IMG/VR virus record: IMGVR_UViG_3300047551_000463
Span: 1 to 33,060 of that record
From: a virus
Reading direction: 5' to 3' (one strand)
DNA: 33,060 nt
Positions 1 through 33,060 of the stretch are shown in pieces. The translations under genes and the position numbers were made by a program. Positions within the stretch are counted from its first letter, which is position 1, and each line of letters opens with the position of its first letter. The notes beneath the pieces are model-generated. The model saw nothing but the letters and a program-made list of their open reading frames with translations, was not told where the DNA came from and did not search any database.

Positions 1-2294
1 CTGCAAGGCTTTTGTATAATAACCAAATATTGCGTATATGTACCGCCGTCAACAGTAACAGTTAAAGGGAAAGTGTTAACCCTTTGTGATTGCCCCGTGT
101 GTGAAGTTATACTAAACGAAATAGTCTGTTCACCCGTTGGCGTAGTGTCGTTAGGTGTTGCAAACTGAGTTTCATAAGGACTGCCGATAGTTACAGTAAA
201 TCCATCAGGAACGCTGAAAGGAATGTCTAAAGTCTGACTAGCACAGCTGACCGTATAAGTACCGCCAAACTCTTGTGAGTCTCTCCAATTAGATATAAGT
301 ACGAAATCAACTACACCCGTGGTTAGGTCGGTCTTCATTTCGTTAATGGCGTACTTCTTATCCCTTATTATTAGATTATCGTTTAGTTTAAGGCTTGTAA
401 GTACTCGTAAAGGTAGTTTCGTCTTTACATAGACAACTCTAGTTTTTGGATCGTATAAGTTTTGAATATAAGGCTCGTAGTAAGTCCTGTAAAGAGTATT
501 ATTTATTACGCTTAACTCAAAAGAACTAATTTCAGAACCCCAATTCAAAGTGTACGTCTCGTTTGAGTATCTTGTGTCTTGCCCAAACGGTCTGTAAGTA
601 GTCAGTAAGTTATTTGTTGAACCGTCATTTAAGTAAAAAGATACATCCGTTGTTTGGTGGTCGTACCTATACAAAACCATTGGCTTAGGGATGTAATTTT
701 TATACTCTGGTTCAGTACCTAAACAATAACCGACTTGTAATTGTGTGTCTGTGAATTTAGAATGCAGTATGCTTTCAAAAGGTAGTTTAATAGTGTAGTC
801 TCCACCATCATAATCAAAAGCAGCACTTAAATTACCGTATTCCTTTCTAAATAAGTCGAAAAACTCCCTATTCATAAAAGACTGCGACTGCTCCCACTCA
901 AAATTGATGTTCTTATACAATTTCGGGCGTTCTACCGTTATATCGTCTTCGATTACATAGTTTGTTATGTCTCGTATCAATCCAGTATTGTAGAACGTCT
1001 CTAATGGCTCAAACCTAAAAGTAGTAGTGTCGGTAGCGTAACACGTTAGATTGAACATATTAACAACACCGTTAATAAAGTCAACTATCTTCATGTCGGG
1101 TGCTAGGCTTTTTAAGTCAGTCTGTGCAACCGTAGAAAGTGAAGTGTTAGATGTGTCCGTGTATGTGTCGGTAAAGTCATCCGAGCCCGTGCCAACATCC
1201 ACTAGTGTATAATCAATGTCGTAAGTTACCGTACAGCTAAAAGTCATTGCTGACGTTGAACGTAAGTAAAAAGTAATGTCCTTTGAACCATTAACGCTTA
1301 ATGATAAGTTACTTATTGCGTAAGCATCGAATATTTGCGCCCCGTTACCCTCAAAACTCATCAGGTAATCACCGTTTTCATAAACGTCTAGGAAGTAATC
1401 AATACTTGAACCCGTGTTTATCTCTACTGTGATAGAATGAACGAATGAAGATGCCGAGGCTAAGTCATAAGGGGCAACAACGTAAGCAGCCCTAGCCGCC
1501 TCGTCTAAATATCTTATCTGAACAGTATCGTTATACAAGTAATCAGTACTTACACCCGCCTCGCCGAACTCTAGTTGTTTAGGCTTAGAATAGAATGTGA
1601 ACTGTTCTTTGTTCTTAAACCATAGATAAGCGTTTTTAAATTTGTCGTTATCTAAAAACGAACCTGTAAACGTTACGTTGTACTTCGTTTCTATGTCGTC
1701 GAATATAGACTTAATCCTAACGGCGGGGAATAGATCAGTATAACTTATTGCACCTCCCGTTGTGCTTATGTCGTTCGTTGTAGCATCTCCATACTGCCAA
1801 ACAGTACCCGAACTAATTAAGGGGTAGTGTACATCATAGTCAGTAGAATCTTCCACCCTATTTTGTACCTCTGCACCTGAATAGTTGTGGTTTAAGGAAT
1901 CGTAGTCTAGGTCGAAAAGCTTGTCTTCACCTATTAGGTCTTTTAACGTAACTACGTCTCCGTAGAATGTTACTTTGTAGTTTTCGGCATATCCGTTTTT
2001 TAGTTGACCGCTTTCTATCTGAATTTTACCAGTCCTGAACGGTATAGTGTCTATCTCTATTCGTGCAGAACGTCTTACTTGGTGGTCTACGGTATTATCT
2101 ACGTCGTTGTTGTAGTAGTGTTCAAAGATATAGTTATTCTGCCTAGAACAAGGGATAGTGAAACTTTGCGAAAAGTCCGTAAAGACCTTACCTATATCTG
2201 AGATGTTTTGAACGGTAGAAGTTACCTCTATCTTTTCGTCATTGAATAACTCTAACTCTAAATTCTCAACAAATATTTGAACCTTTCTATACAT
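1..2294 (-). CDS. Large tail protein, C-terminus off the left edge
   Basis: An open frame starts with ATG at 2294 and runs without a stop to base 1: 764 codons plus two bases are visible. The N-terminus (MYRKVQIFVENLELELF) leads into a segment with DIGKVFTDFSQSFTIP and NNYIFEHYYN around residues 33-65, a pattern I associate with large tail/baseplate proteins of Bacteroidota phages. The remainder is beta-rich, with many Thr, Asp, Tyr and Asn. The ATG overlaps the stop of the preceding gene by 8 nt (AATGTATAG). Position after the chaperone, gp10-like and 354-aa genes supports a distal tail role. Exact function (baseplate hub, tail-associated protein or fibre support) is not resolvable. The stop lies outside the window. 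Confidence 0.8.
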   Translation of the reverse strand, partial: MYRKVQIFVENLELELFNDEKIEVTSTVQNISDIGKVFTDFSQSFTIPCSRQNNYIFEHYYNNDVDNTVDHQVRRSARIEIDTIPFRTGKIQIESGQLKNGYAENYKVTFYGDVVTLKDLIGEDKLFDLDYDSLNHNYSGAEVQNRVEDSTDYDVHYPLISSGTVWQYGDATTNDISTTGGAISYTDLFPAVRIKSIFDDIETKYNVTFTGSFLDNDKFKNAYLWFKNKEQFTFYSKPKQLEFGEAGVSTDYLYNDTVQIRYLDEAARAAYVVAPYDLASASSFVHSITVEINTGSSIDYFLDVYENGDYLMSFEGNGAQIFDAYAISNLSLSVNGSKDITFYLRSTSAMTFSCTVTYDIDYTLVDVGTGSDDFTDTYTDTSNTSLSTVAQTDLKSLAPDMKIVDFINGVVNMFNLTCYATDTTTFRFEPLETFYNTGLIRDITNYVIEDDITVERPKLYKNINFEWEQSQSFMNREFFDLFRKEYGNLSAAFDYDGGDYTIKLPFESILHSKFTDTQLQVGYCLGTEPEYKNYIPKPMVLYRYDHQTTDVSFYLNDGSTNNLLTTYRPFGQDTRYSNETYTLNWGSEISSFELSVINNTLYRTYYEPYIQNLYDPKTRVVYVKTKLPLRVLTSLKLNDNLIIRDKKYAINEMKTDLTTGVVDFVLISNWRDSQEFGGTYTVSCASQTLDIPFSVPDGFTVTIGSPYETQFATPNDTTPTGEQTISFSITSHTGQSQRVNTFPLTVTVDGGTYTQYLVIIQKPC

Positions 2295-3351
2295 TGTTTA
2301 TGACGTAATTAGAGTAATCAAATTCGATGTTATAGTTAATTAACTTATCGTTGATGTGTTTGTTAAATGCAATAGACTTGGTTCGTATTTTCGCGGGTTT
2401 AGCGTTTACTAATACTTTCTCACTAAGTAATAATTGTTTTAACGTATTTTCGTTGTAGTCCTCATCTACCCAACCCGTATTACATGAGATATACTCTTTA
2501 CCGTTAGCGTTGAATACCTGAAACTGACCGTTAGACGTATCGTAGTCAATGTCTTGCATTAAGTAATACTCCGTGTTGTTTACCTCCATGTTTTCACGGG
2601 ATGCTTTAAACATAAACGTCCTTTGCCAATGTCCATACTTATTCACGAAGTCAATCACTACGGGAGTGTATTTACATTCTTCAATAGGTTTAAAATAGAA
2701 TGTAGCCTGAACAACCGAAGAGCCGTTTTTGATCTCTAGCTTATTACCGTTAGGATAGTAGTTAGTACCTCCCGACTTATACACCGCCGTAGGTCTTACC
2801 AATGAATCATTAGTTAAGTTAATAGTAGATGTTCCCGCTGTAACAAGGTCAGTATAAACAGCAGTCCAACTTGTACCCGTCTTTACGCAGACCTCACCCG
2901 CCCTGTTAAGTTGAGTAGAAGCTAAATCATTATTAGCATCGTACCAATAGTAATAAGTCGAGGGTGTCGCAAGGATAGAGCCTAAATCGGGGTTATAGTC
3001 CTGTGAGTAATATCCATACCCATCTAACACTTCTACGTTCGATGTCGTGCTTTGTAATACGCCGTTCTTGTATTTTTTAATGGTCACGAAGCAATATTCA
3101 CTACCCGCTTTTGGAGGCGAAGAGTTAGTGGCGGCACTAGTAAAACTAGAATAAGCAATATACTCACGTAGATAAGGCGAAATGTTGTAACTGCATGAAG
3201 TGATAATGCTTGACGGTATAGGCTTACTTAAAGTGTAAGTAGGTGTCAATGGGGCTGACGCTGGGTCATTCCAAATATATAGTTCTACGCTTGTGTCGTC
3301 ATTTGCCGAACCTGACTGCGTAACGTAATAAGGTGAACGTGCGAAAATCAT
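2287..3351 (-). CDS. Tail structural protein, 354 aa
   Basis: Encodes a beta-rich 354-aa protein with many Tyr, Thr, Ser and Asn, and no signal peptide or membrane segment. The N-terminus (MIFARSPYYVTQSG) and a segment near residues 235-250 (VVIDFVNKYGHWQRTFMF) resemble a Bacteroidota phage tail protein type found next to the large tail protein; I recall the pattern but cannot name a family. It begins 4 nt inside the end of the gp10-like gene (ATGA-type junction at 3348-3351) and its stop overlaps the next start, so it is translationally coupled on both sides. Likely a distal tail or baseplate component, inferred from position and composition. Confidence 0.7.
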   Translation of the reverse strand: MIFARSPYYVTQSGSANDDTSVELYIWNDPASAPLTPTYTLSKPIPSSIITSCSYNISPYLREYIAYSSFTSAATNSSPPKAGSEYCFVTIKKYKNGVLQSTTSNVEVLDGYGYYSQDYNPDLGSILATPSTYYYWYDANNDLASTQLNRAGEVCVKTGTSWTAVYTDLVTAGTSTINLTNDSLVRPTAVYKSGGTNYYPNGNKLEIKNGSSVVQATFYFKPIEECKYTPVVIDFVNKYGHWQRTFMFKASRENMEVNNTEYYLMQDIDYDTSNGQFQVFNANGKEYISCNTGWVDEDYNENTLKQLLLSEKVLVNAKPAKIRTKSIAFNKHINDKLINYNIEFDYSNYVINNV

Positions 3352-3851
3352 AATTTATTCAATGTATATGCTAAGAAATCGTCTATCTCTAATCCGAAAG
3401 CCTCTACTATATCGTCTGAAACTTTCTTGAACTCTTTGTTGAAAGGCTTAGTGAAAAACAAGCTAGGCTTTAGTCCATTTCTGAATATTGATCGTGCAAT
3501 AAGAAACTGCAAAGACTTTCTGCTTACAAACCTTCCCTTTTCATCTTTACCCATTCCCTTTCTTACTATCCACTTATCTAACTTACTTGGCGGTGGCATC
3601 TTGGTTGTATAGGAGAAAGGTGTTTTATATTTCTTCCGTGTTCCGCTAACCCCCTTATCTACAAACTCACCGTAATCACCTAGCGTAAACGATAACCAAA
3701 AGTTGTTAGTCTTGTAAACTTCTAGCTCACCGTCAATAGAGTTAAACAACCTACCCGAAGACTTTTTGCCTTGCCGTGCAAGTTCTTTCTTAGACTCAGC
3801 TATTACTTTGTCTTTGAATCGTTCTAACTCCTGTTTAACGTTGTCTAGCAT
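3348..3851 (-). CDS. HK97 gp10-like tail completion protein
   Basis: A 167-aa protein with a basic, helical N-terminus followed by GDYGEFVDKGVSGT near residues 58-71. This resembles the hallmark of HK97-gp10-like neck/tail completion proteins, an aromatic residue then (V/E).GT followed by a Pro-rich loop (here KMPPPSKL). The family joins the tail to the head connector. Length and basic character fit. The start lies 17 nt inside the end of the -1 frame chaperone extension, so ribosomes finishing the fusion end next to this ATG. Tail completion is the best call; a minor tail protein is the alternative. Confidence 0.65.
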   Translation of the reverse strand: MLDNVKQELERFKDKVIAESKKELARQGKKSSGRLFNSIDGELEVYKTNNFWLSFTLGDYGEFVDKGVSGTRKKYKTPFSYTTKMPPPSKLDKWIVRKGMGKDEKGRFVSRKSLQFLIARSIFRNGLKPSLFFTKPFNKEFKKVSDDIVEAFGLEIDDFLAYTLNKL

Positions 3852-4092
3852 TTCTTTTTAATAGTTTCCTTTCTAAGTCTTGTTTCTGTTTCTCAAACGT
3901 TAGGTAGGTAAGACAAGCGGATAGTGGAAGCCTTGTAACTTCTTCAAACCTTCTAAGGTCTCCGTGAGAGATTGCATAGATGCTTTGATACCATCCCCAT
4001 TGTTTACCGAACTGCTCTTCTTCTGTAAATCCGTCACCTCCTCCTGAATATAACTTAGGGAAAGCTGTAATAACTCGTTCCCTAAATGATAA
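3835..4092 (-). CDS. -1 frameshift extension of tail assembly chaperone (gpGT-like part)
   Basis: This frame is open from a TAA near 4185 to the TAA at 3837-3835, yet contains no ATG, GTG or TTG codon. From the T-run it encodes 85 residues beginning LSFRERVITAFPKLYSG and including EEQFGKQWGWYQSIYAIS, GDLRRFEEVTRLPLSACLTY and a basic C-terminus ending KRNARQR. The protein-like composition (paired Trp, amphipathic helices) and resemblance to a segment I recall from Bacteroidota phages argue that it is translated. Slippage at 4092-4098 would join residues 1-163 of the upstream frame to these 85, giving a 248-aa fusion. By analogy with lambda gpGT, the fusion would recruit tail tube subunits to the tape measure. 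Frame and absence of starts are seen; the role is inferred. Confidence 0.72.
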   Translation of the reverse strand, partial: LSFRERVITAFPKLYSGGGDGFTEEEQFGKQWGWYQSIYAISHGDLRRFEEVTRLPLSACLTYLTFEKQKQDLERKLLKRNARQR

Positions 4093-4580
4093 AAAAAAAC
4101 AACTGCGCCCATTACCACGTCTAGTGGCGCATACTTCATTACATCTGAGTAATTCGCTGTTCCTTCGTATTGCTCTATCAGGTATTTACCGTCTTTCTCT
4201 TTGGTGATAGGTCTGAACATTACCGCCATGGCTTTGTTCATGTTTTGCCAGTCTCCTATGTTGTTTTCTAAGTCTATGTATTCACCGAACTCCATAGCCT
4301 CTAACTCAGGAATAAAAGCAAAATCCTTGCCACCGAGTTTAAATCGGTTAGTGAACTTCTTTTCACCTTCAAACAATTTGTTTAAATGGTCGCTTACTTC
4401 TATTACTGACTGAGCGTTAATTCTTAGCACGTGGCTTAAAGGAATCTTACAGAATATAGAAAGCATCTTTTGTCTTATGAATTCGTCTGAGTCCGTGTTT
4501 TCATATACACGCATAAACGCCTGATATTGCTCTAGCGTTATGTCGTTAAGTGAACTCGGCACATTGATTTCGACTTTCAT
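3900..4580 (-). CDS. Tail assembly chaperone, zero-frame product (gpG-like)
   Basis: A 226-aa soluble protein whose first ~60 residues are helical (SLNDITLEQYQAFMRVYEN), followed by FRPITKEKDGKYLIEQYEG at about 122-140. The C-terminal third (from residue 164) overlaps the -1 frame extension. Tail assembly chaperones precede the tape measure gene and often make a short and a frameshifted long form; this gene shows that architecture with a T9 slip site at codons 162-163. Both frames beyond the slip look protein-like, so the zero-frame tail is probably also genuine. The neighbours, terminase upstream and gp10-like downstream, fit a tail morphogenesis module. Identity is inferred from architecture and position. 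Confidence 0.68.
   Translation of the reverse strand: MKVEINVPSSLNDITLEQYQAFMRVYENTDSDEFIRQKMLSIFCKIPLSHVLRINAQSVIEVSDHLNKLFEGEKKFTNRFKLGGKDFAFIPELEAMEFGEYIDLENNIGDWQNMNKAMAVMFRPITKEKDGKYLIEQYEGTANYSDVMKYAPLDVVMGAVVFFYHLGNELLQLSLSYIQEEVTDLQKKSSSVNNGDGIKASMQSLTETLEGLKKLQGFHYPLVLPT
4092..4098 (-). promoter_or_regulatory. Slippery heptamer for -1 ribosomal frameshift
   Basis: On the minus strand nine consecutive T occupy 4099-4091. Zero-frame reading is GTT TTT TTT TAT, so T TTT TTT at 4098-4092 is an X XXY YYZ slippery heptamer. After a -1 slip the next codon is TTA (4092-4090), entering the long open -1 frame. The site is at codons 162-163 of the 226-codon gene. I did not fold the downstream RNA. 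A purine-rich stretch (GGAGGAGGTGA) lies about 48 nt downstream, an unusual distance for a stimulator. Confidence 0.7.
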
Positions 4581-4592
4581 ATTTAAATAACT

Positions 4593-4772
4593 TTAATTCT
4601 TGCTTTTGTATAACATGACATGATCATAACAGGCAACTAACGCTTTGAAGTGTAACCTGAACCGCATAGGGTCGTCAAAGATTATCTTTACACGTCTTCC
4701 TGTGCGGTGGTAAATATACCATTCCACTACCGCTACATATTCATCTAGGTTAATATATTGAGTATTTTCCAC
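4593..4772 (-). CDS. Small protein, 59 aa, GTG start
   Basis: The gap between the terminase and chaperone genes holds a 59-codon frame opening with GTG at 4772, 23 nt before the terminase stop. A TAG lies five codons upstream and no other canonical start is available before the GTG. The product (MENTQYINLDEYVAVVEWYI at its N-terminus, later DDPMRFRLHFKALVACYDHV) has the balanced composition of a real protein and fills the gap almost exactly. No family recognised. A GTG start overlapping the upstream stop fits the dense coupled arrangement of this genome. Without the gene the gap would be about 170 nt of unexplained sequence. Confidence 0.55.
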   Translation of the reverse strand: MENTQYINLDEYVAVVEWYIYHRTGRRVKIIFDDPMRFRLHFKALVACYDHVMLYKSKN

Positions 4773-5955
4773 GATTAGGGTTTTCTAATTGATAAGTAAT
4801 AGCATATCTTAACGCATCAATAGCGTGGTTAAAGTCGTCTATTGGTGTTTTAGATTTTTTCTCTAACCATGAATAGTTATTTAACTCTTTGTGTAGATCA
4901 ATGCTTTCTGGGTCTACTATTATATCGTAGTCTTGAAGTAATGCTATACCATGTGTAACAGAGCCTTGACCCTTAACGGCTTCAACTATGTTTATTCCTT
5001 TTGCTTTAAGTTCTGCTATTAGCCTTGGTTCTGCACTATCAGCAATTATCAAACTATCTTTTGCTATTCTTTTGTTTATAGATTCTATTTCAGATGTTAC
5101 TAAGCCTTCCTTATACAAGTGTAACTTAACGTATATCTTTTGTCCGTCTTTATCTATTGATGTTTCAACTAATGTGGTCGGGTCTTTACTGAATCCAAAG
5201 TCTTGACCAAACACAGACTTGCCTACCTCTTTAAACTCACCTATTGACCAGTTACTAAATATAACACCCTCGGCTTTATCTAGCCATCCACCAAGAATCT
5301 GATGCTTGTATTTTTCAGGTCTTCTTTGCTTTATGCTTTCTATTTGCCTAAGGTAACTTTCCGAAAGGTTGTCTATGTTGTCTAAATATGTAGTGTGGAT
5401 ATACGTCGTATCTTCTTTTATACCATTAAAACCACCTTCAACACCCTTACCCTCAAAAAAACGCTGATAAATGAAATGTTCTTTAGTTGTAGGGTTCAAT
5501 ATAAGCACGACCCTGTTCGTCATTTGCTTGTGACGTATAGATAGGTCTATTTTATCAAATGTGTCTTCGTCGGTTAATTCTTCTGCCTCATCTAACACCC
5601 ACGTAGTAACACCCGTTAAAGACTTTAAGTTGGCAGTCTGATCACCGCTAGATGTTTTTATACCTCTAAATATTATCCTACTACCTGTTAGCTTGTTTAT
5701 TATTTCGTCTTTTGTTATGTGGAAGTCCTGTTTCCTTCCTAGTATCTCTATCTTCTCTAAAAACTCAGGTATAATTGAAATATGAGCAGATGCCATTGTG
5801 TAGCGTGTAAACAAAATAACATGACCCGACTCATAAGTTAATAGAGAAAGGATCATGTTTACAGAGTACGACTTACCAGAACCACGACCACCCGTCACAA
5901 CAAAGTAGCGGGTGGGATTCTTAAAGGCATCTACATACTTATCATTTAGAGCCAT
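4750..5955 (-). CDS. terL: Terminase large subunit (TerL)
   Basis: A 401-aa packaging motor. Walker A is GGRGSGKS at residues 22-29 and Walker B is WVLDEAEEL at 119-127, with the acidic pair expected of terminase ATPases. The C-terminal half carries RNase H-like nuclease signatures: GQDFGFSKDPT near 250, LIIADSAEPRLIAEL near 300, and DDFNHAIDALRYAI near 380. Length is typical of the compact TerL type (Terminase_3/Terminase_6-like). It pumps DNA into the prohead through the portal and cuts the concatemer. It overlaps the small-subunit gene by 14 nt. Unusually, it is far from the portal gene (25923-27680) in this linear order. Confidence 0.96.
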   Translation of the reverse strand: MALNDKYVDAFKNPTRYFVVTGGRGSGKSYSVNMILSLLTYESGHVILFTRYTMASAHISIIPEFLEKIEILGRKQDFHITKDEIINKLTGSRIIFRGIKTSSGDQTANLKSLTGVTTWVLDEAEELTDEDTFDKIDLSIRHKQMTNRVVLILNPTTKEHFIYQRFFEGKGVEGGFNGIKEDTTYIHTTYLDNIDNLSESYLRQIESIKQRRPEKYKHQILGGWLDKAEGVIFSNWSIGEFKEVGKSVFGQDFGFSKDPTTLVETSIDKDGQKIYVKLHLYKEGLVTSEIESINKRIAKDSLIIADSAEPRLIAELKAKGINIVEAVKGQGSVTHGIALLQDYDIIVDPESIDLHKELNNYSWLEKKSKTPIDDFNHAIDALRYAITYQLENPNRGKYSIY

Positions 5956-6223
5956 TCAAGTTGTTTAGCAAATCAATAAAGTTAAACGAAACTCCACCCT
6001 CAATTTCAACATCCTGTTTTGGCTTACCTACCGTGTATTCAAGAAATAGTTGTGCCGCCTTTACGTCCTGTTTAGACTTCGCTTTATTAAGAAGCATTTT
6101 AATGACATCTACGACATCTTCTTCAGTCGCTGCACGTTCTACTGCTTCTCTGTACTGATTCTTTCTCTTATCGGCTCCTTTTGCCTTTGTAGAGTGTCCG
6201 CCGTTGTTCTTTCTTCCGTCCAT
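5942..6223 (-). CDS. Probable terminase small subunit
   Basis: A 93-aa protein with a basic N-terminus (MDGRKNNGGHSTKAKGADKR) and a helical centre, ending KAAQLFLEYTVGKPKQDVEI. The L.LEYT.GKP ending is common in small terminase-type proteins of Bacteroidota phages and in other phage TerS C-termini that contact TerL. It lies directly upstream of TerL with a 14-nt overlap, the canonical TerS position. It would bind pac or cos DNA and regulate TerL. A typical full-length HTH is not obvious, so the call relies mainly on position and the C-terminal motif. Confidence 0.72.
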   Translation of the reverse strand: MDGRKNNGGHSTKAKGADKRKNQYREAVERAATEEDVVDVIKMLLNKAKSKQDVKAAQLFLEYTVGKPKQDVEIEGGVSFNFIDLLNNLNGSK

Positions 6224-6245
6224 TTTAAAAGAATTTAAATTTTAA

Positions 6246-6560
6246 TCAAAGACAGTTTACTCTTTTACGCTTAGTATGTTCTGCATTAGTGTAAGTCCAT
6301 ACACCGTTATCTAGGTTGCAGTTCATCTCTGTGGTGTCCGTGTTGTAGTCGTTAGCCCAACCCATACCTGGTAGAAACACTTGGTGTATCTCGTAACAGT
6401 CACAGCTTGGCGGAGGTGTGTACGTAGGTTTCGGTTTTTCCTTTTCACAGCTTAATAGTGAAATGATCCCTACGATTGCAAGGATGTAAGTAATGTACGG
6501 CATTAGAACTATTCCTGCCCAGTACAATTCTCTTAGTGCGTTATTTATTCTCTTTTTCAT
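6246..6560 (-). CDS. Putative lipoprotein, 104 aa
   Basis: The N-terminus is basic (MKKRINNALREL), followed by a hydrophobic stretch at about 17-35 ending in LLSC, a good lipobox with Cys36. After it comes a Lys/Pro/Thr-rich linker (KEKPKPTYTPPPSC) and a short Cys-containing domain. This suggests a membrane-anchored lipoprotein exposed to the periplasm or surface. It overlaps the preceding gene by 20 nt and precedes the terminase genes. Function unknown; host-surface modification or superinfection exclusion would fit a phage lipoprotein but is speculative. Confidence 0.6.
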   Translation of the reverse strand: MKKRINNALRELYWAGIVLMPYITYILAIVGIISLLSCEKEKPKPTYTPPPSCDCYEIHQVFLPGMGWANDYNTDTTEMNCNLDNGVWTYTNAEHTKRKRVNCL

Positions 6561-7020
6561 ATTCGTTATATACTTTTCTTAAATCAGACATTCTTTCTTT
6601 CCAACATTGAGTGCAAGAAGACATTGTTTCTTTCTTGTTAAATACTCTATTGTATATCTTTAGTAATGTGTCTTGGTCTTTGATGCTTAAGGTGTTCGTC
6701 TTTTGGTATTTTCCTAACGTAATATACTCTTCTTCCGTTAGACATTCTACATATCTAAACCATTTATTTAGCTTTTGTTTGCGGTCATCACATCCGCAGT
6801 CATCACCAAACAAAGTCTTAACCACTTTCTTAATTCCTGTTGCTTCGGTAATCTTTTCTACCGTGTCGCCTAGACCTAAAGATACTTTGCCCTCAGTCTT
6901 TTCTATCTCAGACTGTATAATAACTTCGGCATCGTGTTTCTGTGGGTCATACTCTAGCGCAGCTTTGTGTCTCTTTGCTGCTTCCATTTCGGCTTTAGTT
7001 CTTCTTTGTCTTTTCGCCAT
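6541..7020 (-). CDS. Conserved-type phage protein with Cys cluster, 159 aa
   Basis: A soluble 159-aa protein with a very basic N-terminus (MAKRQRRTKAEMEAAKRHKA), a central segment SLGLGDTVEKITEATGIKK and a Cys-rich patch GDDCGCDDRKQKLNKWF near residues 72-88. The GLGDTVEKIT...GDDCGCDDRK combination is one I recall from proteins near Bacteroidota phage terminase genes, but no function is known to me. The CxC plus a later CTQCW (about residues 136-140) could bind metal. Its start lies 26 nt inside the preceding 58-aa gene. A packaging or late-gene accessory role is suggested only by location. Confidence 0.65.
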   Translation of the reverse strand: MAKRQRRTKAEMEAAKRHKAALEYDPQKHDAEVIIQSEIEKTEGKVSLGLGDTVEKITEATGIKKVVKTLFGDDCGCDDRKQKLNKWFRYVECLTEEEYITLGKYQKTNTLSIKDQDTLLKIYNRVFNKKETMSSCTQCWKERMSDLRKVYNEYEKENK

Positions 7021-7171
7021 TGTTTAGATCATTTAACATTAGTTCAACATGAATTATTCTCTCTAGCCAAAACTTAGCGTCATGCAAGTTTCCGCCTTCT
7101 TTTAGCACCGTGTAATAAGCAGCGGCTGCTATGTCTTTTTGATTGCTTAGGTATGCTTTAATTGTTTTCAT
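6995..7171 (-). CDS. Small protein, 58 aa
   Basis: A 58-codon frame starts with ATG at 7171, one base before the 69-aa gene's stop codon ends at 7172, and overlaps the next gene by 26 nt. The product begins MKTIKAYLSNQKDIAAAAYY and contains LKEGGNLHDAKFWLERIIHV, an amphipathic helical sequence with no low complexity. It fills an otherwise unexplained 150-nt gap, and its spacing to both neighbours matches the tight operon style. No function recognised. Confidence 0.68.
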   Translation of the reverse strand: MKTIKAYLSNQKDIAAAAYYTVLKEGGNLHDAKFWLERIIHVELMLNDLNNGEKTKKN

Positions 7172-7381
7172 TTAGTTATATTGATATAAGATGTTTTTAG
7201 TATCCGTGATTTCGTATTCAAAGTGTTGCGTCTGAGCCTCGCCACAGCTTAACATATAAGTTAAGAAGATGCCGTTGTAAACGTAGTATGTAACCATGCG
7301 TTCACATTGCTCTGGGTCGTGTCTTAAATAGACCATTTGCCCAATGCTGTACTTTGCTTTAAATCCTATCGAAATCCCCAT
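7172..7381 (-). CDS. Small protein, 69 aa
   Basis: A frame of 77 codons is open from 7405. I prefer the internal Met at 7381 (MGISIGFKAKYSIGQMVYLR), because it leaves a 23-nt rather than 47-nt overlap with the sigma factor gene and starts at the recognisable domain. The K.SIGQMVYL...DPEQ..RMVT pattern resembles a small SH3-like phage protein type found widely in Bacteroidota phages, with a SCGEAQTQHFEYEI segment. No biochemical role is known to me. Confidence 0.6.
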   Translation of the reverse strand: MGISIGFKAKYSIGQMVYLRHDPEQCERMVTYYVYNGIFLTYMLSCGEAQTQHFEYEITDTKNILYQYN

Positions 7382-7892
7382 TGCAGTAGTCTTGAAAGTC
7401 TTCACCTAGTTCCCGATTTAGTCTTGCTCTACAATTCTTAATAGTATTGAAAATAGATGTTAGGCTTATATTGGTTTCTTTCTCTATGTCTCTCATGCTC
7501 ATGTCCGTGTTTACGTATAACCTGAATAACTTTCTGTCATACCAGTCCCAACTATCTATTTCCTGTTCGGCTTTCTGTATTATTAACTCGTAACCGTGTT
7601 GCTCTTCAATGTCTGAAACTATGTCGTAACATTCAAAACCGTCTCCTATCCTTACTTTGTCTATCTTCTTCTTATCTGAATTGTAAAGGTGGAACATATT
7701 CCTTAAAGTAACATACACATAGAACTTATTAACGTGTCCGTGTTCGTCTATGAACTTAGATTCGTTAGAGTATTTGTGAAGCCTTAGATACATCTCTTGT
7801 ACTAAGTCCTCAGACAACTCACCAACTCCCCAAGAACGGACAACAGATACCCATTCTTTGTGATGCTTCGCTACTTTAGTTAACCATTCCAC
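7359..7892 (-). CDS. Phage RNA polymerase sigma factor, ECF/sigma-70-like
   Basis: A 177-aa protein with a region 2-like segment (SEDLVQEMYLRLHKY at about 27-41) and a region 4-like helix-turn-helix (YDRKLFRLYVNTDMSMRDIE, then ISLTSIFNTIKNCRARL, at about 118-158). This is the two-domain layout of small sigma factors. The start is GTG at 7892; the nearby ATG at 7887 is out of frame. It is first of the block leading into terminase and tail genes, with a -7-like box just upstream. That placement suggests it redirects host RNA polymerase to late promoters. The call is family-level; the promoter target is unknown. Confidence 0.72.
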   Translation of the reverse strand: MEWLTKVAKHHKEWVSVVRSWGVGELSEDLVQEMYLRLHKYSNESKFIDEHGHVNKFYVYVTLRNMFHLYNSDKKKIDKVRIGDGFECYDIVSDIEEQHGYELIIQKAEQEIDSWDWYDRKLFRLYVNTDMSMRDIEKETNISLTSIFNTIKNCRARLNRELGEDFQDYCNGDFDRI

Positions 7893-7908
7893 TTGATCAA
7901 TTTTTTTT

Positions 7909-7916
7909 CAAATATA
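7909..7916 (-). promoter_or_regulatory. Putative Bacteroidota -7 box upstream of sigma gene
   Basis: The minus strand reads TATATTTG, an exact match to the Bacteroidota -7 consensus TAnnTTTG. It lies about 17 nt upstream of the GTG start of the sigma gene, in the 39-nt gap after the glycosyltransferase gene. No clear TTTG is present at the -33 spacing, so this is half a promoter. It would give a leader of roughly 10 nt. Activity is uncertain. Confidence 0.4.
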
Positions 7917-7931
7917 ACATTATTTTTTAAT

Positions 7932-8540
7932 CTAATTGTATTTCATCTTTATTGCGTGTATTTTTTTTCTTCTCACCTCCTGATCTACACCCTCACCTAA
8001 ACTCTTTTGCTTCTTGTGTCTTCGGTAGTTGTATAAATATCTAGAGCAATAGCCTAACTTATACCCGTGTTTGAGTAAGTAAAGATTAAAGTCGTATTCT
8101 TCCGCACAGTCTAAACTTTCATCAAACATTCTATCCTTAAAGCATTCACGCCTATACATTAACGTACCACCGTGGATAACGTTGTTTAATATCATTTGTT
8201 CAAATGAAGGATTAGACCGCTTTGGTTTCTGCGTTTCAATATTCCCGTTAATGTGGTTTAAAGCATCCCCATGTATAAAATCGAAGTCTCTAATTGATTT
8301 AACGCTGTCGGCTATTGAATTATGTGTTAACCAATCGTCCTCACATAGGTATTTAATTAAATCTCCCGTGGCTCTCTCTATGCCTCTATTCAGGTTATAC
8401 GCTACACCGTTATTACTTTGGCTTATTATTAGTTCAATCTCACCTTTGTAAGTCTGGGCGTGAACGCTTTCAATAGCTTCGTTAAGCCATCCCCTGTCTA
8501 CGCTGTAAGGAATGATAATGCTTACCTTTGGGTATAACAT
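7932..8540 (-). CDS. Family 2 (GT-A) glycosyltransferase
   Basis: A 202-aa protein with the GT2 opening KVSIIIPYSVDRGWLNEAIE (residues 5-24), a ...NRGIERATGDLIKYL segment, and the acidic metal/nucleotide-sugar motif EDDW at 67-70. Later motifs HGGTLMYRRECF and CAEEYDFNLYLLKHGY are typical of GT-A acceptor-side regions. It transfers a sugar from a nucleotide donor to an unknown acceptor in the cytoplasm. It overlaps the methyltransferase gene by 19 nt. Likely acts with the two upstream genes on a virion or host-surface glycan, or on DNA; the acceptor cannot be read from the sequence. Confidence 0.85.
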   Translation of the reverse strand: MLYPKVSIIIPYSVDRGWLNEAIESVHAQTYKGEIELIISQSNNGVAYNLNRGIERATGDLIKYLCEDDWLTHNSIADSVKSIRDFDFIHGDALNHINGNIETQKPKRSNPSFEQMILNNVIHGGTLMYRRECFKDRMFDESLDCAEEYDFNLYLLKHGYKLGYCSRYLYNYRRHKKQKSLGEGVDQEVRRKKIHAIKMKYN

Positions 8541-9058
8541 AACAAATAGACTTTAGGTGAAATTAATTCTTTGTGTGTGCAGTCCATACCCTCAAACGCT
8601 TTATCGAAGTGTTCTAGTTCTAGTCTGAACGTGTGATATTGGTCGGGGTCTATTCCTATTCCCGTAAGAATGATTACGTTATTCTTTGCGATCTTACGCA
8701 TATTCTCACACGCCTTGTAGAAGTCCCTGCAATTATCCAGAACAGCAAAAGCACAAACCGTGTCAACTGAGTAGTCTAAAACTTTATCGTCTTCAATGGC
8801 TAGTTCTACCGTGTTTTCAACTATTGGAAAAGCATCTATACCGATATACTCCACGCCCTCAGGTAGACATTGCTTTAAGAATTGACCACCGCAACCAACA
8901 TCTAATACGCTGTTACCGAAACCGCACTTAGTAATGTGGCTTTTATAGTCCCTTACCGCATTGCTTAGCCTTGCGTTATCGTCATTAGATTCCCGTTGTT
9001 TTCTTCTAATGTTTAGATTCTCCGTTGCCCTTACCCAATCTTTAATACTTGCTTTCAT
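8522..9058 (-). CDS. SAM-dependent methyltransferase, class I
   Basis: A 178-aa protein with methyltransferase motif I VLDVGCGGQF at 51-60, followed by YIGIDAFPIVENTV (motif II-like acidic residue) and VCAFAVLDNCRDF (motif IV-like). It lies between two glycosyltransferase genes with overlaps on both sides (17 and 19 nt), so it probably methylates a sugar or glycan intermediate in the same pathway, as FkbM- or UbiE-like enzymes do. Direct DNA methylation is less likely: no DPPY or PC motif is present. Confidence 0.75.
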   Translation of the reverse strand: MKASIKDWVRATENLNIRRKQRESNDDNARLSNAVRDYKSHITKCGFGNSVLDVGCGGQFLKQCLPEGVEYIGIDAFPIVENTVELAIEDDKVLDYSVDTVCAFAVLDNCRDFYKACENMRKIAKNNVIILTGIGIDPDQYHTFRLELEHFDKAFEGMDCTHKELISPKVYLLCYTQR

Positions 9059-9935
9059 AAATTAAATCTTTAATTCGTATTCCTGTTGATGTTATACTGT
9101 GTCTGTCGTAAAAGTCTTTATGCATTATCTCTTTAGATGCTTCAAAGGTTTCTCTGTCGTGTAATGTAGTGATCGTGTTTATGAAGTTTTCCTCCGTATT
9201 CGGAGTTAAGAAAGGTTGACCGCCATAAACATCTTCGTATGCCGAACGGTTAATGTTGTTAGTCACAACTAAACAACCCATTGCCGTAGCTTCAAAAGCA
9301 CTAACGCCAAAACACCCGTAAGGATTCCCAGTCTGTGTAGGAGCAAACAACTCCACGTAGATATGACACTCAGATACTCTTTTTAGATTCTCTTCATGCG
9401 TTACTTTCTCTTTGCTTATTCTTAACTCAAAATCGTTTTTAAACGGCTCTAACATCTCTATTATTCTATCCGTACCCTTTGTGTCAGGTTGGCTAGGATA
9501 ATGCCCTATAATCAGTTTACCTGTTGTGTCCTTTGGTTTAGGTTTCAATGTGGTGTGTGGTGCTAAATAGTTAAAAGTCTGGTTGTGTAATAAGAACTCG
9601 CATTGGTCTGTTATTATCTTACGCCCTTTAAATAACTGATCATACTTCTTTTTGTAATTTCTGTACCGTGTTCCTGTATGGTAGACAACCACATTAGGGT
9701 GGTCTTGAACTATGTAGTAAAGTGATTCGTCTGAGTGAAAGAGTTGGATAACATCCCAGTTCATGTAGTTCTCTTTTATCCACCTAGACGTTCTAATGTG
9801 GCTTTCCGTCTTGTACTTAAATACGTGCGGGTGTATCTTTACGTCTAAACAATAAACACCAACACTTAATAAAGCATTGGCATTCTCGTGTGACATATTA
9901 CTGAAATCGTGTGTAGCTATGTTTAATACTTTCAT
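9042..9935 (-). CDS. GT-B glycosyltransferase (GT4-like)
   Basis: A 297-aa protein. The C-terminal domain begins at about 141 with LIIGHYPSQPDTKGTDRIIE and contains NPYGCFGVSAFEATAMGC at about 204-221, matching the GT4 donor-binding pattern G..S..EA.A.G. The N-terminal Rossmann-like half has WDVIQLFHSDESLYYIV. It transfers a sugar from a nucleotide donor, probably in the cytoplasm. It is first of the three-gene sugar cassette and is coupled by an ATGA overlap to a 26-aa membrane microprotein gene upstream. Confidence 0.8.
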   Translation of the reverse strand: MKVLNIATHDFSNMSHENANALLSVGVYCLDVKIHPHVFKYKTESHIRTSRWIKENYMNWDVIQLFHSDESLYYIVQDHPNVVVYHTGTRYRNYKKKYDQLFKGRKIITDQCEFLLHNQTFNYLAPHTTLKPKPKDTTGKLIIGHYPSQPDTKGTDRIIEMLEPFKNDFELRISKEKVTHEENLKRVSECHIYVELFAPTQTGNPYGCFGVSAFEATAMGCLVVTNNINRSAYEDVYGGQPFLTPNTEENFINTITTLHDRETFEASKEIMHKDFYDRHSITSTGIRIKDLIYESKY

Positions 9936-10012
9936 AATATAATTTTAAAAAAGTAATACCAAAATCCTAAACAAAAGGCTGTAATTAATAAATAAACGGT
10001 TCGTGTTTTCAT
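9932..10012 (-). CDS. Membrane microprotein, 26 aa
   Basis: ATG at 10012 opens a 26-codon frame ending in a TGA that overlaps the glycosyltransferase ATG (ATGA, 9932-9935). The product is MKTRTVY followed by a single hydrophobic stretch (LLITAFCLGFWYYFFKIIL), that is, a positively charged N-terminus and one transmembrane helix. It occupies part of a 127-nt gap. The coupled junction and membrane-protein logic support a real gene; chance is possible at this length. It could anchor or regulate the sugar cassette. Confidence 0.5.
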   Translation of the reverse strand: MKTRTVYLLITAFCLGFWYYFFKIIL

Positions 10013-10062
10013 TTCTATTTAAGTTAAGTACCAATTTTTACCACATATCGTTTACCGAAATG

Positions 10063-10269
10063 TTACATCAATTCGTCAGGATTAATATTGTATTCTTCAA
10101 GTAGTTCATTGATTTTACCCCACGCCTTTTCGTAGTCGTAGTCAGTATGTTTGAACTCTCGCCATCCGTTGTGTGTTAACTCCCAGATGAAAGATGCCAT
10201 ATCAGATGCTTTTGCTAACTGTATTATTTCTTTAGGGTCTTCAGTTTCAAATGTTGCTTTCATATCCAT
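10063..10269 (-). CDS. Conserved-type small phage protein, 68 aa
   Basis: The product reads KATFETEDPKEIIQLAKASD, then FIWELTHNGWREFKHTDYDY and an acidic helical C-terminus ending INPDELM. This is a small protein type I recall from many Bacteroidota phage genomes, function unknown. Either ATG at 10269 or ATG at 10263 could start it; the second begins at the familiar MKATF. It is the last gene of the early operon before the glycan cassette, 2 nt after the zinc-motif gene. Confidence 0.7.
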   Translation of the reverse strand: MDMKATFETEDPKEIIQLAKASDMASFIWELTHNGWREFKHTDYDYEKAWGKINELLEEYNINPDELM

Positions 10270-10271
10270 GT

Positions 10272-10481
10272 TTAATTTTCAAGAATCCATTCTACTAACT
10301 CAGGATATTCATTCAGCTTATCCGATAGGTTGTATAGATACATTTGATCTACTTGTTTACAGATAACACCGTCGCCGTCACAAGACGGACAAACCGTGTT
10401 CTCGCTGACATCTCCTGTTATCGTTTCGTAACCGCCTTCTCCTTTACACTCAGGACAGGTTAGTTCTAAAAATAGTTTCAT
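10272..10481 (-). CDS. DnaJ-type zinc-finger small protein, 69 aa
   Basis: A 69-aa protein with two CxxCxGxG-like repeats, CPECKGEG at 9-16 and CPSCDGDG at 31-38, the pattern of half a DnaJ zinc-finger domain. Four Cys (9, 12, 31, 34) would bind one zinc; Cys41 is extra. No J domain is present. Such stand-alone fingers are frequent in phage early regions, where they may contact nucleic acid or host proteins. It overlaps the preceding paralog gene by 4 nt (ATGA type). Confidence 0.7.
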   Translation of the reverse strand: MKLFLELTCPECKGEGGYETITGDVSENTVCPSCDGDGVICKQVDQMYLYNLSDKLNEYPELVEWILEN

Positions 10482-10696
10482 AGTGCTTCAATTTCTTTTC
10501 GTACTTGTTGCCAATATGTCAAATGCTTCTCATAGCCATAAAATAAATTAAATCTAAATAAGTACATTATTTCATCAACTGCAATTAATGCACATTGTTT
10601 GGCGTAAAATCTTTCTGAATCATTATCCTCTTCAATGATTTGTACATCTTGTTGAAACTTATTTACCAACTCCTCTGCTTTCTCTTTCGGTGTCAT
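10478..10696 (-). CDS. Small protein, 72 aa; paralog of the upstream gene
   Basis: Begins MTPKEKAEELVNKFQ, contains AKQCALIAVDEIMYLFRFN and ends YWQQVRKEIEAL. It shares the opening MTPKEKAEEL, the core AKQCALIAVDEI and the closing W..V...I pattern with the 68-aa protein encoded immediately upstream, so the two arose by tandem duplication. Overlap with the upstream gene is 4 nt. Function unknown; this helical protein type is common in Bacteroidota phages. Confidence 0.68.
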   Translation of the reverse strand: MTPKEKAEELVNKFQQDVQIIEEDNDSERFYAKQCALIAVDEIMYLFRFNLFYGYEKHLTYWQQVRKEIEAL

Positions 10697-10899
10697 ATCC
10701 TTTTTATTTGTCTTTTAACTTTTTTCCAGCATTCAATTTGATGTAAATGAAGATGAACATTGCAATCATTTATTATCTCATCAACTGCAATTAAGGCACA
10801 TTGTTTGGCTGTATCAAAACACATAGGATAGTTTCCCATTGGGTCATCAACCATATACATTTTATTCCACAACTCTTCAGCTTTTTCTTTCGGTGTCAT
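10693..10899 (-). CDS. Small protein, 68 aa; paralog of the downstream gene
   Basis: Begins MTPKEKAEELWNKMYMVDD and carries the same AKQCALIAVDEI core as its neighbour, with a His-rich stretch (VHLHLHQIECWKK) before its C-terminus. It starts within an ATGA overlap with a 38-codon frame upstream. Conserved ends and variable middles in the pair suggest divergence after duplication. No domain of known function. Confidence 0.68.
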   Translation of the reverse strand: MTPKEKAEELWNKMYMVDDPMGNYPMCFDTAKQCALIAVDEIINDCNVHLHLHQIECWKKVKRQIKRI

Positions 10900-11012
10900 T
10901 CTTCAGGATTTAGTCGTTCAAAATTCCAGTCTTTTAAGAATAGGTATAAAAACCAATCTTTTTTTCGTCTGCCTATTCGGTAGGCTCTAAGGTCTTTCTG
11001 CTTTCTTCTCAT
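10896..11012 (-). CDS. Small basic protein, 38 aa
   Basis: ATG at 11012 opens 38 codons ending in a TGA that overlaps the next ATG (ATGA, 10896-10899). The first 26 nt overlap the end of ninG. The product, MRRKQKDLRAYRIGRRKKDW followed by FLYLFLKDWNFERLNPEE, is basic then aromatic-rich, with three Trp/Phe-containing segments, and fills the 87-nt gap exactly. Coupled position and fit make it a likely gene; function unknown. Confidence 0.5.
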   Translation of the reverse strand: MRRKQKDLRAYRIGRRKKDWFLYLFLKDWNFERLNPEE

Positions 11013-11538
11013 AGTCTTTTATTTTTTGTTTGTAAATATATTGAATTTCTTTTAATTCAGCAAGTGTCCATTTTTTTATAGTGCTTCCGTTTGATTCCAA
11101 CCACTCCACACGATCAACGCCTATCTTCTCAATTAACCTCTTCCTATATTCAATTTGGTTTCCGCTTAACATTACATTGCATTTGTAACAGGACTTCCAA
11201 ATATTATCTTCGTGAAACCTGACAAATGAATGACCGCCACTTGACAAATAATGTGATGCGTGTTGCACTCCGTTAATCTGTTTGCCACAGGATACACACG
11301 GTTCGTCTTTATCTCGCAACCTTATCCACTTATTGACTATTGTTTGTGTTACTTTTAAGTGGTCTTGTAAACTCATTAACTCTTCTTTCTTCTTGGCTTT
11401 CTTTTTCTTCCATTCTTTTTCAACAGCTTGTCTTACCATAACACGGATACAATCTGATTCTGTACAAAATTTTTGGAGTGATGTGTAAGGGGTGAATTGA
11501 TTACCGCAGTTCTTGCATTTTTTGGTTCGTGTTTTCAT
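10987..11538 (-). CDS. ninG: NinG/Rap-like recombination nuclease
   Basis: A 183-aa protein with an N-terminal four-Cys cluster (C8, C11, C25, C30), a Lys-rich helical linker (40-52), then CVSCGKQINGVQHASHYLSS (C81, C84, H93, H96) and CYKCN (C117, C120). This is the layout of lambda NinG (Rap), a structure-specific endonuclease that acts on recombination intermediates in the Red pathway. Consistent with an ERF/exonuclease pair encoded upstream in the same operon. It overlaps the methyltransferase gene by 4 nt. Confidence in the family is high. Confidence 0.88.
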   Translation of the reverse strand: MKTRTKKCKNCGNQFTPYTSLQKFCTESDCIRVMVRQAVEKEWKKKKAKKKEELMSLQDHLKVTQTIVNKWIRLRDKDEPCVSCGKQINGVQHASHYLSSGGHSFVRFHEDNIWKSCYKCNVMLSGNQIEYRKRLIEKIGVDRVEWLESNGSTIKKWTLAELKEIQYIYKQKIKDYEKKAERP

Positions 11539-12185
11539 ACAGTCCTCGATACTGAATTAATAACATCTATACATAATTGCTCTGGGTACATACTTCTTTC
11601 GTATGATCCATTTAAACCTTGCGTTCCTGTCTTACTTCCTCTTGGTGCTTTCTCGTGGTGACAATGTTCGTTGTCATTATGGCAAGGTGGTCTTGGATTC
11701 CATCCTTCAGGATTAAATAAACTAAAAATGTGATTAGACCATATATCAGTAGGCTTTGCTCTTTCATCTCCGTAAGTGCAATACCACACAGTCACTCTTG
11801 GTAGCCCGATTATCCAAGGCATTTTTCTCATCATTCCTCTCGGGTTTTCAATAAACCATTTTAAATCTTTGTTATACTCAAGTAGCCTATTTATAAAAAA
11901 TATAACGTGAACATTTACGCTGTCACACTTGAAAGCATAGTCACTTTTAGCCACTGTTCCATCTCTATGGTGGCTAATTGCTGCTATTGAATAAGTAGTG
12001 CAGTCTGGAGCAGCCCAAACCATATCCGGAATCCAAGGCAAATCTTCAATCTTTAACTCTCCAATATCCTTAACTAAGTTAATTCCTTCATAATCTGTCC
12101 AATCAACAGAGAATACTTCGTGTCCTAACTTTTCGGCAGCCTTACCGATACTTCTTGATCCTGCAAATAGTTCTAAAATTTTCAT
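11535..12185 (-). CDS. DNA cytosine-5 methyltransferase-like protein, compact
   Basis: A 216-aa protein with motif I ILELFAGSRSIGKAAEKLGH at 3-22, a motif IV equivalent WAAPDCTTYS at 57-66 with the presumed nucleophile Cys62, and motif VI ENPRG at 113-117. The usual PPCQ is replaced by APDCT, and the protein is much shorter than standard m5C enzymes, so the target-recognition domain is reduced. The C-terminal part has HNDNEHCHHEKAPRGSKTGT. Probably modifies phage DNA to evade restriction. It is a solitary enzyme with no partner nuclease adjacent, unless the HNH protein is related. Activity and target are unverified. Confidence 0.8.
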   Translation of the reverse strand: MKILELFAGSRSIGKAAEKLGHEVFSVDWTDYEGINLVKDIGELKIEDLPWIPDMVWAAPDCTTYSIAAISHHRDGTVAKSDYAFKCDSVNVHVIFFINRLLEYNKDLKWFIENPRGMMRKMPWIIGLPRVTVWYCTYGDERAKPTDIWSNHIFSLFNPEGWNPRPPCHNDNEHCHHEKAPRGSKTGTQGLNGSYERSMYPEQLCIDVINSVSRTV

Positions 12186-12445
12186 ATTTCTAAAAAGTTA
12201 TTTCGTTGTCTTAATCTTAAATTCTCTTCGCTTAGTTTAGCTACTAACTTGTTTAATTCTCTTATCTGTCTTTCTCTTTCTATCCATACGGTGAAGACGT
12301 ATTTTAAGTTTTGTTCGTGTTTTCGCATCGGCTCTATTAAGTCTAACCTACTTGGATGCTTTTCTTCTATCTCGGCTACTGAAAGACGGATAGAATTAAG
12401 CAACGCCTGTAGGTTTACTTCTGCTATAAGGGTGTCTGGTTTCAT
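12182..12445 (-). CDS. Coiled-coil small protein, 87 aa
   Basis: A mostly helical, charged 87-aa protein. The C-terminal half (REL.KLVAKLSEENLRLRQR) has regular hydrophobic heptads and predicts a coiled coil. It overlaps the methyltransferase gene by 4 nt and follows the ATPase gene by 3 nt. No family recognised. It may be a replication accessory or loader for the adjacent ATPase, which is inference from position alone. Confidence 0.6.
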   Translation of the reverse strand: MKPDTLIAEVNLQALLNSIRLSVAEIEEKHPSRLDLIEPMRKHEQNLKYVFTVWIERERQIRELNKLVAKLSEENLRLRQRNNFLEI

Positions 12446-12448
12446 AGG

Positions 12449-13369
12449 CTAGAAAGGTACTGATTTATCATTTAAGTTCCAAAAGTTTAAGTTTCCTTTT
12501 ACTTCCGTGTTTACGTCCATCTTCAAAGGGTTAACACCGTTACAGCTAAACCCTGTACCGTTTTCTAACTTGAATCTTACAGGCTCTCCTAACATCGTTG
12601 GTTTACCTCCTGTCTCGGTTTCTTTTACTTTCTTAACGTGAACGTGAGTGTACATCCAGTTATCTTGATCACTAACATATCTGTGAATAACTAAAAAATC
12701 ATCTGCCCTATTTCCCCATTTACCACCTCCTTCAGCATCTGCCATTGTCGGAGGCATCGGATGTCCTTCATAGTCCCCGTCTCTGTGTAGCTTCCTTAGT
12801 GCTTCAGTAGCTGCGTGAATACATAAGTAAATAGTTGTGTTGGTCATCTTACAAAACAATCTTAATCTGGTCGCCATTTCGTAGTCGTAGTCGTGTGCGT
12901 TTGTACCTCTAGGTCTTAAGAATGAATTATGCGGGTCAATCATTAACGTATCATATTTACCCATCCCTTGAACGCCCTTCATAAAGTCATCTAAGGTTAA
13001 AGCCTTGTTTGTGTCTATGAAATCAAAGTGCGACTCTATAAACTCTTTACCTTTTTGAAGTTCGTCTTTTGATAGCGTACCTACTTTAGCGTTTAGATAC
13101 AACTCCAGTAAGTTACGTTTAATACCTTCTACCGTATTCTCACTAGAGTAAATTAGGTGTTTAAGGTCGTGCTTCGCACTTAGGCATAGTAGATAATATA
13201 ACAACCAATACGTCTTTCCTACATTAGCGTGACCTAAGATAATATTAAACTTACCTTCTTTGAATCTTAGATTGTTGTCTAAGTCTATACCGATACCTTT
13301 ACCCAACGGAACACGGTTTGTTCTTAACAACTCTAAAAACTCATCTTGATCTCTGTGGTTAACTTTCAT
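12449..13369 (-). CDS. RecA/DnaB-fold ATPase, likely replicative helicase-type
   Basis: A 306-aa P-loop protein. Walker A is GHANVGKT at 46-53, a RecA-like SSEN segment is at 75-78, Walker B is TLMIDPHNS at 141-149, and further motifs include IYLCIHAATEALRKLH and ADAEGGGKWGNRADDFLVIH. The layout matches the helicase half of phage DnaB/Twinkle-like or AAA_25 proteins, without a primase domain. It probably unwinds DNA or loads at the phage origin. It overlaps the DUF6291-like gene by 4 nt, pairing an initiator-like protein with an ATPase. Confidence 0.82.
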   Translation of the reverse strand: MKVNHRDQDEFLELLRTNRVPLGKGIGIDLDNNLRFKEGKFNIILGHANVGKTYWLLYYLLCLSAKHDLKHLIYSSENTVEGIKRNLLELYLNAKVGTLSKDELQKGKEFIESHFDFIDTNKALTLDDFMKGVQGMGKYDTLMIDPHNSFLRPRGTNAHDYDYEMATRLRLFCKMTNTTIYLCIHAATEALRKLHRDGDYEGHPMPPTMADAEGGGKWGNRADDFLVIHRYVSDQDNWMYTHVHVKKVKETETGGKPTMLGEPVRFKLENGTGFSCNGVNPLKMDVNTEVKGNLNFWNLNDKSVPF

Positions 13370-13740
13370 TGTTCGTATATTGGAAATCCGTTTATGTCAA
13401 GTTTAGGTCGTGAAAAGTGCGGTATATTATCATTATCATTTACATTAACATTATCATTAGCTTTCGTTTTGCTTTCATTTAGGTTTCGTTTAGGTTCTTT
13501 TTTGGTTTCGTTTAGGTTTTTTTTACGACCTCCTTTACATCCGTTTTTGTACTTTTTTATGTTTGCGTCAAGTTGCGGACGGATCAAGGTAAAAACAGTA
13601 CTGGATAAGCCCTCTAAATCTACGATAATGCCATTCATACCATACTCAAACACAGCGTTCCAAACCTCCCCCTGTCTTTCAAGAGGGAGGGTTTTTATTG
13701 CTTCGTGGAACGATCTGTAAATTATCATTGAATCTCTCAT
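13366..13740 (-). CDS. DUF6291-like replication-associated protein
   Basis: A 124-aa protein opening MRDSMIIYRSFHEAIKTLP, then FEYGMNGIIVDLEG, TLIRPQLDANIKKYKNGCKG and GRKK. This matches the DUF6291-type N-terminal domain common in Bacteroidota phages and mobile elements, usually next to replication genes. The middle (about 75-105) is Asn/Lys/Asp/Val-rich, including NDNVNVNDNDN, a low-complexity linker. It ends with a short FSRPKLDINGFPIYEQ. Coupled by 4-nt overlaps to IbrB upstream and the ATPase downstream. Likely an initiator or helicase-loader component; no function is established to my knowledge. Confidence 0.75.
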   Translation of the reverse strand: MRDSMIIYRSFHEAIKTLPLERQGEVWNAVFEYGMNGIIVDLEGLSSTVFTLIRPQLDANIKKYKNGCKGGRKKNLNETKKEPKRNLNESKTKANDNVNVNDNDNIPHFSRPKLDINGFPIYEQ

Positions 13741-14264
13741 ACTTCAAATGTATCTATATGACACTTAGAGAATTCCCCTTCTTTAAATAATGCGGCTATT
13801 CCAGTAATCTGTTTTAGCCTTAGAAGTTCGTCTTTATCCATGCCTATATGCCTGATTATCCACTGATCTGACATACCCGCCTCAACTAATTCCGCAACGA
13901 TATTACTCATCAATTCAACAGAGTGTGAACCTCTTGCGCGGTTGTGACGAATAGTTGAAGCCATTCGGCTAGATATATCCTTCTCGATTACAACAACTGG
14001 TAAACATCCACCTTCGCGCTCATAAATCCTCTTAGAAGTCTTTAGAGTGGTGTATCGGTGATATCCATCAACGATTTCATAAATGTCCTCTTCTGGGATA
14101 TAATAAGCCACTACTGGCATTGTGTATCCGTCCTCCCATATTGATAACTCTAGTAGCTTCATTTCGGGTGGGGCAACAGAATTAGGGTTGTAAGCATTCG
14201 CTCTAATCTTTTCTACTGGTATTCTCTTTACCGCGTAAACTGGTGAATTAAAATTACTTTCCAT
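13737..14264 (-). CDS. IbrB-like ParB/Srx-fold protein
   Basis: A 175-aa protein with the ParB/sulfiredoxin-like motif IVDGYHRYTTL at 64-74 and TIRHNRARGSH at 104-114, which together are typical of IbrB. In E. coli IbrA and IbrB were described as activators of eib genes; elsewhere this pair is widespread on phages and plasmids with unknown chemistry. The first 35 residues (VEKIRANAYNPNSVAPPEMK) are the ParB box I-like substrate segment. It sits 8 nt downstream of the IbrA-like gene. It could be a nuclease, NTPase or DNA-binding partner; only the family call is firm. Confidence 0.8.
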   Translation of the reverse strand: MESNFNSPVYAVKRIPVEKIRANAYNPNSVAPPEMKLLELSIWEDGYTMPVVAYYIPEEDIYEIVDGYHRYTTLKTSKRIYEREGGCLPVVVIEKDISSRMASTIRHNRARGSHSVELMSNIVAELVEAGMSDQWIIRHIGMDKDELLRLKQITGIAALFKEGEFSKCHIDTFEV

Positions 14265-14272
14265 AGTGCTTA

Positions 14273-15595
14273 TTATTTATTGTTATACTTTTCTAAAGCG
14301 TTTTTCTTTTTTAAATTTTGATCCTTTGTCCTAGATGCCCCCATGTATGTCATTGAAAAGTCGTTTTTCATTATCGTTATACATACAGCTTTCCAGTTAG
14401 GGCAATGCCTAAATGGGGTTGCTCCGTCTATTATTATTTCGTCAGGCCATTCTCCTTTAATCTTAATTATTTCATAAATATCATCTTTTTTACAAAGTTT
14501 ACTGATATCGGAAGTATGCTCAATGACTACACCAGCGTCTTTAATTGCCTGAATTACTCTTGGATTCCTTCCGTAGCCTTTTTCTGTCCAAGATTTTTTC
14601 AAGCGACTTAGTGCAGCCTTAAACTTTTTTCCCGTACTTTCTGGAAGCGTTGAAATTAAAAATTCTGCATATTCTTTCCAAGTAAAGTGTGATGGCTTTG
14701 TTATTTTCTTCCACCCCATTGCCGAAGTCCCGCCGTATATACCTCCGAAATTGCATCCGTTTACTCTCCCTACCATTTTACCCCAGCTATTAGGGTCAAT
14801 TACGCGGTATAGCTTTAAGCTATCCTGCCCACATTGATGGAATGGACTGGCTACACGCATTTGATCTATAGTTAGACCAGCCTGATAGTATAAATCATAT
14901 ATCTTATTGTAGTCCCATCCAAACTTTGCGTTGGCTATCCATATGTCTTTTGTTTCCCAATCGTATATAGGGTAGAAGTTGCAGGTTGTATTATTGACCG
15001 TTTTAGTGTAAGATAATCCGTTGTGCATTTCACTCCTATGCTTTGATGTAAATATAGCCTGACGTGACAAACTCTCATCAGCTCTTAGACCTACCATTAC
15101 CGCTGTTGTGCCATATGTTTCTGAGAACCACTCAGCAAACTGAATACGCGCATCAAATCCCTTAGTACCTTTTATGAACTTATACGGGCAATTGTCAATA
15201 TTTACCACACAATCCAAATTTGGCATAGGGCGCACCCAAATGTCTTTTTTGTCCTTGTCCCAAGGAATCCATCTTGGCTCGTACATTGATACCGAACAGG
15301 CGGCTGAATGTGGAAGGCATAGCCAGAATTTACGCGGTATGTCCATTTGTGAAAATACCCTTTCGGCGTATTCGTGTGTGTAAATGTACCCTGCTTCATA
15401 ATCTTGATAGTATAACGCTAACTTGTGAAGTAATCCGTTCTTCTTAGCGTATTCATAGCATAGGTTAAGCATAACGCCAGAATCCTTTCCACATGAAAAA
15501 GCTACCAGAACATTATCGAAATCTCTAAAGGCAACCTTAATTCGCTCTAATGAAGCGTCATAAACATTTTCAGTTCCATACTTTATCATAACCAA
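14273..15595 (-). CDS. IbrA-like PAPS reductase-family protein (DUF3440-like)
   Basis: A 440-aa protein whose N-terminal PP-loop VAFSCGKDSGVMLNL (31-45) binds ATP in the PAPS reductase/ATP-sulfurylase fold. YYQDYEAGYIYTHEYAERVF follows, then the IbrA-type segment ACSVSMYEPRWIPWDKDKKD. The C-terminal third (from about 270) has NGCNFGGIYGGTSAMGWKKI and CPNWKAVCI, consistent with DUF3440. True PAPS reduction seems unlikely in a phage; DndC shares this fold and acts in DNA phosphorothioation. A start at the second Met (residue 3) is equally possible. It overlaps the 89-aa gene by 10 nt. Confidence 0.85.
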   Translation of the reverse strand: MVMIKYGTENVYDASLERIKVAFRDFDNVLVAFSCGKDSGVMLNLCYEYAKKNGLLHKLALYYQDYEAGYIYTHEYAERVFSQMDIPRKFWLCLPHSAACSVSMYEPRWIPWDKDKKDIWVRPMPNLDCVVNIDNCPYKFIKGTKGFDARIQFAEWFSETYGTTAVMVGLRADESLSRQAIFTSKHRSEMHNGLSYTKTVNNTTCNFYPIYDWETKDIWIANAKFGWDYNKIYDLYYQAGLTIDQMRVASPFHQCGQDSLKLYRVIDPNSWGKMVGRVNGCNFGGIYGGTSAMGWKKITKPSHFTWKEYAEFLISTLPESTGKKFKAALSRLKKSWTEKGYGRNPRVIQAIKDAGVVIEHTSDISKLCKKDDIYEIIKIKGEWPDEIIIDGATPFRHCPNWKAVCITIMKNDFSMTYMGASRTKDQNLKKKNALEKYNNK

Positions 15596-15855
15596 AGTTT
15601 TAATTGTTTTCCTTCTATAGGTCTTGCGTATATTTCAGCCCGTTTAATTTCCTGATAAATCTTGCATTTCTTACGCTGAACTCCTAATATTTCTAAGTTA
15701 TTCGGATTCTTCATTAATGCTAAACATATAAGCCTATAGCTCGGAACTAATCCTGATCGTTCAAGTTCGTTGGGGGCTTCATCTGGAATTCCATCTGAAT
15801 ACCCTCTTCCTTCCCATTTGCTAATGTACTTTGTAATTTCATCTTTTGCTCCCAT
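15586..15855 (-). CDS. IbrA-associated small protein, 89 aa
   Basis: An 89-aa protein with ITKYISKWEGRGYSDGIPDE, APNELERSGLVPSYRLIC and KIYQEIKRAEIYARPI. I recall this WE.RGY..GIPDEAP...PSYR.IC pattern from small proteins next to PAPS reductase-like genes on phages and plasmids, and here it sits directly before the IbrA-like gene with a 10-nt overlap. It probably works in the same pathway or complex. No catalytic residues stand out. Its start lies 109 nt inside the preceding gene. Confidence 0.7.
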   Translation of the reverse strand: MGAKDEITKYISKWEGRGYSDGIPDEAPNELERSGLVPSYRLICLALMKNPNNLEILGVQRKKCKIYQEIKRAEIYARPIEGKQLKLWL

Positions 15856-16199
15856 TCTTTTATTATTTTTTTTGCTACATTATCAGACCTTCTCTGGGTC
15901 TTCTCATTTAAAAACTTCCAACAATACATAGTCGCTTTACTTGGAACTCCACCGTAATAACAACAGGCAGCCTGACCTAACCACGCAACTCTATTCATAG
16001 ATAAATTACTTAGATTTTGTTCACACGATATAGGCCAGTAAGCTATTATTAAGCGCATCCATTTCTCTGTAATCTTTTCAGAAGAAAATACATACCTGAC
16101 GCTCTGCATTAAATCATTTATCTCGCCTTGACTGTATTCCGAAAAGAATCCATGTTTATAGCATTCCCATTTTTCATAATGGTGAAATATTCTTTCCAT
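15747..16199 (-). CDS. Phage protein of IbrA/IbrB neighbourhood, 150 aa
   Basis: The frame is open from 16229, but Met at 16199 (MERIFHHYEKWECYKHGFF) is preferred as it begins at the conserved-looking core and shortens the overlap with the upstream gene to 26 nt. Motifs include W.RLIIAYWPISCEQNLSN, then NRVAWLGQAACCYYGG and TMYCWKFLNEKTQ. I recall this pattern from proteins accompanying PAPS reductase/ParB cassettes. The last 36 codons overlap the 89-aa gene, a long overlap for this genome. Function unknown. Confidence 0.65.
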   Translation of the reverse strand: MERIFHHYEKWECYKHGFFSEYSQGEINDLMQSVRYVFSSEKITEKWMRLIIAYWPISCEQNLSNLSMNRVAWLGQAACCYYGGVPSKATMYCWKFLNEKTQRRSDNVAKKIIKEWEQKMKLQSTLANGKEEGIQMEFQMKPPTNLNDQD

Positions 16200-16389
16200 G
16201 TTTTTTCGCTTTTGTAAAATCTCCTTCATCTATTCCGTGCCAGATTACTTCTATGTGATTGTACGGTCTTACGTGGTCGTCTTTCCATCGTTGCAGTTTG
16301 GCTTTCTTTTCGTCTTCAGATTCGTAGCTAAACACGGAGAAAGACCAACGGTGGTTTAGTTTGAAGACTATTTTATACCAAGTTTTCAT
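16174..16389 (-). CDS. Small protein, 71 aa
   Basis: A 71-aa soluble basic protein rich in Lys, His and aromatics (MKTWYKIVFKLNHRWSFSV; VRPYNHIEVIWHGIDEG). It overlaps the HNH gene by 4 nt (ATGA type) and the next gene by 26 nt. Not recognised; possibly a single alpha/beta domain. Confidence 0.6.
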   Translation of the reverse strand: MKTWYKIVFKLNHRWSFSVFSYESEDEKKAKLQRWKDDHVRPYNHIEVIWHGIDEGDFTKAKKHGKNISPL

Positions 16390-16868
16390 AGTCCGTGTTT
16401 TTTAAAAAAATTGTCGCTAACTCTTTTTGATACCCATTCCTTTGTTGATCTGTTTAATTTATGACCGAAATGATTTGTTGTTAGATTTAATTCTTCTCTA
16501 ACCATACTCTTAATATCTTCCATTTCTTCTTTTGTAAGGTAGAATAAAGACCTATTTTCAGCAATCCAATCCCACATTAAATATTTATCTGCAACATTTG
16601 GAGCTTCTTGGTGACAAAAAGAACACAACAAAACAAAATTACTTGGATGATTCGACCCTCCTAAAGAATGTGGTATTATATGACATCTCTCCTGTTTACA
16701 CTCAATCGCACAACACCAACATCTATCAATCCAATCAGCTTCATCAGCCCCCATTCTACATTCATTTGCCTCTATTTCATTTTGATTAGCTGACCAATAT
16801 TCTACTATCTCAAATCTTGTAGGCGGTTTTTCTCTTTTCATAGCTTTAAAAACACGGTTAACCTCCAC
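16386..16868 (-). CDS. HNH endonuclease
   Basis: A 160-aa protein with the HNH core CWCCAIECKQERCHIIPHSL (50-69), then GGSNHPSNFVLLCSFCHQ (70-87). Zinc-ligand candidates are C50/C53 and C82/C85; the His metal/catalytic residues are H63 and H67, and Asn77 is the N of HNH. It cuts DNA in a metal-dependent way. It lies between the SSB-tail gene and small early genes, far from terminase, so a recombination or free-standing homing role is more likely than packaging. The N-terminal ~45 residues lack a recognisable domain. Confidence 0.82.
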   Translation of the reverse strand: MEVNRVFKAMKREKPPTRFEIVEYWSANQNEIEANECRMGADEADWIDRCWCCAIECKQERCHIIPHSLGGSNHPSNFVLLCSFCHQEAPNVADKYLMWDWIAENRSLFYLTKEEMEDIKSMVREELNLTTNHFGHKLNRSTKEWVSKRVSDNFFKKHGL

Positions 16869-16884
16869 CGTAAGGTTTGGTTAG

Positions 16885-17133
16885 TTAAAAAGGAAGGTCA
16901 CTCTCAGGTTTAGTTTCCGTCTTTTGCTCAGGCTTCCACGTGTCGATAGTTACCGCTACGTCTTTGCCGTACTGATCCGCTTCTTTCTTATCCGAAACAT
17001 TCAGCTTAATGTACTTCTTACCGTTGTACTCAAAGATGTGTTCTTGCGGTAGGTCACTTAAACACACGGTTACTGCTCTCAGGTTGTCGAATTTCTTTCG
17101 TCCGTTTCCTGCATAAATTTTCTGTTCACTCAT
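16885..17133 (-). CDS. Small protein with SSB-like acidic C-terminal tail
   Basis: An 82-aa protein, KIYAGNGRKKFDNLRAVTVC to VAVTIDTWKPEQ, beta-rich and OB-fold sized, then a Lys/Thr/Glu/Pro linker ending in SDLPF. The terminal acidic-DLPF resembles the DDDIPF tip through which bacterial SSB recruits partners. Surrounded by ERF, exonuclease and NinG genes, it is plausibly a small ssDNA-binding protein of the recombination module. Evidence is motif and context only; homology to known SSB is not evident. Confidence 0.6.
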   Translation of the reverse strand: MSEQKIYAGNGRKKFDNLRAVTVCLSDLPQEHIFEYNGKKYIKLNVSDKKEADQYGKDVAVTIDTWKPEQKTETKPESDLPF

Positions 17134-17191
17134 TTTTATTTGATTTGTGACGTTTTCTTACGTCTGGTTAATACTTACTATTACTTAGTGG

Positions 17192-17410
17192 TTAATCGTT
17201 GCTTAAATCGATTCTATCACCTAATTCTGATAGGTATAAGTCTATTACTCTTTTAGTCTTTTCTAAGTCAGAATGAAATTGACCTTTTTTTCGGCATCTT
17301 ACTATTCGTTTTATTATATCGAATTCATAAGAATTAAGTCCGTGTACTTCTGCAAAGTAATAAAGGCTTCCGTGTGTGTTGTCGTAGTGACCGTCTATTT
17401 TACAACTCAT
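17192..17410 (-). CDS. DUF3310-like small protein, 72 aa
   Basis: The product reads HYDNTHGSLYYFAEVHGLNS, FDIIKRIVRCRKKGQFHSDL and EKTKRVIDLYL. The HYdn...iKyi.R..KK....DL.Ka..Yi arrangement resembles DUF3310 (SaV-like) phage proteins, sometimes annotated as nucleotide kinase-like without proof. It overlaps the exonuclease gene by 4 nt. The assignment is from pattern memory and should be treated as tentative. Confidence 0.5.
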   Translation of the reverse strand: MSCKIDGHYDNTHGSLYYFAEVHGLNSYEFDIIKRIVRCRKKGQFHSDLEKTKRVIDLYLSELGDRIDLSND

Positions 17411-18078
17411 ATCCTTTCAATTATTTGTTGATAATACTTTCTTACTTCTCCTACTTTTTCGTAGATTGAGTTAATTACTTGTTCGTCTTTTTCTACGAGA
17501 TACGCCTTAACTCTTTTCTGTTCTGGTATGTGGCTAAATTCGTGTTGCTGTCGCACTTCATTCTCGGTAGCTTCAGAAACTTCTAGTTCCTTCTTTGCCC
17601 AACTTGCTCTGCGGATTTCGTCTTGAACGATGTCTAAAGGAGTGTCAATTAGGCAATATGAAACGATCGCACTTTGTTTACCCGTTAACGCCATATATCC
17701 CTGCATTTGCCACCAGTAATCCTTGTTAGGTAGTTCTTCCTCAAACCAAGGGAACGTTGACCCATCCCAAGACGATTTAACGTCTACGATTAAAGTGTCT
17801 GTTATTACGTCAGGAGTACCACAGATGAATTCGTTTTTAAAATACTTATCGTTTTTCACTACGAATCCAAGTTCTAAAACACGGTCACAAAGTTGGATAG
17901 CCTCATCTTCTACAATTAACCCTTTGTCAATGTAGCGTGAGTTAATCGTTTTCTTTATCCCGTATTTGTGTTCCAAAGCAAGTTCCTGAATATAGGTCTT
18001 TGCCGTTTGAGATAAGACCTCCCCCTTAGTGCGGGGGCTAGTCATTATCTTACCTATTGATGAACAACGAATTTTCAC
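17407..18078 (-). CDS. YqaJ-like (PD-(D/E)XK) recombination exonuclease
   Basis: A 223-aa protein with the nuclease core: Glu57/59 (GLIVEDEAIQL), GTPDVITDTLIVDVKSS (87-103, catalytic D90, D99 and K101) and the QMQGYMALTGK helix (124-134). This is the lambda exonuclease/YqaJ arrangement that resects DNA ends 5'-3' and feeds an annealing protein. Directly upstream, joined by an ATGA overlap, is an ERF gene, completing a two-component single-strand annealing recombination system. It probably functions in replication and repair of concatemers. Confidence 0.87.
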   Translation of the reverse strand: MKIRCSSIGKIMTSPRTKGEVLSQTAKTYIQELALEHKYGIKKTINSRYIDKGLIVEDEAIQLCDRVLELGFVVKNDKYFKNEFICGTPDVITDTLIVDVKSSWDGSTFPWFEEELPNKDYWWQMQGYMALTGKQSAIVSYCLIDTPLDIVQDEIRRASWAKKELEVSEATENEVRQQHEFSHIPEQKRVKAYLVEKDEQVINSIYEKVGEVRKYYQQIIERI

Positions 18079-18650
18079 AACAACATCAACGCTTTAGTTT
18101 GTAACTCCGTTAATTCGTAACCGCTTAACGCTTTCTTAAAAGCCTCTGATGTCATTTCGCCTTTTTCTACTTTGGTAAGTCCAGCTTCAAAACGATCTTG
18201 TGAGATAGTTGGTTTCTGTGTTTTGATAGTCGCACTCGCCGTGTTTGCGTCGTCGTCTTCAGCTTGTAGGCTTAGAAGTGATTGCAAAGTATAACGTCTA
18301 AAGTAAGTAACGGCTGAACCGACTTTCTGCGGGTCTGTAATCTGTGGAAGTTCCATCCAACTCTCCAATGTATGCCCTGTTTCGGCATCAATAATCTCAC
18401 TATAAACGCGACCAAATTTAACAGGCTGCATAAGGATTAGATTATACTTCAATAACACAGGCTCAACCGCTTCAATGATCGCGTTAATGTCGGCGTAGTT
18501 GTTTTTAAAGTGAGGGTTCTTAGCGTTCTTCTTTACCGCTTCGATTTCCTGTTTAGCTTTCCATAGCTTAAACCAAATAGTCTGTGGCTCTGGAATACAA
18601 TCCTCAAACTTTTCGTTTAGTTGAGGGTAGCTTTTTTCTTCTTTTTTCAT
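18075..18650 (-). CDS. erf: ERF-family single-strand annealing protein
   Basis: A 191-aa protein with FKNNYADINAIIEAVEPVLL, then NLILMQPVKF, SAVTYFRRYTLQSLLSL and a QAEDDDANTAS acidic turn. The YADI...I.EAV.PVL...L and YFRRYTL motifs are the ERF signature (P22 Erf group). Length and C-terminal Lys/Glu-rich helix fit. It coats ssDNA produced by the adjacent exonuclease and anneals complementary strands. A -7-like box precedes the gene. Confidence 0.92.
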   Translation of the reverse strand: MKKEEKSYPQLNEKFEDCIPEPQTIWFKLWKAKQEIEAVKKNAKNPHFKNNYADINAIIEAVEPVLLKYNLILMQPVKFGRVYSEIIDAETGHTLESWMELPQITDPQKVGSAVTYFRRYTLQSLLSLQAEDDDANTASATIKTQKPTISQDRFEAGLTKVEKGEMTSEAFKKALSGYELTELQTKALMLL

Positions 18651-18673
18651 ATTACTTTGTTTTTAAGTGTTTG

Positions 18674-18706
18674 CAAATATAGGTAATTATTCACATCCTT
18701 TTACAA
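18674..18706 (-). promoter_or_regulatory. Putative Bacteroidota promoter upstream of erf
   Basis: On the minus strand TATATTTG (18681-18674) matches the TAnnTTTG -7 consensus. A TTG (18706-18704) lies 22 nt further upstream in the -33 position, slightly long and shorter than the ideal TTTG. It sits at the 3' end of the DnaA-like gene, leaving a leader of about 15-20 nt before the erf ATG. It could boost recombination genes relative to the upstream operon. Confidence 0.45.
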
Positions 18707-19094
18707 TCTCGGCTTTAATTTTTTTTAGTTCCCGCATACTGGTAACGCCTAAGATTCTAAATTCTAACGGGCTAAACTTCTTTACTTTCGCCTCTTCTAG
18801 TTCTCCGACCTTTTGGTAATCTACTAACTTAGATAGATCAGATTGCATAAAGTATTCTATTGCCCTGAAGTCTTCATACATCTTTTGAGCATCGTATGTT
18901 TTAAGGTTATGAATTACGCTTGAATGGTCTAAGTTAAAAAGCTTTCCCGTTTCAGCCAGAGTAAGTCCGTGTTTGCGTAGAAAGTTCATAAAGATTGCCC
19001 GTCTAAAAACCGTGTTACGTGTTCTGTCTTTTCGGTCTAGCCCTAGTTGGCTAATTAGTTCCTTCGTCTGTTCTAGTTTAATTAAATCAGTCAT
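18687..19094 (-). CDS. DnaA domain IV-like DNA-binding protein, 135 aa
   Basis: The frame is open from 19127 but Met at 19094 (MTDLIKLEQTKELI) is preferred, leaving an 8-nt overlap with the upstream gene. Residues 26-66 read RNTVFRRAIFMNFLRKHGLT followed by LAETGKLFNLDHSSVIHNLK. This matches the DnaA C-terminal domain (basic helix, helix-turn-helix, and the DHS.V box that reads DnaA boxes). The AAA+ ATPase domain is absent. The protein could bind the host origin boxes or a phage origin, or regulate transcription. The C-terminal half is helical and Lys/Glu-rich. Confidence 0.78.
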   Translation of the reverse strand: MTDLIKLEQTKELISQLGLDRKDRTRNTVFRRAIFMNFLRKHGLTLAETGKLFNLDHSSVIHNLKTYDAQKMYEDFRAIEYFMQSDLSKLVDYQKVGELEEAKVKKFSPLEFRILGVTSMRELKKIKAEIVKGCE

Positions 19095-19380
19095 TGTCTT
19101 CTGTTTTTTTAAATGATATACTAACATTTCCGTTCTTTATTGTTAAAACAATATCCTCAATGTTTTGGTCAACCCATTGTCTAAACGCCTGTTGAATATC
19201 CATTTGTTGTTGCATCTCTTCGGATGTTGCACCTTCTAGTAAAAGGCGGTCTAGGTTTCTAATAAAGTTAATTACTCCGTTTGCTTCTCTTTTGATTGCT
19301 CCTTTGAACGGACACTCTTCTAAGTAGTCGGCTAAGACTGGAAGTAGTGAAGTGCTTACTAATAGTTCTTTCTCTTTCAT
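19087..19380 (-). CDS. Hypothetical helical protein, 97 aa
   Basis: An acidic 97-aa protein (MKEKELLVSTSLLPVLADYL; EEMQQQMDIQQAFRQW; NGNVSISFKKTEDND) with helical N-terminal two thirds and a short beta C-terminus. Its end overlaps the DnaA-like gene by 8 nt. Not recognised. As an early gene, it may be a regulator or host-takeover factor; nothing in the sequence decides. Confidence 0.55.
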   Translation of the reverse strand: MKEKELLVSTSLLPVLADYLEECPFKGAIKREANGVINFIRNLDRLLLEGATSEEMQQQMDIQQAFRQWVDQNIEDIVLTIKNGNVSISFKKTEDND

Positions 19381-19399
19381 TCTATCGTGTTTTTATAAT

Positions 19400-19831
19400 T
19401 TATTGGTTTAGCTTCTCAAGTATCGAATCCACTTGGCTTGAATTAAGGTAGAAGAAAGAACCCGATCTATATACTTGAACAGTCCAAGATGCTTTCATTA
19501 TTGACCATGTGTAACCGTTTAATTCAATAACTACCTTATTGCCGTTATCACCTGAGGAAACCTTTTTTAAGATTTCAAAAAACTGAACAGCCGTTTCTTT
19601 ATCTCCTAAGTTTATATAGTTAACATCTGTAATGTGTGTGTATTCCATGTTTTTGTAATAGAAAGCATAAGCTGTATCTAAATTAACCTCAAGCATTGTT
19701 AAGTTCGGCAAATTTGATATTTTGCTTGGTTGCCATACCGTTTCGCTTTTTGGCTCTGCTTTGATTGTGATTTGTGCATTCATTGAAAACGTTAAGAATG
19801 CTGTTGCGATTGTTACGATTGTTCTTTTCAT
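19400..19831 (-). CDS. Secreted protein with Sec signal peptide, 143 aa
   Basis: The N-terminus MKRTIVTIATAFLTFSMNAQ is a textbook Bacteroidota signal peptide: basic, hydrophobic, and cleavable after NAQ. The mature part (about 123 aa) has Lys/Thr-rich beta character, with ELNGYTWSIMKASWTVQVYR and FFYLNSSQVDSILEKL near the end. No catalytic motif or lipobox. It is a periplasmic or exported phage product inside the early operon, so it may alter the host envelope or block superinfection; this is inferred from location alone. Confidence 0.6.
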   Translation of the reverse strand: MKRTIVTIATAFLTFSMNAQITIKAEPKSETVWQPSKISNLPNLTMLEVNLDTAYAFYYKNMEYTHITDVNYINLGDKETAVQFFEILKKVSSGDNGNKVVIELNGYTWSIMKASWTVQVYRSGSFFYLNSSQVDSILEKLNQ

Positions 19832-19851
19832 TTTTATTTGGTTTTTATTTG

Positions 19852-20034
19852 TTACTTATTTTCGATTAGCCCGTAAAATTCTCCTGTTCCGTTAGGGCTT
19901 AGTATCGGTTTTCCGTTGTTGCCTTTCTCCCAATTAGGGTAAACTGTCTTTGCGATTTTAGGAGTGTAAGTATTCTTTTCCCATCCAGTTGGCTGAACTC
20001 CTTTATTCAACCATTTCTTAATTAGCTTTTCCAT
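19852..20034 (-). CDS. Small protein, 60 aa
   Basis: A 60-aa basic protein, MEKLIKKWLNKGVQPTGWEK at the start and GTGEFYGLIENK at the end, rich in Lys, Gly and Trp. Its start overlaps the end of the preceding gene by 17 nt. Not recognised. Composition fits a compact soluble domain. Confidence 0.55.
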   Translation of the reverse strand: MEKLIKKWLNKGVQPTGWEKNTYTPKIAKTVYPNWEKGNNGKPILSPNGTGEFYGLIENK

Positions 20035-20257
20035 GTTCTACTATTTTATTGATCGTTTTAAAATAAGATTCCTTTAACCGTTTAATTGCTCTGTCGCAAA
20101 TGTCAATATCGTGTTCGTATTTCTCTAGCCAAGTACGACTACTAAAGTGACACCATTGGCGGTAATTTTTGTAAAGACGGTCTTTGCGGTCTTTCTCTTC
20201 CTGAATCAGCCCAAGTAATGCTGTGGCTGTTTCGTGTAGTTGCTTTACTTCTTTCAT
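20018..20257 (-). CDS. Small helical protein, 79 aa
   Basis: The frame is open to 20353, but Met at 20257 (MKEVKQLHETATALLGLIQE) begins a sensible helical protein while the upstream segment is poor in composition; that start is used here. The rest is basic and aromatic (RLYKNYRQWCHFSSRTWLEK), with IDICDRAIKRLKESYF near the end. Not recognised; helical bundle likely. Confidence 0.58.
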   Translation of the reverse strand: MKEVKQLHETATALLGLIQEEKDRKDRLYKNYRQWCHFSSRTWLEKYEHDIDICDRAIKRLKESYFKTINKIVEHGKAN

Positions 20258-20303
20258 AGTTTTTAAATTAATGTGCGTTAACCGAGTCGCACCCCTCGTT
20301 GTT

Positions 20304-20564
20304 TTAAGAAATATATTTTGAAACAAATGATTGATACTTATTAATGAATTCAATAATTGTTTTTTCAGATTTACTTTTTTTCATTTTATCAGCTTCAGAC
20401 CATCCAAAATGATTGCCAATTTCACTACAAATTGCTTGTAATTTCATTGAAGCATTATTTTCAAAGATTACAAAAACGCTTGTTTCAATTTTTTGACTTG
20501 TACAATTACGCCCAATTGTGTAAGTTTTCAACTCTTTTCTGTTTTCAATTTTAATTGCTTTCAT
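20304..20564 (-). CDS. First gene of early operon, 86 aa
   Basis: The frame is open to 20624 but the start at 20564 (MKAIKIENRKELKTYTIGRN) is preferred, because a consensus promoter at 20595-20625 would initiate transcription between the two candidate starts. The product has NCTSQKIETSVFVIFENNAS and a Lys-rich C-terminus (SKSEKTIIEFINKYQSF). AAAGAG just before the ATG may serve as a weak ribosome site. Not recognised. Position next to the inverted-repeat region suggests a very early protein. Confidence 0.6.
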   Translation of the reverse strand: MKAIKIENRKELKTYTIGRNCTSQKIETSVFVIFENNASMKLQAICSEIGNHFGWSEADKMKKSKSEKTIIEFINKYQSFVSKYIS

Positions 20565-20594
20565 CTCTTTTCTGTTTTTGTTAATTGATATATG

Positions 20595-20625
20595 CAAATA
20601 TACATACTTGTGAATAACTACCAAA
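20595..20625 (-). promoter_or_regulatory. Consensus Bacteroidota promoter of early operon
   Basis: Minus-strand TTTG (20625-20622), then 19 nt, then TATATTTG (20602-20595) matches the Bacteroidota sigma-ABfr consensus (TTTG, about 19-21 nt, TAnnTTTG). Predicted transcription start is near 20588, 24 nt before the ATG at 20564. This is the strongest promoter sequence I see in the window and lies just downstream of the palindrome cluster. Confidence 0.75.
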
Positions 20626-20698
20626 CATTTTCAACATTTTTTTTAAATTATTTTTGATTTGCCTGATTTTACTGAGGTTTCAATTATATGTTTTTGCG

Positions 20699-20788
20699 TA
20701 TAAAAGTGCATTATATTATACTTTTATATGTAATCACGTATAAAATGATCACTATTTTATACATAAAGTGCAGTATAGTGTACTTTTA
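20699..20788. repeat. Cluster of three AT-rich inverted repeats (operator or origin)
   Basis: IR1: TATAAAAGT (20699-20707) and ACTTTTATA (20720-20728), 9/9 complementary, 12-nt loop. IR2: GTATAAAAT (20738-20746) and ATTTTATAC (20754-20762), 9/9, 7-nt loop. IR3: AAAGTGCA (20765-20772) and TGTACTTT (20779-20786), 7/8. IR1 and IR3 are also direct copies: 25-nt blocks starting at 20702 and 20764 differ at only 4 positions, 62 bp apart. The cluster lies between the exonuclease terminator and the early promoter, so it could hold operator sites or a replication origin. No gene fits here. Confidence 0.7.
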
Positions 20789-20834
20789 AAGGTAAAGCCT
20801 TAAATAAGATGTAAGAAATTAAGGGTATAGAATG

Positions 20835-20860
20835 AAAAAAGCCCCCATTTCTGAGGGCTT
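20835..20860 (-). terminator. Rho-independent terminator after exonuclease gene
   Basis: Minus strand: AAGCCC (20860-20855), an approximately 9-nt loop, GGGCTT at the other arm, then TTTTTT (20840-20835). The stem-plus-T-run sits about 50 nt downstream of the exonuclease stop at 20910, separating the right-hand virion/lysis/exonuclease transcript from the early operon. Confidence 0.75.
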
Positions 20861-20909
20861 AACCTAACCTATGAAAAAGAACAAAAAAGCTTAGTGTAAA
20901 GATAGGTAA

Positions 20910-21848
20910 TTAATCGAGTTTAGTTAGGTATTGTTGATAAGTTCGGTTGGATATATGATATGTCTTTTTGCACTCGCACTTCATAAACCTCTTAATATAA
21001 CCCATCGGCGTAGTGTCTGTGTGGCTTAGTTTAACTTTCTCGCCTCCGCATTCAGGACAACACCACTTTTTCTGCGATCCGTATTTTAGCACAGCGTGGT
21101 TAGTGTTATGGTCTATGTACGGCATAAATACGTTAAATACGTCTTCTAAGAGGATAACGTCTTGTTTGCAGTAATCAACCATCTTTTGAAGGTTTTCTTT
21201 TCTTACGGCTTTTGATTCGCCTTCCTGTACTTTGCGCCAGAGTTCAATACCTTCATGGTCTAACTTTCTACCGACTTCTAACTTTTGTCCTAAGTAGTCA
21301 AGTTTATTAGACATAAAAGAAAAGTATTTCCGTGCTTTTTTTAGGGTGTCTAGGGTTCTGTATTTAGGAAACATAAGAACGCCCTGCAGAACGCATCTAG
21401 TTCGTAATTGGCGTATATCAAATCTATCTCCGTTGTGCGCTACAAGTTCGTCAGCTTGACCCATTATTTTAATGAAGTCTTTCAGTAGCTTTTTATCGTC
21501 TTGGTTTTCGTCCCAAACTAACACTTTAACTTCGTCTTCGTACTGCCATTTGTAACAAACGCAAATAATCTTTACTTCACCTTCTATTGTCATTGGTGAA
21601 ATGTACTGTTCACCACCCCTCCAAACGGGTGCTTTAACATAAGATGTTTCAATATCGAAGAAAAGGCGTTTAAGGTGTCTGTGTTCGCCTTGTACGTTTA
21701 ATCTTTTTCGTTCCCGGGAAACCCATTTACGCACCGCTTCAAGTTCTTTGTCTAGTCCGAAGTCTTTAATTACTTGACGGGCTATTGCTGTGTTATTAGA
21801 AGTGCTTTCTAACTTAACACGGATGAATTCTTTAATTGTCTTATTCAT
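20910..21848 (-). CDS. DEDDy 3'-5' exonuclease with HTH and zinc ribbon
   Basis: A 312-aa protein with an N-terminal helix-turn-helix-like segment (about 16-50, NTAIARQVIKDFG and VRKWVSRERK). An RNase H-fold exonuclease follows: motif I FDIET (64-68), motif II AHNGDRFDI (137-145) and motif III YCKQDVILLEDV (226-237, Y226/D230, DEDDy type). A C-terminal zinc ribbon (C263/264, C267, C291, C293) completes it. This resembles DnaQ/RNase H-like DNA-end-processing proteins of phages. Placement at the lysis/early border is odd for a replication enzyme. Confidence 0.82.
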   Translation of the reverse strand: MNKTIKEFIRVKLESTSNNTAIARQVIKDFGLDKELEAVRKWVSRERKRLNVQGEHRHLKRLFFDIETSYVKAPVWRGGEQYISPMTIEGEVKIICVCYKWQYEDEVKVLVWDENQDDKKLLKDFIKIMGQADELVAHNGDRFDIRQLRTRCVLQGVLMFPKYRTLDTLKKARKYFSFMSNKLDYLGQKLEVGRKLDHEGIELWRKVQEGESKAVRKENLQKMVDYCKQDVILLEDVFNVFMPYIDHNTNHAVLKYGSQKKWCCPECGGEKVKLSHTDTTPMGYIKRFMKCECKKTYHISNRTYQQYLTKLD

Positions 21849-21882
21849 ATTTAGGCTTTAAAAATTTCGCCTAAGTTACAAT

Positions 21883-22434
21883 TTATTTGAATACCTTAAC
21901 AGCTTCTAACCGATTTAGCCAACCTTTTTTCCACTTTGCGTTTTTTCCTACTGCGATTTTCTCGTAGAATCCTTTGCGAATCTTTATCATTTCGTCGAAT
22001 AGGGCTTTAGAATCTACGTTTGAAATAGCTGTTATAGTTTGGTTTCCTATTTGCCCGTCTATTTCTACGTTTTGTCCGAGATTTCTTAACGCACTTTGTA
22101 GGCTTCTCGCACCTACACCAACTCCCGACATCCAAGCGAATTCAGTCGTAAGAACTGCAATGTTAAACGGTAGTGCATCGCCTTTAACTTTATCCCAGAA
22201 CCTAGTCTTAAATATCTTAAACCACATTTCTGAAGGCATAGAATAGAACTCTTTGTCTTTGAATGGGCCGAAACTATTAACCCAAGTCTGATATGTTATT
22301 CCGTGGCTTGTATGGTATCGATGTCCGTCCTTGTAAGGCGTAGGACAGAAATAACGTGAGGCTGAATCTTCTAAAGATTTGCCGTATTTACCTTCCCAAC
22401 GTGAAACGAATTCTAAATATTTGTCTAAGTTCAT
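21883..22434 (-). CDS. Endolysin, GH108-type muramidase
   Basis: A 183-aa protein with the GH108 opening EFVSRWEGKYGKS (8-20, catalytic Glu14), HTSHGITYQTWVNSFG (about 43-58), and FWDKVKGDALPFNIAVLTTE. A peptidoglycan-binding-like segment follows: SALRNLGQNVEIDGQIGNQT (about 116-138). The usual EGGY is EGKY here. It has no signal peptide, so a holin must release it. It hydrolyses peptidoglycan at lysis. It follows the spanin gene with a 4-nt overlap, completing a lysis cassette. Confidence 0.88.
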   Translation of the reverse strand: MNLDKYLEFVSRWEGKYGKSLEDSASRYFCPTPYKDGHRYHTSHGITYQTWVNSFGPFKDKEFYSMPSEMWFKIFKTRFWDKVKGDALPFNIAVLTTEFAWMSGVGVGARSLQSALRNLGQNVEIDGQIGNQTITAISNVDSKALFDEMIKIRKGFYEKIAVGKNAKWKKGWLNRLEAVKVFK

Positions 22435-22859
22435 CCTTTTTTAATTAAGTACAACGCCACTAATCCTATTAAACCCATAAGCACCCAAACCCACGGGCTT
22501 CTGTTTTGCGATCGTGTTTGTTTAGTTTTTTCCTTTTCTTGTTTGGTAACCTCTTTAACCACCACTTCTTTAAGTCGGATAGTGTCGCGCTTAAATTTAT
22601 ATTCGTAGCGAATTTCAGTCTTTGTTTTTGGGATAACACGGTCATTTATTATCACAAGTGAATCCTGATAATAGTATCGGTGGTTTATAGTGTCGTATTT
22701 AGTTACTTTGATAGTATCTATTTTACCGCATATTCCGCCTTTCTGCTGATACTTATTTAGGTGATAGGTAGCAGAACACCCAACTGAGCCTAAAACGAAC
22801 GCCACGAAGAGTATAGTAGCTAATATCCAAACTGCCAAAAGACGGTTGTCAATTTTCAT
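22431..22859 (-). CDS. u-spanin-like protein, lipobox and C-terminal membrane helix
   Basis: A 142-aa protein. Residues 6-27 are hydrophobic and followed by Cys28 (GSVGCSATYHLNKY), a lipobox whose -3 position is Ser and so imperfect. The centre has beta/coil repeats (DTIKVTKYDTINHRYYYQDS; EIRYEYKFKRDTIRL) and a Lys/Glu-rich segment. A C-terminal membrane helix (PWVWVLMGLIGLVALYLI) ends KKG. An outer-membrane lipid anchor plus an inner-membrane helix is the unimolecular spanin plan of phage T1. Location between holin and endolysin genes supports this. Confidence 0.65.
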   Translation of the reverse strand: MKIDNRLLAVWILATILFVAFVLGSVGCSATYHLNKYQQKGGICGKIDTIKVTKYDTINHRYYYQDSLVIINDRVIPKTKTEIRYEYKFKRDTIRLKEVVVKEVTKQEKEKTKQTRSQNRSPWVWVLMGLIGLVALYLIKKG

Positions 22860-23034
22860 CAGCGAAAAAATTGGTTAAGAATTTACCTACTACGCCACAC
22901 ATAAAAATACATATAGCTAACCAACCATAACCGCCAAGTTCAGCAGGTACAGCCATTAAAGAAACACCCAAAAGGGCATCCCCTAGCTTACGCCATTTTT
23001 TTGGGGTGGGCTTGTAATAGTTTTTCAATTTCAT
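22849..23034 (-). CDS. Putative holin, 61 aa
   Basis: A 61-aa protein with a basic N-terminus (KLKNYYKPTPKKWRKLGDAL) and two hydrophobic segments (LLGVSLMAVPAELGG, then YGWLAICIFMCGVVGKFLTN) separated by a short turn. This KLKNYYKPTPKKWRK opening is a holin-type sequence I recall from Bacteroidota phages. Size, two membrane helices and position before the spanin and endolysin fit a class II-like holin. Start overlaps the upstream gene by 47 nt. Confidence 0.65.
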   Translation of the reverse strand: MKLKNYYKPTPKKWRKLGDALLGVSLMAVPAELGGYGWLAICIFMCGVVGKFLTNFFADEN

Positions 23035-23245
23035 CTTTATTTAAGTTACATTTAGGTACTATTGCCAAAACACGATCTTTATCTTTAGTGCTAGGCAGGT
23101 GTGCATGACCCTTCTCTATTCTTAGTTCGTAGCAATGCTGTAAAGCCGTCTCTAAGGTGTTAACCCTCGTGTTCATGTGCAACAACCAAAGAAGCAATAC
23201 TGCCTTTACACCGTGCTGTTTTATCAGTTCTAAAGTATCAGCCAT
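22988..23245 (-). CDS. BhlA-like membrane protein, possible second holin
   Basis: An 85-aa protein with one hydrophobic stretch (VKAVLLLWLLHMN, about 13-25), then NTRVNTLETALQHCYELRIE, similar in pattern to BhlA/bacteriocin-type holins (one TM then L..CYE.RI). The C-terminus is charged (KDRVLAIVPKCNLNKDEIEK). It starts at the previous gene's stop (23245). Together with the 61-aa protein it may form a holin/antiholin or holin pair; which is active is not readable. Confidence 0.55.
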   Translation of the reverse strand: MADTLELIKQHGVKAVLLLWLLHMNTRVNTLETALQHCYELRIEKGHAHLPSTKDKDRVLAIVPKCNLNKDEIEKLLQAHPKKMA

Positions 23246-23472
23246 TACAAAGCGTAATTTTGTAGTTCAGAACTTACCCACGCTTCAATGTCGGCATCAT
23301 CCCAAGTTTCTGTATAAGTAAAACCTGAAAGTGACAAACCGTATTCACCGCCAGAGTTGGTTAATTTTATATCAACAGAACAAGTCTTGTTTACGATGTT
23401 ATCATTTACGCTTACTACCTCTACGGTAGGGTCTACGATTGTTCCTGCGAATTGTGAAAATTGATGGTTCAT
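23245..23472 (-). CDS. Small structural-type protein, 75 aa
   Basis: A 75-aa acidic, beta-rich protein (FAGTIVDPTVEVVSVNDNIV; GGEYGLSLSGFTYTETWDDA) ending ELQNYAL. It lies directly after the DUF1566 fusion gene and before the holins. Composition matches virion surface or tail-tip proteins; not recognised. Assignment to the virion is by neighbourhood. Confidence 0.5.
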   Translation of the reverse strand: MNHQFSQFAGTIVDPTVEVVSVNDNIVNKTCSVDIKLTNSGGEYGLSLSGFTYTETWDDADIEAWVSSELQNYAL

Positions 23473-23473
23473 A

Positions 23474-24901
23474 TTATGAAAGTGTTGTTCCTGTTACCGT
23501 GAATGTTCTGCAAGGGATGTATTCAGCAGCCGCAGATGCTTTATTGAAAGCACCCATTGAACCAGTCCCTGTTGAAGCTAACACAAAAGCGTTAGCTGTT
23601 ACTATGTTGTTTGTTGTACTTGTCCAAATGTTTGTGTCAGCCGTGATGCTGAAAGGTGCATAATTCAATACAGATGTTGCTACACCGTGATTTAAAATAC
23701 TGAATAGTTCACCTCTATTTGGAAGCCTCCAACCAGTTGCGAAACCGCCAATACTTAAAGCAAGGGCATTATCAATAGCTGTATTCCAATCGGTATATCC
23801 TGTACTTTTTGTTCTCCTCCACCCTAACACCGTTGAACCGTCAAATGTAGACCAATCAATAACGATAGTATCCGTGTACGTTTGACCTCCCGCTGTGTCC
23901 GTGAATCGGTTGGTGTTACCGAAAGGATTGTTTGACGAAAGAACTAAAAAAGATGTTGCTCTACCCGCTTCAATATCTCCGTCATCTCCTGTTCTGTAAG
24001 ACGTTGTTTGGTTCGTCTTCATTAGCTTTGCGCCAACAGATGCGGCAGGTGGAGGATTGGGAACTGTTACAACAACTGAACCGCCCGAAACTATCGAACC
24101 GCTTTGTATGTCAGTCCCGTTGGCGTATTCTACTAAATAAGTTGCATCAGGGGCCGTTATATTTGCGCTACTCTCTGCGTTAATAGAAGTTGTGCTAATA
24201 GTTGCTCCCGCTGTTGTTTTTAATACCGCTGTGCTGTCTGCAATAACTTGGTTTGAACTGCCTTCAGCATTAACTGAAAGCGTATAAAGAGTATTATTTG
24301 AATCGTCTTTGATAGTTACCGTTGAATCAGCTATCACTTGTGTGTCTGTCGCACCACTTGGGATAGTAAGACTGTAAAGAACATTTCCTGAATCGTCTGT
24401 AATGTTAATAGTAGCGTCTGCACATTCAACCCTAGTAACCAACCCGTCACAGGCGGTCATATCGTTAGGTATTAATACATCGAATGTAGCAGCCCAACCC
24501 GCCAAGAAGTTTTCAAACCTTTCAGTAAATGGCTCTAAACTTGGGTTTCCGTCTAACTGATAATACTCCGAATATAAAGACCCCCTTCTCAACACTTCTA
24601 AAAGCCTGTTAAGAACCGCCAACTGAGTATTTAATACATCGTGTTCGTTGTCGTTACCTAAGAAAGCATCCGTTATTTCGTCGTTGGATTTGTCTACTAT
24701 ATCCATTGCCAGAACAGTCATGTTAAACCGCCAAATGTTGTTCTCTAACGTAGCGTTATTTACAATGATGTGACTAAGCGGAAATATAGTCTGTTTCTTA
24801 AGGTCAACTTCAAAGATGTCACCGATTGTTACCGTGTTACACATCGGATCAGTTAACAACTGGTCTTTAATGGCTGTGGTTATGTTGTAAAACCCCGTCA
24901 T
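23474..24901 (-). CDS. Tail-terminator-like protein fused to repeats and DUF1566 domain
   Basis: A 475-aa protein. Residues 1-150 (TTAIKDQLLTDPMCNTVTIG, then LEVLRRGSLYSEYYQL, RFENFLAGWAATFDVLIP) look like a tail terminator/completion protein. About 155-290 holds at least three related beta units of about 30 aa (NITDDSGNVLYSLTIP; TIKDDSNNTLYTLSVNAEGS; VLKTTAGATISTTSINAESS). The C-terminal ~130 aa are DUF1566-like (GWRRTKSTGYTDWNTAIDNA; TGWRLPNRGELFSIL; NIWTSTTNNIVTANAFVL). DUF1566 folds can be C-type-lectin-like, so it may bind a receptor. The modular fusion is unusual. No DGR reverse transcriptase is in the window. Confidence 0.72.
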   Translation of the reverse strand: MTGFYNITTAIKDQLLTDPMCNTVTIGDIFEVDLKKQTIFPLSHIIVNNATLENNIWRFNMTVLAMDIVDKSNDEITDAFLGNDNEHDVLNTQLAVLNRLLEVLRRGSLYSEYYQLDGNPSLEPFTERFENFLAGWAATFDVLIPNDMTACDGLVTRVECADATINITDDSGNVLYSLTIPSGATDTQVIADSTVTIKDDSNNTLYTLSVNAEGSSNQVIADSTAVLKTTAGATISTTSINAESSANITAPDATYLVEYANGTDIQSGSIVSGGSVVVTVPNPPPAASVGAKLMKTNQTTSYRTGDDGDIEAGRATSFLVLSSNNPFGNTNRFTDTAGGQTYTDTIVIDWSTFDGSTVLGWRRTKSTGYTDWNTAIDNALALSIGGFATGWRLPNRGELFSILNHGVATSVLNYAPFSITADTNIWTSTTNNIVTANAFVLASTGTGSMGAFNKASAAAEYIPCRTFTVTGTTLS

Positions 24902-25338
24902 GGATAAACACGAATTTCAATAGAAGTATCATATAAAACGCCGTTTGACGCAATCCCCGCATTATCGTATGTCTCTACTTTAATAATGTTAGAATCTACC
25001 CTTGAAGACGAAACCACATTATACCCAAAATTACATATTAGTATAAATACTTTGTCAGCAGTCCACTCACCTGTTAGGGTTATCTTGTATACCCCTACAC
25101 CGTCATAGCTAAAGGTAGGCGTTCCACTTAAAGTATTTTCAAATACATCGGCAGTAGGAGCGTTAGTAGATGTCTGCGTAAGGTTAGCACAGTAAACTTT
25201 ATATGGCCTTAGCTTACTAGCCGCTATCTTACGGCTCTTAAATGTGCCCGAATCGTCATAAGATACCTCTAGCAAGTCAGTACCCTGTAAACGTGTTAAC
25301 GGGTGTGCGGTAAGGTCACTTATCTTGTAGTCCGCCAT
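24898..25338 (-). CDS. Virion protein, 146 aa
   Basis: Starts MADYKISDLTAHPLTRLQGT followed by DLLEVSYDDSGTFKSRKIAA, a pattern of Bacteroidota phage tail-fibre-like proteins (short N-terminal attachment region then a beta domain). The remainder (SYDGVGVYKITLTGEWTADK; IEIRVYP) is beta-rich. It overlaps the fusion gene by 4 nt (ATGA) and the 35-aa gene by 23 nt. Likely a tail or neck decoration; not certain. Confidence 0.6.
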   Translation of the reverse strand: MADYKISDLTAHPLTRLQGTDLLEVSYDDSGTFKSRKIAASKLRPYKVYCANLTQTSTNAPTADVFENTLSGTPTFSYDGVGVYKITLTGEWTADKVFILICNFGYNVVSSSRVDSNIIKVETYDNAGIASNGVLYDTSIEIRVYP

Positions 25339-25423
25339 TTTCTAGTTTTTTTAAGAATAGTTTTAACTTCTTTACGTTCTCTTCCTTTGGTGTGTAAGTT
25401 CCTGTTTTTTTTCTTACTCTCAT
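25316..25423 (-). CDS. Small Lys-rich protein, 35 aa
   Basis: ATG at 25423 overlaps the stop of the DUF6712-like gene (ATGA, 25420-25423) and runs 35 codons to TGA at 25316, overlapping the next gene by 23 nt. The product MRVRKKTGTYTPKEENVKKL followed by KLFLKKLENGG is basic. The fit between two genes and the coupled start favour a real gene; otherwise the 81-nt gap is unexplained. Confidence 0.5.
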   Translation of the reverse strand: MRVRKKTGTYTPKEENVKKLKLFLKKLENGGLQDK

Positions 25424-25923
25424 AAAAACCAACCTGTGTAATTGTTAATGTCTTTGTCTGGGTACATATCCCCGTTAGAGTTACTTAGATACTCAGGGAA
25501 TGAACTAGAGTTATCACACATATAGTCCTGAAACCTCTTAGTGTAGTGTTGTGCTATGTTTCTATACTTATCTACTAGCTTTTCTACCTCTTCGATAGTA
25601 GCCGTTTCGCTATTCTCTGAGCCGTGTTTATATACTCCTTTATTAGCTACCGTATAATGCAAAAATGGTAACGCCTCTACCATAGCCCAATGAATAACCA
25701 TAGGCTTCACATAAGTAGTAACTAGAGTTAGATAAACACCGCTTAAAGATGAGTTAACTATGTCGTTGTTAATTTTGTTAAACAGATCAGTTCCTAAGTA
25801 ATTCTGTATATGAATATCCTGTGCAACCTTAACCCATTGGATAAAATTATCAACGTCAACGTTGCCGTTCATCGAAGTGAACTTAACTATATCTTCTCTT
25901 GAAACAAAAAGTGACTGTGCCAT
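25420..25923 (-). CDS. DUF6712-like head-tail connector protein
   Basis: A 167-aa helical protein: LFVSREDIVKFTSMNGNVDV, VKVAQDIHIQNYLGTDLFNK and HWAMVEALPFLHYTVANKGV, ending NYTGWFL. The layout (hydrophilic helices, WAMVEALPF, GVYKHGSENSETA) matches DUF6712/gp6-type connector proteins of Bacteroidota phages, which bind beneath the portal and close the neck. It starts on the last base of the portal gene's stop. Family call from pattern memory; the neck role follows from its position after the portal. Confidence 0.7.
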   Translation of the reverse strand: MAQSLFVSREDIVKFTSMNGNVDVDNFIQWVKVAQDIHIQNYLGTDLFNKINNDIVNSSLSGVYLTLVTTYVKPMVIHWAMVEALPFLHYTVANKGVYKHGSENSETATIEEVEKLVDKYRNIAQHYTKRFQDYMCDNSSSFPEYLSNSNGDMYPDKDINNYTGWFL

Positions 25924-27680
25924 TATCTAACGTCTGAAGGTAAATTAGGGTTATTAGGTGAAAAGCCTTTCAATGGCATATCGTTTGGCATCATTGAAAC
26001 TTCTTTCTCATTAACGGGATTATAGCCGAACTTTCTAGCCTTTCCCGTGCTTGTTTCCGCCGTGTCTTTAGAGCCAATAGAAGCGTTTGCACGTGTACTC
26101 ACATAGGTTCTTCTCACCCATTTGTGGTGGCATCTCGCACCGCCTTTATATAGCCAAATAGAATAAGTGTCTGCACCGTTCTCACCAAACCCTGCATTAA
26201 CTATTTGGTTGCCCATTCGGATAATATCTTCTTTGCGGTAAACTTTAGATGCCCTCATCATTGACCTGCAAAAGTCTCTTTCTGGTGACGGGTTGCCCGT
26301 GTATTGATAACGCACCTTAAAAAAGAAACCGTCTATTTCTTTATCCTGCTCACTCTTTTGGTTAGGTGAAGCTATACCCGTAGCAAACTCCCAAATCTTG
26401 CTTAATAGTGATTTGTGTGGTTTAAAGTGTTCTTTAATTTGCCGGTCTAGTTCGTCTTCTAGTTCGTAGTTAACTTCACGTTCATCTACCAACTCCCACC
26501 CCTCTAAGTCGTCTTCCTCACCGTACTGAGCAATAATGCTTTCAATTCCCTGTTGTTTGCTTAACGCCGTTTCTTCTTGTACTTGTTCTTTTTCGTCTAG
26601 GTCTTCGAATAGATTGAGTCTTCTAAAGTACAAATCTAGTCTAACGTTGTTAATAGCTAATATTTTGTCTATCGCATCTATAATAGTTTCTTGAAAAGCC
26701 TTAATTACCGTGTTGTGAAAGTATTTAGAAGCCGTTTCGATCTCATCTGCATTACTTGAGAACCCTTGCCCGTCTGGAGAAATTCCCACAAGCATTGGAG
26801 ACGTTACGTTGTGACCAACTAGAATTTTATTACGTGCCTCTTCGCTTAGATACTGATAGTGTTCAGGGGCATCATTTAGCGGTATGTCGTCTACCGTGGT
26901 TTTATTAGCGTCAGAATCGTTGAAAGCAATGATTACTTTTTCGCCACTAGACCCCGTGAATTTCTTCATGGTCTTGTTTACGATCAATCTTTGCTGTTCT
27001 TCACTAGGTACTCCGTTGTTAAAGTTTACAACCTTAGTACCGCTGAATCCGTTCTGAACGTCATTAACTAGGTATGTAGCTATTTCTTCTTCTAATACGC
27101 AGTAATCTAGCGCCCCTTCGTAGTCTACTGAACAGAAATACTTACGCCCGATTGAATAGTTGCCAAAAACAAGCACCTCTAAAGGTGAACCACTACCGAA
27201 AACGGGTATTCTTTTAGGTGGGAACTTCTTTACGTCGTCCCAATTATCTGAATAGTAGTAGGCTTCAATCTCGCCTTTCTCGTTACACTTCTCAGGTCTA
27301 AGCAAGTCCATACGGATATGTTCGACTTTAGATACCTTAGAACCCGCTTTATTATATATAACTTGAAAAGCACCGCTACCCAAAAGTTTATAGTCTAAGA
27401 CAACAGGTCTTAACACTTCAGGCGTAAACATAGACTTCATCTGAGCATAGTCATTTGCTCGTCTTGCAGCATCTTTAGCGTATAGTCCACGCCCGTATAT
27501 TAACCTACAAATGTTATTAGTAACAGCGTTGTGTGTTGCTGAGTTGCGGAAACGGTCAATTAGCCATTCGTAATAACTACCGCCTTCAGGAGTTGTGTAG
27601 TCTATCCATTCATTACGGTTATCCTCAACAACGTCTGGCTGAGTGTATTTAGATAGGTTTACTACGTGGATATTACTCAT
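25923..27680 (-). CDS. Portal protein with MuF-like C-terminal extension
   Basis: A 585-aa protein. The N-terminal two thirds are a portal: EWLIDRFRNSATHNAVTNNI (38-57), RLIYGRGLYAKDA (59-71), GHNVTSPMLVGISPDGQGFS (289-308), and a long helical stem about 310-430. Residues about 450-530 carry RYQYTGNPSPERDFCRSMMR (C471), KVYRKEDIIRMG and YKGGARCHHKW (C517, H518, H519), similar to MuF/SPP1 gp7-like head morphogenesis sequences. The portal ring is the DNA entry gate. It overlaps the upstream gene by 8 nt. The extension's role is inferred. Confidence 0.88.
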   Translation of the reverse strand: MSNIHVVNLSKYTQPDVVEDNRNEWIDYTTPEGGSYYEWLIDRFRNSATHNAVTNNICRLIYGRGLYAKDAARRANDYAQMKSMFTPEVLRPVVLDYKLLGSGAFQVIYNKAGSKVSKVEHIRMDLLRPEKCNEKGEIEAYYYSDNWDDVKKFPPKRIPVFGSGSPLEVLVFGNYSIGRKYFCSVDYEGALDYCVLEEEIATYLVNDVQNGFSGTKVVNFNNGVPSEEQQRLIVNKTMKKFTGSSGEKVIIAFNDSDANKTTVDDIPLNDAPEHYQYLSEEARNKILVGHNVTSPMLVGISPDGQGFSSNADEIETASKYFHNTVIKAFQETIIDAIDKILAINNVRLDLYFRRLNLFEDLDEKEQVQEETALSKQQGIESIIAQYGEEDDLEGWELVDEREVNYELEDELDRQIKEHFKPHKSLLSKIWEFATGIASPNQKSEQDKEIDGFFFKVRYQYTGNPSPERDFCRSMMRASKVYRKEDIIRMGNQIVNAGFGENGADTYSIWLYKGGARCHHKWVRRTYVSTRANASIGSKDTAETSTGKARKFGYNPVNEKEVSMMPNDMPLKGFSPNNPNLPSDVR

Positions 27681-28002
27681 AAATAATGAAATCGTTGTTA
27701 GTTGAATTCTGAACGTACTCGCCGTTGTTTACTGAGTAGCTAGATATTGTTTGATTAGTACAGAAAGCCTTATCGTAATAAACTACGTCTGAACCGTTAT
27801 ATACTTTTACTGTGTATGTGTGACCTTCCACCGTGTCGAATGTTTCTGTTACGGTTAGGTAATGATCCAACTGACTAGGCACTATTGAATAAGTAAATAC
27901 CTCGTTTGTCTGTTCGTCTTTTAATACAAGCGAATCAGCCGTATAAACACGGGGAATAAATTGTATCGTTTGGTCTGTTATGCTCTCTGTGAAGATAATC
28001 AT
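27673..28002 (-). CDS. Virion-type protein, 109 aa
   Basis: A 109-aa beta-rich protein (TESITDQTIQFIPRVYTADS; YTVKVYNGSDVVYYDKAFCT), similar in composition to tail-tip or head-decoration proteins. It overlaps the portal gene by 8 nt and starts after a terminator hairpin at 28038-28064. No family recognised. It may be the first gene of the portal-to-lysis transcript. Confidence 0.55.
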   Translation of the reverse strand: MIIFTESITDQTIQFIPRVYTADSLVLKDEQTNEVFTYSIVPSQLDHYLTVTETFDTVEGHTYTVKVYNGSDVVYYDKAFCTNQTISSYSVNNGEYVQNSTNNDFIIYE

Positions 28003-28037
28003 GTTTATATAACTTAATTTTTTATTTTTGTTTGAAT

Positions 28038-28064
28038 AAAAAAGGGTAGCCGTTATGACTACCC
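28038..28064 (-). terminator. Rho-independent terminator after coiled-coil gene
   Basis: Minus strand: GGGTAG (28064-28059), 9-nt loop, CTACCC (28049-28044), then TTTTTT (28043-28038). The perfect 6-bp stem and T-run lie 25 nt past the stop of the 122-aa gene. Confidence 0.8.
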
Positions 28065-28088
28065 CTCGTTTAAGCTATGGAAAAGTGA

Positions 28089-28457
28089 TTAAGGGTTAAT
28101 GAGATTCTGAGCAGCAGACTTCCAAACATTAATTGATTTTTTAATACGTGTCTCTTCACTCATCAGTCTTTCTTTTGCGCTCTTATATTTACCTGGTAAC
28201 TCTAACCCTAGTTCCTTTACTTGTCTCTCAACATCAACGCCAATTTTTGCCACGGTGTTTATTCTTCCAAGTATGGTTTCTAAATCTGAAATATGTTTAT
28301 TTAATTCAGATCGCATTTCATTGATTTTATTACCTATATTACCAGAAGGCTCTAATACCATATTACTTAAAGCGTTCGCAAAATCGTCAATAGACCCCAA
28401 CTCAATAGACTCCGACTTTAGGCTAACCATCCGTTCAAATTTTTCCCACTCTGTCAT
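28089..28457 (-). CDS. Coiled-coil protein, 122 aa
   Basis: A 122-aa mostly helical protein. Heptad-like segments occur at about 35-75 (NKINEMRSELNKHISDLETI, then LGRINTVAKIG) and near the C-terminus (KYKSAKERLMSEETRIKKSI). It has a short flexible N-terminus. Not recognised; a scaffold or head-assembly accessory is possible. It stands alone between two terminators, unlike its neighbours, which suggests independent dosage. Confidence 0.55.
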   Translation of the reverse strand: MTEWEKFERMVSLKSESIELGSIDDFANALSNMVLEPSGNIGNKINEMRSELNKHISDLETILGRINTVAKIGVDVERQVKELGLELPGKYKSAKERLMSEETRIKKSINVWKSAAQNLINP

Positions 28458-28469
28458 ATTATGAGTTTT

Positions 28470-28489
28470 AAAAGGGGGATTGCTCCCCC
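28470..28489 (-). terminator. Rho-independent terminator after tube-like gene
   Basis: Minus strand: GGGGGA (28489-28484), loop GCAA, TCCCCC (28479-28474), then TTTT (28473-28470). The perfect GC-rich 6-bp stem lies 9 nt past the stop of the 186-aa gene. Confidence 0.78.
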
Positions 28490-28498
28490 GTTAATTAA

Positions 28499-29059
28499 TT
28501 AAGACTGAACAGTACCGTTACCGTCTGTAATGTCAATACCCGCTGTTACAAGTGCAGACTCAGTAGTTGCCTCAAAGAAGAACGCAGGGGCAGGCTCCAT
28601 GCCCGTCAAGACCAAAGTATAACCGTTAAGGTCACCCATGGCAGCGCCTGAAGTTACAGTACCACCTGTTACATCCATTCCAAACTTAGCACCCGCCAAG
28701 AAGAAGTTGCCGTTGTTGTCTTTAACAATCACTTTAGGGTTTCCATAAGACAAAAGTTTAATTTGCTTATGTGTCGTTACGTCTTGCTTCTTTAGTGTCA
28801 AGTTCAAAACTTGCTCGAAGTAAGTTGTTCCGTTGTCTCTAGAACTTACGATAGTTTGCTCAAAAGATGAGTTACCTTTAAGTTCATATTTGTATGCCAT
28901 AGGAGAACCAGCAACAGATTCGATTGCGTCCGTGTTTGTACCATCGAACGTTAAATCTGTGTAGTCTAGATCTGCTTCATTGATGAAATACACGGCATCC
29001 AATCCACCCAAACTATCTTTACATGGTTCTATCCTGCCAAGGCTAATATCACACGCCAT
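28499..29059 (-). CDS. Probable tail tube or decoration protein, 186 aa
   Basis: A 186-aa beta-rich, mildly acidic protein with LLSYGNPKVIVKDNNGNFFL, AGAKFGMDVTGGTVTSGAAM and GDLNGYTLVLTGMEPAPAFF. The GDLNGYTLxxTGMEPAPA ending resembles tail-tube-type beta sandwiches I recall. It lies directly after the major capsid gene and is flanked by terminators on both sides, which suits a highly expressed virion component. Tube versus head decoration is undecided. Confidence 0.6.
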   Translation of the reverse strand: MACDISLGRIEPCKDSLGGLDAVYFINEADLDYTDLTFDGTNTDAIESVAGSPMAYKYELKGNSSFEQTIVSSRDNGTTYFEQVLNLTLKKQDVTTHKQIKLLSYGNPKVIVKDNNGNFFLAGAKFGMDVTGGTVTSGAAMGDLNGYTLVLTGMEPAPAFFFEATTESALVTAGIDITDGNGTVQS

Positions 29060-29082
29060 TTGTTATGTTTTTAATGTTATAT

Positions 29083-29117
29083 AAAAAGGGGAGGGAAAGA
29101 ATTAACCGCCCCTCCCC
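29083..29117 (-). terminator. Rho-independent terminator after major capsid gene
   Basis: Minus strand: GGGGAGGG (29117-29110), 14-nt loop, CCCTCCCC (29095-29088), then TTTTTAT (29087-29081). The 8-bp GC-rich stem is perfect. A T-run also exists on the other side (29121-29125), so it could act in both directions, though no plus-strand gene is nearby. Confidence 0.82.
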
Positions 29118-29138
29118 GACTTTTTAGCTAGTACCTAA

Positions 29139-30095
29139 TTAAGATACAAGTGCGTTAGCAATACCGTAAGTAACGATGTCTTCAACGTTAGCATACTGAA
29201 CACCCGCAGACATACGCATAACGATACGTACATTCTGAGAACCGTCAAGGTCAGCCATGTCGATAACTTTTACTTCGTTGTGGTCAGCTAGAAGACCTGT
29301 ACCGAACCAAAGGTTATCTTTAGTTGTTGCGATCATTGTATCGTCAGACATACCCTGAGCCATTACTACGGGAATACCGTCAAAAGACAATGCAGAACCG
29401 TTGTACCACTGTGTACCGTTGTTACCAACACCCGCAGCACCAAGACCCGCAGAGCCGAAACCACCCAATGCACGTACATACGCCTTCATAACGTTCTGAG
29501 CAACATAAATTTGAAGTCCAGGCTGTCCATACAAACGTGAAGGGATAGCATCAACTACCTTACCCATTTCTGTGATAACGTTAGAAGCATCAACAGTAGT
29601 TCCTGTTACTTCCTGTGCAGCTACAAGGTTAGCATCGTTAGCCAACAAAGTTTCGAATCCGTCGAATTCTCCCGTGTTGTTTTCGTCACCTGACCAAATG
29701 TTAGTTTCAATCTTAGCAGCAACTTTAGCAGCTACGTGACCGATAAGGAAGTCAGCGAAAGACTTTGGAAGAGTGTCGTGAGAAGAATAACCCATAGAGA
29801 TAGCATCCCAATCAGATTCAAAGTCCTTCTTACACAGCTGAAGGTTAACCTGAAGTTCTTTCGGCTGAAGGATTCTTTCAGTAAGAGTGATAGTAGAAGT
29901 AGCGGTAAAGTCGCAAGACTCATCCTTCAGGATGTCGTTAACTGAAAGTTTCTTTACTACCTGCTTGTACTTGATGTTAGGCTTAACTTCTACAAGTCCT
30001 GCCTCGATTGTGTTAGCTGTAAGGAGTGCAGCGGCTACATATTTACCTGCAAACTCACCAGCATACGTTGTTGTAATTGATGTTGTTGTTGCCAT
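29139..30095 (-). CDS. Major capsid protein, HK97-fold type
   Basis: A 318-aa protein. The N-terminus is Thr-rich and alanine-rich (MATTTSITTTYAGEFAGKYV; LLTANTIEAGLVEVKP). The core has LSVNDILKDESCDFTATSTI, FADFLIGHVAAKVAAKIETN (spine helix), IYVAQNVMKAYVRALGGFGS, FDGIPVVMAQGMSDDTMIAT (P-loop/A domain) and NVRIVMRMSAGVQYANVEDI near the end. The helical spine, F.GIPVV and C-terminal strand pattern fit HK97-fold capsid subunits of Bacteroidota phages. It follows a scaffold-like gene by 2 nt and ends before a strong terminator. Confidence 0.85.
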   Translation of the reverse strand: MATTTSITTTYAGEFAGKYVAAALLTANTIEAGLVEVKPNIKYKQVVKKLSVNDILKDESCDFTATSTITLTERILQPKELQVNLQLCKKDFESDWDAISMGYSSHDTLPKSFADFLIGHVAAKVAAKIETNIWSGDENNTGEFDGFETLLANDANLVAAQEVTGTTVDASNVITEMGKVVDAIPSRLYGQPGLQIYVAQNVMKAYVRALGGFGSAGLGAAGVGNNGTQWYNGSALSFDGIPVVMAQGMSDDTMIATTKDNLWFGTGLLADHNEVKVIDMADLDGSQNVRIVMRMSAGVQYANVEDIVTYGIANALVS

Positions 30096-30097
30096 TT

Positions 30098-30682
30098 TTA
30101 TTTTGATAGTTTAGCAAAAACACGATCCAAAGCGGATTCCTGTTTTTTAGTTGAAAATTTAAATACTTCTTTTTGTGCTACTGGCTCAGGGTTGTGAACG
30201 ATAGGTTCAGCAGCGGGTTCATCTGAAGAAAGTTCCACTTCGTCTTTAGGCTGAAGTGCAGCTAGTTCCGCTTTCAGCTTTTCGATTTCAGCAGCTTGTT
30301 CTTCGATTTTTGAAAACACCGTTTCCTTAACGATGCTTTCGATTGTGCGCTTAGGCTGTGGTGCAGTAGGCTCGGACATTTCAGCAGGAACTTCAGCAAC
30401 AGGCTCTTCTTCCGTTGGCTCTTCCGCTGCTGCTTCTCTGATTTCTCCGATAATACCTTCTTTAACCACTACCAAAACACGTCCGTCCACAAGTTCGTAT
30501 TCTCCGACAGGCAAAGCAATTTGAGCATCTTCAGTAACAACAAAAACAGGTTGTCCAACCTCAAAAACTTCAGCTTCGATAGTTGTCACCCCGTCAGGTA
30601 GTACTTGTTGCTCCAATTTCACTTCGATAGCCTTCAATCCGATTTTGCGCAGGATTTCGTTTGCTTGTTCGATAATGTTCAT
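30098..30682 (-). CDS. Probable capsid scaffold protein
   Basis: A 194-aa acidic protein. Residues 1-80 form a beta/mixed domain (IEAEVFEVGQPVFVVTEDAQ; LVDGRVLVVVKEGIIGEI). The centre is Glu/Pro/Ala-rich (AAEEPTEEEPVAEVPAEMSE), then a heptad-like helix (FSKIEEQAAEIEKLKAELAA) and a basic C-terminus (FKFSTKKQESALDRVFAKL). The acidic coiled coil and basic tail adjoining the major capsid gene match scaffolding proteins that guide prohead assembly. It may be processed by the XkdF-like protease. Confidence 0.7.
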   Translation of the reverse strand: MNIIEQANEILRKIGLKAIEVKLEQQVLPDGVTTIEAEVFEVGQPVFVVTEDAQIALPVGEYELVDGRVLVVVKEGIIGEIREAAAEEPTEEEPVAEVPAEMSEPTAPQPKRTIESIVKETVFSKIEEQAAEIEKLKAELAALQPKDEVELSSDEPAAEPIVHNPEPVAQKEVFKFSTKKQESALDRVFAKLSK

Positions 30683-30740
30683 AAAGAATTTAATTGGTTA
30701 TCAAAGTAAATAACTCAATTAAAAACGTTCTGTTGTATTT

Positions 30741-30881
30741 TTAACCGTTAGTAGAAGTAATTATACGTGTGGTATCCGTGTTTGTGACGGTAGATGAACC
30801 TTGGTTTACTAGGCTTCCTAGACCTTGCCCTTTTGATTGTTTAAGGTAGTCTTCTAACTTTGGTTTTTTAACCTTACTCAT
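30741..30881 (-). CDS. Small virion-type protein, 46 aa
   Basis: ATG at 30881 overlaps the stop of the 40-aa gene (ATGA, 30878-30881) and runs 46 codons to TAA at 30741. The product begins MSKVKKPKLEDYLKQSKGQG and contains LGSLVNQGSSTVTNTDTTRI. A basic N-terminus and Ser/Thr/Asn-rich C-terminus fit a minor phage structural protein. Coupled position makes it likely. Confidence 0.55.
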   Translation of the reverse strand: MSKVKKPKLEDYLKQSKGQGLGSLVNQGSSTVTNTDTTRIITSTNG

Positions 30882-31000
30882 ATAGTATCTGTTAATAGCG
30901 TGTCACCACTCCATGAAGATGTGTAAACGCTTCCAAAGTTCGACTGTGTATAGGCATACCCCCAATAGATGCCGTTATTTACTGCTTGTCCCCAATACAT
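30878..31000 (-). CDS. Small aromatic virion-type protein, 40 aa
   Basis: ATG at 31000 starts 3 nt after the stop of the beta-helix gene and runs 40 codons. The product, MYWGQAVNNGIYWGYAYTQS followed by NFGSVYTSSWSGDTLLTDTI, repeats the motif YWG..VNNGIYWG and resembles small Trp/Gly/Asn repeat proteins in Bacteroidota phage structural regions. It has an ATGA overlap with the 46-aa gene. Probably a minor virion component. Confidence 0.6.
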   Translation of the reverse strand: MYWGQAVNNGIYWGYAYTQSNFGSVYTSSWSGDTLLTDTI

Positions 31001-31003
31001 ATC

Positions 31004-32221
31004 TTATCTTATTTCTGTTACTACAAAGTTTAACTGATCTACCGTAATATTTCTCGCACCACTTGTATTTCTGCAATGAATCTCTAAATAATCGTTAGCC
31101 TTCATGGTTACTACGCATGAGAAAGCCACATTCTCGGCGCGACCTGAAGCATTGGCTGTTGCCTTAGTTCTTGACGGTGTTCTTAATGTCGCTAACTGAC
31201 TATCGTAAAAACCGAACTCACAGATGTCATTCGCCGAAGACGTAAACGATAGTACGCATTGTATTAAATACTTTCTACTGATTACAGCGTCACATGTTAA
31301 TCTGTTGTTAGAGTGGCTAAATTTAGAGTTGTCAGCACTAGCCGTTGTTGTACCCGCTACTTTATAGAACGTGTTTTGAACGCTTACAGTCGTAGCCGTG
31401 ACGTTACCCTGCATATACAACTGACCATTTACCGCCGTATTGGTTATGTTAGTACAGTTAATAAACAAAGCATCGTTAGATGTGTGCGTAATACCACTTA
31501 GATAAGTACCGCCACCACCGAAGTTCACCGTGTCTAATATATAAGCCTCAGTCGGTATTGTAGCCGAGGCGTTAACGTTAATTCCTGTTTCACCACTAAG
31601 CACAACAAATGAAGAGTAGATAACTCGGAAACGTCTTGTAATTGTAAGCGTAGCGGGTAGGATAAATGTAGTAGTCGCTGAACGCCCATCGAATAGACAT
31701 TGAGAAAATCCTACCGTTCCGATAGTCCCGTCAAACGTCAACCCGCTAGAGTTAAGAAAAGCACTATCTGCCATAATAAAGTTGGAATAGTCTTTAATCG
31801 TACCTACTACGGCACAGTCTGTAAAGTTAACACCAAACCAGTCTAACGCCGTGGTAGTTCCGTCACCGTCTAAGTTTAACGCAAGTGCCGCTTCTATCGT
31901 AATGTTACGCATAGGTAACGAATAGTTCGATGTTATTAACGCTTGAGTTAACCCCGTTGACTTAATACGGCAATTCTCGGAAGACCCCCCTAAGATAGTG
32001 GTGTTCTGACCACATACCAACCTATCACCTAAAAGATCAATGCTATTAGTAAAAAAGTATGTAACATTGTCGGCTAAAGTAATCACCCCGCTAGATGGGG
32101 TGGGTAAGTCGTCTAATGATGCAATGAAAACTACGTCACCCGTTGTTAGACCCGAACCGCCGCCACCGCCTGTAAAAAAGCCCTCTAGCTGTTCAACCCT
32201 ATATTCTATTGATTCTCTCAC
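31004..32221 (-). CDS. Beta-helix tailspike-like protein, 405 aa
   Basis: A 405-aa protein. Residues 1-16 form a short helical N-terminus (MRESIEYRVEQLEGFF), then a Gly-rich hinge (TGGGGGSG). The main body about 30-270 has repeating beta strands with TIEAALALNLDGDGTTTALD, SAFLNSSGLTFDGTIGTVGF and TINVN-type turns, like a right-handed beta-helix (pectate-lyase-like) fold. The C-terminal ~120 aa (LTCDAVISRKYLIQCVLSFT onwards) look like a separate beta sandwich. It overlaps the protease gene by 4 nt. Likely receptor-binding or depolymerase; catalytic residues are not visible. Confidence 0.65.
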   Translation of the reverse strand: MRESIEYRVEQLEGFFTGGGGGSGLTTGDVVFIASLDDLPTPSSGVITLADNVTYFFTNSIDLLGDRLVCGQNTTILGGSSENCRIKSTGLTQALITSNYSLPMRNITIEAALALNLDGDGTTTALDWFGVNFTDCAVVGTIKDYSNFIMADSAFLNSSGLTFDGTIGTVGFSQCLFDGRSATTTFILPATLTITRRFRVIYSSFVVLSGETGINVNASATIPTEAYILDTVNFGGGGTYLSGITHTSNDALFINCTNITNTAVNGQLYMQGNVTATTVSVQNTFYKVAGTTTASADNSKFSHSNNRLTCDAVISRKYLIQCVLSFTSSANDICEFGFYDSQLATLRTPSRTKATANASGRAENVAFSCVVTMKANDYLEIHCRNTSGARNITVDQLNFVVTEIR

Positions 32222-32793
32222 TTAATCAATCCTAGAAGTTCTTCTAATACTTTTTCAGCGTCAGTTTTAGACTGAAGTTGCTCAAAACCGTCAAACATTC
32301 CCTCAATCGAGAACCCTTTGTACTTGCCTTCCTTTACTTCTTTCCAGACTTCGTCGTTATATACTTTAGTCATAATAACCCATTCGCCACCCTCAGGTTT
32401 CAGGTTGTATAGGTTTGATTTGTCTTGTTTAGGGTCTTCAACTACCCAACTTTCTATTACTGATATGCCTTCCGTCTTTTGCTCGTGTTCTAATGTCCAA
32501 TTCTTTAGGTTAAGTTGCTTCATAAACAACTCGGCAGTTTTAGCAACCGTATCTTTAGAAAAGTAGATGTTAAACTCTTTACCCTGCATCACTCGGTAAA
32601 TTCTCTTTTCAGGAACTAAGGCAAAACCAACTAAGATTCGTTTATCTTCGTCAACTACTTTAAGTTCCACTTCGTGTTTACTTAGGGCAACAAAGTCCTC
32701 TTCAATAGCGGGTGATTCAACAAGTGAAATAGCGAAAACACCGTCTTCTGCTTCGTCTTTTATCTTTAGTTCTATGTCTTGTAGATTTTTCAT
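32218..32793 (-). CDS. XkdF-like prohead serine protease
   Basis: A 191-aa protein with FAISLVESPAIEEDFVALSK (20-39), KRILVGFALVPEKRIYRVMQ (51-70), FNIYFSKDTVAKTAELF, WTLEHEQK and ISVIESWVVEDPKQDKSNLY. This series matches XkdF/prohead protease proteins (ESPAI, G.AL.P...IYR, YFSK.T, EH, ESW.VEDP) that mature the capsid by trimming scaffold and shell. The His (about 99) and Ser are candidate catalytic residues. It is upstream of the scaffold and capsid genes, as in many phages, with a beta-helix gene inserted between. Confidence 0.85.
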   Translation of the reverse strand: MKNLQDIELKIKDEAEDGVFAISLVESPAIEEDFVALSKHEVELKVVDEDKRILVGFALVPEKRIYRVMQGKEFNIYFSKDTVAKTAELFMKQLNLKNWTLEHEQKTEGISVIESWVVEDPKQDKSNLYNLKPEGGEWVIMTKVYNDEVWKEVKEGKYKGFSIEGMFDGFEQLQSKTDAEKVLEELLGLIK

Positions 32794-32808
32794 ACCTATA
32801 TAACTTAT

Positions 32809-33060
32809 TTAAAGTGTTGCTGTTTTTATTCTGTTACGATCTAAACTTTGTGCAGACGTTACCTCGCTACTTACCACGTATGCTTGTACTGGCGCAGACG
32901 TTAAGCCCTCCACGATTTGATTAGTACCCGAATTACCTACTATATTAAAGTTAGCCGCTGTTGGCTGTGGTAAACTTGGCGCACCCGTTCCGCCACCACT
33001 TGCAGAACCGCCACCTTCAAATTTCTGCGAAGCAATAGACTTTACCTTTGCAAGACCTGA
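32809..33060 (-). CDS. C-terminus of tape-measure-like tail protein (partial)
   Basis: The last 83 codons of a gene that enters from the right edge. Motifs include AKVKSIASQKFEGGGSASGG, ANFNIVGNSGTNQIVEGLTS, APVQAYVVSSEVTSAQSLDR and NRIKTATL. The PVQAYVVS.EVT.AQSLDRNRI ending is what I recall at the C-terminus of Bacteroidota phage tape-measure or long tail proteins. Its stop (32809) lies 15 nt before the protease ATG. The start is outside the window; if the genome is circular the gene continues from beyond the left edge. Confidence 0.72.
   Translation of the reverse strand, partial: SGLAKVKSIASQKFEGGGSASGGGTGAPSLPQPTAANFNIVGNSGTNQIVEGLTSAPVQAYVVSSEVTSAQSLDRNRIKTATL

Follow-up and report, generated by a model that had tools for sequence, protein, structure and literature searches.

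In the 33,060-nucleotide stretch of viral DNA analyzed here (the window), a gene at positions 3900 to 4580 on the minus strand appears to encode a protein that is made in two forms and is probably a tail-assembly chaperone of a Bacteroidota-type phage. The longer form, a fusion, is best explained by slippage of RNA polymerase at a run of nine thymidines (T9), and we assign this overall reading a probability of roughly 0.55. The zero-frame open reading frame (ORF) specifies the 226-amino-acid candidate short form, which matches phrog_32199 over residues 5 to 170. Its codons GTT TTT TTT TAT at 4100 to 4089 hold the T9 run (4099 to 4091), the putative slip site, and within that run the in-register heptamer T_TTT_TTT (4098 to 4092). 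An ORF in the −1 frame (3835 to 4092), the presumptive C-terminal domain of the fusion, is open for 85 codons from 4092 to 3838 and ends with a stop codon at 3837 to 3835; the upstream stop in this frame is at 4188 to 4186. Neither the 31 codons 5′ of the slip site nor the 85 codons after it include ATG, GTG, or TTG, and the −1 ORF is therefore reachable by frameshifting only. The predicted fusion contains 163 + 85 = 248 amino acids. The original prediction had given the same coordinates, the same 226-codon and 85-codon frames, and the same fusion length, and the absence of start codons that it described was confirmed between both stops of the −1 frame. All of these features, as well as the terminase and tail genes described below, are on the minus strand.

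On the basis of base composition, runs of at least nine Ts are expected about 0.7 times per window, and one T9 run by itself is little evidence; it is the conservation of the run and of the −1 ORF in the sequences of approximately 400 relatives that lifts it above chance. These family loci, each designated by L and a number, were gathered from IMG/VR, GTDB genomes, and named phages. For the 391 readable loci the run was exactly T9 in 385, T10 (by substitution) in five, and T8 in one (L273), giving at least nine Ts in 390 of 391, and the in-register heptamer was found in every one. The same T9 run is present in Nonlabens phages P12024L/S, a Flavobacterium sp. MFBS3-15 contig (31% identity), and a Psychroflexus MAG contig. 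No substitute slip site was found in distant relatives, every one of which has the T run. A comparison of 163 codon columns in 237 non-redundant homologues showed just three wobble positions without variation, those of T_TTT_TTT, and a DNA pattern scan that permitted TTC returned TTTTTT in 105 of 105 cases. The −1 offset was kept in 154 of the 155 loci of the first set. The exception, L068, has T10 (L068:958-968) and both domains in one frame, representing either a natural fused allele or an assembly homopolymer error. The proposals that conserved, programmed −1 expression occurs from the T run, that it yields a fusion product, and that the phage is of Bacteroidota type (the named relatives being the Nonlabens phages, the MFBS3-15 contig, and Bacteroidetes MAGs) are supported.

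The pattern of substitutions indicates that both frames encode protein near the slip site. Given the zero-frame protein, 5.7 stop codons would be expected in the −1 frame of the overlap and none was seen in any of 82 non-redundant homologues; the zero frame was open for at least 58 codons in the same 82 of 82, compared with a simulated median of 6. Diversity at the three codon positions was 0.35, 0.25, and 0.58 on the 5′ side of the slip site, which is the zero-frame pattern, was flat (0.29, 0.28, and 0.27) over the first 22 codons past it (4027 to 4092), and became 0.32, 0.22, and 0.44, the −1 frame pattern, beyond those codons. The flat profile points to selection on two frames over the first 22 codons, and the overlap does not evolve as it would under the zero frame alone, in agreement with the original prediction. 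The −1 frame dominates farther on, however, so the proposed 63 or so dual-coded codons are too many: strong double constraint spans about 22 codons, and the zero frame of the Nonlabens phages stops approximately 25 codons past the slip site. The zero-frame tail is nevertheless not wholly neutral, because only about 15% of simulations in which the first 22 codons were fixed remained open to 58 codons. Mean pairwise identity was 0.59 for the −1 protein versus 0.49 for the zero-frame tail. A structure model of the zero-frame protein had a pLDDT of about 90 over residues 11 to 165, a single helix at residues 153 to 188 that spans the slip point, and a poorly defined tail beyond it, which agrees with double constraint being confined to the vicinity of the slip site. 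The −1 domain was modeled as all-helical with a pLDDT of 77. Two rows from a phage record were left out of the input to the structure modeling.

Hundreds of homologues of the −1 product were recovered, in line with the original prediction, and their conservation starts at the slip site. Sequence comparison shows that there is a frameshifted product, that a frameshift is required to make it, and that nine or more Ts are conserved in the run. The annotation of the Nonlabens phages offers another view, in which two separately started genes exist without any frameshift: genes 40/41 of P12024L and 38/39 of P12024S (JQ823123, JQ823122) are listed in GenBank as two hypothetical proteins, with P12024L_41 starting at an internal ATG. 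This gene pair has the same T9 and neighbors identical in kind to those of the window, differing in that the zero frame ends about 25 rather than 62 codons past the slip site. We regard separate initiation as very improbable. An internal ATG close to the slip site is not a conserved feature, 196 of 234 homologues have no −1 start codon 5′ of the run, and −1 conservation begins right at the slip site. For the window, with its −1 frame devoid of the usual start codons, a separately started ORF is refuted, barring an unusual start codon. The split recorded in GenBank for P12024L_40/41 (L157:20001-20695), with its internal-ATG start, misses the fusion.

In the mechanism that we favor, most messages would be translated to the zero-frame stop to give the 226-residue short form. 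RNA polymerase stuttering at T9 would add one U in a fraction of messages, and the added U would bring ribosomes into the −1 frame to produce the 248-residue fusion, composed of residues 1 to 163 and the 85-residue helical domain. Translation of messages lacking one U would end almost immediately: the sequence ATC ATT TAG (4090 to 4082) places a +1-frame stop (4084 to 4082) at the third codon past the run when one U is deleted. A +1-frame stop directly 3′ of the run is present in 222 of 237 homologues, and this conserved stop may be a by-product of two-frame coding or a guard against one-base deletions.

What recommends the polymerase is the behavior of the run when its flanks change. In the 391-locus set, six of the seven members that had lost the first T carried extra downstream Ts, as did 18 of 18 such cases from a seven-T pattern scan, so that the run stays at 9 to 11; with both sets pooled, a run of nine or more was retained in 24 of 25 instances of flanking-T loss. 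Chance matches to the same patterns were mostly T7. In both members that had lost the last T, the run was shifted upstream and was again T9. At the frame junction, nine or more Ts are kept irrespective of codon register, as expected for transcriptional slippage, with one T8 exception. The last base of the heptamer, which is the eighth T of the run, could be C with no effect on the protein in either frame and with the ribosomal motif intact, and yet C was found in 0 of 219 homologues (58 expected) and in 0 of 105 from a separate pattern scan. Efficient slippage of bacterial RNA polymerase has been reported at runs of nine A or T, as has the use of nine Ts in Thermus thermophilus dnaX (PMC5009743, a review). 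Because nine or more Ts are kept although seven suffice for a ribosome, polymerase slippage is favored, and we infer that it is the polymerase and not the ribosome that slips; the ribosomal slippage at a heptamer proposed in the original prediction gives way to a requirement for at least nine Ts. Several considerations temper this view. About six loss-plus-compensation events are placed on the best topology, of which well-supported branches force only one; a sign test for independent compensation had too little support from the tree, and the events are possibly not independent. Protein chemistry could account for part of the compensation, with a bulky residue being retained next to FF, and the missing C may also be explained if UUC pairs too firmly for ribosomal slippage. 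Avoidance of T9/A9 runs in other genes was not clear, the signal being too weak to decide.

Ribosomal −1 frameshifting, in which two tRNA-Phe would slip back on U_UUU_UUU, would yield the same 226- and 248-residue products. Many phages use this mechanism for their tail chaperones (PMC5009743, PMC10885494), the heptamer is in register throughout the readable loci and accounts for all of the invariant wobble positions, and L273 retains the heptamer despite its T8 run. The window also has a hairpin, TTAGGGAA/TTCCCTAA (4055 to 4085), at a suitable distance 3′ of the slip site. This structure has a z score of −2.8 in the window but a mean z of 0.08 over 137 relatives; it is specific to this one phage and was rejected as a stimulator. 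A candidate nascent-RNA hairpin upstream was likewise dismissed, as it was not above expectation from the protein sequence, and among minimum-energy folds no conserved stimulatory structure was observed 3′ or 5′ of the run. Seven Ts would serve a ribosome, whereas the relatives hold on to nine or more; in-register T7 is common and unrestrained in other genes of these genomes; and U_UUU_UUU is a poor ribosomal shift site in Escherichia coli (PMC5009743). A ribosomal site also predicts, outside its strict definition, that its last base varies where silent, and this variation was not seen among the 219 homologues. Retention of the run, the missing C, and the lack of a conserved structure together make slippage of the ribosome the second choice to that of the polymerase, and we consider it possible but rather unlikely. 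The presumed hosts are described as seldom using Shine-Dalgarno signals (PMC8710568).

T. thermophilus dnaX resembles the window gene in having a nine-T run within the gene and alternative products of one DNA sequence (PMC5009743). The full-length product is in frame there, whereas the extended product here lies in the −1 frame and depends on a slip; slippage was measured for dnaX and is proposed here. Compared with lambda gpG/gpGT (PMC5009743), the phage gene shares a short form, a −1 fusion with a C-terminal domain, and a tail module 5′ of the tape measure gene. It differs in its slip site, a conserved run of at least nine Ts, and in its location directly behind the terminase large subunit (TerL) gene rather than between the tube and tape measure genes. 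As judged by sequence comparison, two overlapping ORFs appear to be linked through a conserved, programmed frameshift close to where the first one ends, and in the relatives the gene belongs to a tail block that precedes the tape measure gene, both of which characterize lambda-type chaperones. A two-form protein encoded within a tail block points to a tail-assembly chaperone, probably one of the lambda G/GT type. If it acts as gpG and gpGT do in lambda, the shared N-terminal domain would form a coat on the tape measure protein, and tail-tube subunits would be brought in by the minor fusion.

Gene order is clearest in Nonlabens phage P12024L, where TerL is followed by the slip gene, phrog_30964, phrog_29822, phrog_35281, further tail genes, and the tape measure gene; L162 and L163 share parts of this order. 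In the window, the upstream neighbor at 4750 to 5955 encodes TerL rather than a tail tube protein. On the other side of the slip gene are genes for a phrog_29822 protein (3348 to 3851; tail completion/Neck1-like, with weak phrog_5 and HK97-gp10_like matches of the P12024L homologue), a phrog_35281 protein of the tail block (2287 to 3351), and a phrog_38559 protein of the same block (3 to 2294) that is cut by the window end; in L163, the latter lies immediately 5′ of the tape measure gene. The C-terminal end of a probable tape measure protein (phrog_32985) is at 32809 to 33060, the remainder being past the window end. The contig break hence falls inside the tail block, the phrog_38559 gene (1-2294) running off the end opposite the tape measure fragment, and the greater part of the tape measure gene is absent. 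The phrog_30964 protein, which in relatives comes after the slip gene, is encoded elsewhere here, at 23474-24901, and carries a fused Lcl_C domain (Pfam E 7e-13).

The tail-module position of the original prediction stands, and the chaperone identity is a matter of likelihood because the gene is not between the tube and tape measure genes (in P12024L and L163, TerL is 5′ and several tail genes intervene) and has no characterized chaperone match in Pfam, NCBIfam, PHROGs, or a PDB fold search. In these searches no similarity to the characterized chaperones was detected in sequence or fold, and the one BFVD model labeled as a tail assembly chaperone was a weak match (E 0.08). These same observations, together with the adjacency to TerL and the distance of several genes from the tape measure gene, could be accommodated if the frameshift is real and the protein is another head-tail or tail component, such as part of a connector or initiator, whose longer form has a second domain. 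Members of the Duneviridae lend this idea some weight, since they have a related N-terminal domain in a single 293-residue ORF without a frameshift (Flavobacterium phage 2A, phrog_25418; hhalign probability 87%, with a shared GEYxD motif); the C-terminal part of that protein shows no detectable relationship. A two-form product with an all-helical C-terminal extension, encoded in a syntenic tail block 5′ of the tape measure gene, speaks against such a component, which we judge unlikely, and a tail-assembly chaperone remains the preferred identity. BFVD also matched the N-terminal domain of the slip gene to a protein of Flavobacterium phage 6H. The truncated 6H gp10 (L511:10048-10927) was rejected as a second case of frameshifting; its break is probably a sequencing indel because the 293-residue ORF is uninterrupted in relatives 2A and FPSV-F7.

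Elsewhere in the window, two ORFs in the 30098-32793 region match the front (32218-32793) and back (30098-30682) of phrog_24921 and are separated by a 405-residue ORF; the front-part ORF also matches head maturation proteases. A phosphoadenosine phosphosulfate reductase gene is located at 14273-15595 (phrog_2302, E 6e-99).

Tail chaperones are known to be expressed through programmed frameshifting, and the papers retrieved in a literature search described none with polymerase slippage; polymerase stutter in a phage tail gene would be unusual. The results provide a lead to the function of phrog_32199 and phrog_38404, each listed as unknown, and permit better annotation of hundreds of phage genomes whose present records overlook the fusion. 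On balance, we favor the view that a large lineage of Bacteroidota-type phages makes a tail-assembly fusion by programmed polymerase slippage, with the stutter setting the ratio of the two forms. If confirmed, this would mean that another machine generates the same two-form product across a widespread group of phages.
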